Source: Sporomusaceae bacterium
GTDB taxonomy: Bacteria; Bacillota; Negativicutes; UBA1444
Assembly (NCBI GenBank): GCA_018434355.1
Contig: JAHDPL010000003.1
Location: 1-64,000, forward strand
Length of the DNA: 64,000 nucleotides
Direction: 5' to 3'
Within the stretch, counting starts at the first letter, position 1. Each line of letters begins with the position of its first letter. The notes below the pieces were generated by a model, which saw only the letters and a program-made list of their open reading frames with translations, searched no databases and was not told the origin of the DNA. Position numbers and translations under genes: made by a program. This document shows, one piece after another, positions 1 through 64,000 of the stretch.

Positions 1-298
1 GTTTTGGGTAAACTTCATCTTGGGACGCCTCCTCAATATTTTGGTTTTGTGCCTTTCTTGCCGGAGTCAGCACATTGCCATTGTATTGCCGGGCGTCTCT
101 TTTTTCAAAGTCTATTTTTACTCGCTACAGGAATGCTCCTACAGCGATTATATCATAGCCGGATGGGAATGGCAGAGATCGGGGATTTGGCGGCATAATC
201 GTCAGCAAGGATTTTTGCGAAAAAAAGGATTATCGGCGCAGTAGATAGAAAATACTTGAAGGAATCTATCTGCCTGAGGATGATGAAAGTGAGAAATC
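1..298. other. Gene-free stretch upstream of the LysR gene
   Basis: No convincing gene is visible. Short open frames here lack ribosome binding sites and recognisable motifs. A 7-bp inverted repeat (AGATAGA/TCTATCT, about 243-271) lies just upstream of the regulator start and could be part of its promoter or operator; this is a guess from position only. Confidence 0.4.
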
Positions 299-1213
299 AT
301 GCTTGACGTTCAACTGCAAATTTTCAAGACGGTAGTCGAGAAAAAAAGTTTTTCGCTTGCCGCACAAGAACTGCACATGACACAATCGTCGGTAAGTCAA
401 CATATTCAAGCGTTGGAAATTTATTTTGGCGCCAAGCTGTTCGACAGGTTGCATCGGCGCATCTGTCTGACCGAAGCCGGCAGCGCTCTGTATCCTTATG
501 CTGTTAGTCTGGAAAGGCTTTATCAGGAAGCAAGGGATACCATGTCGGGGCAACTGGACCTGGTGGCCGGACGGCTCTCGATTGCCGCGAGCATGACCAT
601 CGGTGAATATCTATTGCCGAAGATATTGGTTCAGTTTAATCAACTATATCCTAAGGTAAATATTACTATGGATATTGTAAATACGGAGCGGGTGATCGGT
701 AAAACGGTCGAAGGCAATGCGGATATCGGATTTGTCGAAGGAGTATATAAGCCTGTATCCGACTTGGAAGGCGAATGTTTTTGCGGCGATGATTTGGTAA
801 TTATCAAATCGGCTTCTTATCAGAGCTGCAATACCGCGACCGAGGCGCCGGTTTCAATCGCCACTTTATTGGAAGAGCGCTGGGTGTTGCGTGAGACGGA
901 TTCGGGAACGCGACGGGTTTTTGAAAATTTTCTGGTTCGGCATGATTACTCGCCGGCAGCGCTCAATGTAATCATGAGTTTTAGCAGTACTGAAGCAATA
1001 AAAAGTGCGGTGATGACCGGCGCAGGGCTTGGAATCATGTCGCGTCTGGCGGTGACTGAAGAAATAAAACGCGGTGAAGTCAGAGTTGTTCAGCTTTGTG
1101 AAGGCACGATCGATCGCAGCTTCTGGATACTGCGAAACAAGGCGAAATTTCAGACCAAGACTGTTAATCGGTTCTGCGCATTCTTTTTGAGTCAGATGAA
1201 CGGCCAGGATTAA
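299..1213 (+). CDS. LysR-family transcriptional regulator (CysL/YeiE-like)
   Basis: A 304-aa LysR-type regulator of normal family length. The N-terminal winged helix-turn-helix (residues about 1-60) carries the typical FSLAAQELHMTQSSVSQHI recognition segment. The rest is a periplasmic-binding-protein-like effector domain (about 90-295). It is co-oriented with the dsr genes and separated from the ferredoxin by about 215 bp holding a perfect hairpin, so it is the obvious candidate regulator of the island. The overall sequence recalls the CysL/YeiE branch. In Enterobacteria YeiE is linked to yeiH and has been tied to sulfite sensing, and a YeiH homologue lies downstream here. The effector is inferred, not shown. 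The ATG at 299 has only a weak upstream GAGGA, spaced rather far. Confidence 0.88.
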   Translation: MLDVQLQIFKTVVEKKSFSLAAQELHMTQSSVSQHIQALEIYFGAKLFDRLHRRICLTEAGSALYPYAVSLERLYQEARDTMSGQLDLVAGRLSIAASMTIGEYLLPKILVQFNQLYPKVNITMDIVNTERVIGKTVEGNADIGFVEGVYKPVSDLEGECFCGDDLVIIKSASYQSCNTATEAPVSIATLLEERWVLRETDSGTRRVFENFLVRHDYSPAALNVIMSFSSTEAIKSAVMTGAGLGIMSRLAVTEEIKRGEVRVVQLCEGTIDRSFWILRNKAKFQTKTVNRFCAFFLSQMNGQD

Positions 1214-1223
1214 CCGATAACCT

Positions 1224-1274
1224 ATCAAGATAACTAATGGCAGCGTTGCATGCGCTGCCATTAGTTATCTTGAT
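1224..1274. repeat. Perfect 22-bp inverted repeat (hairpin) after the LysR gene
   Basis: Positions 1224-1245 and 1253-1274 are exact reverse complements (22 of 22), with loop TTGCATG. It begins 11 bp after the LysR stop codon. Neither strand has a clean T-run directly after the stem, so it is either a non-canonical terminator separating the regulator from the dsr genes or a DNA-level operator. Confidence 0.9.
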
Positions 1275-1427
1275 GTATGGTATCAATTTTTAGAATTTTA
1301 CTAATAGTGTTTTTGGATGTAAAATTAACTGAAGATATATGCAATTTCTGCAAAGGTGTGTGCGATTTTTCACAAGTGTATTTGACGGAACTTTACTTAT
1401 CTCATTAAGGAAAGGGGTGATTGGATA

Positions 1428-1616
1428 ATGTTCATGGTTGCGATCGACGACGAAAAATGTATCGGCTGTGCTCAATGTACACAGGGCTGTCCGGCCCAGA
1501 TCTTGGGAATGGTTGGCGCAAAGGCTGAAGTGACTGGCGATGCCGCCGAATGTATGGGCTGTCAGTCATGTGTCATGACTTGCCCGGTAGAGGCGATAAC
1601 CGTTACAGAATACTAA
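1428..1616 (+). CDS. Two-cluster 4Fe-4S ferredoxin, first gene of the dsr operon
   Basis: A 62-aa 2[4Fe-4S] bacterial ferredoxin. Two CxxCxxCxxxCP-type motifs are visible: CIGCAQCTQGCP near residue 11 and CMGCQSCVMTCP near residue 43. A strong AAAGGGGTG site (1411-1419) precedes the ATG at 1428; an in-frame ATG at 1434 is an alternative start. It lies 37 bp before dsrA with no terminator, so co-transcription is likely. By position it is a candidate electron carrier for the sulfite reductase, but no direct partner is shown by the sequence. Confidence 0.92.
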   Translation: MFMVAIDDEKCIGCAQCTQGCPAQILGMVGAKAEVTGDAAECMGCQSCVMTCPVEAITVTEY

Positions 1617-1653
1617 GCGCAACAGCGAAATAAAGGAAAGGCAGGGAAGGTTC

Positions 1654-2856
1654 ATGGATGTTGAGAAAAAAGTAGCTGCAACTCCACTACTGGATGAACT
1701 GGAAAAAGGCGATTGGCCCAGTTTTGTCACGGAAATCAAGAAAGCCGCGAAAACTAGCAAAATGGCGCAAGGTTTGTTGGAACAAGTTGAGGCATCTTAT
1801 GTGGAAAAAACCGGCCACTGGAAACATGGCGGGATTGTAGGCGTCAAAGGGTACGGCGGCGGCGTAGTCGGTCGTTATACAGATGATCCCGATCGTTTCC
1901 CTGATGCGCGCGAATTTCACACCATGCGGGTAAACCAGGTCCCCGGCTTTTTCTACACCAGCGAAAAGCTGCGCGCCCTGGCCGATATCTGGGACAAGTA
2001 TGGCAGCGGACTGTATAACATGCATGGCTCCACCGGTGATATTATTTTGCTTGGCACCACGACAGAAAACCTGCAACCTTGCTTTGACGCACTGGGCGAA
2101 ATCGATTTCGACCTCGGCGGTTCCGGCGGCGCCCTGCGTACGCTAAGCTGCTGCTGCGGCGAAGCGCGCTGCGAAAAATCCTGTATCGATGCGATGGATA
2201 TGATGTATGACCTCACGATGTACTACCAGAATGAGATGCATCGTCCGGCTTGGCCCTATAAATTTAAAATCAAGATTTCCGGTTGCCCCAACGATTGCGC
2301 AGCTGCCTCAGCCCGCTCCGATATGGCGCTGATCGGTACCTGGCGCGATGCAATCCAAGTAAATCAGGAAGAAGTCCGCAAGTATGTGGCCGACGGCATG
2401 AATATGGTTCAAGTCTGCCGCAAATGTCCGACCGAAGCCCTCGGCTGGGATGAAAAAAATCAGACTTTGTCGATTAAAACCGAAGACTGTGTGCGTTGCA
2501 TGCACTGTATCAATGTGATGCCGAAAGCCCTCAGAATTGGCAAAGAACGTGGGATTACCGTACAGATCGGCGGCAAGGCGCCTGTTGTCAAAGGCGCGAT
2601 GATCGGCTGGATTCTGGTTCCGTTTATGAAGGCAGAGGCGCCTTATACTGAAATCAAGGACTTGGTAAGCCGGATTACTGAATTCTGGGCTGAGCACGGC
2701 AAGAATCGCGAAAGACTCGGCGAATTAGTCGAAAGACTTAGTTTGGCAACATTCCTTGAAGGTGTCGGACTGAAGCCATTACCCCAGATGGTCAGTGCGC
2801 CGCGTGCAAATCCCTATATCTTCTGGAAGGAAGAGGAGGTCGTGAAAAATGGCTAG
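1654..2856 (+). CDS. dsrA: Dissimilatory sulfite reductase alpha subunit DsrA
   Basis: A 400-aa alpha subunit of the cytoplasmic DsrAB reductase, which reduces sulfite and, with DsrC, leaves a DsrC trisulfide. The siroheme/[4Fe-4S] ligand cysteines are visible as a Cys-rich segment at residues 166-177 (C168, C173, C177 included) and CPNDC at 211-215. The inserted ferredoxin domain has C258 followed by CVRCMHC at 279-285. The C-terminal region matches DsrA, with WAEHGKNRERLGE near 345-357. A GGAAAGGCAGGGAAGG region precedes the ATG. The stop overlaps the dsrB start by 8 nt, so translation is probably coupled. Absence of dsrEFH favours the reductive type. Confidence 0.97.
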   Translation: MDVEKKVAATPLLDELEKGDWPSFVTEIKKAAKTSKMAQGLLEQVEASYVEKTGHWKHGGIVGVKGYGGGVVGRYTDDPDRFPDAREFHTMRVNQVPGFFYTSEKLRALADIWDKYGSGLYNMHGSTGDIILLGTTTENLQPCFDALGEIDFDLGGSGGALRTLSCCCGEARCEKSCIDAMDMMYDLTMYYQNEMHRPAWPYKFKIKISGCPNDCAAASARSDMALIGTWRDAIQVNQEEVRKYVADGMNMVQVCRKCPTEALGWDEKNQTLSIKTEDCVRCMHCINVMPKALRIGKERGITVQIGGKAPVVKGAMIGWILVPFMKAEAPYTEIKDLVSRITEFWAEHGKNRERLGELVERLSLATFLEGVGLKPLPQMVSAPRANPYIFWKEEEVVKNG

Positions 2857-3910
2857 AACAGATTTCGGCCCGCCCGACTATAAAACCATGTTGCCGCCGG
2901 TCATCAAACGTAATTACGGCAAGTGGCTGTATCATGAAGTTCCTCAACCCGGCGTGTTGCGCCATGTAAGCGAAACCGGCGAAGAACTCTACTCGGTTCG
3001 TGTTGCTTCGGCCCGTTTGGTCAGCAGTGAATTCATCCGCGACATTTCTGATATTGCCGAGAAATATTGCGATGGTTTCCTGCGTTTCACTACCCGTAAC
3101 AATGTAGAATTCCTGGTTTCTGACAAGGCGAAGCTCGAACCGTTGCTGAAAGAACTGGACGAAAAAGATTATCTGGTGGGAGGCGTCGGCCTATCCATCA
3201 GCAACATCGTGCATACACAGGGCTGGATTCACTGCAAGAGCGCCGTTACTGACGCTTCCGGCCTGACCAAGAACATCATGGATACGATGGTGGATTATTT
3301 TACCGGCAAGAAGTCGGTGCCGTCCCGCTGCCGTATTGCCGTGGCTTGCTGCGTTAACATGTGCGGCGCTTGCCACTGTTCCGACATCGCAGTAGTCGGT
3401 ATTCATCGGACGATTCCGCGGATCAACCATGAATTGGCTTCAAAGATCTGCGAAATCCCCAACACGATCGCTTCCTGCCCGACCGGTGCGATCCGGCCGA
3501 ATCCGAAACTCAAGAGCGTCGAAATCAATCATGAAAAGTGCATGATGTGCGGTAACTGTACCGTCGTCTGTCCGGCCATCAAGATCATGGATCCCGAGAA
3601 TGACGGCGTATCGATCTGGGTCGGCGGCAAAGTATCCAACGCACGATCGAAGCCGATGTTCTCAAGACTGGCGATTCCGTTCATTCCCAATAACCCGCCG
3701 TTCTGGCCGGAAGTCACTGATGCAGTGAAACATCTGGTCGAAGTTTGGGCCAGCAATGCGCGCCCGGGCGAACGCATGGGCGAGTGGATTGGGCGAATCG
3801 GTTGGGAGCGGTTCTTTGCAATTGCGGACCTGCCGTTCACTGATAAGCATTTGGATGATTTTACCCATGCCAATACAACCTTCCGGTCCACAACACAGTT
3901 CAAATATTAA
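2849..3910 (+). CDS. dsrB: Dissimilatory sulfite reductase beta subunit DsrB
   Basis: A 353-aa beta subunit that pairs with DsrA in the alpha2beta2 enzyme and carries the catalytic siroheme. Siroheme-cluster cysteines are visible at C129 (WIHCK), CC at 167-168 and C172, followed by GACHCSDIA. The ferredoxin domain has C210 and CMMCGNC at 231-237, then CP at 241. The start at 2849 sits inside the dsrA end and has a GGAGG site about 10 bp upstream (AAGAGGAGGTCG). Only 44 bp separate it from dsrC, so the usual dsrD gene is not present in its common place. Confidence 0.97.
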   Translation: MARTDFGPPDYKTMLPPVIKRNYGKWLYHEVPQPGVLRHVSETGEELYSVRVASARLVSSEFIRDISDIAEKYCDGFLRFTTRNNVEFLVSDKAKLEPLLKELDEKDYLVGGVGLSISNIVHTQGWIHCKSAVTDASGLTKNIMDTMVDYFTGKKSVPSRCRIAVACCVNMCGACHCSDIAVVGIHRTIPRINHELASKICEIPNTIASCPTGAIRPNPKLKSVEINHEKCMMCGNCTVVCPAIKIMDPENDGVSIWVGGKVSNARSKPMFSRLAIPFIPNNPPFWPEVTDAVKHLVEVWASNARPGERMGEWIGRIGWERFFAIADLPFTDKHLDDFTHANTTFRSTTQFKY

Positions 3911-3954
3911 ATCCTGGCGCGATGCGCTAATGATAAACGAGAGGAGATGAGGGT

Positions 3955-4272
3955 ATGTCATTTGTCGAAATCAAAGGGCAACAAATCGAATTGGATGAGG
4001 ACGGGTTCATCGTTGAGCCTGATTTGTGGAGCACTGACATCGCCGAGTATTTCGCGAAAGAGGAAGAAGTCGAAGAGCTGACCGAGCAGCACTGGAAAAT
4101 CATCAATTATCTGAAGGACTATTTCAAGCAGTTCGGAATCGCGCCGATGGTCCGCAAAGTATGCAAAGACAATAATGTGAGTATGCAGGAACTGTACGCA
4201 TTGTTCCCGACAGGCCCGGCAAAAGGCGCCTGTAAGATCGCCGGCTTGCCAAAACCGACCGGCTGCGTGTAA
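3955..4272 (+). CDS. dsrC: DsrC, sulfur-carrier co-substrate of DsrAB
   Basis: A 105-aa DsrC/TusE family protein. Both functional cysteines are present: CysB at residue 93 (KGACK) and CysA at 104 in the flexible C-terminal arm ending PTGCV. Having both is the mark of true DsrC able to form the trisulfide; proteins lacking CysB belong to other branches. The central helix-turn-helix-like region fits the family. A good AGGAGATGAGGG site precedes the ATG. Its trisulfide is expected to be reduced by the DsrK-containing membrane complexes encoded downstream. The next gene starts only 3 nt after the stop codon. Confidence 0.97.
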   Translation: MSFVEIKGQQIELDEDGFIVEPDLWSTDIAEYFAKEEEVEELTEQHWKIINYLKDYFKQFGIAPMVRKVCKDNNVSMQELYALFPTGPAKGACKIAGLPKPTGCV

Positions 4273-4275
4273 CCA

Positions 4276-5328
4276 GTGAAAACCCGGACCTGGCTCGGGC
4301 AAATCGCAAACGGGATTCGTGGGCTGACGCAAACGACGCCGCGTGTGTTTGCCCTCCAGGTCGGATTGACTACGACGTGCCAAAGCAGGTGCTTCTATTG
4401 TCCGCGCACTGCCTTGCGAGGTAGCTGGACCGACAGCATGCTGTCGTGGGACGTATACGAAAAATCACTTGCTCCGGCATTTGGCTGCTTCAAGATGATC
4501 TTCCTGCAAGGCTGGGGCGAACCGCTGCTCCATCCGCGTTTTTGGGATATGGCGGCACTGGCGAAGCGCTCCGGCGCTCAGGTCGGTTTTCGCACCAATG
4601 CGTTGCTATTTCACGAATCTGCTATTGAACGGACCCTGGACATGGAGCTGGATTTTATCTCGTTTACTTTGACCGGCGCTTCTGCGGCAACGCACCTGCA
4701 CCATCGCTCAGGAACGGATTTCGATCTGGTGTGTCAACGGGTCCGTCAGTTGCGTGAAAGAAGAAAGAACGGCCACCAATCTCCGTATATCAGTCTAAAT
4801 TACACATTGATGCGAAGTAATCTTGCGGAGTTGCCGGCTGCAGTGAAATTGGCCGCCGAAATCGGCGCCGACCAGCTCTGTGTCGAACACATGGATTGCA
4901 TTCCTGTTCGTCAATTGGAACAACAGGTGGTGTTTTTGAACCCGCAGGAAACGGATGACGCCATTGTAGCTGACGCGCGGCGAATTGCCGAGGAACGCTC
5001 AATACTCTTCTCCTGCGAACCGGTTGTCGTTTCGTCCGATCCGCGCACCTGCAGTGCAGACCCGTTGCGCGGAACGCTATATGTGACAGCGGACGCTCGC
5101 ATAGTGCCTTGTCATCAAATGGCGCTGCCGCCGGACTCCGTAGAACACTTTTGGTTTCACGGGAATCCTTCGCTCGGCGAACCCGTTGTTTTGGGGCGAG
5201 CCGATCAGCAGTCGCTGCTGGAAATATTGCGAAGCGAACATACCAGGCAGTTGCTGCGCGCCTTTACAAAACCAGAACCGGAATACCCGCTGCTTTGCCG
5301 GAATTGCTATAAATTGTACGGGGTATAA
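4276..5328 (+). CDS. Radical SAM protein linked to dsrC
   Basis: A 350-aa radical SAM enzyme. The cluster motif CxxxCxxC is visible as CQSRCFYC at residues 35-42, followed by a GWGEPLLHP segment typical of the SAM-binding GGE-like motif. Extra cysteines toward the C terminus (CSAD, VPCHQ, LCRNC) suggest a SPASM-like region holding an auxiliary cluster. It starts with GTG 3 nt after the dsrC stop, without an obvious separate ribosome site, so it is probably translated by coupling with dsrC. Its substrate is unknown. Position suggests a role around DsrC or the sulfite reductase, for example peptide or cofactor modification, but nothing in the sequence proves this. Confidence 0.85.
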   Translation: MKTRTWLGQIANGIRGLTQTTPRVFALQVGLTTTCQSRCFYCPRTALRGSWTDSMLSWDVYEKSLAPAFGCFKMIFLQGWGEPLLHPRFWDMAALAKRSGAQVGFRTNALLFHESAIERTLDMELDFISFTLTGASAATHLHHRSGTDFDLVCQRVRQLRERRKNGHQSPYISLNYTLMRSNLAELPAAVKLAAEIGADQLCVEHMDCIPVRQLEQQVVFLNPQETDDAIVADARRIAEERSILFSCEPVVVSSDPRTCSADPLRGTLYVTADARIVPCHQMALPPDSVEHFWFHGNPSLGEPVVLGRADQQSLLEILRSEHTRQLLRAFTKPEPEYPLLCRNCYKLYGV

Positions 5329-5330
5329 AA

Positions 5331-5942
5331 ATGGAGCCAAAGGAAAAACAGGAAATCGTTGCCCGTCATGAGCGGCGATTTGCCGGTGAATTGACGGAGG
5401 CGGTACTGGAAAAGCCCGAATTGTCCGTCTGGATGATTCTGATTCCATTCCTGTTCATTGTTTTTATGCAACGTCAGCAGAAATTCAAGCAGTTGGGAGA
5501 TACCTTTCAGCGGGGCTTTATGTACACAAAGAACCATGCGCTCGAAGCCGCCGCACGACTCGTTGCAGGAGCATCCGCGCAAACCGTCGAAGAAGAATTA
5601 GCCCAAAAGGTCCGAAAGAATCCAGATGCCGACGCTCCGCTACAGCAGATATATCAGGCTCAGCTAAATGAAATCACTCTGCTGACGGAACACTATCGGC
5701 GGTTGTTGTCAACACAGGCCGCTGATTATGCTGTTATGGTTAGGGAGGCTTACCGGCCCGACGAATTCCAGCAATTCTTGGTTGAACTGGCACAAAGGGA
5801 GCATCTCGTAAATGAAGCCGCCGCTTCCTTGAATTCTGCGCCAGACATGACGTGGCGAGACGTTATCAAGAGGCTGGAAGAAGAGACCATCCTTCGCAGA
5901 AAAAAAGAAGCGGATCAAATCTTTTCCTGCAATCGCGAGTAA
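5331..5942 (+). CDS. One-TM protein of unknown function in the dsr operon
   Basis: A 203-aa protein I do not recognise with certainty. One hydrophobic segment is seen at about residues 31-47. The rest is hydrophilic, glutamine- and glutamate-rich and predicted largely helical, ending with a charged segment near the C terminus. The start is 3 nt after the radical SAM stop codon, so it is very likely in the same operon. It may be a membrane-anchored partner of that enzyme or of the transporter that follows. No enzyme motif, heme site or metal motif is visible. Confidence 0.75.
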   Translation: MEPKEKQEIVARHERRFAGELTEAVLEKPELSVWMILIPFLFIVFMQRQQKFKQLGDTFQRGFMYTKNHALEAAARLVAGASAQTVEEELAQKVRKNPDADAPLQQIYQAQLNEITLLTEHYRRLLSTQAADYAVMVREAYRPDEFQQFLVELAQREHLVNEAAASLNSAPDMTWRDVIKRLEEETILRRKKEADQIFSCNRE

Positions 5943-5999
5943 AGTCTACCGCCAGGTCTGAATGAACGGACAGAATTTTCGAGGAGGTGTATTCAACCT

Positions 6000-7754
6000 A
6001 TGACAACCAATGGAAATTCGCCAGCAAAGAAAGACTACTCTTATCTGTGGAAACACGAGGATTACTGGGCAATTTGGATGGGCTTAACAATTCTTATCAT
6101 CGGTCTCTTTGTCTTCTTTTCTTCCACTCCGGCCAATATGGACGCAACCATTGCCAAACATAATGCGGTCATGGCCGAAGAAGCCAAGAAAGCGCCGTTC
6201 AAGACGCTGGAATGGTATCAGGCCAGCGATGCCAAAAGCAGCCTGAGCGTTTCAAGCATTCCCCTCATCAAATCTTTCAATGCATATGCCAGTAGGCCCA
6301 AGGGCTGGTCAGACAACCCGATGGCTTCCTTTTACCTGAGCGAGGCCGATGCGAAAGCTAAGAGCGCTGCGGCGGCCGGTCGCTATGATACGGCCAAGAA
6401 AGCCACAGTAGCGGCGCTGGCTGATGCCAAGACGGCGCAAGCCGCTGCAGCGACAGCTCAATTCAAAGATGCCGCGCTGAACAAATCTGCCAGCGACAAG
6501 GTCGAAAACTGGCGAAAAGCCCGCACCGCCGAATCGCGCGCCAAAGGTGCGGCAGAGACCAAACCGTACAACTTGATTCCCGGCATGATCGTGATGATTA
6601 TCGGCTTGGGGTTGTTCTTCTCAGTAGGAATGTACGTTATGGGCAAATCGGTTTCCCAGTTTATGATGGGATTCCCGGTCGTCTTCCTGCTGGCGGCGTT
6701 GTCGTATTTCCTGGCTGCTAACAGCAGCCTGCGGGCATGGGGTCTCGAATATGTGCTGTGGGCGATTCTGCTCGGCTTCCTGATCAGTAACACGATCGGC
6801 ACGCCGAAATGGATCATGGCAGCGGCGCAGACCGAGTATTACATCAAGACCGGTCTGGTGTTGCTGGGATCTTCGATCCTGATGGGCAAAATGCTGTTGA
6901 TCGGCATTCCCGGTATTGTCGTAACCTGGGTGGTTACGCCGATTGTTCTGATTGGTACTTACTGGTTCGGCCAGAATGTCGTTAAGATGGAATCGAAAGA
7001 ACTGAACATCACGGTTTCGGCCGACATGTCTGTTAGCGGCGTGTCTGCCGCGATTGCCGCCGCGGCTGCCTGCCGGGCCAAGAAAGAAGAACTGACATTG
7101 TCTGTTGGCATTTCGATTCTGTTTACGGCGATCATGATGGTCGTCATGCCGATGGCAATCAAGGCGATGGGCATGCATCCTGTACTGGGCGGCGCCTGGA
7201 TCGGCGGCACGGTCGACTCCACCGGCGCGGTGGTCGCAGCCGGCGAAATGCTCGGACCGGTAGCCCGCGACGTGGCGGCCACGATCAAAATGATCCAGAA
7301 CATCCTGATCGGTGTTATGGCGTTCTGTATTGCTGCTTACTGGTGTCTCCGCGTCGATACCTCCCGGGCCTGTGAAGCCGACCTTAGCTTCGGCGGAGCA
7401 ATCCGACAGATCTGGGACCGGTTCCCGAAATTCGTGCTTGGTTTTATCGGCGCTTCGGTCATCTTTTCGCTGATTCATGCCAACATGCAGCCGGATGCGG
7501 CACGTATCGTGATTGACAACGGGATTATCCGAGGTTTTGTCGCACACTTGCAGGCTTGGTTCTTTGCGTTGGCCTTCGTCAGCATCGGCCTGTCCACAGA
7601 CTTCCGTGAGCTCGGCAAGTATTTCAAAGGCGGCAAGCCGGTGATTCTGTATGTCTGCGGCCAGTCGTTCAACCTGGTGCTTACGTTGGCAGTCGCTTAT
7701 CTGATGTTCTTTATCGTGTTCCCCGAAATTACAGCCAAACTGATGGGGAAATAG
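6000..7754 (+). CDS. YeiH-family (putative sulfate exporter) transporter with N-terminal insert
   Basis: A 584-aa membrane protein. The C-terminal part (about 190-580) is a multi-TM YeiH/UPF0324 domain, the family annotated as putative sulfate exporters; features include the glycine-rich VLGGAWIGGTVDSTGAVVAAG stretch near residue 400. The N-terminal part is an added module: one TM at about 25-43 and an alanine-rich, helical extracytoplasmic segment at about 45-185. A GAGGAGG site precedes the ATG. Its place between dsrC and the membrane-complex genes suggests movement of sulfite, sulfate or another sulfur anion. The substrate and direction are not known from sequence. Confidence 0.88.
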   Translation: MTTNGNSPAKKDYSYLWKHEDYWAIWMGLTILIIGLFVFFSSTPANMDATIAKHNAVMAEEAKKAPFKTLEWYQASDAKSSLSVSSIPLIKSFNAYASRPKGWSDNPMASFYLSEADAKAKSAAAAGRYDTAKKATVAALADAKTAQAAAATAQFKDAALNKSASDKVENWRKARTAESRAKGAAETKPYNLIPGMIVMIIGLGLFFSVGMYVMGKSVSQFMMGFPVVFLLAALSYFLAANSSLRAWGLEYVLWAILLGFLISNTIGTPKWIMAAAQTEYYIKTGLVLLGSSILMGKMLLIGIPGIVVTWVVTPIVLIGTYWFGQNVVKMESKELNITVSADMSVSGVSAAIAAAAACRAKKEELTLSVGISILFTAIMMVVMPMAIKAMGMHPVLGGAWIGGTVDSTGAVVAAGEMLGPVARDVAATIKMIQNILIGVMAFCIAAYWCLRVDTSRACEADLSFGGAIRQIWDRFPKFVLGFIGASVIFSLIHANMQPDAARIVIDNGIIRGFVAHLQAWFFALAFVSIGLSTDFRELGKYFKGGKPVILYVCGQSFNLVLTLAVAYLMFFIVFPEITAKLMGK

Positions 7755-7760
7755 CAGATC

Positions 7761-8036
7761 ATGCAATCAGTCAAGATTCCGCATGGCCTTTACTTCGGAA
7801 TGCCGAACCGCACCCGCCAATGGCTGGCGCTGTTCGCCGGACTGTTGGTGATTGGGGTTGTGGCGTTTGTAATACTGCCGGCCTTATCGGATGCACTGGG
7901 TTTTCGGGAAGCTCATAATCTGATAATCGAGGAAAATATCGAAGCAGGCGCCTGGTATTACATCTTTGTTGACAAAATCAAGGACATAGAACCTGCATTC
8001 AGAGATACGATGAATCATACGCCGCGTAATTTCTGA
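7761..8036 (+). CDS. Small membrane protein, unknown
   Basis: A 91-aa protein with one clear TM segment at about residues 20-42 and a short polar C-terminal domain. It starts 6 nt after the transporter stop codon, so it is probably translated with it and may be a small subunit. I do not recognise the family. The ribosome site is weak (GGGAAA), which fits coupling. Confidence 0.65.
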   Translation: MQSVKIPHGLYFGMPNRTRQWLALFAGLLVIGVVAFVILPALSDALGFREAHNLIIEENIEAGAWYYIFVDKIKDIEPAFRDTMNHTPRNF

Positions 8037-8080
8037 TGTTCAAACGCTAACACGATTTCTTAACCGAACCTTACACAATA

Positions 8081-8141
8081 ACGGCAGGGAATTTGTCGTG
8101 CCGGCCGTCATCAAGGTCAGTACAACTTGCTTCCCTGCCGT
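8081..8141 (+). promoter_or_regulatory. Long-loop hairpin in the leader of the DsrM-like gene
   Basis: ACGGCAGGGAA (8081-8091) is an exact reverse complement of TTCCCTGCCGT (8131-8141), with a 39-nt loop that contains GTGCCGGCCG. It lies between the small membrane protein and the DsrM-like gene, 27 bp before its start. No T-run follows, so an RNA-processing or stability element separating the two halves of the operon is more likely than a terminator. Confidence 0.55.
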
Positions 8142-8168
8142 TGGATTTTCAAAATCAAGAGGTGGATT

Positions 8169-9119
8169 ATGAACGCATTCGGTTGGTTTGTCGGTGGTCC
8201 ATATCTATATTTATGTGCAGTGCTGTTTATCGGGGTCACGGCGTGCAAGGTTTACGGTTATGCCACAATGCCCCGTCACCTGCGCTGGGATTTGTATCCG
8301 CTGCCGCATAGGGTCGGCGGTTCAAAATATCAACAGATCGATTTCCATAAGACTAAGCAAAAAACCAGCTTGTGGAATGAATTCACCTATATGTTCATGG
8401 AGATTTTATTCATTCGCAAAGCGTTCATCCATAATCCCAAAGTGTGGGTCGGTTCGTTTCCGATGCATCTGGGACTTTATCTGGCAATCCTGCTGCTTAT
8501 GCTGCTGCTACTGGGCGCTGGCGTGGAAAAACTGCTGGGATTGCCTGTGGTGCCGATCAATGATTGGTTCTGGGTCTCTGCGTTGTACTACAGCACGGCC
8601 ATAGTTGGCGCGCTGGCGATGATCTGCGGCGTCTGCGGCGCCTGTTGGCTATTGTACTTGCGTCTCAGCGATGAAGGGCTGCGCGATATGTCGGACATCC
8701 CGGCCTATGCCAATCTGACGCTGCTTATCGCGATGTTCGGTTCGGGACTGGCAGCCTGGTTTTTTGCTGACCGCGACTTTTCGATGCTGCGGTCGCAACT
8801 CGGCTCGTTGGTTGCTTTTTCACCGACGGCTCCCGGCCACTGGCTGATTACGCTGGAAATCTTTTTCATCGGGCTATTCCTTGCTTATCTGCCGTTTAGC
8901 CGGATGAGCCACTATGCCGCGAAGTATTTCTTTTATCACAACATCATGTGGGATGACGAGCCGATGAAGGCCGGCAGCTCGCTTGAAAAGGACGTAACAC
9001 ATTCGCTGGGCGGCAACTTGTCATGGTCGGCGCCCCATATCAAGCAAAATCAGTCCTGGCTGGCGCAGGTTTCGCCCGATGAAGCCAAGGCGGCAAAGGA
9101 AGGGGCGGCAAAACAATGA
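8169..9119 (+). CDS. DsrM/HmeC-like cytochrome b membrane subunit (first copy)
   Basis: A 316-aa membrane protein of the NarI/DsrM/HmeC/TmcC cytochrome b group, with about five TM segments and conserved histidines (for example PMHLG near 102 and SRMSHYAAKYFFYH near 250) that could bind heme b. It differs from the canonical DsrM encoded at 15149, mainly by the MPRHLRWDLYPLPH segment near residue 40, which recalls HmeC/TmcC. The ATG at 8169 has an AAGAGGTGG site; longer upstream frames lack one. It overlaps the next gene by 4 nt. It likely passes quinol electrons to the following iron-sulfur subunit. Confidence 0.88.
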   Translation: MNAFGWFVGGPYLYLCAVLFIGVTACKVYGYATMPRHLRWDLYPLPHRVGGSKYQQIDFHKTKQKTSLWNEFTYMFMEILFIRKAFIHNPKVWVGSFPMHLGLYLAILLLMLLLLGAGVEKLLGLPVVPINDWFWVSALYYSTAIVGALAMICGVCGACWLLYLRLSDEGLRDMSDIPAYANLTLLIAMFGSGLAAWFFADRDFSMLRSQLGSLVAFSPTAPGHWLITLEIFFIGLFLAYLPFSRMSHYAAKYFFYHNIMWDDEPMKAGSSLEKDVTHSLGGNLSWSAPHIKQNQSWLAQVSPDEAKAAKEGAAKQ

Positions 9120-10720
9120 AGAAAAAAGTGTTGATTCGTGATTTTGGTCAGGAAACTCCAGTGCTTTGCCCGATCGATTCTTCCGATATCCCGCTGTTGC
9201 CGGGAGAGGAACAGATCGTGTTCAAAGATGTGAAGCCGGCGATGAAAGAGAAATATGATTTTTCGCTGGACGGCTTTTCGGCGCTGAATCTGCCGATTCC
9301 CCAGACGCCGGAGGAAGAGGCGAAGATCGTCAACGATTTTCTGCGGGGATTGGAAAAAGTGTTCAGTGAGGAGAATAACTGGGCCTTCCTGCAACCGACG
9401 GTGTTGTCGACCGATTACTGCGTGCAATGCAATACTTGCAATGAGGCCTGTCCGGTCTATCCGGAAAGCGGTTACCAGGACATTTATCGGCCGAATTACC
9501 GTGCGGAACTGCTCAGACGCATCTATCGGCGGTATTTCACAACAGCGGGTAAATTGCTCGGCAAATGGGCCGGCGCAGACCTGGAACTGAACTGGCGTGT
9601 TGTCTACCGGCTGGCGGAACTGGTCTATCGCTGCAGCCTCTGTCGTCGCTGCGCCCAGACCTGCCCGGTGGGGGTCGACAATGCCTTGATCGCGCGTGAG
9701 GTCCGCAAGCTGTTCAGTCAAGAGATGGGAATTGCACCGGAAGGGGTCCACAAGTCCGGCACAGTCAACCATCTCAAATCCGGTTCGTCGACCGGGATGG
9801 GCAGCGCGGCGTTTTTGGACACACTGGAGATGGTGGAAGATATCATTGAAGAAAAAATCGGCCGACGAATCAAGATTCCGGTCGATGTACCGGGCGCTGA
9901 TTTCTTGCTTTTGCACAATGCCGGCGAATTCCTCGCCTGGCCGGAAAATCCGGCCGCATTCGCTATTCTGTTTGACGCTGCCGGGATCAGCTGGACATTG
10001 TCGTCGGAAATGATGGGCTATGAAGGGGTCAACTACGGAGTATGGTATGATGATGTGCAGTTCGCCAAAATCCTGGTTGGACAGGTACAGGCGGCAAAAC
10101 GGCTCGGCGTAGGCAAGATCGTCGTGGGGGAATGTGGCCACGCCACTAAGGCGACGGTGACGATCGGCGACCGGATCTGTGTCGGCGACCTGGCGATTCC
10201 CCGTGAGAGTTGCCTGCCGATATTGGCTGACATCGTCACCAGCGGAAAAATCAAATTCAATCCGCAGCAAAACAATTTTCCGGTCACCATGCACGACCCG
10301 TGCAATATGGTCCGTTTGATGGGAATTGAGAAGCCGCAATGGACGATTCTGAACGCCGTCGTGCCACAAAACCAGATTTATCCGATGCCGAATGCCGGTT
10401 CAGAGAACTATTGCTGCGGCGGCGGCAGTGGTTTCGCGATCATGAATTCACAGAACTTCCCGCAATGGCGCAACAATCTGTCAAGCCGTCGCAAAGCGCG
10501 GCAGGTCCTGGAAGCGTTCAAGGACGTGCTCGATCCGTCGATCGCCAAATATTATTGCGCTCCCTGTTCCAATTGCAAGGGATCGGCCCGCGATTCAATG
10601 ATCGAGGCATTCCACTTCAAGGATAAATACAATATGACCTACGGAGGGCTCGTCGAGCTGATGGTAAACGCCATGCCCGGTCTGCCGCAGCCCTACATTT
10701 CCTGGGAAGATGAATTCTAA
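9116..10720 (+). CDS. DsrK/HmeD-like heterodisulfide-reductase-type Fe-S subunit (first copy)
   Basis: A 534-aa HdrD/DsrK-type protein. Two 4Fe-4S sites are visible at C102/C105/C108/C112 and C173/C176/C179/C183. Two CCG-type motifs follow: HDPCN with YCCGGGSGF, and a second cysteine set CAPCSNC near the C terminus. In this family the CCG cluster handles disulfide or trisulfide substrates. It pairs with the cytochrome b gene it overlaps. It is clearly different from the canonical DsrK at 11189, for example in its N-terminal 90 residues. The two genes together resemble the two-subunit DsrMK of Gram-positive sulfate reducers or the HmeCD/TmcBC part of other complexes. Confidence 0.9.
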   Translation: MKKKVLIRDFGQETPVLCPIDSSDIPLLPGEEQIVFKDVKPAMKEKYDFSLDGFSALNLPIPQTPEEEAKIVNDFLRGLEKVFSEENNWAFLQPTVLSTDYCVQCNTCNEACPVYPESGYQDIYRPNYRAELLRRIYRRYFTTAGKLLGKWAGADLELNWRVVYRLAELVYRCSLCRRCAQTCPVGVDNALIAREVRKLFSQEMGIAPEGVHKSGTVNHLKSGSSTGMGSAAFLDTLEMVEDIIEEKIGRRIKIPVDVPGADFLLLHNAGEFLAWPENPAAFAILFDAAGISWTLSSEMMGYEGVNYGVWYDDVQFAKILVGQVQAAKRLGVGKIVVGECGHATKATVTIGDRICVGDLAIPRESCLPILADIVTSGKIKFNPQQNNFPVTMHDPCNMVRLMGIEKPQWTILNAVVPQNQIYPMPNAGSENYCCGGGSGFAIMNSQNFPQWRNNLSSRRKARQVLEAFKDVLDPSIAKYYCAPCSNCKGSARDSMIEAFHFKDKYNMTYGGLVELMVNAMPGLPQPYISWEDEF

Positions 10721-11189
10721 AGCACGGACGGCTTTGTTAAAAGCCTGGTATGATGCTACGCTGAAAAGCTATTTTCCCGACAGCGACGAAACCTTTCGCC
10801 GCAATACCGGTTTTGCCAATCCGGTAGGTCAGGCGTTTCAGGAATCTATGGCGAAGATTCTTGACGGATTGATGGACAAAGCAGCGCCTTCCGAATTTGT
10901 CGCGCCACTTGATCGGGTCATTCGGGTTTTAGCGGTGCAGGGGCTGCCGGCCGGCGTGGCGATTAGATTTTTGTTTGTGTTGCGTGATTTGCTGGAAAAA
11001 AACGTCGATCTGCCGGCAAGTGACAAGAAAATCTGGCAGCGGCAGCTGGACGCGCTGGCTGAGCAGTCAGTGGAAATCTGGTGTGAATGCCGTGAGACAT
11101 TGGCACAGCTTCGGATCAACGAACTGAGAAATCGCATTCAGCAATTGGAAGCCTGTTCAGTAGCCAAAGAAAGAGGAGGGACCTCCTGA
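10710..11189 (+). CDS. RsbRD N-terminal-domain protein
   Basis: A 159-aa soluble helical protein that matches the RsbRD N-terminal-type domain, with a W-x-TLxxYFPDS-like opening and an F-NPVG motif near residues 30-35. Proteins of this type are found next to dsrMKJOP in sulfate reducers; their role there is unknown. The start overlaps the preceding gene by 11 nt and the stop overlaps the dsrK start by 1 nt, so it is tightly embedded in the operon. It lacks a STAS domain, so a classic stressosome function is not implied. A sensor or assembly role is speculation. Confidence 0.8.
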   Translation: MNSKARTALLKAWYDATLKSYFPDSDETFRRNTGFANPVGQAFQESMAKILDGLMDKAAPSEFVAPLDRVIRVLAVQGLPAGVAIRFLFVLRDLLEKNVDLPASDKKIWQRQLDALAEQSVEIWCECRETLAQLRINELRNRIQQLEACSVAKERGGTS

Positions 11190-12811
11190 TGGCCAAAATA
11201 GCCAAACCGGCGGAACTACTCAAAAACACCGGTTTTGACTCGGTTCCACAGACGCATTGGATGGATACGCCGGTGGATTTCCGGCCAGGAACCTGGCTGT
11301 TTCCCGGCAAGGCGGAGAGCCTGATTGCCGTCGACTTGCCGAACCCGCGCAAATGGTCGCCGGAGGATGCCGACTGGAAGCTGCCGCCCAATTGGAAAGA
11401 GATCATTTTGGATGGAATGCGGGAACGGCTGCAACGCTACCGTTCGTTCCGCGTGTTCATGGACAGTTGCGTGCGTTGCGGCGCTTGCGCCGATAAATGC
11501 CATTTTTACCTGGGGTCCGGCGACCCGCGCAACATGCCGGTTCTGCGGGCCGAACTGCTGCGATCCGTCTATCTGTATTACTTTACACCCACCGGTAAAA
11601 CGCTGGGGCGTTTCGCCGGCGCGCGCGAGTTGACGGAGGACGTGATCAAGGAATGGTTCTACTATTTCCACCAGTGCACCGAATGCCGTCGTTGCTCGGT
11701 GTTCTGCCCATACGGGATCGATACGGCCGAAATTACGATGATCGGTCGGGAGCTTCTGAACCTGATCGGCTGCAATATCGACTGGATTGTCACGCCGGTC
11801 GCCAATTGCTACATGAAGGGAAATCATTTGGGAATCCAGCCGCATGGGCTGGTCGATTCGATGGATTTCTTGGTGGAGAATATCCAGGATATCACCGGGA
11901 TCAAGATTGAACCGACCTTTAATCGCAAGGGAGCGGAGATTCTATATGTGCCGCCGTCCGGTGACATTTTCGCCGACCCCGGCACCTTTGCGTTGATGGG
12001 ACAGTTGATGCTGTTCCATGAAACCGGTATCGACTACACGCTGAGCACGTATGCTTCCGAAGGCGGAAATTTCGGTAGCTTCACCTCGATGGAGATGGCC
12101 AAGCGGCTGAATGCAAAAATTTACGCCGAAGCGAAGCGACTGGGCGTGAAATGGATCATTGGCGGCGAGTGCGGCCATATGTGGCGGGTGATCCACCAGT
12201 TCATGGATACGATGAACGGTCCTGGCGACTTCCTTGAAACACCGGTGAATCCGCTCACCGGAACCCGGTTTGAACACGCCAAAGCGACCGGCATGATTCA
12301 TGTTACCGAGTTTACCGCCGATTTGATCCATGAAGGGAAGATCAAGCTCGACCCTTCGCGCAACGACAATGTGAAAGTGACCTTCCACGACTCCTGCAAC
12401 CCGTCGAGGGCCATGGGCCTGCTCGAAGAGCCGCGCTACATCCTGAACAAGGTCTGCAACCACTTTTACGAGATGCCGGAAGAGACGATCCGCGAGAACA
12501 CGTTCTGCTGCGGTGGCGGCAGCGGACTGGGCGCCGACGAGAATATGGAGATGCGGATGCGCGGCGGTTTGCCGCGGGCCAATGCAGTGCGCTACGTGCA
12601 TGAGAAATTCGGCGTGAACATGCTGTCCTGCGTTTGCGCGATCGACCGGGCGACTCTGCCGCCCCTGATGCATTACTGGGTGCCGAAGGTCGCGGTATGC
12701 GGCGTGCATGAACTGGTCGGCAACGCACTGATTATGAAGGGCGAAATGAAACGGAAACAGAATCTTCGTTTTGAAGATTTGCCTGGTGTAGAGGAGGATG
12801 GCAATGAATAA
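11189..12811 (+). CDS. dsrK: DsrK, catalytic Fe-S subunit of the DsrMKJOP complex
   Basis: A 540-aa canonical DsrK. Two 4Fe-4S sites are visible at C94/C97/C100/C104 and C163/C166/C169/C173. The CCG region has HDSCNPSRAMG and FCCGGGSGLG, with a final cysteine segment CVCAIDRATLP. The N terminus (residues 1-90) and the GSGDPRNMPVLR stretch are typical of DsrK rather than HmeD. It is predicted to reduce the DsrC trisulfide on the cytoplasmic side. A GAGGAGGG site precedes the ATG. The stop overlaps the dsrJ start by 8 nt. Confidence 0.95.
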   Translation: MAKIAKPAELLKNTGFDSVPQTHWMDTPVDFRPGTWLFPGKAESLIAVDLPNPRKWSPEDADWKLPPNWKEIILDGMRERLQRYRSFRVFMDSCVRCGACADKCHFYLGSGDPRNMPVLRAELLRSVYLYYFTPTGKTLGRFAGARELTEDVIKEWFYYFHQCTECRRCSVFCPYGIDTAEITMIGRELLNLIGCNIDWIVTPVANCYMKGNHLGIQPHGLVDSMDFLVENIQDITGIKIEPTFNRKGAEILYVPPSGDIFADPGTFALMGQLMLFHETGIDYTLSTYASEGGNFGSFTSMEMAKRLNAKIYAEAKRLGVKWIIGGECGHMWRVIHQFMDTMNGPGDFLETPVNPLTGTRFEHAKATGMIHVTEFTADLIHEGKIKLDPSRNDNVKVTFHDSCNPSRAMGLLEEPRYILNKVCNHFYEMPEETIRENTFCCGGGSGLGADENMEMRMRGGLPRANAVRYVHEKFGVNMLSCVCAIDRATLPPLMHYWVPKVAVCGVHELVGNALIMKGEMKRKQNLRFEDLPGVEEDGNE

Positions 12812-13202
12812 GAACCGCCTGGTAGCGCTGGGTTTGATTTTGTTTGTACTGCTGTTCACCTTTCCGGTAGTGATGAACTTAGGCAAGTCGGTGGCAAAAA
12901 CTCAGCCGCCTGCCATGCTGCAGGACCAGAAAGCGATGCAGGAACTGGCCGATAAGCTGGGCGTCAAAAACATCGACGAATTTCGCGAACGCCACAAGCA
13001 AGTGCTGGCGGAGTGGAAGGACATAGTGGTGCGTGACGGAAAAAGGGTCTATGTCACCAAAGACGGACGCGAGATTCCGATCAGCCTGCAAAACCTGGCC
13101 AGCCAGCCGCAATACTGTAATGACTGCCATGATTATGCGGGGATAGAGAAACCGAATTGCTGGACCTGCCATGTGGAACCGAAAGGAGGGGCCGGAAAAT
13201 GA
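12804..13202 (+). CDS. dsrJ: DsrJ, periplasmic c-type cytochrome with only two heme motifs
   Basis: A 132-aa protein with an uncleaved-looking N-terminal TM anchor (about 8-26) and two CxxCH heme-binding motifs, CNDCH at 105-109 and CWTCH at 119-123. The WKDIVVRDG segment near 71 and the NDCHDYAG...CWTCHV end match DsrJ. Canonical DsrJ is a triheme protein. Here the motif expected just before CNDCH is absent, and no other cysteine exists in the protein, so the third heme and any cysteine axial ligand are missing. Start 12804 is chosen over 12798 because GAGGAGG then lies 6 nt upstream. Maturation would need the ccsBA products. Confidence 0.9.
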   Translation: MNKNRLVALGLILFVLLFTFPVVMNLGKSVAKTQPPAMLQDQKAMQELADKLGVKNIDEFRERHKQVLAEWKDIVVRDGKRVYVTKDGREIPISLQNLASQPQYCNDCHDYAGIEKPNCWTCHVEPKGGAGK

Positions 13203-13963
13203 AAAAACCACTCAGCATCAGTCGCCGGACCCTGCTAAAGGCAACAGGCGCGGCAGCTCTCGGTATCATTCCGGCAGGAACACTGTTGGTGAGGGCGGCC
13301 GGCAAACCGCATCCAAAAGCCTTGCAAGCCAAGAACTGGGCGATGGTGATCAATGCCAAGCTGTGCCCGCCGGGCTGTCGAATCTGTCAGGAGGCCTGTC
13401 ACAAGGTTCACAATGTGCCGAACATGCCTGACCCCAAGCAGGATGTGAAATGGATATGGCCAGAATCATACAATTCGGCTTTTCCCTATGAAACGCATCC
13501 CTATACCGACCAAGCCAACGAAAAACGTGCTTATCCCGTATTGTGCAATCATTGTGAAAATCCTTCCTGTGTTCGGGTCTGTCCGACCAAAGCGACATTC
13601 CAGCGGCCTGACGGCGTGGTGATGATGGATTATCACCGCTGCATCGGTTGCCGCTTCTGTATGGCGGCCTGTCCTTACGGCGCCCGCAGTTTCAACTTCA
13701 AAGACCCAAGACCGCATATTCCGCAGCTGAATCCGGCTTATCCCACCCGTACGCCCGGCGTGGTCGAAAAGTGTAATTTCTGCGACGAACGGCTGGCTGT
13801 AGGCCAGATGCCTGCTTGTATGGAGGCTTGTCCGGCCAAGGCGATTCTGTTCGGCGACTTAAACGATCCTGCCTCACCGGTTCGACAGGCGCTAGCGTCG
13901 AATGTAACTCTACAGCGGAAGACCAAACTCGGCACCCGGCCGAAGGTCTTCTACATCGTTTGA
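13199..13963 (+). CDS. dsrO: DsrO, periplasmic ferredoxin-like iron-sulfur subunit
   Basis: A 254-aa protein with a twin-arginine signal (SRRTLLKAT at residues 7-15) and a multi-cluster 4Fe-4S ferredoxin body. Cysteine groups are visible as CPPGCRICQEAC, CNHCENPSCVRVCP, CIGCRFCMAACP and CNFC...CMEACP. This is the usual DsrO/HmeA pattern. Exported folded by Tat, it would link DsrJ to the membrane subunit DsrP. An AAAGGAGGG site precedes the ATG, which overlaps the dsrJ stop by 4 nt. Confidence 0.95.
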   Translation: MKKPLSISRRTLLKATGAAALGIIPAGTLLVRAAGKPHPKALQAKNWAMVINAKLCPPGCRICQEACHKVHNVPNMPDPKQDVKWIWPESYNSAFPYETHPYTDQANEKRAYPVLCNHCENPSCVRVCPTKATFQRPDGVVMMDYHRCIGCRFCMAACPYGARSFNFKDPRPHIPQLNPAYPTRTPGVVEKCNFCDERLAVGQMPACMEACPAKAILFGDLNDPASPVRQALASNVTLQRKTKLGTRPKVFYIV

Positions 13964-13979
13964 AGGGAGGAGAACAGCA

Positions 13980-15149
13980 ATGCTTGAACACGCATGGAAT
14001 GAAACCGGTCCCCGGTTCAAAGCCTGGTTGGCGGCGCTTCTGCTCCTGATCGGCATCGGCGGCTTTTGCTACTCCATTCAGCTGGGAACCGGCCTCGGTG
14101 TGACCGGGATGAGCCGCGACGTTTCCTGGGGACTCTACATCGGACAGTTCACTTTCTTTGTCGGGGTGGCCGCCTCGGCGGTCATGGTCGTTCTGCCTTA
14201 TTATCTGCATGATGTCAAAGTGTTCGGACGCATTACGGTCGTTGGTGAATTTTTGGCGGTAACTGCTGTCATTATGTGCATCCTGTTCATTCTGGTTGAC
14301 TTGGGGATGCCGTCGCGCCTGCTGAATATCATGTTATACCCCTCGCCGGGTTCAGTGCTGTTCTGGGATATGGTCGTATTGAACGGTTACTTCTTCCTCA
14401 ATCTACTGACAGGCTGGAAGGTGCTTGAAGCCGAATATACAGGCATTAAAGCTCCCGACTGGGTGAAACCGTTAATTTATATCGCGATTCCCTGGGCTTT
14501 CAGTATTCATACAGTTACTGCGTTTATCTACTCGGGCATACCTGGCCGCGACTTCTGGCTTACTGCGCTAACGGCGCCGAAATTTCTGGCGTCAGCGTTC
14601 GCTACCGGTCCAGCGCTGCTGATCCTGATCAGCCTGGCCCTGCGGCGATTCACCGGCTTTGATGCCGGACAGGAAGCGGTTCGTCGATTGTCGATCATCG
14701 TCACCTATGCGATGTCGATCACCGTGTTCATGATTCTGGCTGAATTCTTCACCGCATTCTACAGTCAGGTGCCCAGTCACATGTATGCCTTGAAATACTT
14801 TTTTGTCGGTCTGTATGGCGGCAATTCGTTCGTACTGATCTCCTGGATTTTTGCCACGCTGTGTCTGCTGGCGCTGATTCTGCTGCTCAATCCGAAGACC
14901 CGCGGCGATGAAACCTGGCTGACGGTAGCCTGCGCCTCAACCTTTATCGCACTGGCGATTGAAAAAGGGATTTCCTTTACGGTGGGCGGCTTCATCACCA
15001 ACCCGTTCGGCCGGGTCACCGAGTATTGGCCGACCGCCGTTGAAGTGGGAATTGTTGTCGGTATTTGGGCTTTGGGAGCGTTTTTGCTGAGTCTGTTCTA
15101 CAGCCTGTTCGTCACCGTCAAACGTCGCTCCGAAAGGGGGATTGCCTGA
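13980..15149 (+). CDS. dsrP: DsrP, NrfD-family quinone-interacting membrane subunit
   Basis: A 389-aa integral membrane protein of the NrfD/PsrC family with about ten TM segments. It forms, with DsrO and DsrJ, the periplasm-facing half of the Dsr membrane complex and is expected to exchange electrons with the menaquinone pool. An AAGGGAGGAG site precedes the ATG at 13980. The stop shares one nucleotide with the dsrM start. No truncation is seen. Confidence 0.94.
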   Translation: MLEHAWNETGPRFKAWLAALLLLIGIGGFCYSIQLGTGLGVTGMSRDVSWGLYIGQFTFFVGVAASAVMVVLPYYLHDVKVFGRITVVGEFLAVTAVIMCILFILVDLGMPSRLLNIMLYPSPGSVLFWDMVVLNGYFFLNLLTGWKVLEAEYTGIKAPDWVKPLIYIAIPWAFSIHTVTAFIYSGIPGRDFWLTALTAPKFLASAFATGPALLILISLALRRFTGFDAGQEAVRRLSIIVTYAMSITVFMILAEFFTAFYSQVPSHMYALKYFFVGLYGGNSFVLISWIFATLCLLALILLLNPKTRGDETWLTVACASTFIALAIEKGISFTVGGFITNPFGRVTEYWPTAVEVGIVVGIWALGAFLLSLFYSLFVTVKRRSERGIA

Positions 15150-16141
15150 TGCAAATGCTGATTGCGCTCGCGATTGTCGCCGGTATTGCCGCTATCGGAT
15201 ACATCGGCGGGATGATGCCGGCCCTGCAGTTTCTCTTCGCTATCGTGCTGCCGCTACTAGCCATCGCGATTTTTTTGGTCGGTTTCGTCTGGAAGGTGTG
15301 GAGCTGGGCCAAAACGCCGGTGCCGTTCTGTATTGCCACCACCGTAGGTCAGCAGAAATCGCTGCCCTGGATCAAACAGGATAAGATCGGCAATCCGTCC
15401 GATACAGCCAGCGTCGTTCGGCGGATGGCCGGCGAGATTCTTTTGTTCCGCTCTTTGTTCCGCAACGTTAAGGCGGAAATCGGTCCGAACGGTTGGCTGG
15501 GTTATTCGGTGGAAAAATGGCTCTGGTTGTTTGCCGTGCTGTTCCACTGGTCGTTCCTGTTCGTCGTGATTCGTCATCTGCGGTTTTTCTTCGTCCCCTC
15601 GCCGGCGATTGTCCGTGGTCTGGAAAAAATCGACGGATTTCTGCTCTTTGATCTGCAGCCGCTGTTCCTGTCAGGCATTTTGCTGCTGGTCGGCATCGCC
15701 GCTTTGTATCTGCGGCGGATCGTGATTCCTCAAGTGCGCTACATATCTCATGGCATTGATTTTGTACCGCTGTTTTTAATTGCCGGGATCGCACTTTCCG
15801 GCATTCTGCTGCGGTATGTCTGGCCGACCGACGTGGTGGCCGTCAAATCGATGACGATGGGCTGGGTCACACTGAACCCTGTGTTGCCGACTAACATCAG
15901 CCCGCTGTTTTTCGTTCATCTGACGCTGGTATCAGTACTGCTGGCCTGGTTTCCGTTTAGCAAACTGATGCATATGGGTGGAGTCTTTCTCAGCCCCACT
16001 CGCAACCAGCGGGCTAATTCCCGTGAATACCGTCATGTAAATCCCTGGAACTACCCGGTTCATACTCACACGTATGAAGAGTATGAAGACGAGTTCCGTG
16101 ACCGGATGAAAGGCGCCGGACTGCCGGTCGACAAAGAATAA
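15149..16141 (+). CDS. dsrM: DsrM, canonical cytochrome b subunit
   Basis: A 330-aa NarI-type cytochrome b. The TTVGQQKSLPWIKQDKIGNP segment near residues 64-83 is characteristic of DsrM, and about six TM helices carry candidate heme b histidines. A GAAAGGGGG site precedes the ATG. The unusual point is order: DsrM usually opens the cluster (M-K-J-O-P), whereas here it closes it after dsrP, giving K-J-O-P-M. Together with the upstream DsrM-like copy this means two membrane cytochromes in one operon. Confidence 0.94.
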   Translation: MQMLIALAIVAGIAAIGYIGGMMPALQFLFAIVLPLLAIAIFLVGFVWKVWSWAKTPVPFCIATTVGQQKSLPWIKQDKIGNPSDTASVVRRMAGEILLFRSLFRNVKAEIGPNGWLGYSVEKWLWLFAVLFHWSFLFVVIRHLRFFFVPSPAIVRGLEKIDGFLLFDLQPLFLSGILLLVGIAALYLRRIVIPQVRYISHGIDFVPLFLIAGIALSGILLRYVWPTDVVAVKSMTMGWVTLNPVLPTNISPLFFVHLTLVSVLLAWFPFSKLMHMGGVFLSPTRNQRANSREYRHVNPWNYPVHTHTYEEYEDEFRDRMKGAGLPVDKE

Positions 16142-16182
16142 AAAGAGGGAATCCGGTTTATTTCGAAGAATTGCATTATTAA

Positions 16183-16231
16183 TAGGTGCGCCGTCGATCG
16201 GAGGAGCATTTCCGCCTTGGCGGCGCACCTA
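16183..16231 (+). promoter_or_regulatory. Hairpin enclosing the ribosome site of ccsB
   Basis: TAGGTGCGCCG (16183-16193) and CGGCGCACCTA (16221-16231) are exact complements. The loop holds GGAGGAG (16200-16206), and a small inner pairing CGGA/TCCG could cover it. The last base of the stem is the first base of the proposed ATG. The arrangement suggests control of translation or an operator overlapping the start. Confidence 0.6.
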
Positions 16232-17235
16232 TGTTTTTGAACTTGTCAAACGAGACCACAAGAGAGGCTGGTGGCGCCGTGCGTGCTGCAATCCTGACAA
16301 TCTCACTGATTCTGGCGGCAGTTCTGTTTGGCGGACTGATCCCGCAGGGGCTAACGCCGGAAGCTTACTTGGATCGCTTCGGTGAATCTCCAGGCCGGAT
16401 TTTTTTGCTTTTGGGACTGGATGATATTTATCGCACCAAAGGGTTTTTGCTGCTGGGGGTGCTGTTGTTTGTCCAGTTGCTGGCGTGCACAGGCAAACGG
16501 ATTGCCTTGCTGCGCGGCAATAGCAAATTGTGGCTGGCAGGATCGGTGTTGTTGCATGTCGGCTTGCTGGTTTTCCTGATTTCAACCGCCGTAAGCCTTT
16601 GGTGGGGTAAAAGCCTGATGATCGAAGCGCCGGAAGGAAAGACGGTTGTACTGAGCCAAAAGGGACTGCCTTTTGACATCCGCCTGGAACGATTTTTGAT
16701 CGATTATTATCCTGGCAGCCAGTCAGTGCGACAGTACCGCAGCGAAGTGACTTTGCTGCAAGGAGAGCGGGAATTGCGGCGAGGCAGTCTGGAAGTCAAC
16801 TCTCCGCTGGGCTATGAAGGAACCAAGATTTTTCAGATGAGCTATGGTTGGCTGCTGGAAGGAACGATCAGGCAATTACCGGATGGCAAGGTTCAAACCT
16901 TTTCGATGGTCAATGGCGGCTGGCTTGCCGGCGGAAATGGCGCTGATCGACTGCGCGGAGTAATCATGGCTGATCCTGATAAGCATCCGAATTACAAGCC
17001 GGAGGTCGCCTTTTTGCTGCTAAGTGCAACCGGTGACCGGCAGGCGGCGGTTGTATCGCCTGGATCATCGGCAGTGATCGGAAACCAGGAAATCCAGCTG
17101 GGCCAGATTCGACGCTACTCAGGACTACAGTTGAAGCAGGACCCGGGGATTGCCGGAATCTTTGCCGGCTTGAGCTTGTCCCTGATCGGCCTGATGCTCC
17201 GTTATGCGCCGGTGGGAGGGAAAAAGAGCATATGA
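16231..17235 (+). CDS. ccsB: CcsB/ResB-family cytochrome c biogenesis protein
   Basis: A 334-aa ResB-like membrane protein of system II cytochrome c maturation. It has an N-terminal TM pair, the HVGLLVFLISTAVSLWWG helix near residue 110, a large extracytoplasmic domain and a final TM. It works with CcsA to attach heme to CxxCH cytochromes such as DsrJ. The start is uncertain: ATG 16231 fits the family, but the only strong ribosome site lies 24 bp upstream in a hairpin, and GTG 16186 or GTG 16279 are possible. The stop overlaps ccsA by 4 nt. Confidence 0.88.
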   Translation: MFLNLSNETTREAGGAVRAAILTISLILAAVLFGGLIPQGLTPEAYLDRFGESPGRIFLLLGLDDIYRTKGFLLLGVLLFVQLLACTGKRIALLRGNSKLWLAGSVLLHVGLLVFLISTAVSLWWGKSLMIEAPEGKTVVLSQKGLPFDIRLERFLIDYYPGSQSVRQYRSEVTLLQGERELRRGSLEVNSPLGYEGTKIFQMSYGWLLEGTIRQLPDGKVQTFSMVNGGWLAGGNGADRLRGVIMADPDKHPNYKPEVAFLLLSATGDRQAAVVSPGSSAVIGNQEIQLGQIRRYSGLQLKQDPGIAGIFAGLSLSLIGLMLRYAPVGGKKSI

Positions 17236-18065
17236 TTCAGTGGGAAACGATCCTGCTATTGCTGGTTTTTGTTGTATATGTGGGAGCGACGATCAGTTTC
17301 TCGCTCAGATACTGGATGAAAAGCAACCGCTTGATTGCTGCGGGGCTACTACTGACAGGCGCGGCGTTTTCTCTGCACAGCGGCTTGCTGCTGGTGCGCG
17401 GTCTGGCGGCAGGACGGCTGCCGTTCAGCAATCTGTATGAATTCACTTTGGTGTTTGGCTGGGTGACATTGCTGCTGTTTGTTGGCTGCGCCATTCGGTT
17501 TCGTTTACTCGCCACAGCGCCGCTGGCCTTGTCACTGGTAACTTTGCTGATCGGGGTTGCGGCAATGATGCCGCGAGATATCAGGCCGCTTATGCCGGCC
17601 CTGCGCAGCGGCTGGCTACAGTCGCATGTCGCGTCAGGCATCTTGGCCTATGGAGCGTTGGCAGTGTCCGCGGTGTTGGCGGTCGTGATGCTGACCCGTA
17701 GCGAGGACAAAGAGACAGGCTTGGAATCGGACTGGGCTGCTCGCTATTGGAAAATGCCGGCTGCGATCGAGCTGGAACGCTATGTTCATGGATTGATCGT
17801 GTTTGGGTTTTTCTTTTTGTCGGTACTGATGGTAACCGGCGCGGTATGGGCGGAGGAGACATGGGGCCGCTGGTGGGGATGGGACCCCAAAGAAATTTGG
17901 GCTCTGATCACTTGGATGATATATCTGGTCTATTTGCATGGGCGCAGCCGGTTTGGCTGGCGTGGACAGGCGACAGCCTGGTTCTCGGCCATTGGGTTTT
18001 TGGCGGTGATGTTTACCTTGTTCGGCGTTACCTACCTGTTGCCTGGTTTGCATAGTTATAAGTAA
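17232..18065 (+). CDS. ccsA: CcsA/ResC-family heme-handling cytochrome c synthase subunit
   Basis: A 277-aa membrane protein with about eight TM segments and the tryptophan-rich WWD heme-handling motif (WGRWWGWDPKEIW, residues 211-223). Conserved histidines lie around it (H132, H186, H236). It delivers and ligates heme to apocytochromes on the outer face of the membrane. It is the last gene of the dsr island and is followed at once by a strong terminator, so the whole cytochrome-making capacity is co-located with DsrJ. Confidence 0.95.
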   Translation: MIQWETILLLLVFVVYVGATISFSLRYWMKSNRLIAAGLLLTGAAFSLHSGLLLVRGLAAGRLPFSNLYEFTLVFGWVTLLLFVGCAIRFRLLATAPLALSLVTLLIGVAAMMPRDIRPLMPALRSGWLQSHVASGILAYGALAVSAVLAVVMLTRSEDKETGLESDWAARYWKMPAAIELERYVHGLIVFGFFFLSVLMVTGAVWAEETWGRWWGWDPKEIWALITWMIYLVYLHGRSRFGWRGQATAWFSAIGFLAVMFTLFGVTYLLPGLHSYK

Positions 18066-18089
18066 AACATATAAAGAACCGCGCAAGAA

Positions 18090-18120
18090 AAAAGACCGTT
18101 CCGCAAGGGAACGGTCTTTT
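18090..18120. terminator. Bidirectional terminator ending the dsr island
   Basis: A 13-bp stem, AAAAGACCGTTCC (18090-18102) and GGAACGGTCTTTT (18108-18120), with loop GCAAG. The A-run on one side and T-run on the other let it work for ccsA (plus) and for the small minus-strand gene. Confidence 0.92.
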
Positions 18121-18132
18121 GACGATTGTTCG

Positions 18133-18246
18133 CTACTTCATAAATACAACAAGTCCGGCGATGGCGATCAAAGCGATAATGCCAAAGATGATATCCGCGG
18201 TTTTGATTTTCAACGCGTCCGCCACCGGGGGTTTTGCCTGTGCCAT
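18133..18246 (-). CDS. 37-aa single-TM membrane peptide
   Basis: A short reading frame from ATG 18246 to TAG, with a strong AAAGGAGGAG ribosome site placed 7-8 nt upstream. The peptide has a polar N terminus (MAQAKPPVADALKIK) and one hydrophobic helix at about residues 18-36, ending FMK. It lies between the response regulator and the shared terminator. I do not recognise the family. The quality of the ribosome site and the terminator placement argue that it is translated. Confidence 0.7.
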   Translation of the reverse strand: MAQAKPPVADALKIKTADIIFGIIALIAIAGLVVFMK

Positions 18247-18355
18247 AGAAACAACTCCTCCTTTCTGGATAGCATGTGTATTTACTCACAGCATACTACC
18301 AGGGAAAGGAAAAGGTAAGTTAATGTAGGTTGAAATAGTTAATAAACTAATGCAA

Positions 18356-19030
18356 TCAGCATTTGCTATAGCGGAAAACCGGTCTGCCCACCGCGCCATA
18401 GGAAGCTTCCTTTTCCAGATAGCCAACATCGCAAAAGTAATCAAGGTACTTGCGGACACTGACCCGTGAAATCCCGACTTGGCGTGACAATTCCTCTGTC
18501 GTAAACGGTTCGTTGATTTCCTGCAAAAAAGTGCTGATCATGGCCAGGGTATGCCGGTCCAGCCCTTTGGGCAATTGGGCCGGATCCATTTCGGAATGAT
18601 CCTTGCTTAAAATGCGTCCATCCAGTTCCTGCTGAGTTAATTTTTCATGACTACGAATCAGGCGGGAACGGTTGGCATAAGCTTGCAAAGCTTGTCGCAA
18701 TCTCTCAAAATCGAACGGTTTGATCAAGTAGTCCACGGCGCCGTTGCGAAGCGCGCTTTGGATACTGTTGCTGTCCCGGGCAGCCGACACGACCAGCACA
18801 TCGACCGGACATTTCATTTCACGAACACGACTGAGCATCTCCAGCCCATTCATGCCGGGCATGTAGATGTCCAATAAAATAAGGTCGACTGTGTTATCGG
18901 CTAAAAAGGACAGGGCTTCCTTGGCATCGCTGGCAATGCCGGCCAGTTCGAATCCTTCCATTGTCTGAATCAGTCGGCTGTTGAGATTGGCAACCATCGG
19001 GTCATCTTCGACGATCAAAATGCGGGTCAT
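18356..19030 (-). CDS. Response regulator, CitB/DcuR type
   Basis: A 224-aa two-component regulator. The receiver domain (1-120) has the acidic pair ED at 8-9, the phospho-acceptor D54 (LILLDIYMPG) and K104 (LIKPF). The C-terminal part has a helix-turn-helix (TTEELSRQVGISRVSVRKYL) as in CitB/DcuR regulators, which usually control transport and use of C4-dicarboxylates or citrate. It pairs with the kinase encoded 18 bp upstream. The target genes are not identified here; the neighbouring RND efflux pair is a possibility by position only. Confidence 0.92.
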   Translation of the reverse strand: MTRILIVEDDPMVANLNSRLIQTMEGFELAGIASDAKEALSFLADNTVDLILLDIYMPGMNGLEMLSRVREMKCPVDVLVVSAARDSNSIQSALRNGAVDYLIKPFDFERLRQALQAYANRSRLIRSHEKLTQQELDGRILSKDHSEMDPAQLPKGLDRHTLAMISTFLQEINEPFTTEELSRQVGISRVSVRKYLDYFCDVGYLEKEASYGAVGRPVFRYSKC

Positions 19031-19048
19031 GATCTGATTTTCACCTCA

Positions 19049-20707
19049 TTAATATGGTATTTTGATTCGGAACGCAGTTCCCGTTTGCGGCGAAGAATCG
19101 AGCGATAGCTCTCCGTTTCGCCGTTCCAGCACCTTCTTGACCAAAGCCAGACCAAAGCCGCGGTTGGATGCTTTGGTCGAAAACCCTTTGGTGAAAATTT
19201 CCTCTTGCAGCTCGGCCGGAATGCCACCGCCGCTGTCCTGCACTTCAATGAAAAGGTGATCGGTTTCGCGGGACAGCGTGAGGCGGACTCGTTTACGTTC
19301 CGCATCTTGCAGTGCTTCCATCGCATTATCGACCAGATTGCCGATCAATGTCACCAAATCGTTGGTAAAGTCGATATTGTCAAGGTTAGGAACGAATGAA
19401 TCGGGTTGAAGTCGCAAATACACCCCTAGTTCGCGGGCCCGGCTGAGTTTGCCGATCCAGAAACCGGCCAGTACGGGGTCTTTGATGCGTTGGGCGACAA
19501 AATCGGTCTCCTCTTCCTGTTCAGAAGAAATCCGGGCGATATATTCGCTTAGTTCATCATAACACTTGAGGCGAACCATGCCCAAGATCACATGCAGTTT
19601 ATTCATGAAATCATGGGTCTGTGAGCGGAGCGCTTCCACATAATTTTTAACGCCAGTCAGCTCTTCCGCCATTTGTTTGATTTCCGAACGGTCGCGGAAT
19701 GTAGCGATAGCGGCGACGGTTTTTTTGTCAACATTGACCGGCACACGGTTCATTACAACGGCTGTGCCATTCAGCACTTCTTCCTGGTCATACTCGGCGG
19801 TTCGGGTTTCGAGTACATTTTGCAGCTTAGTGTGAGGGACGACGGATTCGATCGGTTGATTGAGCAACTCTTCGCGCTGACCTTCCATGTCAAGTACGCG
19901 CAACGCTTCTTCGTTGACCAGCGTAACGGTTCCTTTGCTATCAATCGCGACGATCCCCTCGCGCACCGACTGCAGCATCGCATCGCGTTCCTGCAGCAGA
20001 CGGGCAATCGCGAACGGTTCCAGCCCGAATAGGGTATCTTTGATGTTTTTTGCCAGGAACAGCGCACCCATCATGCCGAGCAGCAAGCCAAAGTAACTGG
20101 CGAATATGACGCTAAACCTACTTTCGCCGAGTGCTTCTGAGGCGCTGTCGACCGAAATACCGACGGCAACCGTGCCGATGAGGCTGTTGTCAGGACCAAG
20201 AATCGGGCTGGTCGCCCGCAAAAAATAGCCTTGGGATACTTGCTGGACAAAAATGTAATCTTTTGCTTCCAGCGGCAATGATTCATCTTCCTTAACTTCT
20301 TCCACCAATGGTTTGGGCGAGGAGCGGTAGCGGACGGCGCCGCTTTTATCATACACGACAAAGTCAGCCTTGGTGACCTCGCCGAGCAGAACCGCCCAGT
20401 TGGCGATTTCCAGCGACTGTTTGTCACTGGTCAGCGATTCGACGATTGCCGGCGACTGGGCCACGACTTGAGCGATGCGAGTCGCGTTTTTTCCCATCAC
20501 TTCTTCGACGATCTCGTAGACTTTGTTGGAAATCAAAATGTATGTCGTAAACAGCGACAACGCCACAACGACCCAGACCAGCAGGATGATTTTGGTTTCC
20601 AGCGTCAACAGCTTGCGTCCGGGAACAGGCACGCTGCTACCATGAAACGACAAACTGGAATCGAAATTTTTGCTGCGTGGCCGGTGAGGCTTGGCGAAAA
20701 TCTTCAT
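19049..20707 (-). CDS. Sensor histidine kinase, CitA/DcuS type
   Basis: A 552-aa membrane kinase. Two TM segments (about 36-58 and 200-222) flank an extracytoplasmic sensor domain of the sCache/PAS kind. A cytoplasmic PAS domain (about 245-345) follows, then a DcuS-like H-box (QTHDFMNKLHVILG) and a HATPase domain with N (NLVDNAMEAL), DSGGGIP and GFGLALVKK boxes. ATG 20707 is chosen. It lacks a clear ribosome site, and an 8-bp hairpin (20716-20745) lies just upstream, so the start is not firm; TTG 20770 is an alternative. Confidence 0.92.
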   Translation of the reverse strand: MKIFAKPHRPRSKNFDSSLSFHGSSVPVPGRKLLTLETKIILLVWVVVALSLFTTYILISNKVYEIVEEVMGKNATRIAQVVAQSPAIVESLTSDKQSLEIANWAVLLGEVTKADFVVYDKSGAVRYRSSPKPLVEEVKEDESLPLEAKDYIFVQQVSQGYFLRATSPILGPDNSLIGTVAVGISVDSASEALGESRFSVIFASYFGLLLGMMGALFLAKNIKDTLFGLEPFAIARLLQERDAMLQSVREGIVAIDSKGTVTLVNEEALRVLDMEGQREELLNQPIESVVPHTKLQNVLETRTAEYDQEEVLNGTAVVMNRVPVNVDKKTVAAIATFRDRSEIKQMAEELTGVKNYVEALRSQTHDFMNKLHVILGMVRLKCYDELSEYIARISSEQEEETDFVAQRIKDPVLAGFWIGKLSRARELGVYLRLQPDSFVPNLDNIDFTNDLVTLIGNLVDNAMEALQDAERKRVRLTLSRETDHLFIEVQDSGGGIPAELQEEIFTKGFSTKASNRGFGLALVKKVLERRNGELSLDSSPQTGTAFRIKIPY

Positions 20708-20896
20708 GATATAATCAGGATTCGCTGTAAGTTGGCGGAATCCTGCAGCAGTGGGCGGCTGGCGGTGCAAAAAGAAATTGCAAAACTAGCTGACGACAGG
20801 AGGATTCTTTGTCCTGATTGCGAAACCTTATAAGCATTAAACTTAGTTCCGATGTTGCGCCGATAGCGGACTGAAAGATTGTGAGGAGGAGCATCG

Positions 20897-21982
20897 ATGA
20901 AGTCGCTGAGTCGTTGTATGACAGTTGCAGCTCTATCTGGTTTGTTGATCCTGGGCGGCGCGGGTTGCGCAAAAAAACAGCCGCCAGCCGAACACCCGAT
21001 TGTTGTGCAAGCCGAGACGATTCAGCCTGGACTTCAGTCAGCCTCATTTACTTACGCCGGTGACGTACGGGGTCGTTATGAGAGTCAGTTTGCCTTTCAG
21101 GCCGGTGGCCGGATCAGCGAACGACTGGTTAGCAACGGCGAAGCGGTGAAAGCCGGACAGGCACTGATGCGGGTCGATCTGGCGGATCTAAAAACACTGC
21201 TGGAGCGGAGCCGGGCTGACTTAGCGGCGGCTCAGGCCGATTATCGCCTGAACGAACTGACCTATAACCGCTATAAGGAATTGGCGCGCCAGGAAGTCAT
21301 CAGCAAAGGCGAGTTTGATAACTATGCAGCCCAGTTTGAGGTATCGACAGCCAAGCTGCGCGCTGCGGAAGCCGCTTATCGTCAGGCCGGTCAGCAATAC
21401 GGCTATGGTACGCTGATCGCCGATGCGGAAGGCGTGATTGCCGATATCAAGGTGGAGGCCGGTCAGGTCGTTTCTGCCGGCCAGGCCGCATTGACCCTAG
21501 TGCGGGCCGGCGAAATGGAAGTGCAAATCCATGTGCCGGAACAGCGTGTTGAGGAAATCCGTAATGCAAACAGAATACGGGTGAATTTCTGGGCGCTGCC
21601 GCAAATGGAAGTCGACGGGGTGATCCGCGAAGTCGCGGCATTAGCGGATTCCGCCACCCGAACTTACATGGTGAGAGTCAGTATTCCGCAAATCGACGTC
21701 GTTAAGTTTGGCATGACCGCAACCGTCAAGGTATGGCCGGGCGAAACAAAGGCACGGATTATCCTGCCAATCGCGGCGGTCTATCAGAGCGGCAACAAGC
21801 CGAATTTATGGTTGGTCGAAAACGGCGTGTTGCGACTGCAACCGGTAGAATTAGGCGATTTCTTGTCTGAAGGCGTGGTGATCCGTTCGGGTTTGAAGCC
21901 GGGAGACGTAGTAGTGACTGCCGGCGTTCAGAAACTGCAGGAAGGCAAGAAAGTGAAAATCTGGGACGGTGCCAAGCTATGA
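20897..21982 (+). CDS. RND efflux membrane fusion lipoprotein
   Basis: A 361-aa periplasmic adaptor of an RND pump. A lipoprotein signal ends in GGAGC with C24 as lipid site. The lipoyl-like halves and an alpha-helical hairpin (about 95-160) are followed by beta-barrel regions, in the order expected for AcrA/MdtA-type proteins. A GAGGAGGAG site precedes the ATG. It overlaps the pump gene by 4 nt. No outer-membrane channel gene is present nearby, so a TolC-type partner would be encoded elsewhere. An RND pump itself argues for an outer membrane. Confidence 0.92.
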   Translation: MKSLSRCMTVAALSGLLILGGAGCAKKQPPAEHPIVVQAETIQPGLQSASFTYAGDVRGRYESQFAFQAGGRISERLVSNGEAVKAGQALMRVDLADLKTLLERSRADLAAAQADYRLNELTYNRYKELARQEVISKGEFDNYAAQFEVSTAKLRAAEAAYRQAGQQYGYGTLIADAEGVIADIKVEAGQVVSAGQAALTLVRAGEMEVQIHVPEQRVEEIRNANRIRVNFWALPQMEVDGVIREVAALADSATRTYMVRVSIPQIDVVKFGMTATVKVWPGETKARIILPIAAVYQSGNKPNLWLVENGVLRLQPVELGDFLSEGVVIRSGLKPGDVVVTAGVQKLQEGKKVKIWDGAKL

Positions 21983-24900
21983 AGGAGGACGGATTCAATC
22001 TCAGCACCTGGGCGCTGAATCACCGGTCGTTGATGTTGTTTATCATGGTGCTGGTATTTATTACCGGCGCTTTGTCCTATTTCCGACTGGGGCGAGAGGA
22101 AGACCCTGGCTATGTCATCCGCACGATGGTTGTGCAGGCACAGTGGCCAGGCGCCTCAGCCAAGGAAGTGGAGGAGCAGGTCACCGATAAAATCGAGAAA
22201 AAAATACAGGAACTACCGGGTCTGGATACCGTCACAAGTTATTCCCAACCGGGCAAGGCCACGATATTTGTCAATCTGCGCGACCAGGTGAAATCGAAGG
22301 ACGTCTGGCCGTCCTGGGTCAAGGTACGCAATTTGGTGAAAGATATGGCGCCAACGCTGCCACAGGGCGTAGTCGGCCCCTTTTTCAACGACATGTTTGG
22401 CGATGTCTTTGGCTCGATTTATGCACTGACAGGCGATGGTTTTTCCCAGGCGCAGCTAGAGCGTCAGGCCGACTCGATCCGCCTGTTGCTGCTAAATGTG
22501 CCGCAAGTCAGCAAAGTCGATCTGATCGGCGTACAACCACAGCGGATTTACATCGAGGTCGAAAACAGTAAACTGGCGATGCTCGGCCTCGATCCGGACA
22601 CGGTCATCGCGACGTTGCAAAGGCAAAATGCGATGCAGGCCTCGGGCAGGATTGAAACCAGCAGTGACAATATCTATCTGCGGGTGACAGGAATCTTCTC
22701 CACGGTCGAAAACATTCGCAACATCGCGATTCAAAAAGGTGGCCGACTGTTCCGACTCGGCGATATCGCCAGCGTGACCAGAGGCTATCCGGATCCACCG
22801 CAGCCGATGTTTTATTTTAACGGCCAGCCGGCGATTGCAATCACTGTTTCGATGGAAACCGGCGGCAATGTCCTGGAACTGGGCGAAGGGCTGAAAACGG
22901 CGATTGACAGGATCAACCGGGAAATCCCGGCCGGCATGCAGCTAAGCCAGGTGTCGGACCAGCCGAAAGTGGTGGAAGAATCGATTGGCGAGTTTACCAA
23001 GTCGCTTGGTGAGGCGGTTGTCATCGTACTAGCCGTTTGTTTCATCAGTCTGGGACTGCGGGCCGGGTTAGTGGTGCTGGTCAGTATGCCGCTGGTGCTG
23101 TGCGCCGTATTCCTGGCGATGGAAGCAATGGGAATCACTTTGCAGAAAATATCGCTAGGCGCTTTGATTATTGCGCTTGGCCTGCTGGTCGATGATGCGA
23201 TGATCGCCGTTGAAATGATGGAATGCAAGTTGGAAGAAGGCTGGGCCAAGGATAAAGCGGCCGAATACGCCTATACCGCGACGGCGTTTCCGATGCTGAC
23301 CGGCACGCTGATCACAGCTGCCGGATTTATGCCGGTGGCTTTTTCGGCCGGCGGCGCCTCCGAATACTGCGGTTCGATGTTTTGGGTCATCACGATTGCC
23401 CTAGTTGCGTCTTGGCTGGTGGCGGTCACGGTTATTCCCTTAGTCGGGCAGTGGCTGCTGAAAGCGCGGCCGCATCAGGCGCTGGCCGAAGGAGAGGAAA
23501 AAACGCCGGACTCAAAATTTGTCAGGAGCTTCCGTGTTTTGCTTGACAAATCGCTGCATCATCGCTGGTTGGTGATTGGCACAACTATCGGCGTGTTTGT
23601 GGTGGCCCTGTTGGGGATGGCTTTGGTGCGCAAAGAGTTTTTCCCTCCATCCACCCGACCGGAGCTGATTGTGGAACTAACTCTGCCGACAGGTGCATCG
23701 ATTCACGCAACTGACCGGGAAATCAAGCGAATTACCGACCTGTTGCAAAAAGAAGCCGATGTTCTGAATGTATCCGGTTATGTGGCGCAATCCGCACCAA
23801 GGTTCGTTCTGGTGCAGGACAGTTCGATGGCGGCGGACAACTATGGCCAACTGATCGTACTGACTGATGGGGCGGCGGCGCGCGATCGCCTGCGCAATAA
23901 GGTGGAGAGCGAGTGGGTGGCGCAGTTTCCCAACGTGCGATTGAATACAAAGGTGCTGTCCAACGGGCCGCCGTCCGCCTTCCCGGTCATGTTGCGGGTA
24001 GTCGGCGAAAAGCATGAACAGGTACAGGAACTGGCGGATAAAGTCAGGCAGACGATGACCAAAAATCCTGCGGTGACCGGCGTGGTATTTGACTGGTTTG
24101 AGAAAAGTCCAGTGGCAGTGCTGGAAGTCGATCAGGACAAAGCAAGGGCGCTGGGATTGGACAGCGCGACGCTGGCCACCAGCTTGCAGGCTAGTTTGTC
24201 GGGAATTGCCGTATCTGAGTTCCGAGAACGCGACAAGACAATTCCCATCGTGATTCGAAATGACACCAGTCGCTGGAAGCAAGTCGATAATCTGCGCAAT
24301 CTGTATGTCAATGTGGATGCAAATGGCGGCAAGTATGTCCCGCTCGAACAAATCGCCCATGTGCGTTATGCGCAGGAACACGAACTGATCTGGCGGCGCA
24401 ATGTGTTGCCGACGATCACCGTACAGGCCTCGATACAGCCAGGATTGCTCGGTAATGATGTGGCGATGGCGGTGCTCAAGGAACTGGAACCGCTGAACGA
24501 ATCTTTGCCCCCAGGGTACCGGATCGAAGCGGCCGGCGACTTGGAGGCGAGTGAAAAGTCCGGCAAGGAGCTGGCGGCGGTTTATCCCATTTTAATCGGT
24601 GTGGTTATGTTGCTGTTGATGTTCCAACTGCAGAGCATTTCGCGAATGGTATTGGTGTTGCTGACAGCGCCGCTTGGCATGATCGGCGTAAGCATCTTCC
24701 TGCTACTGTTGCAGCGTCCACTTGGCTTTGTCACGCAGCTGGGGATCATTGCCCTGTCCGGCATGATCATCCGCAACTCGGTCATCCTGATCGATCAGAT
24801 TGAAAAACATATCGCCGAGGGAGAACAACCCTGGGATGCCATCGTGGACTCGGCAATCATCCGTTTCCGGCCGATCATGCTGACGGCTGCTGCGGCGATT

Positions 24901-25047
24901 CTGGCGATGATCCCGCTTATCAGCAGCACCTTTTGGGGACCGATGGCAGTGGCGATTATGGGGGGGCTGCTGGTGGCGACCGTGTTGACATTGATCTATC
25001 TGCCGGCGGCCTATGCTGCCTGGTTCAAGGTGCAGCGCTCAGAATGA
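21979..25047 (+). CDS. RND-family efflux transporter (HAE1/AcrB-like)
   Basis: A 1022-aa inner-membrane proton-driven efflux pump, full family length, with the internal repeat of two six-TM bundles and two large periplasmic loops. Family features include the GRVDDAMI-like segment (LLVDDAMIAVEMME near residue 410) and the charged residues in TM4. The repeat around the second bundle (GIIALSGMIIRNSVILIDQI near 920) is also typical. It forms a pump with the upstream lipoprotein. The substrate cannot be predicted. It is followed by a terminator at 25112. Confidence 0.94.
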   Translation: MKEDGFNLSTWALNHRSLMLFIMVLVFITGALSYFRLGREEDPGYVIRTMVVQAQWPGASAKEVEEQVTDKIEKKIQELPGLDTVTSYSQPGKATIFVNLRDQVKSKDVWPSWVKVRNLVKDMAPTLPQGVVGPFFNDMFGDVFGSIYALTGDGFSQAQLERQADSIRLLLLNVPQVSKVDLIGVQPQRIYIEVENSKLAMLGLDPDTVIATLQRQNAMQASGRIETSSDNIYLRVTGIFSTVENIRNIAIQKGGRLFRLGDIASVTRGYPDPPQPMFYFNGQPAIAITVSMETGGNVLELGEGLKTAIDRINREIPAGMQLSQVSDQPKVVEESIGEFTKSLGEAVVIVLAVCFISLGLRAGLVVLVSMPLVLCAVFLAMEAMGITLQKISLGALIIALGLLVDDAMIAVEMMECKLEEGWAKDKAAEYAYTATAFPMLTGTLITAAGFMPVAFSAGGASEYCGSMFWVITIALVASWLVAVTVIPLVGQWLLKARPHQALAEGEEKTPDSKFVRSFRVLLDKSLHHRWLVIGTTIGVFVVALLGMALVRKEFFPPSTRPELIVELTLPTGASIHATDREIKRITDLLQKEADVLNVSGYVAQSAPRFVLVQDSSMAADNYGQLIVLTDGAAARDRLRNKVESEWVAQFPNVRLNTKVLSNGPPSAFPVMLRVVGEKHEQVQELADKVRQTMTKNPAVTGVVFDWFEKSPVAVLEVDQDKARALGLDSATLATSLQASLSGIAVSEFRERDKTIPIVIRNDTSRWKQVDNLRNLYVNVDANGGKYVPLEQIAHVRYAQEHELIWRRNVLPTITVQASIQPGLLGNDVAMAVLKELEPLNESLPPGYRIEAAGDLEASEKSGKELAAVYPILIGVVMLLLMFQLQSISRMVLVLLTAPLGMIGVSIFLLLLQRPLGFVTQLGIIALSGMIIRNSVILIDQIEKHIAEGEQPWDAIVDSAIIRFRPIMLTAAAAILAMIPLISSTFWGPMAVAIMGGLLVATVLTLIYLPAAYAAWFKVQRSE

Positions 25048-25111
25048 GCAATGAAAGTTCATTCGAAAATTAAACGGATTAAAACTGTGATAACTACTGA
25101 ATTTTTTGGCG

Positions 25112-25150
25112 CCAACGCTACTTATTGCAAAACAGTGGCGTTGGTTTTTC
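25112..25150 (+). terminator. Terminator after the RND genes
   Basis: A 10-bp stem with one G-U pair (CCAACGCTAC, 25112-25121; GTGGCGTTGG, 25135-25144) followed by TTTTTCTTT. Confidence 0.85.
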
Positions 25151-25498
25151 TTTCGTTTGGTTGGATGGACATAATTGCTTGATCCTTCAAATACAAAGGA
25201 TATGCGCAACCGGCGAATTGAGAGAAGCGTGGGTTTTCATGCAAGTATCGTTGAGAAGCACAATATCTCGTTATTCCACCTGGCAGGGATTTTGTCACAA
25301 CAAAGCGAAAATAAGAAAAATTGATCATTTCGCCCGGATCAAATCGATTGTGAGTACATTGACAGTGTATTTCACGAAAAACGTTGGCAGGGTGAGTAGA
25401 TATTCAGGAGGGATGCTTTCGCACAAACTTAAATTATAGGCATTGGCACTATTATTAGCACAAAGTAAAAAGGAAAAGGAAGAGGGAGGTTTCTGTAT
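25151..25498. other. Gene-free regulatory stretch before yjiH-like gene
   Basis: No credible gene: one open frame runs through but begins inside the preceding terminator and has no family features. A TTGATC-N10-GATCAA inverted repeat (25321-25342) could be an operator. The last 20 bp hold the GGGAGG ribosome site of the next gene. Confidence 0.5.
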
Positions 25499-26155
25499 AT
25501 GTCGGAAGAAAAAAAGGAATCCTGTGAGACACAATCGGTAAAGGTTCCCTGGACAGGATATATTGCTTTGGCGTTTGCGGTAGTGTTCTTTTCTGGTTTG
25601 CTCGCCAGTCAGAAAGGCTGGATCACGGCATTTGACTTTAATGCCTTAGCCGGGAAATTCGGCGTGATGAAAGATGCTGCCAAAGCCACGTTCCAGGGTC
25701 AAGGCGGTTTTGGCGCCCGTGACGGGTTCATGTTCGGTTTCGGTTTATTGCCTTCGGTCATGTTGGCGCTCGGCATGGTGGAAATCGTTGACCATCTGGG
25801 CGGCCTCAAAGCGGCTGAAAAACTTTTGACGCCGATTCTGCGGCCGTTGCTCGGGATACCTGGAATTGCAGGCTTGGCGATGGTCACCAGTTTCCAGAGC
25901 ACTGACGCCGGAGCCGGTATGACCCGGATGCTGCGGGAAACCGGTTGCATTACCGAAAATGAGAAGACGGTATTCTGCGCATTTCAATTTTCCGCCGGCG
26001 GCACCGTGACCAACTATCTGGCTTCGGGAGCTGCGTTGTTCAGTTTTGTCACCGTGCCGATCGTGTTGCCATTGGTGCTGATTTTTGTCTTGAAGATCTT
26101 TGGCGCCAATTTGGTAAGACTTTATCTGAACCGGTTTGAAAAGGAGAGTGTCTAA
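25499..26155 (+). CDS. YjiH-like Gate-domain membrane protein
   Basis: A 218-aa membrane protein with a nucleoside-recognition (Gate) domain, similar in size and pattern to YjiH of enterobacteria. About five TM segments are visible, with the polar GLAMVTSFQSTDAGAGMTRM stretch near residues 123-142 that marks the Gate fold. It is followed 3 nt later by a YjiG-like partner, so the two halves probably form one transporter. The neighbouring amidohydrolase suggests a peptide or N-acyl amino acid substrate, which is inference. A GGGAGG ribosome site supports the start. Confidence 0.85.
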   Translation: MSEEKKESCETQSVKVPWTGYIALAFAVVFFSGLLASQKGWITAFDFNALAGKFGVMKDAAKATFQGQGGFGARDGFMFGFGLLPSVMLALGMVEIVDHLGGLKAAEKLLTPILRPLLGIPGIAGLAMVTSFQSTDAGAGMTRMLRETGCITENEKTVFCAFQFSAGGTVTNYLASGAALFSFVTVPIVLPLVLIFVLKIFGANLVRLYLNRFEKESV

Positions 26156-26157
26156 CG

Positions 26158-26619
26158 ATGGCTGCGGAACAGAAAAAAACTTTGCCGGATATTTTTGTCG
26201 AAGGCGCCAAAAAAGGCTGGAATGTTGGGATTAGCAGCATCATTCCCAATGTCTTGATGGCGTTTGTTTTGATTCATGCATTGCGGTTGAGCGGACTGCT
26301 CGACATGCTTGGTGTTGTGTTCAACCCTGTAATGGGCCTGTTTGGCTTGCCGGGGCAGGCGGTCATGGTGTTGGTTGGCGCTTGGATGTCAATGGGGGGC
26401 GGAGTTGGTGTGGCAGCGAGTCTGTATGCTGCAAAAATCCTCAATCCGACACATGTCACGATTTTGTTGCCGGCCATCTTTCTGATGGGGGCGCAGATCC
26501 AGTATATGGGTCGTTTGCTTGGAACTGCGGGGATTCAGGGGCGCTATTATCCGATGTTGTTTGGGATCAGCATTTTGAATGCGATCATCTCGATGATTAT
26601 CATGCGGATTTTTGCTTAG
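26158..26619 (+). CDS. YjiG-like Gate-domain membrane protein
   Basis: A 153-aa membrane protein of the YjiG/SpmB-like group, the second half of the Gate pair. Hydrophobic segments alternate with a glycine-rich turn (MSMGGGVGVAASLYAAK, about 77-93). Its length equals that of E. coli YjiG. It probably assembles with the preceding protein. Spore maturation proteins SpmA/SpmB are related, so a sporulation role is a less likely alternative given the enzymatic neighbour. Confidence 0.85.
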   Translation: MAAEQKKTLPDIFVEGAKKGWNVGISSIIPNVLMAFVLIHALRLSGLLDMLGVVFNPVMGLFGLPGQAVMVLVGAWMSMGGGVGVAASLYAAKILNPTHVTILLPAIFLMGAQIQYMGRLLGTAGIQGRYYPMLFGISILNAIISMIIMRIFA

Positions 26620-26649
26620 AGAGCATAAGAACAAGGGAGGGTTGCCGCG

Positions 26650-27759
26650 ATGAGTAGCAAAGAGGCAAGAATTCAGGAAACTTATGATGCATTGCATGCT
26701 ATGCCGGAAGTCGGTTTTGAAGAAGTCAAAACTTCGGCATGGCTGGCAGAAAAAATCAAGGCGGCTGGTTTTGCCGTGACAACCGGAGTCGGCGGAACCG
26801 GCATCGTTGCCGTTCTAAAAGGCAAGGAAGCCGGCCCGGTGGTTGCGCTGCGGGCCGATATGGATGCGCTGGCGCATGTCGTAGACGGCAAAGATGTGTG
26901 CGTACATTCCTGCGGCCATGACTCCCATTGCACGATGGTGCTCACAGCGGCCGAAGAGCTGGCAGCAGCCGGAATCAAACGCGGAACGTTGAAAATCCTG
27001 TTCCAACCGGCCGAAGAGAAGCTGTTTGGCGCTACCCGGATGATCGAGGCCGGTGCGCTGGATGATGTGGACATCGTGCTGGGGATTCACCTGCGGCCGA
27101 TTCAGGAAGCAAAGACGGGACAGGCTACACCGGCCTTGTACCACGGGTCCAGTTATATCATGGAAGCGACGATCAGCGGGCAGACCGCACATGGCGCCCG
27201 GCCGCACCTCGGCGTTAACGCGATCGACGCAGCGGCGGCCGCGATCAATGCGATCAATGCGATCCATATCAATCCGGTGATACCGGCAACTTGCAAAGTC
27301 ACCAGAATGCAGGCCGGCGGTGCGACTCTCAATCAGATTCCGGACCGCGCAGAACTGGCGCTGGACTTGCGGGCGCAGCAAAATGATGCGATGAAGGCAT
27401 TGCTGGTAAAGGCGGAAAATGCAATCAAAGCTGGCGCGGCAACGGTTGGCGCCACAGCGACGACGGTTGTCAAGGGCGGCGTTCCGGCAGCGGAATATCA
27501 CCCTGAAATCATTGCCCTGGCGCGTCAGGCGATTCAGGCAGTTCTTGGTGAAGCTGGTCTGCTGGATCCGATCGTGACGCCGGGCGGCGAAGATTTCCAC
27601 AACTTTGTCCAGGCCAAACCCTCGCTGAAAGCAGGTTATATCGGACTCGGTTGTAATCTGACTCCCGGATTGCACGACCCGGCGATGAAGTTCGATCGGT
27701 CGGCTATGATCAACGGGGTGGAGATACTTGAGTGGATGGTAGGGAAACTGCTGCGATAA
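26650..27759 (+). CDS. M20-family amidohydrolase/peptidase
   Basis: A 369-aa zinc-dependent hydrolase of the M20D group (aminoacylase, hippurate hydrolase, carboxypeptidase-like). Metal and catalytic motifs are visible: RADMDAL, CGHDSH near residue 90, the PAEE pair near 120, HGSS/TAHGARPH in the lid domain and the closing GGEDF near 315. It cleaves N-acyl or amide bonds, releasing amino acids. It forms an operon with the Gate pair 30 bp upstream, resembling yjiHG-iadA, where a transporter pair is joined to an isoaspartyl dipeptidase. The substrate is unknown. A GGGAGG site precedes the start. Confidence 0.9.
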   Translation: MSSKEARIQETYDALHAMPEVGFEEVKTSAWLAEKIKAAGFAVTTGVGGTGIVAVLKGKEAGPVVALRADMDALAHVVDGKDVCVHSCGHDSHCTMVLTAAEELAAAGIKRGTLKILFQPAEEKLFGATRMIEAGALDDVDIVLGIHLRPIQEAKTGQATPALYHGSSYIMEATISGQTAHGARPHLGVNAIDAAAAAINAINAIHINPVIPATCKVTRMQAGGATLNQIPDRAELALDLRAQQNDAMKALLVKAENAIKAGAATVGATATTVVKGGVPAAEYHPEIIALARQAIQAVLGEAGLLDPIVTPGGEDFHNFVQAKPSLKAGYIGLGCNLTPGLHDPAMKFDRSAMINGVEILEWMVGKLLR

Positions 27760-27780
27760 CAGCGTGAAAATGCAGAGAAA

Positions 27781-27825
27781 AGGGCTGTCTCAAGTAGGTT
27801 AAAAACCTATTGCGAGACAGCCCTT
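27781..27825. terminator. Bidirectional terminator between the amidohydrolase and lipoprotein genes
   Basis: AGGGCTGTCTC pairs with GAGACAGCCCT around an inner TAGGTT/AACCTA hairpin, followed by TTTT on the plus strand. The two flanking genes converge on it. Confidence 0.9.
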
Positions 27826-27879
27826 TTGCCGGTTGTACGCTCTGACAAGGTTGGATTCGTTAAGTTGTAACCGTTTATG

Positions 27880-28611
27880 CTAGTGCTTGCTTTTTGGCAT
27901 GTTTTTCATCATTTCATTCATGTCCTGGATTTTCACGCCGGCCGGCAGTTTGAACAGGTCGGCTGACTGGGCGCCGATTTTCATGTTCTTGAACTCTATC
28001 ATCATTTTTTCGCCTTTTTTGCTGACAAGTTCCTGCTTCATCGGCAGGCCGTAATCTTCCCGCAACCACATTTTTGCCGTGGCGCCGTCTTCTTTGTCGA
28101 CAAACGTGATGACGCGGCATTTAATTCCTTCGTAGACGACCGTTTCAAGCGACTTCAGCGAATCCTTGACCATATTATCCTGATAATCAGATGGATGCTC
28201 CGGTTTTCCTTCCATGCCGGTCGGCAGGTCTTTGCCGGAAAACTTCATCGCAGTATTCTCAGCTGGATTGTACATATAAGTGATGTCGCCGTCAACGATC
28301 GTAATCATCTTTTTGCCTTCGAATGTGTTTTCCACCCGCATTTTGTCTTTGCTGCTCCAAAGTCTGCTTGTGTTGGAAAAACCGGGCGCGGTCATGACCA
28401 TGTCGTACGAAACGCCGGGGGCGTTTTTCGCTTTCATCATGATTGCCGCAATCGTTTCTTCCGCGGCTGGAGCCGGTTTGGCCGGTGTGGATGCCGCCGG
28501 TGCGGCTGGTTTGTCGGCTGCTTTTTTGTCGCCGCCGCAACCGCCCAGCAGTCCTGTTGAAATCCATAGAACCAGTAATCCGATGATCAGTACTTGCCTT
28601 TGGTTTTTCAT
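27880..28611 (-). CDS. LolA-like/DUF4412-type lipoprotein
   Basis: A 243-aa predicted lipoprotein. The signal peptide ends at LLGGC (C26), followed by a lysine/alanine/proline-rich linker (about 30-48) and a beta-rich domain like outer-membrane lipoprotein carrier or DUF4412 proteins. Such domains bind lipid or lipoprotein moieties, but the role here is unknown. ATG 28611 is chosen because AAGGAG lies 8 nt upstream; the longer frame to 28668 has no such site. It stands alone on the minus strand. Confidence 0.82.
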   Translation of the reverse strand: MKNQRQVLIIGLLVLWISTGLLGGCGGDKKAADKPAAPAASTPAKPAPAAEETIAAIMMKAKNAPGVSYDMVMTAPGFSNTSRLWSSKDKMRVENTFEGKKMITIVDGDITYMYNPAENTAMKFSGKDLPTGMEGKPEHPSDYQDNMVKDSLKSLETVVYEGIKCRVITFVDKEDGATAKMWLREDYGLPMKQELVSKKGEKMMIEFKNMKIGAQSADLFKLPAGVKIQDMNEMMKNMPKSKH

Positions 28612-28793
28612 CGTGAAACAACTCCTTACTAATTCATCCTGCTTTATCAGTAACCTTATAATATCCACTTCCTAATATTCGCCAATCGTTGGTTTTATCC
28701 TTCGACGACCAGTTTGACTTGCAGAAAGATATTGCAGCGTGTAATAATGAAGCCAACGAATCCGTTTATCTTAAAACGCAAGGAGGGTTTGCG

Positions 28794-29372
28794 ATGAAAA
28801 TGAAAAAGAACTGGATGATAAAATTTGTATCTTTGGGATTGATCATGCTGCTCGGATTATCCCTGTCGGTTGTCAGCGCCGCCAGTCAGGAAGAAAAACG
28901 TCAACACATCCGGGATATTTCCAACAAGACGCTGTTGAAACTCTATAGCCTGCAACCCGCTGCCCGCGGCTATGTCGAAAACGCCGCAGGCTACGCTGTG
29001 TTCGGCAACTGGGGCGTGAAGCTGGTGTTTATCGGCGGGGGAACCGGGAAGGGAATGGCGGTGAACAACAGCAACAATCATGAAGTATTCATGGATATGA
29101 TCACAGGTACTGCCGGGTTTGGTTTGGGCGCCAAAACGTATAACGTCGTGTTTATTTTTGAGAATGAAAAAGCATTACATGATTTTACCACCAATGGCTG
29201 GCAGTTTGGCGGGCAGGTTACGGCCGCCGCCACCGATAGCGTGTCCGGCGCTGCTTATCAGGGGGCTTTTTCGGTTTCGCCGGGCGTGTGGATGTATGAA
29301 CTGACTGACAAGGGACTGGCGCTTGAGATCACGCTAAAAGGGGCAAAGTACTCAAAGAACGATTTGAACTGA
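28794..29372 (+). CDS. SYLF/Ysc84-like secreted lipid-binding-domain protein
   Basis: A 192-aa protein with a Sec signal peptide (about 1-29, ending VVSAAS) and a SYLF/Ysc84-type domain. Signs are the AAGYAVFGNWGVKLVFIGGGTGKGMAV stretch, here split by residues 65-90, and the GFGLGAKTYNVVFIF segment. SYLF domains bind phospholipids in eukaryotes; in bacteria the function is mostly unknown and they are exported. AAGGAGG precedes the ATG at 28794. It is divergent from the lipoprotein gene, sharing a 182-bp promoter region, so both may act on the envelope. Confidence 0.82.
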   Translation: MKMKKNWMIKFVSLGLIMLLGLSLSVVSAASQEEKRQHIRDISNKTLLKLYSLQPAARGYVENAAGYAVFGNWGVKLVFIGGGTGKGMAVNNSNNHEVFMDMITGTAGFGLGAKTYNVVFIFENEKALHDFTTNGWQFGGQVTAAATDSVSGAAYQGAFSVSPGVWMYELTDKGLALEITLKGAKYSKNDLN

Positions 29373-29547
29373 TCAGGGACGAATACAGATAAAACACGAC
29401 AGAGGAGCTTCTTCGGGATTGCCGGAGCGGTTCCTTTCTTTTTTGGCCGACAGCGAGCATGACAGAAAAAGGGGAAGCAGGAATTGCGTCTTGGTGCAGA
29501 GAATAAAAATATGCTTATTGCGATTACATAATACAGGTGGGGGAAGA

Positions 29548-30471
29548 ATGGAGCCAAAACCTCTGGTTTTATTGGTCGATGATTCCGCATTCGACAGGCA
29601 TTGGCTGCAAGACCGTTTGATTGCGTGCGGCTATGCTGTGGAAGCGGTCACTGACGGGAAATCTGCGTTGGAACGGATGTGTCGGCAAGATTGCGCCAAG
29701 CCTTCGATTGTTCTGATGGATGCAGTGATGCCGGTCATGGATGGTTTTGCAGCCTGTCAGGCAATTCGCAGCCTGCCGCTGGAATCGGCAGTGCCGGTGC
29801 TGATGGTGACAGGCTGCGAAGATGCAGCTTCGATTGATCGCGCTTTTGATTCCGGCGCCGAAGACTATATCGTCAAACCCGTGAATGTTGCGCTGTTACA
29901 CCGACGTATCGGTCGCATCCTCAAGGCGCAGGAGACCGATGCGCTGGTGCGTGATCTTGCATATCGCGACCCGCTGACAGGACTGCCCAATCGCCGCATG
30001 TTCCAGGAAGAGCTGGAGCGGCGTTTGTTGCAGGCAGCCAGGGCAGAAGCAACATTGGCAGTGGCCTTTCTTGATCTGGATAAATTCAAACAAGTGAACG
30101 ATTATTGGGGACATGCCACCGGCGATATGGTCTTGCAGGAGATCGCGCGTCGATTTGAGACGGTGCTTGGCGCCGATGCATTTATATCACGACTGGGCGG
30201 CGATGAATTCATGATGATTTTCTCCGGGAGCGGGGCAGAGACTTGTGTGGCGCCGCTGCTGCGCAAACTGGTGCAAAGTTGCGAAGCGCCGGTTTGTTGC
30301 GGGGGAACCTGTATAGAGGTCGGAGTAAGTATCGGTGTCAGTTTTTTTCCTATTGACGGTAACGAGGCCATGGATTTGATGCGCAAGGCGGATACGGCGA
30401 TGTACCGCGCCAAAGCCCAGCGCGGCAGTGGTTATCGTTGCTATTCGAGCAGGGAGGTTGCCTGCAGTTGA
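29548..30471 (+). CDS. Response regulator with GGDEF diguanylate cyclase output
   Basis: A 307-aa protein: receiver domain (about 5-122) with DD pair, phospho-acceptor D in VLMDAVMP and K in YIVKP, then a GGDEF domain (about 140-300) with intact GGDEF signature (LGGDEFMMI). It would make cyclic di-GMP when phosphorylated. The RxxD inhibitory site expected five residues before GGDEF reads LGAD, so product inhibition at that site is probably missing. ATG 29548 is preceded by GGTGGGGGA. It overlaps the next gene by 1 nt. Confidence 0.92.
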   Translation: MEPKPLVLLVDDSAFDRHWLQDRLIACGYAVEAVTDGKSALERMCRQDCAKPSIVLMDAVMPVMDGFAACQAIRSLPLESAVPVLMVTGCEDAASIDRAFDSGAEDYIVKPVNVALLHRRIGRILKAQETDALVRDLAYRDPLTGLPNRRMFQEELERRLLQAARAEATLAVAFLDLDKFKQVNDYWGHATGDMVLQEIARRFETVLGADAFISRLGGDEFMMIFSGSGAETCVAPLLRKLVQSCEAPVCCGGTCIEVGVSIGVSFFPIDGNEAMDLMRKADTAMYRAKAQRGSGYRCYSSREVACS

Positions 30472-31514
30472 TGGAAGACGAGTTGCGATCGGCAGTAAAT
30501 GCCGGCATTATCACGGCTGCCCAGGCTGAACAGTTGAAGCTGTTCTGGCAGGACAGTCGGCTAAAATCCACAGATCCCGTTGAAGCAAAAGGGGCTGGGT
30601 TTAGCAAATTTCTCTATTATTTAGGCACGCTCATCGTAATTGGCGCGATGGGCTGGTTGATGAATACGGCTTGGGAATCTTTTCGCGGGATAGGGCTGTT
30701 TTTGATTGCGGCCGGTTACGCAACGATGTTCATTTTTGTCGCAAGGTACTGGCGCGAGAGGTCGCCGGTCCTCAGTGGCCTGTTCGTAGTAATGGCGGTA
30801 TGCATGACGCCGCTGGCAGTGTTCGGGGTACAATCGGAAATGGGGGTTTGGCCGTTTGACGAACCGGGCCGCTATCGCGGGTTTTATCATTATATCCGCG
30901 GCGGCTGGTTCCCGATGGAAATTGCCACGCTAACCGCAGGGATTATTTCCCTGCGGTTTAGCAAGATTCCCTTTGCCATGGCGCCGATTGCCTTTACACT
31001 TTGGTTCATGTCGATGGATATTGCTCCGGTGCTTGCCGCTACGGTGAAAACTGTAGATCTGCGCCAAAAAGTATCGATTGGGTTCGGCCTCTGCATGATT
31101 GCCGCTGCGCTTTGGCTGGATCGCCGGATTAGGATTGATTATGCAAAATGGCTCTATATTTTTGGTGCGCTTACGTTTTGGGGCGGTCTGACCACGCTGC
31201 GGTCGGACTCCGAGTTAAGCAAGTTCATTTACTGTCTGATCAATGTTGGGTTCATGTTTGTCGGTGTGCTAATTGGGCGCCGGGTGTTCGTCGTGCTTGG
31301 CGGCATAGGATTCTTTGGCTATTTGGGCCATCTGTCCTGGAGCGTGTTTGCCAACTCTTTTGTGTTTCCTTTTGTGCTTACGGCTTTGGGCTTGTTGGTG
31401 GTTTACGCCGGTTGGCTCTATCACCGGAAATATGACTCGATCCAGCGATTGGTTCATCAATGGACACCGTCGGCCATTCGCGGTCTGCTGCCGCCCAAGC
31501 GGCAGGCTGACTGA
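30471..31514 (+). CDS. DUF2157-like multi-TM membrane protein
   Basis: A 347-aa membrane protein with a soluble N-terminal segment (about 1-45, MEDELRSAVNAGIITAAQAEQL, the coiled entry seen in DUF2157 proteins) and about ten TM helices. No catalytic motif is visible. It is translationally coupled to the diguanylate cyclase (stop/start overlap of 1 nt, AGGGAGG upstream), so it may be a membrane partner of that signalling protein. A terminator follows at 31545. Confidence 0.75.
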   Translation: MEDELRSAVNAGIITAAQAEQLKLFWQDSRLKSTDPVEAKGAGFSKFLYYLGTLIVIGAMGWLMNTAWESFRGIGLFLIAAGYATMFIFVARYWRERSPVLSGLFVVMAVCMTPLAVFGVQSEMGVWPFDEPGRYRGFYHYIRGGWFPMEIATLTAGIISLRFSKIPFAMAPIAFTLWFMSMDIAPVLAATVKTVDLRQKVSIGFGLCMIAAALWLDRRIRIDYAKWLYIFGALTFWGGLTTLRSDSELSKFIYCLINVGFMFVGVLIGRRVFVVLGGIGFFGYLGHLSWSVFANSFVFPFVLTALGLLVVYAGWLYHRKYDSIQRLVHQWTPSAIRGLLPPKRQAD

Positions 31515-31544
31515 AGAACTACTGTTAAACTTGCTGTTTGAACC

Positions 31545-31590
31545 CAAGAACCGGACAACCGACAGGAACATCGGGTGTCCGGTTCTTGTT
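31545..31590 (+). terminator. Terminator after the DUF2157-like gene
   Basis: A 13-bp perfect stem, CAAGAACCGGACA (31545-31557) with TGTCCGGTTCTTG (31576-31588), and a nested CCGA/TCGG inside the loop. Confidence 0.85.
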
Positions 31591-31662
31591 TATCGGAAGG
31601 AGATTGAAAAACTTGTAGAGAACAATATCTATTAATGATTCGTCAAAGGGAGCAGGAATATC

Positions 31663-34419
31663 GTGCAAAAAATCAGGTCGGTAAGAACATTCTGGGCAAT
31701 CTCCCTATTTCTGCTTGGCATGGGGGCCGTGTTGTGCACCCTCTCCTTTGTGCTGGCTGAAGCCCAAGCGCAACGCGAACTGGAGGTACGGTTCAAGGAG
31801 GTGAACTCTCAAAACCTGGACCAAGCCTTGTTTTTGGCGCACAATTTGAACCGGTCATTCGCCCAGACCGACACGATATTGCGTTTTTTGCAGGTGGAGT
31901 TGAACAACGGCGGGGCATTGAAACAGGCAAAAACTAAACTGTTGCGGCAGTTTAGTGAGGATGACCTGATCAATCAGGTGGCGGTGGCGGATGCAGCCGG
32001 CAATATAGTGTTTGCGGCCGTTTCACAGAATGCGCCGATCAATATCGCGGATCGCGAGCAGTTTTTATTCCACCGAGGCAATGATTCCGCGCAGGTGTAC
32101 ATAGCAAAGCCCGTAATCACGCAAGTAACCGGTACCCGGTCGATTTTCCTGACCCGTCGGTTGAGCGATGCACAGAGTCAATTTGCCGGCATCGTGTCTG
32201 TGGCGATAGCGCCGGATTATTTTGCCAATCTGATTTCACAGCTGCAGCCGCAGCCGCACAGTTCGTTTGTGCTGTTGAAACCAGATGGGACTTTTTTGGC
32301 CCGTTTTCCTGCGATCGACTCGCCGGAAGTGATGGCGACTTTCTTGCAGCATCCGGTAGTGGCAATGCTGCAGCAAGAGCTGAACTCGGGAGTGTTTGAA
32401 TCTCCGGGCAAGGGCGATGGAATTCCTCGCATCGGCGCCTATTGGAAGTTGATGGACTACCCGGCTGTTGTTTTGGTGGGATACGCCAAACCTGAAATGT
32501 TTCGGGCAGTTTATGCACGGCAACAGAGTTACCGCAGTTGGGCAGGAATTTTTTCCGCCGTCGTTGGGTGCCTGTTTCTGGCGCTTTGGTGGCAGCTGCG
32601 CAAACAATATGAAATCGAGAACTCTCTGCGGGAGAGCGAAAGTCGTCTGAATCAGGCGCAGCAGATCGCCCGGGTCGGCAATTGGGAAATCGATTTGGCA
32701 AGCGAGCAGGTGTGGGGGTCGGCGGAGGCGTTTGAAATTTATGGAATTGAGCGGGTGACGCCGTATTTTTCCCTGTCGGACATTCAGCAAGTGGTTGATA
32801 AACAGGACCGGAGCCGGATGGATTTATCCTTGCAGGAACTGCTGACGCGCAATGCAACTTATGATGTGGAATATCGGATCAATCGGAAGGATACGGGTCT
32901 GCAACGCTGGATGCATTCCCTTGCCCGACTAGAGCGGGACGACCGGGGAAAACCGGTAAAAATCGTCGGCGTTTTGCAGGACATCACCGAACGCAAGCAA
33001 GCAGAAGCGGCCATGCATCGCAGTGTCGACGTTCAGAACGTTCTGCGGGAAATTACTGAGGCGGCAATTTTGGCAGTATCGGTTGATGAGCTGTATCGGA
33101 TGGTGCATCGATTGGTCGGGCGTGTGTTGCCGGCCAGCTTGTTTCATATCAATCTGCTGGATGAAACGTCCAACGAAATCGTGGTGCCTTATCGTGCGGA
33201 TGAAGTGAATTTCATTCCGGAGCGTCGCCCGATCGGCAAAGGGATGACGGAGTATGTGATGCGGCAGGGCAAAGCGGTTCATGTTACACCGGTGGAAATG
33301 GAGCGGTTGCGCGAGACTGGCGAGTATGCGCTGGGCAGAGTTCAGATCCGCCATTACCTGGGAGCCCCTTTGCTTGACTCGCAAGGCAAGCCGTTTGGTA
33401 CGATTGCGCTGATCCTGATGGGAGACGAGCAAGTGATCCAACCGGAGGATGTCGAGCTGCTGTCGATCATTGCGTCGCAGGTTTCCATGGTCATTGAGCG
33501 AAAACGGGCCATTGACAGGTTGCGCGAAAGCGAAGAAAAATTTCGCTATATGACCGAGAACGCCAGTGATGTCATCTGGCATTTGGATCAGGATTTCCGG
33601 TTTGACTATGTCAGTTCGGCTAATGAAAGACTGACCGGTTACAGGTTGGATGAAGTAATCGGCACGACACTTTGGAGTCATTTGAAACCGGCAGGGATCG
33701 AGCATGTCAAACAAAGGCATGCGGAACGATTAATTGCTGAACAAAAAGGGCAAAAAACCGGCACGACTCGCTATGAACTGGAGATAAGCTGTAAAAACGG
33801 CAGTTGGGTCTGGGTTGAGGTTAGTGCAGAACCCCATTATGATACCTTTGGAAATTTGATCGGCTTGCACGGGGTTACGCGAGATATCACTGAGCGCAAA
33901 CGACTGGAGCAAGAGTTGCAGAGACAAGCTACAATAGATGGCTTGACCGGCATTTTTAACCGGAGTCATTTCTGGGTGAGAGCCAATGAAGAACTGCACA
34001 GGATAGAGCGGTACGGGGGAGAATGCAGCTTGCTGATGGTGGATATCGATCACTTCAAGCTGGTCAATGACACCTATGGTCATGCTACGGGAGATAGCGT
34101 ACTGCGCTGGATTACCCGACTCTGCCGTGAAGTCATTAGAGACACCGATCTGTTCGGTCGTGTCGGGGGAGAGGAATTTGCAATCATGCTGCTGGAAACT
34201 GACTCTACTGGTGCGATGACGGTGGCGGAGCGGTTGCGGCAAAGCGTTTTCGATACGCAGTTCATTCATCCTGACGGAACGCCGATTCTGCTGCGCGTAA
34301 GCGTCGGTGTGGCGCAGTACCAGAAAGATAAGGAGTCGCTGTCAGAACTGATGAACCGGGCAGACAAGGCGTTGTATCGTGCCAAGAACGAAGGAAGAAA
34401 CAAGGTGGTTGGAGCATGA
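31663..34419 (+). CDS. Membrane diguanylate cyclase with Cache, PAS, GAF, PAS and GGDEF domains
   Basis: A 918-aa sensor. TM segments at about 12-32 and 290-310 enclose a dCache-like extracytoplasmic sensor. Then come PAS/PAC (about 325-445, ending DITERKQ), GAF (about 455-615), a second PAS/PAC (about 620-750) and GGDEF (about 755-915). The catalytic site is VGGEEF and the inhibitory RxxD (RDTD) is present five residues before it, so it looks fully active and feedback-controlled. The start is GTG with AAAGGGAG upstream. It overlaps the next gene by 4 nt, tying a c-di-GMP source to the receiver-PPDK fusion. Confidence 0.92.
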   Translation: MQKIRSVRTFWAISLFLLGMGAVLCTLSFVLAEAQAQRELEVRFKEVNSQNLDQALFLAHNLNRSFAQTDTILRFLQVELNNGGALKQAKTKLLRQFSEDDLINQVAVADAAGNIVFAAVSQNAPINIADREQFLFHRGNDSAQVYIAKPVITQVTGTRSIFLTRRLSDAQSQFAGIVSVAIAPDYFANLISQLQPQPHSSFVLLKPDGTFLARFPAIDSPEVMATFLQHPVVAMLQQELNSGVFESPGKGDGIPRIGAYWKLMDYPAVVLVGYAKPEMFRAVYARQQSYRSWAGIFSAVVGCLFLALWWQLRKQYEIENSLRESESRLNQAQQIARVGNWEIDLASEQVWGSAEAFEIYGIERVTPYFSLSDIQQVVDKQDRSRMDLSLQELLTRNATYDVEYRINRKDTGLQRWMHSLARLERDDRGKPVKIVGVLQDITERKQAEAAMHRSVDVQNVLREITEAAILAVSVDELYRMVHRLVGRVLPASLFHINLLDETSNEIVVPYRADEVNFIPERRPIGKGMTEYVMRQGKAVHVTPVEMERLRETGEYALGRVQIRHYLGAPLLDSQGKPFGTIALILMGDEQVIQPEDVELLSIIASQVSMVIERKRAIDRLRESEEKFRYMTENASDVIWHLDQDFRFDYVSSANERLTGYRLDEVIGTTLWSHLKPAGIEHVKQRHAERLIAEQKGQKTGTTRYELEISCKNGSWVWVEVSAEPHYDTFGNLIGLHGVTRDITERKRLEQELQRQATIDGLTGIFNRSHFWVRANEELHRIERYGGECSLLMVDIDHFKLVNDTYGHATGDSVLRWITRLCREVIRDTDLFGRVGGEEFAIMLLETDSTGAMTVAERLRQSVFDTQFIHPDGTPILLRVSVGVAQYQKDKESLSELMNRADKALYRAKNEGRNKVVGA

Positions 34420-37364
34420 TGACGAGATTTACCGACTTGAAGACCCGTTTTTCCGGCGTACATGATCTGATCAAATTCCGCGTGACGGAAATTTTGCTGA
34501 TTTCCACCGCCTATGACGGATTCGTTCTGGAAGAGGACGGTCAGTTGACGGAACAGATCTACAATCAGTTCGCTGACCTCAGTATTCCCTATATCCCGAG
34601 GATTCATCGGGTTTCCCGCCAGGACGAAGCGCTGGATGTGTTGGCGAGCCGAACCGTCCACCTGATCATCACCATGTCGCGGATCAGCGACATGGAGTCG
34701 TTCGTTTTGGAAAAATCGATCAACGAAGCCTATCCGTCGATTCCGATCGTGATGTTGTCCTATGACCGACTGACACCGGAAATGATTGTCCAGATTCGGC
34801 AAAATTCCTGTATCAACCGCGTGTTCCACTGGTCCGGCGACAGCAAGATATTGTTGGCGATTATCAAATATGTCGAAGACCAGTACAATGTTGAAGCCGA
34901 TAGCCGGCAGGGAGTGCAGGCTATCCTGCTGGTCGAGGATTCGCCGATCTACTATTCGCGGATTCTGCCGATCATTTATACGGAGATACTGACCCAGACC
35001 CGTTATCTGGTGCAGCACGCGATGAACATGAGTCACGGTTTGCTGCGGGTGCGTCTGCGACCGAAAATCCTGTTGGCGGAGACTTACGAGGAAGCAATGG
35101 AGATTATCCACCGCTATCGTTACAATCTGCTCGGTGTCATTTCAGACGTGCGGTTTCCCAAAGCCGGACAGCTCGATGCGGCAGCAGGTTTTGAACTGGC
35201 GCAGCGGGTGCGCGACATGATCACCGATTTTCCGTTCTTGTTGCAATCGGAGGAAACCGACAATGCCGCCAAGGCCCAGGCGCTGAAGGTGCATTTCCTC
35301 AACAAGAACTCGCCCAATCTGTTGCATGAGTTGCGGACGTTTATCCTGGAAAACTACGGGTTCGGCTCATTTGTCTTCAAATACCCGGACGGCCGGGTGA
35401 TCGGCGAAGCGACCGACATTACCAATCTGGAGCGGATTGTACGCGACCTGCCGGCGGAAAGCCTGCATTACCATGCCGTGAACAACCATTTTTCCCGCTG
35501 GTTCCGGGCTCGCACCGAGTTTGACGTGGCGGACAAGCTGCGGTTTATCGATGCGGAAGACATTTTTAATGTCGATGATATCCGCACCTATATTCTCGAC
35601 GTGCTCAACGCCTACTTCCAGCGTTATCAATCCGGTGTGATCCTTGACTTTGAAGGACTGGCCAAAAAAGACATGGAGAATGCCTTTATCAAGCTCGGTA
35701 CCGGATCGATGGGCGGCAAAGCGCGCGGCATCGCGTTTATGAACACGATGATCGCCAGAGCCTTTCTTAGTGAGAAGTACGAGGATATCAAGGTGAAAGT
35801 GCCGCGGTCGTTTGTCGTCTGCAGCGATGTGTTTGAAAAATTCATTGCCGATAATGGGATGTATGAGTTTATCGCCCAAACTTCTGACGAAGCGGAAATT
35901 GCCAGGCATTTTCTGACTGGTGAGTTGCCGCCGGTGATCCAGGAAAATCTGCGGGTTCTGACCCAGTGCATCAAAACGCCGCTAGCGGTCCGTTCCTCCA
36001 GTATTCTGGAAGATTCCCGCGTGTTGCCGTTCGCCGGAATCTACAAAACTTACATCGTGCCCAACAGCCATGAAGATCCGCAAGTCCGCCTGCGGCAACT
36101 GGCTGACGCGGTCAAGCTGGTCTATGCCTCGGTATTTTATGAATCGCCGGTGAAATACGCCAAAAACGCCGACATCCGCATCGAAGAGGAGAAGATGGCG
36201 GTGCTGATTCAGGAACTGGTCGGCGACCGGTTCGGTGATCTCTATTATCCGGTGATTTCCGGCGTGGCGCAGTCTTACAATTACTATCCCTACTATCCGA
36301 TGTTGCCGGAAGAAGGTACGATCAGTCTGGCGCTTGGGTTTGGCAAAGTCATCGTCGATGGCGAGCAGGTCTATCGGTACTGTCCGGCTCATCCGAAAAT
36401 GAACCCGATGATATCTAGCGCAACCGAATACCTGAAAAAGTCGCAGCGCACCTTCTATGCGCTGGACCTTGTGGAGTCCGCTTCGGCCCAGATGCAGATC
36501 GACGATAACTGCAACTACAAACAACTGCCGATCTCGCGCGCTCACAAAGACGGCGTCCTGGAATACGTCGGCAGCACTTATTCGGCAGATAACGACTATA
36601 TCGACGACAATATCCATCTGCCGGGGCCCAAAGTCGCCACCTTCGCACCGATCTTAAAATATAACCGGTTGCCGCTGACGGAGATCGTCAAAGATTTTCT
36701 GCGACTCGGCCAACAGTCGTTTGGGGCGCATGTCGAAATCGAGTTTGCCGTCAACCTGCCCAAAGATCCCAGCAAACCCAAGGAGTTCTACTTTTTGCAG
36801 ATCCGGCCGATGGTGGCCGGCAAGGAAGCGATTCAGATCGAAATGGAAATCGGCAAGGAGCTCTGGTGCGCCAGCGATCGAACAATCGGCAACGGCGTTT
36901 ATCAGAACATCCACGATATCATCTATGTAAATCCTGACAGCTTCGACCTGAGCCAGAGCATGCAAATCGCCGCGGAAATCGCCGAACTGAACCGCAGCCT
37001 GTTTAAGGAAGGGCGTCGCTGCATCCTGATCGGGTTTGGCCGGATGGGTACGACGGACCGCTGGTTGGGAATTCCGCTGACTTGGGCCCAGATGTCGCAG
37101 GCACATGTGATTGTTGAAGTCGATCGTAAGGATTTGCATCCGGAACCATCGATGGGCAGTCACTTCTTTCACAATATGACGGCGACCAATATGGGTTATT
37201 TCCATATCCAATACGGAAAAGACAGCGGTTCTTGGCTCGACTGGGAATGGCTGCAGTCCCAACCGGTCATTCAACGAACAAAATACGCGACGTTGGTTCG
37301 TCGTGACGAAGCGTATCAAGTGAAAATTGACGGTCGCCACTTCAAAGGGGCCATATACAAATGA
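34416..37364 (+). CDS. Tandem receiver-like protein fused to a PEP/pyruvate-binding (PPDK N-terminal) domain
   Basis: A 982-aa fusion. Residues about 25-150 form a receiver-like fold that lacks the phospho-acceptor aspartate. Residues about 168-305 form a second receiver with EDS, SDVRFP and a conserved lysine in FLNKNSP. A region of about 310-425 follows, then a PEP synthase/PPDK ATP-binding domain (about 430-830) with GSMGGKARG, AVRSSSILEDS and FLQIRPM. The phosphohistidine swivel domain and the PEP-binding barrel of full PEP synthase are missing, and a unique C-terminal part (about 830-982) is present. It cannot be a complete PEP synthase. A signal-controlled ATP-grasp enzyme is inferred; the target is unknown. 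Confidence 0.85.
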   Translation: MMTRFTDLKTRFSGVHDLIKFRVTEILLISTAYDGFVLEEDGQLTEQIYNQFADLSIPYIPRIHRVSRQDEALDVLASRTVHLIITMSRISDMESFVLEKSINEAYPSIPIVMLSYDRLTPEMIVQIRQNSCINRVFHWSGDSKILLAIIKYVEDQYNVEADSRQGVQAILLVEDSPIYYSRILPIIYTEILTQTRYLVQHAMNMSHGLLRVRLRPKILLAETYEEAMEIIHRYRYNLLGVISDVRFPKAGQLDAAAGFELAQRVRDMITDFPFLLQSEETDNAAKAQALKVHFLNKNSPNLLHELRTFILENYGFGSFVFKYPDGRVIGEATDITNLERIVRDLPAESLHYHAVNNHFSRWFRARTEFDVADKLRFIDAEDIFNVDDIRTYILDVLNAYFQRYQSGVILDFEGLAKKDMENAFIKLGTGSMGGKARGIAFMNTMIARAFLSEKYEDIKVKVPRSFVVCSDVFEKFIADNGMYEFIAQTSDEAEIARHFLTGELPPVIQENLRVLTQCIKTPLAVRSSSILEDSRVLPFAGIYKTYIVPNSHEDPQVRLRQLADAVKLVYASVFYESPVKYAKNADIRIEEEKMAVLIQELVGDRFGDLYYPVISGVAQSYNYYPYYPMLPEEGTISLALGFGKVIVDGEQVYRYCPAHPKMNPMISSATEYLKKSQRTFYALDLVESASAQMQIDDNCNYKQLPISRAHKDGVLEYVGSTYSADNDYIDDNIHLPGPKVATFAPILKYNRLPLTEIVKDFLRLGQQSFGAHVEIEFAVNLPKDPSKPKEFYFLQIRPMVAGKEAIQIEMEIGKELWCASDRTIGNGVYQNIHDIIYVNPDSFDLSQSMQIAAEIAELNRSLFKEGRRCILIGFGRMGTTDRWLGIPLTWAQMSQAHVIVEVDRKDLHPEPSMGSHFFHNMTATNMGYFHIQYGKDSGSWLDWEWLQSQPVIQRTKYATLVRRDEAYQVKIDGRHFKGAIYK

Positions 37365-37509
37365 TGGTTTACAACTTATAAAATATTCGGACAAATTCTG
37401 TATACAAAATACGCCCTTTCTGATAAAATGTTACATAGAAGCAGGGAACAATCCGGGGAAACCGGGTTCGCCCCTCGAATGCGGCAACAATAATAGGGGA
37501 GGGAACAAA

Positions 37510-38862
37510 ATGACCAAGTCAAAACAGTTTTTGAACGATCTTTTTAAACGTGTAGTCGATCGAAATCCGAACGAGCCGGAGTTTCACCAGACGGTCAAGG
37601 AAGTACTCGATTCTTTGGAAGGTGTGGTGGAAAAACACCCTGAATACATCGAACTGGGAATCCTTGAACGGATTGTCGAACCGGAACGTCAGATCATTTT
37701 CCGCGTGCCTTGGCAGGATGATTCCGGCAAGGCCAGAATGAATCGCGGTTTCCGTGTGCAGTTCAATAGTGCTATCGGTCCATATAAAGGTGGTTTGCGG
37801 TTTCATCCGTCGGTAAACCTTAGTATCATGAAGTTCCTTGGTTTCGAGCAGATTTTCAAGAATTCGCTGACCGGCCTGCCGATCGGCGGCGGCAAAGGCG
37901 GTTCCGATTTCGATCCGCGCGGCAAGTCCGATGCGGAAATGATGCGGTTCTGCCAGAGCTTTATGACCGAACTGTATCGTCATATCGGTCCTGACGCAGA
38001 CGTGCCGGCAGGCGACCTTGGAGTGGGCGGTCGGGAAATCGGCTATCTGTTCGGCCAATACAAACGGATCAAAGGCAGCTATGAAAATGGCGTTCTGACA
38101 GGCAAAGGCCTGCCTTATGGCGGCAGCTTGGCACGGCCGGAAGCGACAGGTTTCGGCATCACTTACTTCTGTCAGGCGATGCTGCAATCCAAAGGGACGT
38201 CGCTGGAAGGCAAAACCGTTGCCGTATCTGGTTTCGGCAATGTTTCCTGGGGTGTTGTTACGAAGGTCAACGAGCTGGGTGGCAAGGTTGTCACGCTTTC
38301 CGGTCCTGACGGCTATATCTATGACCCGGACGGCGTCAGCGGCGAAAAAATTGAGTATATGCTGGAAATGAGAGCTTCCTGCCGTGACCGGGTGCAGGAT
38401 TATGCAGACCAATACGGGGTCAAGTTTTTCCCGGGCGAAAAACCCTGGGGTGTAAAAGTGGATGTCGTGATTCCTTGCGCAACGCAAAATGACATCCTTG
38501 TGGAAGACGCCGAAAAAATCATTGCCAATGGCGTGAAATTCGTTTGTGAAGGCGCCAACATGCCCTGCACGAATGAAGCGGTGGAACACTTCCTTGAACA
38601 CGGCGTCTACGTCGGTCCTTCCAAGGCGGCCAATGCCGGTGGGGTAGCCACTTCCGCGCTGGAAATGTCGCAGAACAGCATGCGGCTTGCCTGGACGTTC
38701 GAAGAGGTTGACACGAGACTGAAAACGATCATGAGCGACATCTACACCAACTCCAGCCAGGCGGCTGAAGATTACGGCCACAAGGACAATTTGGTGGTCG
38801 GAGCGAATATCGCGGGCTTCATAAAAGTGGCAGAAGCGATGAAAGCGCAAGGCCTGGTATAG
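37510..38862 (+). CDS. gdhA: NADP-type glutamate dehydrogenase
   Basis: A 450-aa hexameric glutamate dehydrogenase that makes glutamate from 2-oxoglutarate and ammonium. The substrate-binding KGGLRFHPSVNLS and GGGKGGSDFDPRGKS stretches carry the catalytic lysine region, and the Rossmann motif GFGNVSWG lies near residue 240. The size and motifs fit the biosynthetic NADP-dependent branch; coenzyme choice is inferred. GGGGAGGG precedes ATG 37510. It appears to be an independent unit, with a 145-bp leader and a terminator behind it. Confidence 0.95.
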   Translation: MTKSKQFLNDLFKRVVDRNPNEPEFHQTVKEVLDSLEGVVEKHPEYIELGILERIVEPERQIIFRVPWQDDSGKARMNRGFRVQFNSAIGPYKGGLRFHPSVNLSIMKFLGFEQIFKNSLTGLPIGGGKGGSDFDPRGKSDAEMMRFCQSFMTELYRHIGPDADVPAGDLGVGGREIGYLFGQYKRIKGSYENGVLTGKGLPYGGSLARPEATGFGITYFCQAMLQSKGTSLEGKTVAVSGFGNVSWGVVTKVNELGGKVVTLSGPDGYIYDPDGVSGEKIEYMLEMRASCRDRVQDYADQYGVKFFPGEKPWGVKVDVVIPCATQNDILVEDAEKIIANGVKFVCEGANMPCTNEAVEHFLEHGVYVGPSKAANAGGVATSALEMSQNSMRLAWTFEEVDTRLKTIMSDIYTNSSQAAEDYGHKDNLVVGANIAGFIKVAEAMKAQGLV

Positions 38863-38885
38863 CAAGGGCCGTGAATCAATAAAAG

Positions 38886-38926
38886 AGGACCTGGACAACC
38901 CTTTGCCGGGTTGGTCCAGGTCCTTT
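38886..38926. terminator. Shared terminator of gdhA and the chemoreceptor gene
   Basis: AGGACCTGGAC-AACC pairs with GGTTGGTCCAGGTCCT with one bulge, around CTTTGCC. The two flanking genes converge on it. Confidence 0.85.
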
Positions 38927-38961
38927 CGATTTGTCGCGGTCAGGTTCGCGCCTGTAACTGG

Positions 38962-40674
38962 TTACATGCCGTGCGGCGCCAGTTTGAATTTCTCGACCAG
39001 CTCTTTCAGTTCCTGACCTTTGGCTGCGGTTTCCCCGGCGCCGGAAGCAACGGTGTGCATGGTGGCGGACATCTGTTCGGCTGCCGCAGCGACTTCTTCT
39101 GCATTGGCGGCATTGCTGTCGTTGATATCGGCAATGCTTTCAATCAGGGTCACGATTTGCTCGGAGGTAGCTACCTCAGACTTTGTGATGTCGAGAATCC
39201 GGTCGGAATCGGCGACTGTTTCTGTGACCGATTGTACGATCTTATTCAAGGCCGTGCCGGCTTCTTTGACCAACGAGACCCCTTGCTCCACTTCGCCGCG
39301 GCTTTGTTGCGTCGTGGCGACGGCTGCCGCGGTGCTGGCCGAGACCTTGCGAATCAGGCCCGCGACTTCTTCGGCGCCTTGGTTTGATTGTTCCGCCAGT
39401 TTGCGTACTTCCTCGGCTACCACGGCGAAGCCGCGGCCCGCCTCGCCGGCCCGCGCCGCTTCAATCGCTGCATTTAGCGCCAACAAGTTGGTTTGGCCGG
39501 CAATATTCGTGATGGTATCGGCAATCAGTTCGATCTGTTTGGAGTAAGCCTCCAGCTCGTTGATGCCTTTCTCGGTTAGTGCGGTTTGTTCACGGATGTT
39601 ATCCATACGCCGGATCGTTTCGTTGACTGTGTTCTCGCCTTGCTTGGCTGCTTCCAGTGCCAGCGCCGAGTTGGCCTGGGCAGTGACCGCCCGTTCTTTG
39701 GCGATCTGGATCAACGAAGAAAGTTGCACCAGAACTTTGGAGGTGTTGATGACAGACTCTTTGCCGTGGACGGTGTTGGCCGCCAAGTGGGTCATGTTGG
39801 TCGCCACCTCCTCGGTGGTGGAGGTGACCTCTTGCGAGGAAGCCGCCATTTGCTGGGCGGCAGCTGCCAACTCGTCGGAAGAGCTGCGGACGATCGACAT
39901 GATGCGGCTTTGTTCTTTGGCCATATCGTTAAACTCGCCCACCATCTGACCGATTTCATCCTGGGTGTTGACCTGGCCCCTGACTGTCAGATCGCCGCTG
40001 GCCATGCGTTGCATCAGTGCCTGCATTTCCTTGACCGGCCGGGTGATGCCGCGGGCGACGAACACGCCGGCCAAAATGCCGACCAGCAGGGAAACGAGGC
40101 TGGCGACAATGACCATCATGATTGTTTTGTCACCCATATCGGCCGTTGCTTTCATTGCCCGGGAGATATCGTTCTTTTGCAGGTCGCGCAGTTCATTCAG
40201 CTTCTTAAGAAAAGCGCCGACATCACGGACCACATCTGGCCGGCGGGCATAATCGACGGCTTCCTTGTCTTTGCCTGCCTGTTTCAGAGCAATTACTGCA
40301 TCGCCGATTTCGGAATAACGCTTGTTCAGTGCTTGCACTTCCTGGGTGGTTTTACGAATCTGCTCGTTGGTGGTTTTTGCTTCGAGCGCGGCGATCAGTT
40401 CGGCGTTCTGTTTGTAGAGATTGCGGAAGTTCTCAAGTGCAGCGTTGTCGCCTGTCAACAGATAGCCCCGCAATTGCGCCACCTGTTCCAAGGCTTTTGC
40501 GTTCATGTCCGCCATACTGAGCAACATCGGAATGTTGGTGTCTTCCAAGGACTGTATGCTCTGGTTCATGCCGCGCACCAGGAAGAACGTGATGCCGGAA
40601 GACACCAGGCCGATCAGGCAGACCAGCAGAAAACCCGCCAATAATTTGGCCATCAGGGATTTGAATGTGAACAT
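38962..40674 (-). CDS. Methyl-accepting chemotaxis protein
   Basis: A 570-aa chemoreceptor. TM helices at about 10-30 and 188-210 flank a helical 4HB-type periplasmic sensor. A HAMP domain (about 210-265) and the signalling domain follow, with the hairpin tip [20 protein letters not shown] near residue 400. No CheR-tether pentapeptide is visible at the C terminus (LAPHGM). GGGAGG precedes the ATG. It follows the STAS gene by 30 bp on the same strand, so it may share its transcript. The ligand is unknown. Confidence 0.94.
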
Positions 40675-40704
40675 GGCTATTGCACCTCCCTGCGTATTGC
40701 GCTG

Positions 40705-41010
40705 CTAGGATTGTATGGTAAACACGTCATAGAGCCGGGTGCGTTCGAACAAGGTCTTGACCCTGCCGGATAGGCCTTTTAGGACCAGTTTGCCGTTTTT
40801 TCCCTTTAACTCTTCGTCCAGATAAATGAATAGACCCAATCCGGTGCTGTCCATGTAGTCAATGCCCGAAAGATCGAACAGGAAGTTTTTGTTGTCCTTT
40901 TTGATCAGTTCCTGAATTGCATCGCGCAATGCTGCGGCGTCCACCGCATACATGCTGCCGCCCAGTTTCACGGTGACCTGGCTTCCGGTTGTCTGTATTT
41001 CCTGCAACAC
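40705..41010 (-). CDS. STAS-domain anti-sigma-factor antagonist
   Basis: A 101-aa single STAS domain protein like RsbV/SpoIIAA. The phosphorylatable serine lies in YMDSTGLGLF. Phosphorylation by an RsbW-type kinase and dephosphorylation by a SpoIIE-type phosphatase would switch it. Both activities are found in the next upstream gene, only 27 bp away, which makes the pair a likely cognate couple. No sigma factor or separate anti-sigma gene is present in the window. Confidence 0.92.
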   Translation of the reverse strand: MLQEIQTTGSQVTVKLGGSMYAVDAAALRDAIQELIKKDNKNFLFDLSGIDYMDSTGLGLFIYLDEELKGKNGKLVLKGLSGRVKTLFERTRLYDVFTIQS

Positions 41011-41037
41011 CTTTGGTCTCCCCTTTCATTCGTTATT

Positions 41038-43080
41038 TCATTTTTGCAGCCGTTTCAGCAACAACACTTCATTGCCGGTCAGGCTATAGTAGACTTTGTC
41101 CATACAATCCCGCATGATTGCTATGCCACGCCCGCTATGCGCATGGGGGTTGAAGCTTTCCAGATGTTCTTTCCCCAGAAAACGCTGGCTGTCAAAGCCG
41201 CGACCGGAGTCTTTGATCCGGATCGACATGTAGCCGTTATATTTTTGAATCCGCACGAAAACCGGACGGGTATCCGAGCCGTGACGCAGTGCATTTCCGG
41301 CAGCCTCATGAAAGGCTAGCAAGATGTCGTCGGCTGCTTCGGCAAAATGGCGTTCAACAAATTCGGTCACCTGCAGCCGGGCGGAATGGAATTCTTCAAA
41401 TCCAACAAAATGCAGTTGCAGTTCAGGCCGCAAATTCGGCGCAGCCCGCTTGTCGGATTTTAGCTCGATGCAGAGACCGGCCATATCGTCCCAGGCAAGA
41501 GACGACAGCCGCATGTTTTCCAGCATGTCGCAGGATTCGACAAAGGTCTGGCAGGGGAAGTTGTCCGGCGTCAACTGCTCGGCAAACCCATCGGTCAGGA
41601 AATAAAAACAATCTCCTGCGCGTGCGGGGTAGATCCGTTCCTCAAAGATCGGAGTTCGCTTCAAACCCATCAAAGAACCGGTCAACTGGACCCGCCCTGC
41701 ATAGTAGCGGGTTTTGATGAAGAATTCATAAAGGCCGCCGCAGACGACTTTCAGTTCATTGTGCCGCAAGTCCAGTTCGAAACAGATGGCGGCGAAATAG
41801 GCGCCTTCAGAAAAATATCCCAGGGAGTGGCCATGGACCCATTTCATTTTTTCGACCAGCGGCAAGGAGAGCAGGGCAGCTTCGCGGAATAACGCCGACA
41901 AGGCTGAAGTGCGCAACCCTGCGGTTACGCCGTGACCGGTCACATCGGCCACATATCCGAACAGAACATCTCCCTTAAGGCCCCAAAAATAGTCGTACAA
42001 GTCACCGCTCACCGTGTGTAGCGGCTGAAAAAACGTTTTGATTTTTAGCCGCGGGTCATCGTAATGAAACGGTAAATAAGCCTGTTGCACTTCGGCAGCC
42101 AGGTCGATGTCGCGGGTGAAGTCTTCATCCCGTTTTATCAAGGCATTCAGCAGTTGGACGTTTTCCGAGACCATTGCAGCCAGATTGGCGAACTGCTGCA
42201 GCATCGATTTTTCCAAACTGGAGATGTTGCGGTCGGAATCGGCAAAACCCAGACAAATGATGCCGATCATTTTGTTCAGGTAATAAAGCGGCAGAAAGGC
42301 GATGGTTCCAAGATTGTTCAGCCAAGACAGTCGAACCCGGTTGCCCCAGTTGGGATAGTCATGGATTACGAGAAATTTGCCGGTGGTCCAGACGAGCCCG
42401 GCGCCGCCTTCGCCCCGTCTGACTGCGATGCCGAGGACACTGGGATCGACATTGGGCCCGATGAATTTCATCTCCATCAGGTTCAGGCTCTCATTTAACA
42501 GGTAGATGCTGGCAAAATTCGCTTCCAGTATATTCTGGGCATGAATCAGGATCGTGTTCATCAATCGGGCATAGTCTTTTTGTTTGACCATATCCAGTGA
42601 GATTTTGTGCAGACTGTTGAGAAAACTGTTTTGCCTTTCCAGGCGGCGGGCGATTTTTTCGTGCCGACGTAACTGAAGTTTTTGTTTTCTTTCTATCCGC
42701 CATTTGAGCAGCGACATGGACAGCAGATCCAATTCTTCATCAAGCAAATGCCTTGCAGCGAATTCTTGACCAAGCTGTGAATCGACGATAAGATGCAGAA
42801 AGGCCAGTACGATCCCCTCTGAATGGATCGGTAACTTGATGAAGTGTCCACGGGCCTGAAAAAGGTCATAATCGGGCAGTGCAGTCAACCGACGGCTTTC
42901 GCCGCTTTCATTGGGCGGCGAAAAGACAGCAGCGCAAGTCGCGCCGGACTTCAGTGCAATATGGCGGAGCATCAGCTGGACTGTTGCTTCGCCATTATCA
43001 GTTTGTGAAAAGGTTCGCAGGATGTCGATGCATGAATCCGGAGCGCAACAGGTCGATTCCGGCAGGGACGGGTTGCTCAT
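41038..43080 (-). CDS. SpoIIE-type PP2C phosphatase fused to RsbW-like kinase domain
   Basis: A 680-aa protein. A GAF domain (about 160-315) is followed by a SpoIIE phosphatase (about 330-540) with metal-binding aspartates in GDLYD and DVTGHG. A HATPase domain of the RsbW type (about 560-680) closes the protein, with EAAGNALRHG, DSGRGFD and GRGIAIM motifs. It therefore carries both enzymes that set the phosphorylation state of a STAS protein, and the STAS gene follows directly. The N-terminal 150 residues are unassigned. A terminator lies upstream (43177), so transcription probably begins in the AT-rich gap at 43081-43176. Confidence 0.9.
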   Translation of the reverse strand: MSNPSLPESTCCAPDSCIDILRTFSQTDNGEATVQLMLRHIALKSGATCAAVFSPPNESGESRRLTALPDYDLFQARGHFIKLPIHSEGIVLAFLHLIVDSQLGQEFAARHLLDEELDLLSMSLLKWRIERKQKLQLRRHEKIARRLERQNSFLNSLHKISLDMVKQKDYARLMNTILIHAQNILEANFASIYLLNESLNLMEMKFIGPNVDPSVLGIAVRRGEGGAGLVWTTGKFLVIHDYPNWGNRVRLSWLNNLGTIAFLPLYYLNKMIGIICLGFADSDRNISSLEKSMLQQFANLAAMVSENVQLLNALIKRDEDFTRDIDLAAEVQQAYLPFHYDDPRLKIKTFFQPLHTVSGDLYDYFWGLKGDVLFGYVADVTGHGVTAGLRTSALSALFREAALLSLPLVEKMKWVHGHSLGYFSEGAYFAAICFELDLRHNELKVVCGGLYEFFIKTRYYAGRVQLTGSLMGLKRTPIFEERIYPARAGDCFYFLTDGFAEQLTPDNFPCQTFVESCDMLENMRLSSLAWDDMAGLCIELKSDKRAAPNLRPELQLHFVGFEEFHSARLQVTEFVERHFAEAADDILLAFHEAAGNALRHGSDTRPVFVRIQKYNGYMSIRIKDSGRGFDSQRFLGKEHLESFNPHAHSGRGIAIMRDCMDKVYYSLTGNEVLLLKRLQK

Positions 43081-43176
43081 AGTAGCCCGCCTTTAATTTA
43101 ATAAGTTAATAATATTATTTTTCGCCAATTTTTGGATACTTCCTGCAAACAACCAAAAAATAATTCGAATAATATG

Positions 43177-43207
43177 AAAAAGCGAAACCGCGCAGGCATA
43201 TTTCGCT
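43177..43207 (-). terminator. Terminator after the HD-domain regulator
   Basis: Read on the minus strand, AGCGAAA pairs with TTTCGCT around a 13-nt loop and is followed by TTTT. Confidence 0.65.
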
Positions 43208-43208
43208 C

Positions 43209-44273
43209 TCATGACCATTTCTGGTGGATGGAAACAAACTGATCGTATTGTTGCAGAAAGATCTGCAACAAGTCTGGCTGAAAACTGATGCCTGACTCGT
43301 TGGCCATGATTTGCCGGGTCAGCTCATAGGGGAGAGGTTCCTTATAAGGCCGTTTACTCAGCAATGCATCAAACACATCGGCAATAGCGGTGATGCGGGC
43401 CTCGAGCGGAATCGATTCGCCGGTCAGTCCTTCCAGGTACCCGTCACCATTCCATTTTTCGTGATGGTAGAGGACGATTCGCTTGGCAACGGGCTCAATT
43501 TCTTCATCGGCGATCATTTGGTGGCCAATCGCTACGTGCAGTTTCATTGTTGCATACTCCTGTTCATCGAGTCGGCCCGGTTTCCAGAGAATATCCTGTG
43601 AAATGCCGATTTTGCCGATGTCGTGCAAAGGCGCGTACAACCGCAGTAATTGCGCGAAGCGATGCTCGCAGCCATACAGCCTGGCCAGCAGTTCGGCATA
43701 GTCACCGACCCGGCGATTGTGTTTGCCGGTCAGTTCATCGCGGAATAGTGAGGCGTTTTCCAGCGAATTGACCATCGCCATGGTCAGGCGTTCGATGCTG
43801 CGGGTCTTTTCGTCCACCAGGCTAGTCAGATGGATTTCCCTGTCGGATAGCAGCAGATTTTGCTGCTCAATTTTCGCAGCGTAATGCTTCAGTTTAAGGT
43901 GGGTCTTGACCCGCGCCAACAGTTCCGTTTGATTGAACGGTTTGGTGACATAATCGACCCCGCCGGCTTCCAGTCCCTGTACTACATCCAGCGCGTCGTT
44001 CATTGCCGAGAGGAAAATCACCGGTATTTTTTCCGTTTCCGGGGAGGCTTTCAACCTCTCGCAGACTTCAAAACCAGTCAGGCCGGGCATCATGATGTCC
44101 AGCAAAATGAGGTCGAAGGCGGTTTCCTTTACCTTGTTCAACGCGTCCTCGCCATTTTTGGCGAAGGCTACGTCAAATCCGGCCTCTTTTAGGATGTTGC
44201 CCAATAACTTGAGGTTGAGCGGGACATCATCAACAATCAGGATTTTATCAGTGCCTGAGTCATGTTTCATCAA
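43209..44273 (-). CDS. Response regulator with HD-GYP-like output
   Basis: A 354-aa protein. The receiver (about 10-130) has DD, phospho-acceptor D in [10 protein letters not shown] and K in VTKPF. A short helical linker follows, then an HD domain (about 175-345) with HDIGKIGI and [19 protein letters not shown] enzymes normally read GYP; here the proline is leucine. Phosphodiesterase action on cyclic di-GMP is likely but not certain. It overlaps the hybrid kinase gene by 4 nt and is probably its partner. Confidence 0.92.
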
Positions 44274-46909
44274 CCTGCGTCACCTCCGGGTAGGGACTGC
44301 CAATACGCCAGCAGGCCAGGGTATTTGTCGAGCAACGCTTCCACCTGTTCGATGTCAAACTCATCAGCCCGTGCAGCCAACTCAAGGCCGTAGGCTTCCA
44401 CCGCGGTCGCTCCGGCAGCTTGGCCTAGTCGCGCGATTTTTCTCCCCCAGGCTTCAATGGCATCAATCAGGCCGGATTTTTTGACGGATTCCCATTCGCT
44501 CAGGCATTCGGTCGCCAGTTGCGGCAGGATCGATTGGAGTTGCTGCGCCAGTTCGCCTGTATCGACCGCCGCGCCGGCATGTACGGCTGCTTCTGTCGGC
44601 AGTGAAGCCACGGTTGGCAGAAAACGGGCCAGTTCGTTCACCAACTGCTCCGTTTTGACCGGTTTCGTCATATAACCGTCAAAGCCACTTTGTTGAATTC
44701 TCTGTTTCTCGTGGTCCATTACCGAGGCAGTCAGGGCAATGACCGGAATCGACCGCAACTCCGTATCGTCTTTCAGAATTCGGGTGGCTTCGTATCCGTC
44801 CAGCACCGGCATGCGGATGTCCATCAGTATCAGTGCCGGTTGGTGCTGTCGGGCCTTTTCCAGGGCATCTTCGCCGTTTTCGGCTTCCAGGATGCTGATG
44901 GGAGTTTCGAGAAACATTTCCCGCAGCAATTTGCGATTCATACTGACATCATCAACGACCAGGATCGTAGCAGGGGCGAAGGCTGCCTTCTTCGCGATAT
45001 CGGTTGTGCTGGCCTGCGGCTTTTCACTGGCGACTGCAACTGCGACATCATGCAGCGTCACCGAGAATTCGCTGCCTTTGCCCAGTACACTGCGCACCGA
45101 TATTTTGCCTCCCATCATTTCGACCAGTCGCTTGGTGATTGTCAGACCCAGGCCGGTTCCTCCATATTTTTTGGCGCTTTGGCCATCTTGCTGCCGAAAA
45201 GATTCGAAAATCTGATCGGTCGCGGTATCGGCGATTCCGACACCCGTATCTTCGACCACTATCGCCATATCGATCTTGCTGGAATCATTCTGTCGGGGGA
45301 CGCTGGTCACTGCTAATCGAATATAGCCGCTCTCTGTGAACTTAACGGCATTGCCGACAAGGTTGAACAAGATCTGCCGCACCCTGATTTCGTCCAGTGC
45401 CAAACTGGGAGGCAGGGTTGGATCGATTTCGACCAAAAAATCAAGATTTTTCTCGCTCATCTTCAGTGAAAAGACCTGAATGATCTCCTGAAAGATTTCC
45501 TGGGGATCAACGGGGCTTAAATGGATTTCCATGCGTCCGGCTTCGATTTTTGACAGGTCCAGGATGTCCTCGATCAGGCGTAGCAGACTTTGCCCACTGA
45601 CCCGGATTGCTTCCAGGTAACTCTTTGGCCGCGGTTCGTTGATCAATGGCTTTAGCAGTTCGGTATAGCCGAGGACCGCGTTCATCGGGGTGCGGATCTC
45701 ATGACTCATGTTGGCAAGGAACTCGCTTTTGGCTTTGGTGGCAGATTCGGCTTGTTCTTTGGCCAGCGTCAGTTCTTGATTGGCTTGCCGCAAATTGGCC
45801 GTGCGTTTTTGTATCTCGGCATCCAGATAGTCGCTCCAGGCCGTCAATTCGTTGCGGTACTTCACCAGGGAAGCACGCATGACCGCAAACGCTTCGCCGA
45901 GTTGACCGACTTCACGCGGTCCGCGGATTTCGGGTAGTTCCGACAGGTCTTCCGCAGCGATGCGCTGGGCTGCCAGCGTCAGCTGCTGTACAGGGTTAAT
46001 CAGGCGACCGGCAAAGTAATTGGCAGTGAAGGCAGCCAACAGAACCGACACAAGGATAATCAGCAACAAAGTTCCGAGGCCGGCCCTCTGAACGGCCAAC
46101 ACCTCGGCCATTGGCTGGTACACAATTACGCTCCAGCGATACTTGTCGACGCTCGCAAAGGTGGCCAAGGCAGGCTCGCCCCGTACGGTCGGCGTTTCCA
46201 GCTGACCGCTGCTGCTGGATTTTACGATTGACAACAGTGCCGGGGAAAGCGGAGTGCGATTCGCAGGCTCATCGTCTTTTCGGCTGGAAATAATCGGCGC
46301 GCCCTGGTTGTCGACAATCAGGACGTAGCCGTTTTGGCCGACATTGATTTTTTTGACGATATCGGCGGCCCGGCCAAGGTCCAGATTGGCGGCCAAGACG
46401 CCGACCACCTTATCGTTAACGCTGCGAATCGGCAGCGAAATAGTGAGACGAGGCCCGCGCCTCGTCTCATAGACGTCACTAATATAGGTCGCGCCGCTTA
46501 ACGCATTGCGGAAATATTCCCGCTCGGCATGGCTGAATCGCCGGTCGCTGGGGATTTCCCGGGCGAATTGAATGCCGGAGGCATCCATGGCGAACAGGCT
46601 CTCAAAGCGGGAGTTTGTTTTTGCGGTGGCAATCAGCAGATTTTGCACAGGAAGCGGGTCCAACGTTTTTGTGGCAGGGAATTCACTGATCGCATTCAGC
46701 AACTCACAGGTATCATCAAGATACAATTCCAGTTGGTTGGCCAACTGGCGTGAGATTTGCACATTGCCTTCAATCAGTTTCGTCCGAGCCGTAGCCGTGC
46801 TCAGCAGCATACTTGTCAAACCGGCAATCAACGCTGGCAGCAGAGAAAATAGGATAAGCAACGATATCAGGCTGAACTTCAGGCTTTTTCCTGCGAACAA
46901 ACTGTTCAC
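44270..46909 (-). CDS. Hybrid sensor histidine kinase
   Basis: An 879-aa kinase. TM helices at about 12-36 and 278-300 bound a dCache sensor domain. HAMP (about 300-355), coiled coil, HisKA with [11 protein letters not shown], and HATPase with [15 protein letters not shown] and GGTGLGL follow. A receiver (about 645-765; D in [10 protein letters not shown]) and a helical tail (about 785-879) end it; no clear histidine phosphotransfer motif is seen in the tail. The start is GTG with GGGGCG upstream. It likely phosphorylates the HD regulator with which it overlaps. Confidence 0.93.
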
Positions 46910-46919
46910 GCCCCATTAG

Positions 46920-47351
46920 TTATTGTAGCGTGGGCACATAGGTCTTGAAGATATAGTTCCAGACCAGTTCGTTGATTGAGTCCGGTGCGACCCGCTGCGT
47001 TTCGCAGGCGAAGGTGTTGCGCATACGAGAACCATCGCTGAAGACATACCAGATTTCTTTGACGCAATACTGCTTGTTTTTGCGGTACTGGGTAAAATAG
47101 AGCATTTCCGGAACTTCTTTGTGATGCACCATTCGCGGCGGCGAGTAGGTCCATTTTTCCCAGATTTCAAATTTGTCAAGTGAAGTGAACAGCGACTGGA
47201 CTTCCTGTAAGGAGGCTTTGTCGATGTAACCGGTGATGACGCCGCCTTCATTCACTTGCCCCAATTTGGTCCAGCTGGCTGCTTCACAACTGCCGCCAAG
47301 CAGTAGGAGGATCAATAAAAAGGCTATCCGGGCTGGCTTTGTCCATGGCAT
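46920..47351 (-). CDS. Small exported protein or lipoprotein, unknown
   Basis: A 143-aa protein with a signal peptide; the LLGGSC stretch (C22) is a possible lipobox. The mature part is rich in aromatic residues (W, Y) with two further cysteines. It resembles short secreted proteins of the surface-adhesin E-like kind, but I do not recognise a defined function. It ends 11 bp before the hybrid kinase start, so the pair may be a sensor and its extracytoplasmic partner. Confidence 0.75.
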   Translation of the reverse strand: MPWTKPARIAFLLILLLLGGSCEAASWTKLGQVNEGGVITGYIDKASLQEVQSLFTSLDKFEIWEKWTYSPPRMVHHKEVPEMLYFTQYRKNKQYCVKEIWYVFSDGSRMRNTFACETQRVAPDSINELVWNYIFKTYVPTLQ

Positions 47352-47363
47352 ATGTTTTCCCCC

Positions 47364-47966
47364 TCAGTCAATCGGCTTGACCCTTCCCATGATTGCCAGG
47401 AGCTGCAGTACTGCACGGTCAACTTCGCCGGTGTTTTTCACGACATGGTCGGCGATTTGCCAGTTGTCATATTCGCCATTGGCCTCGGCGTAATCGATCC
47501 GGGCTTTGACATCTTCCAGCTTTTCACCGTTCATCATGAACCGACTGAAGATCGTTTCCTTGTCAACCAGAATGAAAATCGACTCCAGCCGGTCGCCAAT
47601 CAATTTCTTCAACTGTTCGAAGCCGCCACGGTCGATATCGACGGTGCTGGCAGGATACTGGTTCAGTTTTTGCGTGACTTCTTCCTTGGTCATGCCGAAA
47701 AGGTAGCCTTTATAACTGACCCGTTCGAACGGACGGGCCTGGGAAAACTGTTCGCCGTTGACGAAATAATAATCCACGCCGTGCTGTTCGCCGGCTTTTG
47801 GCGGGCGCGTGGTGTGGCTGACCAGCATCGGAATGCCATGTTTGCGCAGCTCTTTTACCAGCGCAGACTTGCCGGATCCGGCCGGGCCGATCAATGCGAA
47901 AATCTTGTTGATAGGAACCCCCTCCTTGCTTCGTCGGGTCTTGATATTGGCGCAGGATTTTGTCAT
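47364..47966 (-). CDS. Guanylate kinase-like P-loop protein, start uncertain
   Basis: A P-loop nucleotide kinase-like protein. The Walker A GPAGSGKSAL and the SHTTRPPKAGEQHGVDYYFV segment match the guanylate kinase fold. The total is close to the usual 180-200 aa. Start choice is odd. The ATG used here (47966) has no ribosome site, whereas a strong AAGGAGGGGG lies inside the frame and places an ATC at 47912 eight nt downstream. Starting there gives 182 aa beginning just before IFALIGPAG, exactly where family members begin. Divergence from standard guanylate kinases suggests a paralogue whose substrate is not certain. Confidence 0.75.
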   Translation of the reverse strand: MTKSCANIKTRRSKEGVPINKIFALIGPAGSGKSALVKELRKHGIPMLVSHTTRPPKAGEQHGVDYYFVNGEQFSQARPFERVSYKGYLFGMTKEEVTQKLNQYPASTVDIDRGGFEQLKKLIGDRLESIFILVDKETIFSRFMMNGEKLEDVKARIDYAEANGEYDNWQIADHVVKNTGEVDRAVLQLLAIMGRVKPID

Positions 47967-48119
47967 TGGACGTGGAATAGGATTACAGAATCCGCTATAA
48001 AATAATCTTTCGTTTGACAAGGGAATTTCTCCTGCCGGTAGGCGGAGAATTGTTTGAGGAATTAGCGGTTTGCCAGAAAAAGCGGGGTGTGAAGGATAAT
48101 CAAATTATTCGTCAGACAA

Positions 48120-48716
48120 ATGGAGTGCTTGCAAATAGCTGCGGAAACCGGGGCAGAACCCTGTTATGGTTGCAATCAGGAGTGGTACGGCACCGATTGG
48201 CAGCGGCGGGCCGGCTGTGGCCCGACAGTGGCGGCGACGCTTTATTACTACCTGTTTCGACCGGATAACCGCTGCTTTAATCAGGCGGAATGGTTAGCCA
48301 GAATGGAAGAGGTCTGGCAGTATGTGACGCCAACCGAACGAGGCATGCCGACAACCAGGCTGTTTTTGGAATCGGTGCTGTCCTATGCGGCGGCAAAGCA
48401 GCAAAAAATAGGCCATGCCTGCTGCGACGTGACGGAAGAAAAAGCCGACAGGCCGATGTTGACCGAGGTCCTCGACTTTTTGCGCAGCGGGCTGACCCAG
48501 GATGCACCGATTGCCTTTTTGAACCTCTGCAACGGCGCGGAGACAAACCTGCACCGCTGGCACTGGGTGACGGTGGTCGGCATGGAATTTGCCGCTGACG
48601 GATCGCAGGCATTGCTGAACACGCTGGATGAAGGAAAAATGAAAACCGTCGATCTGGCCTGCTGGCTCGATACGACGGCTCTCGGCGGCGGTTTTGTCTA
48701 TTTCTGGCCAAACTGA
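48120..48716 (+). CDS. C39-like cysteine-peptidase-fold protein, unknown
   Basis: A 198-aa protein. A GCGPT motif near residue 33 and HRWHWVTVVG near residue 147 look like the catalytic Cys and His regions of a papain/C39-like fold, and the length fits. No signal peptide is visible, so it is probably cytoplasmic. The function is unknown. The ribosome site is weak. It converges with the giant activase gene 8 bp away; the two are on opposite strands. Confidence 0.7.
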   Translation: MECLQIAAETGAEPCYGCNQEWYGTDWQRRAGCGPTVAATLYYYLFRPDNRCFNQAEWLARMEEVWQYVTPTERGMPTTRLFLESVLSYAAAKQQKIGHACCDVTEEKADRPMLTEVLDFLRSGLTQDAPIAFLNLCNGAETNLHRWHWVTVVGMEFAADGSQALLNTLDEGKMKTVDLACWLDTTALGGGFVYFWPN

Positions 48717-48724
48717 AGCGGCGG

Positions 48725-51700
48725 CTAGCTGGGCTGCGGCAGGTTTTCCGCGGCAACAGCAAGCATCAGTTTGATCCGGTTGAGCTGATTCACTTCACTG
48801 GCGCCGGGATCGTAGTCGATCGGCACGATATTGGCATCGGGATAGCAGCGGCGCAGTTCGCCCAATACGCCTTTGCCGGTGATGTGGTTGGGCAGGCAGG
48901 CGAAAGGCTGCATGCAGATGATATTCGTGGCGCCGGATTCGATCAGTTCGACCATTTCCGCTGTCAATAACCAACCTTCCCCGGCGAGATTGCCGAGGGA
49001 AATGTGCCTGGCGGCCAGCCCGGCCAGCTGGTCGATTGTCAGCGGCGGGGCAAAGCGCCGGCTGTTTGCCAGCGCCTGACGCAGCGGTCGGCGATAGAAC
49101 TCGGCAAGTTTGATGAACAGGGCGCCCTTCCATTTGGCGAATAAGGACGCGGCCAGCAAATCGTGTTCGATTTTGCCGTCATAGGCGCAGTAGAGAAAGA
49201 AGTCCATCAGATCGGGGACGACGACTTCCGCCCCTTCAGCTTCCAACAACTCGATGAGGCGGTTGTTGGCCACCGGATGATATTTGACCAGGATTTCTCC
49301 CACCAGTCCGACTCGCGGCTTGCGGCGGTCAAAAATCGGCAACTGATCAAATTCGCGGACCATCGCCCGCACATTCTCGCTGAAGCCGCTGTCGCCGCCT
49401 ACGGCCATGTCGTGGCAACATTTGGCCGACCATCTGTCATACAGCGCCTGCGCTGCGCCGCTCTGCTCTTCGTAGGGACGGACCCGGTACAATAGCCGCA
49501 TCAGCAGATCGCCATACAGTGTGCCGACAATCAGATTGCGTAGTAACGACAAGCGTCCGCGGAGGTTTGCCGGGTTGCTCTGGCCGAACACCAAGACCGG
49601 AACCTCGGGGAAACCTGCGTCTGCCAGCGCTTTGCGAGCCATGGCGGCATAGTTGCTGGCGCGGCAACAGCCGCCGGTCTGTGAAAGCATCACGGAAGTG
49701 CGGTCAAGCGGGTACTGGCCCGACTGCAAAGACTGCAGCAGCTGGCCAATCGCCAGGATAGCAGGGTAACAGGCGTCATTGTTAACGTATTTCAAGCCTT
49801 CGTCGATGGCCTGCCGGTCAGGCAGCGGCGGCACAGCCAATTGCAAGCCGATTTGCCGGAATGCGGCCGACAGGAACTGGAAATGGACCGGCGATAGCTG
49901 AGGAACCAACAGTGTGCGCCCCGGCAGCAAGGCCGGCTGAGCGCGGCGAGCAGAGCGAACCGGCCGCTGGCTGCGCGGAATCGCCGGCGGAACTTGCCGT
50001 TCGTTGCGGGTGGCTAGCAGCGAGCGAAGCCGGATGCGGGCGGCGCCGAGATTGCTGATTTCATCGAGCTTGATCGCGGTATAGATTTTTTGCTTGGTTT
50101 CGAGGATTTCCTTGACTTGGTCGATTGTGACAGCGTCCAGGCCGCAACCGAATGAATTGATCTGGATGAATTCGAGGTTAGGTTCGCTGGCGCAATAATC
50201 GGCGGCCGCATACAGCCGGGAATGGTACACCCACTGGTCGACCACGCGCAATGGGCGCTCGACTTCGCCGAGCTGGCAGATCGAATCCTCCGACAGGATG
50301 ACAAGGCCCTGCGCCTGAATCAGTTCCGGCAGCCCGTGGTTGATTTCCGGGTCAAGGTGGTAAGGGCGGCCCGCCAATATGACGCCAACGCCGCCGCTAA
50401 GCCGCAGATGCGCAAGCGCCGCCTGACCGGCCTGCCGGACATCCGCCTTGTAACGGTCCAGCTCGGCATAGGCGGCATCGACGGCATCTGTCATCTCCTG
50501 CCGCGATATCCGCTCGGCAGCAAGCTCCTGCAGCAGTCTGTCGATCAGCGGCGCACGATGCGGCAGTGGCAGAAATGGATGATAAAACGTCACCGCCGGA
50601 TTGCGCAGCCCGTCCATATTGGTTTTGACTGTGTCCGGGTAGGAAGTGACGACCGGACAGTTGTAACAATTGTCCGCTTGCGACTGTTCCTGCCGGTTGT
50701 AAGGAATACTGGGGAAGAAAATCTTGGTCACGCCGCGCTGCAGCAAGTCTGCGATATGCCCGTGCACCAGCTTGGCCGGATAGCAGATCGAGTCGGACGG
50801 GATCGAATCCATGCCTTGCTCATACAGACGGCGGGAAGACGGGGCAGACAAAACAACGCGATAGCCCAACCGGCTAAAAAACGTGAACCAGAAAGGGTAG
50901 TCCTCATACATGTTAAGCACACGTGGCAACCCGACCACGCCGCGCCGGGCGGCGGTTTCGTCCAGCGGTTCGTATTGGAACAACCGCTGCAATTTATAGG
51001 CGTAGAGGTTCGGTAATGGCTCTGTTGCCTGAACCTTGCCGATACCTCGTTCGCAGCGATTGCCGGAATGGAACGTTTTGCCGTTGGAAAACCGTTGCGT
51101 GCTGATCAGGCACTGGTTGCCGCAGGATTTGCAGCGGTGGCTGCTGCTCTGCGCCGTGAATTTGTCCAGCGCGGCCGCAGTGATCAACGAACTATTCTTA
51201 CCGTCGACCGTCCTGTCGCGGGCGATCAGCGCCGCGCCGAACGCTCCCATCAGTCCGGCGATATCCGGCCGGATCACCGAGCGCCCCAAAATCTGTTCGG
51301 TGGCTCGCAAAACTGAATCGTTGTAAAATGTGCCGCCCTGAACAACGATAGTGTCACCGAGTTCGGCAGCGGTTTTCAAGCGAATTACCTTAAACAACGC
51401 ATTTTTTACGATCGAAACCGAGATGCCCGCTGAGATGTCGCTGACGGAAGAGCCTTCCTTTTGGGCCTGCTTAACTTTGGAGTTCATAAAGACGGTGCAG
51501 CGGGTGCCCAGATTGACAGGCTGTTTCGCCTGCAGGCCGAGCCGGGCGAATTCGGCGACGTTCATGCCCAGGGCATGGGCAAAGGTTTCGATAAACGAAC
51601 CGCAACCGGAAGAGCAGGCTTCGTTGAGCACGATGGAATCAATTACGCCATTTTTGACGCAGAAGCTTTTCATGTCCTGACCGCCGATGTCCAGCACCGC

Positions 51701-52948
51701 AGTGACGGACGGAGCAAAATGCCTGGCCGCCTTCAGGTGGGCCATCGTTTCGACTTCACCGCTGTCCACGTCTAAAGCGGCCCTGATATAGTGTTCCCCG
51801 TAACCGGTGACTGCCGAACCGGCAATGCGAATCGGGTCCGGCAACTGTGCATACAGCTGTTTCAGGGCAGCGATAACGGTATCAAGCGGATTGCCCTGAT
51901 TGCTGCCGTAGTGGGAATACAGCAGGCGGCCTTGGCTATCGGTCAGTGCCAGTTTGGTGGTGGTTGATCCGGCGTCAATGCCGAGGAAAGCGTCACCGGC
52001 ATAGGTTGCCAAATCGCCGCGCGCGACGCGGCTGGCCTGATGCCGCAGGGAAAATGCGTTAAGTTCGTCCGCATCCTGAAACAACGGTTTGAGAGGCTCT
52101 TCGCGATCCTGACGGGAATCCGTCAACTGAGGGAATGCCTTTCTGCGCAAGTTTTCGTAGGGGACCGGCTCGGATTGCAGCGCCATGGCGGCGCCGATGG
52201 CAACGAAATAGGGGGCGCAGTCCGGGGTCAGCACCTGATCGGGCGCTAAATGCAGAGTTTCAATAAACCGGCGGCGCAGCTCCGACAAAAAATGCAGCGG
52301 CCCGCCAAGCATCGCGACTTTTCCGTTGATTGGCCTTCCCTGGGCTAGACCGCCGATTGTCTGATTGACAACTGCCTGCAGGATCGATGCGGCAATGTCT
52401 GCTTTGGCGGCCCCCTCGTTCAGCAGTGCCTGAACGTCCGTTTTGGCGAACACGCCGCAGCGGGAGGCGATGGGATGAATCGTTTTGTAGCCTTTGGCCA
52501 ACTCATTCAATCCCTGCGGGTCGGTATTCAGCAGCCCCGCCATGTGATCGATGAAGGCGCCGGTTCCGCCTGCGCAGATTCCGTTCATCCGTTGCTCGAC
52601 CGTGCCTTTGAAATAGGTGATTTTTGCATCTTCGCCGCCCAACTCGATCGCGGTATCGGCAAAGGGCATGATGTTGCGAATCGCCGTGGATGCGGCGATG
52701 ACCTCCTGAACAAACGGCAGCCCCAGCGACTGGGACAGGCCGATGCCAGCCGATCCGGTCAACATGACCGACATCAGCTTTTGTTTCAGCACCCGGTGCG
52801 CTTTTCCGACGACACTTTGCAACGCTGCCGTGATGTCGGAAAAATGTCGCGCGTATTGTTGGAACACAATGCTGCTGTGTTCGTCAAGAACCACCAGTTT
52901 GATGGTGGTAGATCCGATATCGATGCCAACCCGTAGACTTCCAGCCAT
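48725..52948 (-). CDS. Fused 2-hydroxyacyl-CoA dehydratase activase (double BcrAD/BadFG plus DUF2229 and HgdB-like parts)
   Basis: A 1407-aa protein. Two actin-fold BcrAD/BadFG ATPase modules (about 5-255 and 320-575) carry DIGSTTIKL/DAGSTTTKL phosphate loops and cluster-binding cysteines in ICAGGTGAF and ACSSGCGSF. A DUF2229 region (about 680-900) and a C-terminal HgdB-like region follow, with many cysteines, for example SQTGGCCRASNYAA. Members of this family use ATP to inject electrons into partner enzymes via a 4Fe-4S cluster. The large fused type is common in Firmicutes with unknown partner. ATG 52948 is preferred; AGGAG lies upstream. No dehydratase subunits are nearby. Confidence 0.9.
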   Translation of the reverse strand: MAGSLRVGIDIGSTTIKLVVLDEHSSIVFQQYARHFSDITAALQSVVGKAHRVLKQKLMSVMLTGSAGIGLSQSLGLPFVQEVIAASTAIRNIMPFADTAIELGGEDAKITYFKGTVEQRMNGICAGGTGAFIDHMAGLLNTDPQGLNELAKGYKTIHPIASRCGVFAKTDVQALLNEGAAKADIAASILQAVVNQTIGGLAQGRPINGKVAMLGGPLHFLSELRRRFIETLHLAPDQVLTPDCAPYFVAIGAAMALQSEPVPYENLRRKAFPQLTDSRQDREEPLKPLFQDADELNAFSLRHQASRVARGDLATYAGDAFLGIDAGSTTTKLALTDSQGRLLYSHYGSNQGNPLDTVIAALKQLYAQLPDPIRIAGSAVTGYGEHYIRAALDVDSGEVETMAHLKAARHFAPSVTAVLDIGGQDMKSFCVKNGVIDSIVLNEACSSGCGSFIETFAHALGMNVAEFARLGLQAKQPVNLGTRCTVFMNSKVKQAQKEGSSVSDISAGISVSIVKNALFKVIRLKTAAELGDTIVVQGGTFYNDSVLRATEQILGRSVIRPDIAGLMGAFGAALIARDRTVDGKNSSLITAAALDKFTAQSSSHRCKSCGNQCLISTQRFSNGKTFHSGNRCERGIGKVQATEPLPNLYAYKLQRLFQYEPLDETAARRGVVGLPRVLNMYEDYPFWFTFFSRLGYRVVLSAPSSRRLYEQGMDSIPSDSICYPAKLVHGHIADLLQRGVTKIFFPSIPYNRQEQSQADNCYNCPVVTSYPDTVKTNMDGLRNPAVTFYHPFLPLPHRAPLIDRLLQELAAERISRQEMTDAVDAAYAELDRYKADVRQAGQAALAHLRLSGGVGVILAGRPYHLDPEINHGLPELIQAQGLVILSEDSICQLGEVERPLRVVDQWVYHSRLYAAADYCASEPNLEFIQINSFGCGLDAVTIDQVKEILETKQKIYTAIKLDEISNLGAARIRLRSLLATRNERQVPPAIPRSQRPVRSARRAQPALLPGRTLLVPQLSPVHFQFLSAAFRQIGLQLAVPPLPDRQAIDEGLKYVNNDACYPAILAIGQLLQSLQSGQYPLDRTSVMLSQTGGCCRASNYAAMARKALADAGFPEVPVLVFGQSNPANLRGRLSLLRNLIVGTLYGDLLMRLLYRVRPYEEQSGAAQALYDRWSAKCCHDMAVGGDSGFSENVRAMVREFDQLPIFDRRKPRVGLVGEILVKYHPVANNRLIELLEAEGAEVVVPDLMDFFLYCAYDGKIEHDLLAASLFAKWKGALFIKLAEFYRRPLRQALANSRRFAPPLTIDQLAGLAARHISLGNLAGEGWLLTAEMVELIESGATNIICMQPFACLPNHITGKGVLGELRRCYPDANIVPIDYDPGASEVNQLNRIKLMLAVAAENLPQPS

Positions 52949-53083
52949 TGCCTGTCGCACGCTCCTGTTTTTGTCTCGGCCTAATACAACAAATAGTTGC
53001 ATTTACCCCATACTACAGGATTTATGGCTGGTTTTTTGATTTTGAAATTATTTAAACAATAGGGGAAGCGGGAGGATGTAAAA

Positions 53084-54361
53084 ATGTTGCTGCGAAACAT
53101 CAGATTGGCAGATCGGCAAGGCCTGTGGCAGATTGCGATGCAAGACGGCCTGATTGCCCGGATCGAACCGGAAACACGCAGTGGATTTGAAGGGCAGGTG
53201 CTGGACGGAGCAGGCGGCTTGGCTTTGCCACCTTTCGTGGAGCCGCATATCCATCTTGATACCGCGCTGACGGCCGGCGAACCGGCCTGGAACCTGAGCG
53301 GAACTCTGTTCGAAGGAATCGAAAGATGGTCACAGCGAAAGCAAACGCTATCGATTTCCGATGTCAAGGACAGGGCGATTACTGCGCTCAGATGGCAAGT
53401 TGCGCAGGGAATACAACACGTACGGACCCATGTCGACGTAACGGACCCGCAGTTGGTGGCGCTAAAGGCGATGCTGGAGGTCCGCAGCGAAATCGCACCG
53501 CTGGTTGATCTGCAAATTGTCGCATTTCCCCAGGAGGGAATCAAATCCTATCCCAGCGGGCTTGAACTGCTGGAGGAAGCGCTGAAAATGGGCGCCGACG
53601 TAGTAGGCGGAATTCCCCATTTCGAATTTACCCGAGAATATGGCGTGGAGTCGATTCAAGCTGTGTTTGACCTGGCCGAAAAATATGACCGTCTCATTGA
53701 TATTCATTGCGATGAAATCGATGATGATCAGTCGCGATTCGTTGAAGTCGTCGCGGCGGAAGCCTGGCGTCGCCGATTGGGCGCAAAGGTTACCGCCAGC
53801 CATACCACGGCGATGCACTCTTACAACAACGCCTATGCTGACAAGCTATTCCGCTTGATTAAACTCTCAGGGATCAGTTTTGTTGCCAATCCCTTGGTCA
53901 ATATCCATTTGCAGGGGCGATACGATACCTACCCCAAACGTCGCGGCGTGACCCGCGTAAAAGAAATGCTGGCGCAAGGCATCAATGTCTGTTTCGGACA
54001 TGACGATATTTTCGACCCCTGGTATCCGCTGGGGACCGGCAACATGCTGCAAGTGCTGCACATGGGGCTGCATGTCTGCCAAATCATGGGCTATGAGCAA
54101 ATACGACAGTCACTCGACCTGATCACGACCAACAGCGCCCGCGCGCTCGGCATAGCGGAACGTTACGGCATCATGACAGGCAAGCCCGCCAATCTGATCG
54201 TGCTGGCGGCGGCGGATGGCTACGATGCGGTTCGGCGGCAAACTCCGGTGCGGTTTTCGATTCGACGCGGGAATCTGATTGCTGAGACTAGGCCGAGTGA
54301 AACGCTGATTTATCAGGCGGGAACAGCGCTGCAAGTCGATTTTCAAAAGCCAACGGCATAA
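53084..54361 (+). CDS. codA: Cytosine deaminase
   Basis: A 425-aa amidohydrolase-superfamily enzyme that deaminates cytosine to uracil. Metal ligands are seen in PHIHLD near residue 65, IHCDE near 205, SHTTAMHSY near 245 and [11 protein letters not shown] near 305, the last being typical of CodA. GGGGAAGCGGGAGG precedes the ATG. No cytosine permease lies next to it. It converges on the methyltransferase gene with 2 bp between stops. Confidence 0.92.
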
Positions 54362-54363
54362 TA

Positions 54364-55428
54364 TCAGGCTCTGATCGCCCAGCGAAGCTTGGCGGATTTC
54401 GCACGACTATTGGTGTGACATTCTTCGGCGGAGGGGCGGATCGGCTCGGACGCAATATCGCGATAAACGCCTTCACGTAAAAAATGCTTGAACGATTTTT
54501 TCACCCGGCGATCCTCGCCGGAATGAAACGTCAGGATGGCAACCCGCCCGCCGGGAGCTAGCGCATCTGGCAATTTCTCCAGGAATTCATCAAGCACTTC
54601 AAACTCCCGGTTGATGTCGATGCGCAAGGCCTGAAAACAACGCTGGCAGGATTTCTTGACCTCCTCGTCGCTGATTTTCGGCACAGCTTTCAGCGCGTCT
54701 TTGATTAGATTGCGCAGTTGCGTTGTGGTCGACAGGTCCGCGCCGGCTTTTGTACTTGCGACAATGGCGCGTGCGATGACTGACGCGTGCGGTTCGTCGG
54801 CATTTTCGACCAGCATTGCCTGCAATTTTTCCAACGACATTTTTTTCAGTCGATTGGCGGCCGAGCTGCCGATTGTCGGATTCAGCCTGAGATCTAAAGG
54901 GCCCTCCGTCCGAAATGAAAACCCTCGGTCGGGATTGTCAATTTGCATCGAGGAGACGCCCAGGTCAGCCAATACGAAATGGAAGGGTCCTGCATCAGCA
55001 GCAAGCTGATCAATCTGGGCAAAGTTGAGTTGCCGGACTTCCAAAATCTCCTCGCCATAACCCAGCCGGGCCAACCGTTCCTGGGTGCGCGGCAATTCAA
55101 GCGGGTCCACATCGATTGCAAACAGTCGCCCCTCGGATTTTAGACACTTCAGCATTTCCAGCGTATGACCGCCATAGCCCAGCGTTGCATCCAACCCGGT
55201 CTGACCAGGCGCGATCTGAAGAAAATCGAGGATTTCTCTAACGCAAATCGAAAGATGCATGCCGGCAGGGGTACTGCCTTTTTGGATAACCTTTGCCACT
55301 GTCTCGGCATAGTGCTCCGGCTGCAACTCCTTGTACTTTTCCTTGAAATTCTTCGGATGAGTGCCTTTGTAACGAATGCGACGCTGGTGCTTGGCTGTTT
55401 GCTCCTCCGGCGCGTGATCTGAATCCAT
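54364..55428 (-). CDS. RsmH/MraW-family methyltransferase
   Basis: A 354-aa SAM-dependent methyltransferase of the RsmH (16S rRNA m4C1402) family. SAM-binding DATLGYGGHTLEML, the DLGVSSMQID segment and RGFSFRTEGPLDLR motifs are clear. It has an N-terminal extension of about 40 residues rich in basic and aromatic residues (RRIRYKGTHPKNFKEKYKE) not found in standard RsmH, and it is not in a dcw cluster. It may therefore be a second paralogue with another RNA target. GAGGGAG precedes ATG 55428. Confidence 0.88.
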   Translation of the reverse strand: MDSDHAPEEQTAKHQRRIRYKGTHPKNFKEKYKELQPEHYAETVAKVIQKGSTPAGMHLSICVREILDFLQIAPGQTGLDATLGYGGHTLEMLKCLKSEGRLFAIDVDPLELPRTQERLARLGYGEEILEVRQLNFAQIDQLAADAGPFHFVLADLGVSSMQIDNPDRGFSFRTEGPLDLRLNPTIGSSAANRLKKMSLEKLQAMLVENADEPHASVIARAIVASTKAGADLSTTTQLRNLIKDALKAVPKISDEEVKKSCQRCFQALRIDINREFEVLDEFLEKLPDALAPGGRVAILTFHSGEDRRVKKSFKHFLREGVYRDIASEPIRPSAEECHTNSRAKSAKLRWAIRA

Positions 55429-55657
55429 GTTTCTCCCTCATTTCCTGAAATAATCCTGAAGTTTATCACAGCCGTAGCTTGGTAGTAAGGCGTGATTGAC
55501 AAAGACAGCTGCTTGATTTAATATTAACACAGATGCTTGGTTGTGTTTTAACAAAGAGATAACCACTCATCTTCTGTTTTTGCGTCAGGCTGCCTACTTC
55601 CGAGTGCACCGTGAAATGGCAAGGTCCTGACTGATTGCGAACCGTTTCCCCTGTTAA
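55429..55657. other. Gene-free leader of the methyltransferase gene
   Basis: No gene seen. The stretch contains the promoter region expected for the minus-strand methyltransferase and a CCGTTTC/GAAACGG stem-loop (about 55641-55665) that ends at the primase remnant. Confidence 0.4.
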
Positions 55658-55850
55658 ATGAAACGGTGTTTGTGGTGTAGGACAACAAACACCACAAACC
55701 AAGGCGGCGCGGGCAAATTTACTCCCGCGTGCTCCCGGCACTTTGCGGCTGGCGCCAAGGTCGTTGTGATCGCGGATGACGACCGTCTGGAGCAGGACCA
55801 CGCTGAGTGCGTGACCCGGAGGCTCCAGAATCCTGCCGGACCTGCTGGCA
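55658..55850 (+). pseudogene. Remnant of a phage/plasmid-type primase (TOPRIM region)
   Basis: A short frame whose middle reads TTNQGGAGKF, then AAGAKVVVIADDD and DHAECVTRRLQ. This order (N-x-GGAGKW...GAxVVVIxDxDxxGxxHAxxVAxxL) is what the TOPRIM part of phage and integrative-element primase/helicase proteins shows. Both ends are missing: a TAA precedes the frame, and the C-terminal helicase is absent. Some key residues are changed, such as the usual PG after the DDD. I call it a decayed fragment, and the frame itself has no ribosome site. Confidence 0.55.
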
Positions 55851-55858
55851 GGTTATCA

Positions 55859-55988
55859 GGTAACGAGGTAACGACGGTAACGAGATTTGCATTAATTTTA
55901 GAAATAACGGCTGGATCTGTTGGTATGACGAAGATTTATGGAATAAATATATATTTCATTACCTTCGTTACCTCGTTACCTCGTTACC
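55859..55988. repeat. Inverted arms of three GGTAACGA repeats around an AT-rich core
   Basis: The left arm (55859-55884) contains three GGTAACGA units, the last after an extra C. The right arm (55961-55988) contains three on the other strand. The arms are reverse complements apart from one inserted base, and 76 bp of AT-rich sequence lies between. It sits directly beside the primase remnant. Confidence 0.85.
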
Positions 55989-55991
55989 TAG

Positions 55992-57227
55992 CTAGCCTCG
56001 CATCGTTTCAAGTCCCAAACTTCGTATTTCCCTGACTTCGGCCTTTTCCTCAACTCCGTTTTCCTGCAGCCGTTTGAGGAGCAAGGGCCAACCTTTTAGA
56101 GCAGTGCTGCCCATCTGGTCCGTGATATTGATAAAGACATCCGAGCCATCTTGCATCCGGATGCCGATGCTACCCCAGGCCGAACTGCTGAGGATCATCG
56201 CTCTGCCGGCAGCGCCGATCTGGGCGGAACCTTTGCCGGCGGCTGCGGCCAGCCAAGACGCTGCAATCAGCCATTTCGGCGGCTTGAAGACGACGGGCTG
56301 AAAATAGGCCATGTCCTGATAGCGGTACTCGCCAGTTCCTTTGTAGGTCGACAGTATCAGCTGGTCTTGGCCGATGCGCAGTGAAAAGCTAGCAAACCAG
56401 GCAGAGATGAACCACAGCCATACTCCCAGGAACAAGACAGGCCAGAAAAAGAAGAACAAGGGCCAACCCTGAGTAAACGCCTGCCACGCTCCGCCGGTGA
56501 TGAAAAACGGAAAGGCAAAGAATGGCACGCTCAGCAGGAAAGCCACGAGGTCGCCCAGCACCATCCGCCAGCGGGGATAGCGGATGGCATCAGGCGGGGG
56601 TTGCTGAGCTGGCAGGAACACATAGAGCAGAAAACCGCAGAGCAGCAGCCAATAGCTGGCAGTACGATAGGGGAACAGCAGCGAAGTCGGCGGGGTGGGG
56701 CGGCTATTAAAGCCGCTGCCCAGCTGAAAGTCTTCGTCCGAATAACGCCGGTATTCTGTTTTGATATACTGGCCCGTGGCGCCATCGGCGAGAACGAGAT
56801 ACAGGGCGTCGTGATTTTTCGAAAACTGGGTTGAAATCGAATTGATCGGCAGTTCGTCTGGACGGAAAAACATGGATTTAGACGGATATTTGTCCGCAGG
56901 CAGGCGTTGCTGCCATTTTTCGGCAACCGGTTTTGACTGGTCAACAGATGAAACGGCCGCGAATAGCTCTTGCCATGCTTGGCCGCTCACTGTCACCAGT
57001 TTGCCTCGAGTCTTTTCAGCGACATAAGCTTCCAGCGGCAAGCTCCGCAGACGTCGTGCTTCCTCCGAAGGAACGCGGATGCCCATGTAAGAGCCTTCTT
57101 TGGCGTGTTCCCGCGCAAAGTCGACAGGAGAGACAAGCACAAGCGGTGACAGCGATGCGGTAAGCGCAAGCAACACAGCGCCGCACACACAACCGAAGAA
57201 CAACAGTCTTCGCCAGAGTTCCACCAT
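55992..57227 (-). CDS. Membrane protein with PH-like C-terminal domain, unknown
   Basis: A 411-aa protein. A TM or signal segment lies at about 8-32, an extracytoplasmic region at about 33-180, then TM segments at about 190-210, 225-245 and 255-285. A beta-rich C-terminal domain resembling bacterial PH domains runs from about 290 to 395 (for example DQLILSTYKGTGEYRYQD). AAAGGAG precedes ATG 57227. No known function is recognised. It is followed on the same strand by nothing but the repeat region, while the Ntn-hydrolase gene lies just upstream. Confidence 0.75.
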   Translation of the reverse strand: MVELWRRLLFFGCVCGAVLLALTASLSPLVLVSPVDFAREHAKEGSYMGIRVPSEEARRLRSLPLEAYVAEKTRGKLVTVSGQAWQELFAAVSSVDQSKPVAEKWQQRLPADKYPSKSMFFRPDELPINSISTQFSKNHDALYLVLADGATGQYIKTEYRRYSDEDFQLGSGFNSRPTPPTSLLFPYRTASYWLLLCGFLLYVFLPAQQPPPDAIRYPRWRMVLGDLVAFLLSVPFFAFPFFITGGAWQAFTQGWPLFFFFWPVLFLGVWLWFISAWFASFSLRIGQDQLILSTYKGTGEYRYQDMAYFQPVVFKPPKWLIAASWLAAAAGKGSAQIGAAGRAMILSSSAWGSIGIRMQDGSDVFINITDQMGSTALKGWPLLLKRLQENGVEEKAEVREIRSLGLETMRG

Positions 57228-57241
57228 GCTGAAACACTCCT

Positions 57242-58102
57242 TTATCTTACCGCTGTAACGTCATATTTTCCCGAAAATGCATCGGCTAGCGGAATTTCAT
57301 AAGACGTTTCCGGCATTCCGGGATTCGCCATAATTAAGTGCAGAGTAGAATGGCCGTTTTTGTAATGGCGAACTGTCCATGCCGACAGAGTTCTCACTGA
57401 TGTGGGCGTTGAACCAACTCGCCATAACACGGGGTTTTGGCTGATAGAAATCGATTCCTCCATATCGAGGACATGCTTCGAATCGAGCAATTCGTTGATT
57501 TTTGCATACCTTTTCAAGCTGCTGGTGTTAATCTTCTCTGGGTTAAGTCTGCTCAGTTCATCGCTGAGATAGTGATTCGTATGAAATGTTATCCCGTTTG
57601 ATACCCGAGATATCACTGCGTGTTGCCCGTTCAGGCCAAACTCAATGGTGGCGATTTCAGTTTTGTCAGCCATGATGATAAACTGGGGGCCGCTTTTCCA
57701 TTGTTCAGATTCAAGCGCCTTAAGCGCCTGGTCGACACTTTCATACCGCGACAACAGGGTCGCGGTGTTTGTTTTTCCTTGGAAATTGATCCTTTTATCA
57801 AGGTGAGCGGGAGCCGAAGCCGTTACGATCACCAAGCCTTCGCTATTAACGCCCGCTTTGGTTCCAATCCACTCATTTCCTGTCGTATATAAGCTCAGAT
57901 AGCGAAATCCGCTTTTGGGAATCACGAGTCGAAGATCTTGCTGATGATCTGGATTCCAATCGCGATTTTTGTGAATCAGCGTACCGCCGCCGGCGACTCT
58001 CTCTCCTGCAGCCGCCCAAAGTGTGCATGCGTTGGCAAGCGCTGGTACTGACAGAACAAGCAGAAATGTTGAACAAATCGTCAATAAGAATCCGCGGCGC
58101 AA
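57242..58102 (-). CDS. Exported Ntn-hydrolase, acyltransferase/choloylglycine hydrolase-like
   Basis: A 286-aa protein with a Sec signal peptide ending ALANA, placing C26 (ACTLWAAAG) at the mature N terminus. An N-terminal cysteine nucleophile revealed by cleavage is the hallmark of the C45/C59 Ntn-hydrolases, and the HKNRDWNPDHQQDLR stretch near residue 45 fits the substrate-pocket arginine region. The enzyme would cleave or transfer amide-linked acyl groups outside the cytoplasm; the substrate is unknown. The start appears to be TTG with a weak GGTGA ahead. It ends 15 bp before the PH-like membrane protein gene. Confidence 0.8.
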   Translation of the reverse strand: MRRGFLLTICSTFLLVLSVPALANACTLWAAAGERVAGGGTLIHKNRDWNPDHQQDLRLVIPKSGFRYLSLYTTGNEWIGTKAGVNSEGLVIVTASAPAHLDKRINFQGKTNTATLLSRYESVDQALKALESEQWKSGPQFIIMADKTEIATIEFGLNGQHAVISRVSNGITFHTNHYLSDELSRLNPEKINTSSLKRYAKINELLDSKHVLDMEESISISQNPVLWRVGSTPTSVRTLSAWTVRHYKNGHSTLHLIMANPGMPETSYEIPLADAFSGKYDVTAVR

Positions 58103-58211
58103 AATATCACCAGCTTATGTCAGAGTTTTGGGACACGTCTTGCAGGGGGAAATATCCCGTTTGGATTGGTTCATTGCTAGTGGAAACCGGAGCCGTTTGC
58201 GTTCAGCCCGA

Positions 58212-58925
58212 TCAGACAGTCAGCTTGACCACGTCCAAAATCACGGTGTATATGGTAATCCCGATAATGACGATCCAGCCGGCAATAGAAAAGGGAATGT
58301 GGAGTTTAACAAAGCGCGGATGAACCTTTTCGCCAAGATACATTAACAATTTTCCTCCATCTAAAGCCGGAATCGGCAGCAGGTTGATGATGCAAAGATT
58401 CATGCTCATCATGGCAAGAAACTGGAGCGATTTCAAAATACTGCCGCTGACATAGTTTCCGCCCTGCGCCACTATGCCGACAATCCCCATGATCTGGCTC
58501 TGCGCAGAGAAAAGTTGGGGAAGCGAAGCCGTCATCTGATATCCGATTGCCCAGGATTTTTGGAATGGTTGAATCAGCGTGCCAAAGAAGGAGAAACCCG
58601 AACTACAAGTGTTAATGATGGAAATGCAAATCACCGTCAGCAGGGCGCTGGCCAGCGGACCGCCGATTGTCATGACAATCCTTTTATAAACAGGGATTTT
58701 GAAGAACTGGTGTTCATCTTCAATGGCCGGCAAAACATATCCGCCCAGCGGGATCCACGAAATTCGATACTCCGTTTCACCGATTTGCCGTTTCCAGACG
58801 GCAGGCCCAAATCCTACGGAAAACGTTTGTATTGGGACGTTGGCGATACGGGCGGCCAGATAGTGTCCGAACTCATGAAAAAGGATGGCAAATCCGATCA
58901 GAAATAGCGTGAAAACGTAATTCAT
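58212..58925 (-). CDS. M50-family intramembrane metalloprotease
   Basis: A 237-aa membrane protease of the site-2 family. The zinc motif HEFGH is at residues 17-21 and the third ligand region NLLPIPALDGG near 190. No PDZ domain is inserted, so it is a short form. It cleaves membrane-spanning substrates such as anti-sigma factors or signal remnants; the substrate here is unknown. TGGAGG precedes the ATG, and a palindrome TTAGTTTAAACTAA lies just upstream of it. Confidence 0.88.
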   Translation of the reverse strand: MNYVFTLFLIGFAILFHEFGHYLAARIANVPIQTFSVGFGPAVWKRQIGETEYRISWIPLGGYVLPAIEDEHQFFKIPVYKRIVMTIGGPLASALLTVICISIINTCSSGFSFFGTLIQPFQKSWAIGYQMTASLPQLFSAQSQIMGIVGIVAQGGNYVSGSILKSLQFLAMMSMNLCIINLLPIPALDGGKLLMYLGEKVHPRFVKLHIPFSIAGWIVIIGITIYTVILDVVKLTV

Positions 58926-58941
58926 TAGACAGCCTCCAGTA

Positions 58942-58955
58942 TTAGTTTAAACTAA
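58942..58955. promoter_or_regulatory. Palindrome TTAGTTTAAACTAA before the M50 gene
   Basis: A perfect 14-bp palindrome 17 bp upstream of the protease start on the minus strand. Position suits an operator or promoter-overlapping site. The rest of the gap to the tRNA terminator (58956-59120) shows nothing further. Confidence 0.4.
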
Positions 58956-59120
58956 AGATGATTTCAACAACGGTGCAGGTATTCCTGCAACAGAATATAA
59001 GTGAGAGAGTGTAAGCAAGGATACTTTGATTGAAGGCAGGAGTCAAGCAGGTAGTCAAATGACCGCTTGATTGATCATGGTTTTGCGGAGTCCGTTTTAG
59101 AAAAGTTTTTAGAAAGCACG

Positions 59121-59154
59121 AAAAAGGCTTCGAGGCGAAGTGCCTCGAAGCCTT
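59121..59154 (-). terminator. Terminator of tRNA-Val
   Basis: A 13-bp perfect stem (AAGGCTTCGAGGC with its complement) around a 5-nt loop, followed on the minus strand by TTTTT, 9 bp after the tRNA 3' end. Confidence 0.9.
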
Positions 59155-59162
59155 GATTTACT

Positions 59163-59237
59163 TGGTGGGGCATACTGGTTTCGAACCAGTGACCTCTTGA
59201 ATGTGAGTCAAGCGCTCTCCCGCTGAGCTAATACCCC
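59163..59237 (-). tRNA. tRNA-Val (anticodon CAC), CCA encoded
   Basis: On the minus strand the 75-nt sequence folds into a full cloverleaf. The acceptor is GGGGTAT with ATGCCCC. The D arm is GCTC/GAGC. The anticodon stem CTTGA/TCAAG encloses loop CTCACAT with anticodon CAC (reads GUG, valine). The T arm is ACTGG/CCAGT with TTCGAAA loop. Discriminator A and CCA are encoded. It stands alone with its own promoter (59255-59283) and terminator. Confidence 0.96.
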
Positions 59238-59254
59238 AAATTTAACGCTCTTTT

Positions 59255-59283
59255 ATTATACTCGGCTGGCGCGCGGATTTCAA
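59255..59283 (-). promoter_or_regulatory. Sigma-70-type promoter of tRNA-Val
   Basis: On the minus strand TTGAAA, 17 bp, TATAAT, placing the start about 10 bp upstream of the mature tRNA 5' end. Confidence 0.8.
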
Positions 59284-59313
59284 CCGGTAGGACGCTGAGA
59301 AAACAAGTATATT

Positions 59314-59343
59314 TTGCGCGAAGACGCGTAAATCAAGTATAAT
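59314..59343 (+). promoter_or_regulatory. Promoter of the metH-like gene
   Basis: TTGCGC, 18 bp, TATAAT (59338-59343). The predicted transcript start is about 60 bp before the start codon, leaving no room for a riboswitch. Confidence 0.7.
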
Positions 59344-59409
59344 ACAGACGAAATGAAAAGTTGCCATGCTTTGGCGATAGCAATATCAATGACGGAAGGG
59401 GTTCGTTTC

Positions 59410-61794
59410 ATGAAAAGAATCAGTCTGGCCGACGGCGCAATGGGAACGATGCTGCAGACAATGGGGCTGAAGCCGGGAGAGTCGCCGGACTCCTGGGCGA
59501 TAAAGAATCCCGAGCCGATTCTCGCCGTGCACCGAGGTTACGTGGAGGCCGGGGCCGAAATGCTGACCGCCTGCACTTTTGGCGCGAACCGGATCAAACT
59601 GTCCCACTATGGATTGTCCAGCGAGGTCTTCGAGCTGAACCACGCCGCCGTCAAACTGGCTCGGCAGGCTGGCGGAGCGAATGTGCGGGTGGGAGGAAAC
59701 CTCGGGCCGACCGGCAAGTTGATCAGACCGCTCGGCGAGTTGTCGTTCGACGAAGTGTTCGACGTTTACGCCGAACAGGTGCAAGCGTTGACAGAAGCCG
59801 GCGTCGACTATTTCATCATTCAGACGATGATCGACATCCAGGAGATGCGGGCGGCGCTGCTTGCCGCCAAACAATACGGCCGGGTCCCGGTGGTCTGCCA
59901 GATGACGTTCGAAGCGTCGGGGCGGACGGTGACCGGCACAGACCCAACTACGGCGGCGATTACGCTGGAAGCGCTGGGGGCCGACATGATCGGCGCCAAT
60001 TGCTCGCTGGGTCCAGACCAACTGTTGCCGGTGATCGCCAAAATGGTGGCGGCCACCTCGCTGCCTGTCACTCTGCGCCCTAACGCCGGCATGCCGGTGC
60101 TGCAGGCGGACGGGCGTACCACATTCCCGCTTAGTCCGGAGCAGTTCGCCAGCTGGATCCCGAAAATCATTGACGCCGGGGTAACGACAATCGGCGGTTG
60201 CTGCGGCACCACCCCGGCCCATATCGCTGCCGCCAAGGCCGCGTTGTCCGGCTTGGGTCCCGTGGCGATCGAATCGCCCTTGCGTGAGGCGCACAGCTTG
60301 ACCAGCCGCTCGGCGACAGTATATCTCGGCAATGGATTCCCTGTCCGGATCATCGGCGAACGGATCAATCCGACCGGTCGCAAACTGATGGCCGCCGAAC
60401 TGCGTGAAGGCAACCTGGCGACGGTGAAGCATGACGCGCTGGCCCAACAGGCGGCAGGTGCGGCGATTCTCGATGTGAACGCCGGCGTTCCCGGTATCGA
60501 CCAGCCTGCGCTGATGGTGCGGCTGGTGAATGAGCTGTCGCAACTGGTCACATTGCCGCTGGCGATCGATACCACCGATCCCGACACGCTGGAGGCCGGA
60601 TTGCGCGTCTATCCCGGCCGGGCGCTGGTCAATTCCGTATCGGCGGAGCCGGAACGGCTGGAAAAGTTTTTGCCGATCGCCAAAAAGTACGGCGCGGCAG
60701 TGCTGTGTCTGCCGCTTGCCCCCGGCGGTTTGCCGGCCAATGCCCGCGAACGGGTGGAAACGGTGCGCCGGATCATTGCTGCCGCAACGGCAATCGGTTT
60801 CAAACAAAAAGATCTGTTGCTGGATGCTCTGGCGACCACATTGGCGGCCAATCCGGACTCAGCGCTCGATATTTTGCAGACGATCCGGCTCTATGGCAAA
60901 GAGTTCGGCCTGCCGGTGTCGATGGGCCTGAGCAACGTGTCGCATGGTCTGCCGCGACGGGACCTGATGAACTCGCAGTTTTTCGCCATGGCGGCGTCTG
61001 CCGGCATGCATGCGCCCATCCTCAACCCGCTCGATCCGATGATGAACGAAGCGATCAGTGCGGTGCAGGCGCTGCTTGGTCACGACCGGCAAGGGCTTGA
61101 ATACAGCAAGCGGTTTGCCGCACAGGCGTCCCCGAGTATTTCCCGGGAAATATCCGGCGAAAAGCCGGACCCGGTCGCACAGCTGCGCCAGGCGATCATC
61201 CAGGGCGAAAAGGAAGCGGTCAAAGGACTGGTTCTGGCAGCGGTGGCCGAGGGGCGAAATGCAGCCTATATCATCGATCACGGCTTGACAGCCGGCATGA
61301 ATGCCTTGGGCGAAGACTTCGGCGCCGGGCGCTGTTTCCTGCCGCAGGTGCTGTTGTCGGCGGAAGCGCTTAAACAGGGGTTTGCGGTGTTGCGCGACGC
61401 GTTGCCGGCGGAAAAGACCGAAACCCTGGGAAAAGTGGTGCTCGCTACGGTGGCCGGCGATATTCATGATCTCGGCAAGAACATCGTCGCAGCGCTGCTG
61501 GAAAACAACGGATTTGAAATCATCGACCTCGGCAAGGATGTGCCGCTGGAGAAAATCCTGACGGCTGCCCAAGAACACAAACCTGATATTATCGGTCTTT
61601 GCGCGCTGATGACCACCACGTTGCCGCAGATCGACCGCTCGATCGCCGCGCTGAAGCAGGCGGGTGTAGCTGCCCGGACGATTGTCGGCGGGGCGGTCTT
61701 GACGGCGGAATATGCTGAAAAAGCTGGCGCCGATGCTTATGCGCCCGACGCGGTGATGGCGGTGTCGATTGCAAAACAGTTTGTAAAGGGCTGA
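59410..61794 (+). CDS. MetH-like cobalamin-dependent methyltransferase lacking a reactivation domain
   Basis: A 794-aa multidomain enzyme. Homocysteine S-methyltransferase domain (about 5-285) with zinc cysteines in GANCSLGP and GGCCGT. Pterin-binding (methyltetrahydrofolate) domain (about 315-575), with IGERINPTGRK and DVNAGVPG. B12 cap and cobalamin-binding domains (about 595-794) with GDIHDLGKN, the cobalt-binding histidine. The C-terminal AdoMet/flavodoxin reactivation domain of E. coli MetH (about 1200 aa) is absent, as in many anaerobic Firmicutes. ATG 59410 has GGAAGGGG upstream; a longer frame from 59353 has no such site. Confidence 0.94.
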   Translation: MKRISLADGAMGTMLQTMGLKPGESPDSWAIKNPEPILAVHRGYVEAGAEMLTACTFGANRIKLSHYGLSSEVFELNHAAVKLARQAGGANVRVGGNLGPTGKLIRPLGELSFDEVFDVYAEQVQALTEAGVDYFIIQTMIDIQEMRAALLAAKQYGRVPVVCQMTFEASGRTVTGTDPTTAAITLEALGADMIGANCSLGPDQLLPVIAKMVAATSLPVTLRPNAGMPVLQADGRTTFPLSPEQFASWIPKIIDAGVTTIGGCCGTTPAHIAAAKAALSGLGPVAIESPLREAHSLTSRSATVYLGNGFPVRIIGERINPTGRKLMAAELREGNLATVKHDALAQQAAGAAILDVNAGVPGIDQPALMVRLVNELSQLVTLPLAIDTTDPDTLEAGLRVYPGRALVNSVSAEPERLEKFLPIAKKYGAAVLCLPLAPGGLPANARERVETVRRIIAAATAIGFKQKDLLLDALATTLAANPDSALDILQTIRLYGKEFGLPVSMGLSNVSHGLPRRDLMNSQFFAMAASAGMHAPILNPLDPMMNEAISAVQALLGHDRQGLEYSKRFAAQASPSISREISGEKPDPVAQLRQAIIQGEKEAVKGLVLAAVAEGRNAAYIIDHGLTAGMNALGEDFGAGRCFLPQVLLSAEALKQGFAVLRDALPAEKTETLGKVVLATVAGDIHDLGKNIVAALLENNGFEIIDLGKDVPLEKILTAAQEHKPDIIGLCALMTTTLPQIDRSIAALKQAGVAARTIVGGAVLTAEYAEKAGADAYAPDAVMAVSIAKQFVKG

Positions 61795-61819
61795 GTGAAG
61801 CCGAGCGGGAGGCGACGGG

Positions 61820-62578
61820 ATGAGCGTGTTTTTCCTGTATGTAGCGATAGTGATCTTACTGTCCTCACTGGCGGTCGCAGTAATGTTGTGGCTGAGAAGG
61901 CGCATTGGCGGCGAAACGCTGCGACGCAACCATGAGGTGGCCGGATTTGTCTACTCGGTGGTTGGCGCGATTTTTGCCGTGACGGTGGCCTTGATGGTCG
62001 ATACCGTGCATGATGAATATATTGCCAGCGAACGCTGCGCGTCATCCGAAGCAATCGCCGCAGGCACGATCTACCATCTGGCGGATTGGTTTCCTGATAG
62101 TGGCGGCAAAACGCTGCAACTCAATCTGCGAGACTATGTGAATGCGGTCGTCGGGCCGGAATGGGCTGGCATGGCCCGGGCGGTTCACCGTCCGGCGCCG
62201 GAAGCGGAAGCGGCAATACTAGCCCTATCTGCATCCCTCAAGGCGATCAAACCGGAAACCGCCGCCCAGCAGGCGGCCTATAGCGAGATGCTGCAGCGGT
62301 TCACTGCGCTACGGGAGTTCCGCTATACCCGTCTCTACGGCAAGCGTTACGAACTGCCGTTTCCGATCTGGTTCTCCGTAATTTTCGGCGGAGTCATCAC
62401 GATTGGTTTTACCTTGTTCTTTTCGATGCAAAGTACCCGGGCGCAGGCGTTGCTGATCTTTTTCGTTTCGGCGATGATCTGGAGCAATATCCTGATTATT
62501 TCGGAGGTCCAGTATCCGTTTAACGGGATTAACATCACGCCGCCGCGGGCGATGTTGCAGTTGCAGCACCGATTTTGA
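61820..62578 (+). CDS. DUF4239-like membrane protein
   Basis: A 252-aa membrane protein with an N-terminal TM, a second TM at about 40-58, and two TM segments near 178-200 and 205-225. A soluble helical domain lies between them. The pattern and the RNHEVAGFVYSVVGAIFAV segment fit DUF4239, whose role is unknown. GGGAGG lies upstream of the ATG. It follows the methyltransferase gene by 25 bp and may be co-transcribed with it, without an obvious functional link. Confidence 0.8.
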   Translation: MSVFFLYVAIVILLSSLAVAVMLWLRRRIGGETLRRNHEVAGFVYSVVGAIFAVTVALMVDTVHDEYIASERCASSEAIAAGTIYHLADWFPDSGGKTLQLNLRDYVNAVVGPEWAGMARAVHRPAPEAEAAILALSASLKAIKPETAAQQAAYSEMLQRFTALREFRYTRLYGKRYELPFPIWFSVIFGGVITIGFTLFFSMQSTRAQALLIFFVSAMIWSNILIISEVQYPFNGINITPPRAMLQLQHRF

Positions 62579-62650
62579 CATCAGGGGCAGGGCGTGGTAA
62601 TCAAAAAATGTTACACTAAGTGATAAAAGTGCGGATTTTTTGACAAAAGG

Positions 62651-62679
62651 TTGACACGTGGATTGTTGCCTGATAAAAT
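62651..62679 (+). promoter_or_regulatory. Strong promoter of the aroF leader
   Basis: TTGACA, 17 bp, TAAAAT. Transcription would begin near 62686, giving a leader of about 275 nt before the DAHP synthase gene. The stretch 62579-62650 before it shows no gene or structure. Confidence 0.8.
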
Positions 62680-62722
62680 GACAACAATCATTCCCGTAGG
62701 GAAAAGCGAGGTTGTATCCAAA

Positions 62723-62860
62723 GTGAACGTTGCAACGGCATCGACCCGGCAAACCCGATATTTTACCTCTTTTGGCTGGCGCTACTTTTTTAGCGTTGGC
62801 TTTTTTTATCGGGGTAAACAACATAGCGGGTTTGCGAAGGAGTTCTTGCCGGTGAGTTGA
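62723..62860 (+). CDS. Aromatic-rich leader peptide (putative attenuator ORF)
   Basis: A 45-codon frame starting with GTG 62723 (GAGG 11 bp upstream) inside the aroF leader. Residues from 62759 to 62809 read YFTSFGWRYFFSVGFFY: ten of seventeen codons are for Phe, Tyr or Trp. The start codon is not certain; an in-frame ATG at 62678 lies in the -10 box and cannot serve. Because a T-rich terminator hairpin lies in the same bases, part of the Phe content could be a by-product of the U-tract. If real, ribosome stalling at these codons would sense shortage of aromatic amino acids. Confidence 0.45.
   Translation: MNVATASTRQTRYFTSFGWRYFFSVGFFYRGKQHSGFAKEFLPVS
62775..62807 (+). terminator. First hairpin with T-run in the aroF leader
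   Basis: GCTGGCGCTA (62775-62784) pairs with TAGCGTTGGC (62791-62800), with three G-U pairs, followed by seven Ts. CCCGATA (62754-62760) and TATCGGG (62807-62813) can close it. GCAAACCCG (62749-62757) can instead pair with CGGGTTTGC (62827-62835), and the two folds exclude each other. Confidence 0.65.
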
Positions 62861-62895
62861 CCGCATACATTGGCGGCAGCAAAATCATAGGCGAC

Positions 62896-62927
62896 AGAAG
62901 AAGGCTCGTTCGGGCCTTCTTTTTTTA
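62896..62927 (+). terminator. Second terminator just before aroF
   Basis: AGAAGGCTC pairs with GGGCCTTCT around loop GTTC, followed by TTTTTT. It lies 36 bp before the aroF start codon, with no gene end upstream that would need it except the leader, which points to attenuation. Confidence 0.85.
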
Positions 62928-62962
62928 TTGGACAGCGTTTTAATGCGAGAGGAGATGGCGGC

Positions 62963-63976
62963 ATGATCATCATCATCAATCCGTCGACGAACGAACGGCA
63001 ACTGGCGCAGTTGCAACAGGAGATTGAGCAGGCAGGCTGCGTTGTCAATCGCAGCGCCGATGGACTTCGGACCATTTTCGGCCTGACCGGTGATGTGGCG
63101 AAGCTGGACCCGGAGCAGCTGAAGAGCAAGCCCGGCGTTGAAAAGGTGGTGCGACTGAAAGAACCCTACAAAAAAGCCAACCGACTGTTTCGTGCGACGA
63201 ACACGCTGGTGCAGACGGCGGGACGGCAGATTGGCGGCGACCAACTGACGGTGATCGCCGGGCCCTGTTCGGTGGAAAGTGAATCGCAAATTGTCAGTAT
63301 CGCCGCGGCAGTAAAGGCGGCCGGAGCGGGATTTTTGCGCGGCGGTGCGTTCAAGCCGCGCAGCTCGCCTTACAGCTTTCAGGGCCTGAAGGAAGAGGGT
63401 CTGGAATTGCTGAAAATCGCCCGGGCCGCCACAGGCTTGCCGATTGTCAGTGAAATCATGTCGGTTTCGATGCTGGACCGGTTTGAACAGGAGGTCGACG
63501 TGTTGCAGATCGGCGCGCGCAACATGCAGAATTTCGACTTGCTGAAAGCGGTGGGGCAGATTCGCAAACCGGTGCTGCTCAAGCGCGGCATGAGCGCCAC
63601 GATCGAAGAGTTCCTGATGTCCGCCGAATACATCATGGTGGAAGGAAACGAAAATGTAATCCTCTGCGAAAGAGGGATTCGCACCTTCGAAACCTATACT
63701 CGCAACACGCTGGACCTCAGCGCAGTGTTGGCACTGAAAATGCAGAGCCATTTGCCGGTTCTGGTCGACCCCAGCCATGCGGCAGGCCTGTCCTGGATGG
63801 TGGAGTCGCTGTCCAAGGCGGCGGTGGCGGTTGGTGCCGACGGACTGATCATTGAGGTGCACAATGATCCGGCCAACGCCAAATGCGACGGACCGCAGTC
63901 AATTACCCCGGCTCGCTTCGCCGATCTGATGTTGTCACTGCGGGCCATCGCGCAATGTGAAAACAGGGTGGTATAG
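62963..63976 (+). CDS. aroF: 3-deoxy-7-phosphoheptulonate synthase (DAHP synthase)
   Basis: A 337-aa type I-beta DAHP synthase that condenses PEP and erythrose 4-phosphate, the first step to aromatic amino acids. An N-terminal ferredoxin-like regulatory domain (about 1-75) precedes the barrel. Motifs include AGPCSVES near residue 98, RGGAFKPRSSPYSFQG near 125, LLKRGM near 210 and DPSHAAG near 265. The N-terminal domain usually serves feedback inhibition in this subgroup. AGAGGAG precedes the ATG. The leader with terminators upstream suggests control at transcription as well. Confidence 0.95.
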   Translation: MIIIINPSTNERQLAQLQQEIEQAGCVVNRSADGLRTIFGLTGDVAKLDPEQLKSKPGVEKVVRLKEPYKKANRLFRATNTLVQTAGRQIGGDQLTVIAGPCSVESESQIVSIAAAVKAAGAGFLRGGAFKPRSSPYSFQGLKEEGLELLKIARAATGLPIVSEIMSVSMLDRFEQEVDVLQIGARNMQNFDLLKAVGQIRKPVLLKRGMSATIEEFLMSAEYIMVEGNENVILCERGIRTFETYTRNTLDLSAVLALKMQSHLPVLVDPSHAAGLSWMVESLSKAAVAVGADGLIIEVHNDPANAKCDGPQSITPARFADLMLSLRAIAQCENRVV

Positions 63977-64000
63977 AAGAAGCCCCTGACGATTCCATGA

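Follow-up and report, generated by a model that had tools for sequence, protein, structure and literature searches.

A YeiH-type transporter and its one-TM partner inside a dsr operon as a candidate sulfite carrier linked to Dsr and Asr

The dsr operon of a Sporomusaceae bacterium raises the question of what a block of four genes, lying between dsrC and a pair of DsrM- and DsrK-like genes, contributes to sulfur respiration. The block was studied in the window, which is the whole stretch of 64,000 nucleotides analyzed here, and in the genome to which the window belongs (3.9 Mb, listed as 100% complete). Sulfite is the substrate of DsrAB. The genome carries dsrABC and dsrMKJOP-type genes, has no match to sat, and has no aprA over the cut-off (best match, 92 bits versus 642), so the gene content indicates that the host's respiration probably uses sulfite, or a precursor of it, rather than sulfate.

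Layout of the block and its transporter pair

The earlier note on this DNA had described a four-gene set inside the dsr operon, starting 3 nt after dsrC, and both the reading frames and their spacing were confirmed (Table 1). The GTG start of the radical SAM gene (4276) is separated by 3 nt from the dsrC stop (4272), the radical SAM stop (5328) is followed by the HY start (5331), the HY stop (5942) is followed by the transporter ATG (6000) with an AGGAGG ahead of it, and the transporter stop (7754) is followed by the start of the 91-aa gene (7761). Lying close together between dsrC and the DsrM/DsrK-like pair, the four genes look like a single transcription unit. Right after the block, where the "Dsr membrane complex" had been placed, lies this pair, which is a second, divergent one, canonical DsrK being encoded further downstream.

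Table 1. Features of the dsr region in the window
Feature	Position	Strand	Basis
LysR-type regulator 5' of dsr	299..1213	+	Pfam HTH_1 and LysR_substrate
dsrA, dsrB, dsrC	1654..4272	+	dsrA, 552 bits to TIGR02064; DsrC, PF04358, 131 bits
Radical SAM/SPASM-type protein	4276..5328	+	PF04055 and PF13186 matches
HY protein (NCBIfam NF038143, "HYxxLL")	5331..5942	+	NF038143 over cut-off; AF2 model
YeiH/PSE-family transporter with N-terminal extension (YeiH-N)	6000..7754	+	PF03601; AF2 model
Extra helical domain of YeiH-N, residues 47-185	6138..6554	+	Predicted extracytoplasmic, from charge and hydropathy
91-aa one-TM partner (TM 21-39)	7761..8036	+	Homologue directly 3' of transporter in 77/80 loci
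Divergent DsrM-like/DsrK-like pair	8169..10720	+	DsrK-like, 309 bits vs DsrK cut-off of 400
Canonical DsrK	11189-12811		DsrK model, 727 bits

The transporter is a member of PF03601 (PSE, TC 2.A.98), with 138 bits against a cut-off of 24.5, and falls outside the YeiH subfamily TIGR00698, with 62.6 bits against a cut-off of 232.6. Its AF2 model (pLDDT, 86.8) consists of TM1 at about residues 20 to 40, the helical domain at 47 to 185, which carries the conserved motifs APFKT, P..W..NP, and LN..A, and an elevator-type core at 217 to 582. No sequence relative was found in the PDB, and Foldseek gave no match at an E value of ≤0.001. In structure, the core comes closest to NhaP/NapA antiporters, PIN8, and SbtA, all of them carriers of the elevator type or coupled to ions, and the comparison with NhaP1 gave a Z score of 13.9 over 273 residues (rmsd, 4.0).

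The transporter alignment, run against 84,980 species genomes, recovered 411 relatives, the best 80 of which were kept for the locus counts. In 77 of these 80 loci, a homologue of the 91-aa protein lies directly 3' of the transporter on the same strand, with a median gap of 15 bp. The 91-aa protein matched no family in the family-model scans, and it has a conserved IEAGAxFYTxVE motif after its single TM helix, on the predicted outer side. The transporter and the small TM protein are a conserved pair and the core of the block. From their charge distribution, the extra domain and the 91-aa protein's tail are both predicted to lie outside, where they may be in contact.

The HY protein is a member of NF038143 (166.4 bits; cut-off, 50), and its gene is a frequent third partner of the pair, found within 10 kb of the transporter in 28 of the best 80 loci and usually within 1.5 kb. 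Its AF2 model is all-helical (pLDDT, 94.1), and the protein is probably a membrane-anchored all-helical bundle. The fold has no clear PDB relative (best Foldseek E value, 1.0; best VIA-align Z score, 6.6, a value that unrelated helical bundles also reach), and a search of one collection of papers found none naming the HYxxLL motif. The conserved residues are E14, W34, P39, H121, Y122, Y141, E157, and R190. Radical SAM homologues occur at 8 of the best 80 loci, several of them from one clade (phmmer E value of 1e-33 or better, plus one partial homologue), and the radical SAM gene recurs beside the transporter as an optional add-on to the unit. The description of the four genes as a contiguous set thus stands for their contiguity and for a co-occurrence far above chance, although the genes are not equally tied to one another (77/80, 28/80, and 8/80).

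Association with sulfite reduction across lineages

Specificity of the block for the dsr operon was ruled out, as most of its relatives are located elsewhere in their genomes. In other lineages the unit lies mostly outside the dsr operon, yet it tracks sulfite reduction at the genome level. A scattering of the families independent of dsr, which the earlier note had held to count against its idea, is therefore seen in the physical arrangement of the Desulfobacterota loci but not at the genome level, where the unit follows dsrA. dsrA was found in 42 of 50 genomes carrying YeiH-N (41 over the cut-off). The eight genomes without dsrA comprise two with AsrC over the cut-off (Cetobacterium and Clostridium saudiense), three with AprA over the cut-off, one with a partial AprA, and two with none of these; a Brocadiia genome (G433) and a Saprospiraceae genome (G443), both with the transporter, have no dsrA, aprA, or AsrC over the cut-off.

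Two genome samples, each phylogenetically non-independent, gave the same association. In the Desulfacinum phylum (198 genomes), YeiH-N is present in 12 of 100 dsrA-positive genomes versus 0 of 98 dsrA-negative genomes (P = 2e-4; P = 4e-4 without the center genome, which was picked for having YeiH-N). The long form is absent from 88 of these 100 dsrA-positive genomes, which indicates that YeiH-N is dispensable for sulfite reduction. Among 398 Bacillota genomes, an EDYWAIW-type YeiH is present in 43 of 55 dsrA-positive genomes versus 10 of 343 dsrA-negative genomes (P = 6e-37), an association spread over 20 families; these EDYWAIW-leader proteins are mostly shorter (~440 to 500 aa) and lack the full extra domain. 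In 15 Bacillota genomes, with about one expected, the EDYWAIW-type gene and dsrA are no more than 13.1 kb apart. In addition, five genomes out of 299 Bacillota have NF038143 over its cut-off, and each of them is dsrA positive. Within the class of the host, YeiH-N has a patchy distribution, since it was found in no other genome among 120 class-level relatives, including one same-genus genome that is 73% complete.

Operon links in other lineages involve further sulfite genes. In Cetobacterium, which is without dsr, the order asrA-asrB-asrC (all over NCBIfam cut-offs) is followed directly by YeiH-N, its one-TM partner, and a shorter HY. In the YeiH-N tree, the asr-linked Cetobacterium group and C. 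saudiense fall inside the 10-row clade of the window protein (support, 99), which also holds Desulfosporosinus and other Clostridia. In an Omnitrophota genome, qmoC lies directly 5' of the transporter/TM pair and DsrM-like and DsrK-like genes lie 3' of it, and in a Melioribacteraceae locus, a DsrM-like gene follows the pair (loci L028 and L087). The common theme of the asr, qmo, and dsr links is sulfite, the product of AprAB (Qmo) and the substrate of Dsr or Asr.

A candidate sulfite carrier and its direction

In the reading that best fits these associations, the heart of the block would be a secondary carrier of sulfite (or bisulfite, and possibly related oxyanions) that serves cytoplasmic Dsr, a reading to which we assign a probability of about 0.58. 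The functional evidence for it is association throughout: gene content, conservation, the link to sulfite reductases, and the predicted folds are what the analysis shows, and the substrate, the direction, the formation of a complex, and the maturase role are deduced from them. The earlier suggestion that the block moves a sulfur anion gains support from the Dsr, Asr, and Qmo genes with which the unit associates and from the published sulfite resistance phenotype of Salmonella YeiH. In the proposed mechanism, YeiH-N would be an elevator-type carrier with its extra domain outside the membrane, on which the outer tail of the one-TM partner probably docks as an obligate accessory subunit. HY would act as a membrane-anchored helical adaptor, for which the conservation of E14, H121, E157, and R190 suggests a functional polar site.

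Sulfite resistance in Salmonella depends mainly on YeiH, which is controlled by YeiE, a LysR protein that binds sulfite (PMC12880088). The window transporter shares the PF03601 core with the Salmonella and Escherichia coli YeiH proteins, and a LysR gene, possibly YeiE-like, lies 5' of the window dsr operon; unlike those proteins, the window transporter scores far below TIGR00698, has an extra domain, and has a separate TM partner, and it does not adjoin the LysR gene. Among effector-only PDB constructs, the effector domain of the window LysR comes nearest to YeiE, with 86.5 bits (8sbh) and 77.5 bits (7erp) in phmmer, but the CbnR effector construct 5y2w is close at 71.7 bits, and the best full-length PDB match is another LysR, 8sbf. 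We infer that this gene controls the window dsr operon.

Ion-coupled uptake of sulfite would be the most useful direction in a host without sat and aprA, and export of the excess is almost as likely: the absence of the two genes slightly favors uptake in this host, and the Salmonella phenotype favors export. It is possible, at somewhat less than even odds, that the unit serves as an outlet for surplus sulfite from the cytoplasm and belongs to a stress system rather than to respiratory import; as this is a directional variant of the carrier reading, the confidences placed in the two overlap. Salmonella yeiH mutants are sulfite sensitive, and sulfite arises intracellularly in sulfate reducers. 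In Desulfovibrio vulgaris, DVU0542-0545 includes the PSE transporter DVU0543 and the 133-aa one-TM protein DVU0544 and is under the regulator DVU0539; disruption of DVU0543 and DVU0544 is beneficial under molybdate, where sulfite formation should be limited, and the role of the genes was called unclear (PMC10102598). Tiling data show DVU0539-0545 as unexpressed in regular D. vulgaris growth (PMC3333781), which also suits a stress system. The position of the window unit inside the dsr operon, in a host without sat and without aprA over the cut-off, argues against export, and the export of an electron acceptor would make sense only if sulfite were made inside, for example, from sulfonates. According to a title cited in PMC5840216, proton-symport sulfite uptake in Desulfovibrio was reported by Cypionka in 1987. 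The survey of sulfate transporters in sulfate-reducer genomes in the same paper covers five families (PMC5840216), and neither YeiH nor COG2855 turned up in a text search of that paper.

The carrier may instead move another anion (lactate, acetate, sulfate, molybdate, or a taurine-like compound), with the link to sulfite reducers being ecological, which we consider rather unlikely. Two PSE transporters of D. vulgaris are co-regulated with lactate genes, and substrate data for them are absent (PMC4641369; PMC3333781). DVU0539 also targets lactate-utilization genes (PMC3333781), so lactate or another substrate is possible for the pair. However, the asrABC-linked unit of Cetobacterium and the qmoC-linked unit of Omnitrophota have sulfite metabolism in common rather than lactate, a carrier of sulfate alone is a poor fit for organisms that reduce only sulfite, and the genetic phenotype of a distant family member, Salmonella yeiH, concerns sulfite.

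The D. vulgaris genes are among the closest described relatives, in arrangement, of the sulfite carrier proposed here. DVU0543-0544 resemble positions 6000 to 8036 of the window in that a PSE/YeiH transporter is followed by a small one-TM protein, a match by architecture, and DVU0943-0946 and DVU2133-2132 are related loci. DVU0542-0545, with regulators DVU0539/0540, also resemble many Desulfobacterota loci of this analysis in that a histidine kinase, which at the Desulfobacterota loci has a Tll0287-like sensor domain, and a sigma54 response regulator lie alongside. In contrast to the window, no HY or radical SAM gene is reported at DVU0542-0545, which lie outside the dsr operon and are flanked by universal stress proteins. 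Among the loci collected here, the nearest named stand-in for D. vulgaris is that of Desulfovibrio sp. A2 (L094). A similar pair was thus already known as DVU0543-0544; what is new is how strongly the unit is associated with sulfite reductases, its link to an asr operon, and HY as a partner.

The radical SAM gene and the unit as a whole

The radical SAM protein matches PF04055 (42.9 bits) and the SPASM model PF13186 (28.9 bits), with a CX3CX2C motif formed by C35, C39, and C42 and four conserved C-terminal cysteines (C259, C279, C341, and C344). It scores below the cut-off of every named radical SAM equivalog. The nearest models are TIGR04317 (108 bits; cut-off, 380) and TIGR04311 (112 bits; cut-off, 400), and it is a member of neither. 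It resembles these putative maturases in its radical SAM domain and SPASM-like C terminus and differs from them in falling below their cut-offs and in having only four conserved C-terminal cysteines.

The earlier idea that the radical SAM enzyme modifies DsrC, or that it and the membrane genes modify a small peptide and then export or present the product, draws on the start of its gene 3 nt after dsrC and on its nearest curated models being putative maturases, and it is very improbable, because the subfamily adjoins transporter or HY genes in genomes with no dsrC nearby, its homologues in the other dsrA-positive Bacillota are distant from dsr (near dsr in this window only, among 55), no homologue was found at an E value of ≤1e-15 in two dsrA-positive genomes with the transporter (G044 and G300), DsrC itself looks ordinary, including its two C-terminal cysteines, and no small ORF resembling a precursor was noticed between the genes of the block. 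A search of the same collection of papers found none joining the dsr operon, radical SAM, DsrC, and DsrMKJOP.

HY is a better candidate partner of the enzyme than DsrC, because a second Bacillota genome (L198) has two HY genes followed by a radical SAM gene. An obligate pairing of the two was ruled out by the two HY genes of G044, a genome with no radical SAM homologue at the above threshold. The enzyme may therefore be an optional maturase whose best candidate substrate is a member of the set, such as HY, whose NF038143 family is linked in this analysis to the transporter and to sulfite reductases.

Taken as a whole, YeiH-N and its one-TM partner, with HY, might be a sulfite carrier dedicated to dissimilatory sulfite reduction by Dsr or Asr, with an adaptor matured by the radical SAM enzyme in some lineages, a fuller proposal that we advance tentatively, as one that stands a little below an even chance. 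The pair tracks Dsr and Asr across phyla and is a concrete candidate gene set for sulfite transport that is testable in Cetobacterium, Desulfosporosinus, and D. vulgaris. If the proposal is true, it would provide one answer to the question of which protein takes sulfite across the membrane when respiration runs on Dsr or Asr.

Two DsrK-type proteins and their neighbours

A single operon of the window encodes two DsrK-type proteins, one divergent and one canonical (scored against the DsrK model, cut-off 400 bits). An RsbRD_N-domain protein adjoins the dsrMKJOP genes here and in several other Bacillota dsr clusters (L013, L158, L159, L161, L162, and L165). The dsr cluster is followed directly by two genes of ResB- and CcsA-like appearance.

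Features of the window and of compared loci (L numbers, from other genomes)
Feature	Position	Remark
Divergent DsrK-type protein	within window 8169-10720	309 bits; downstream of transporter pair
RsbRD_N-domain protein	window 10710-11189	adjoins dsrMKJOP genes
Canonical DsrK	window 11189-12811	727 bits; grouped with dsrJ, dsrO, and dsrP
Two putative cytochrome c maturation genes	window 16186-18065	ResB- and CcsA-type; judged by eye
Siroheme synthesis genes	L072:2060-3429	CysG-type methyltransferase and precorrin-2 dehydrogenase
Two HY genes, then radical SAM gene	L198:7342-9792	no adjacent transporter

Gene neighbourhoods in other genomes

The main dsr genes of L013, L155-L157, L164, L166-L168, and L170 have a further dsrAB-like pair beside them, divergent in sequence (about 28-35% identity) and often accompanied by a second dsrC-like gene. 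In a Fibrobacteria genome (L072), siroheme synthesis genes adjoin the pair formed by the YeiH-type transporter and the small one-TM protein; in Desulfobacterota loci, such as L071, L050, and L094, this pair is flanked by sigma54 response regulators and by histidine kinases whose sensor domain is Tll0287-like.
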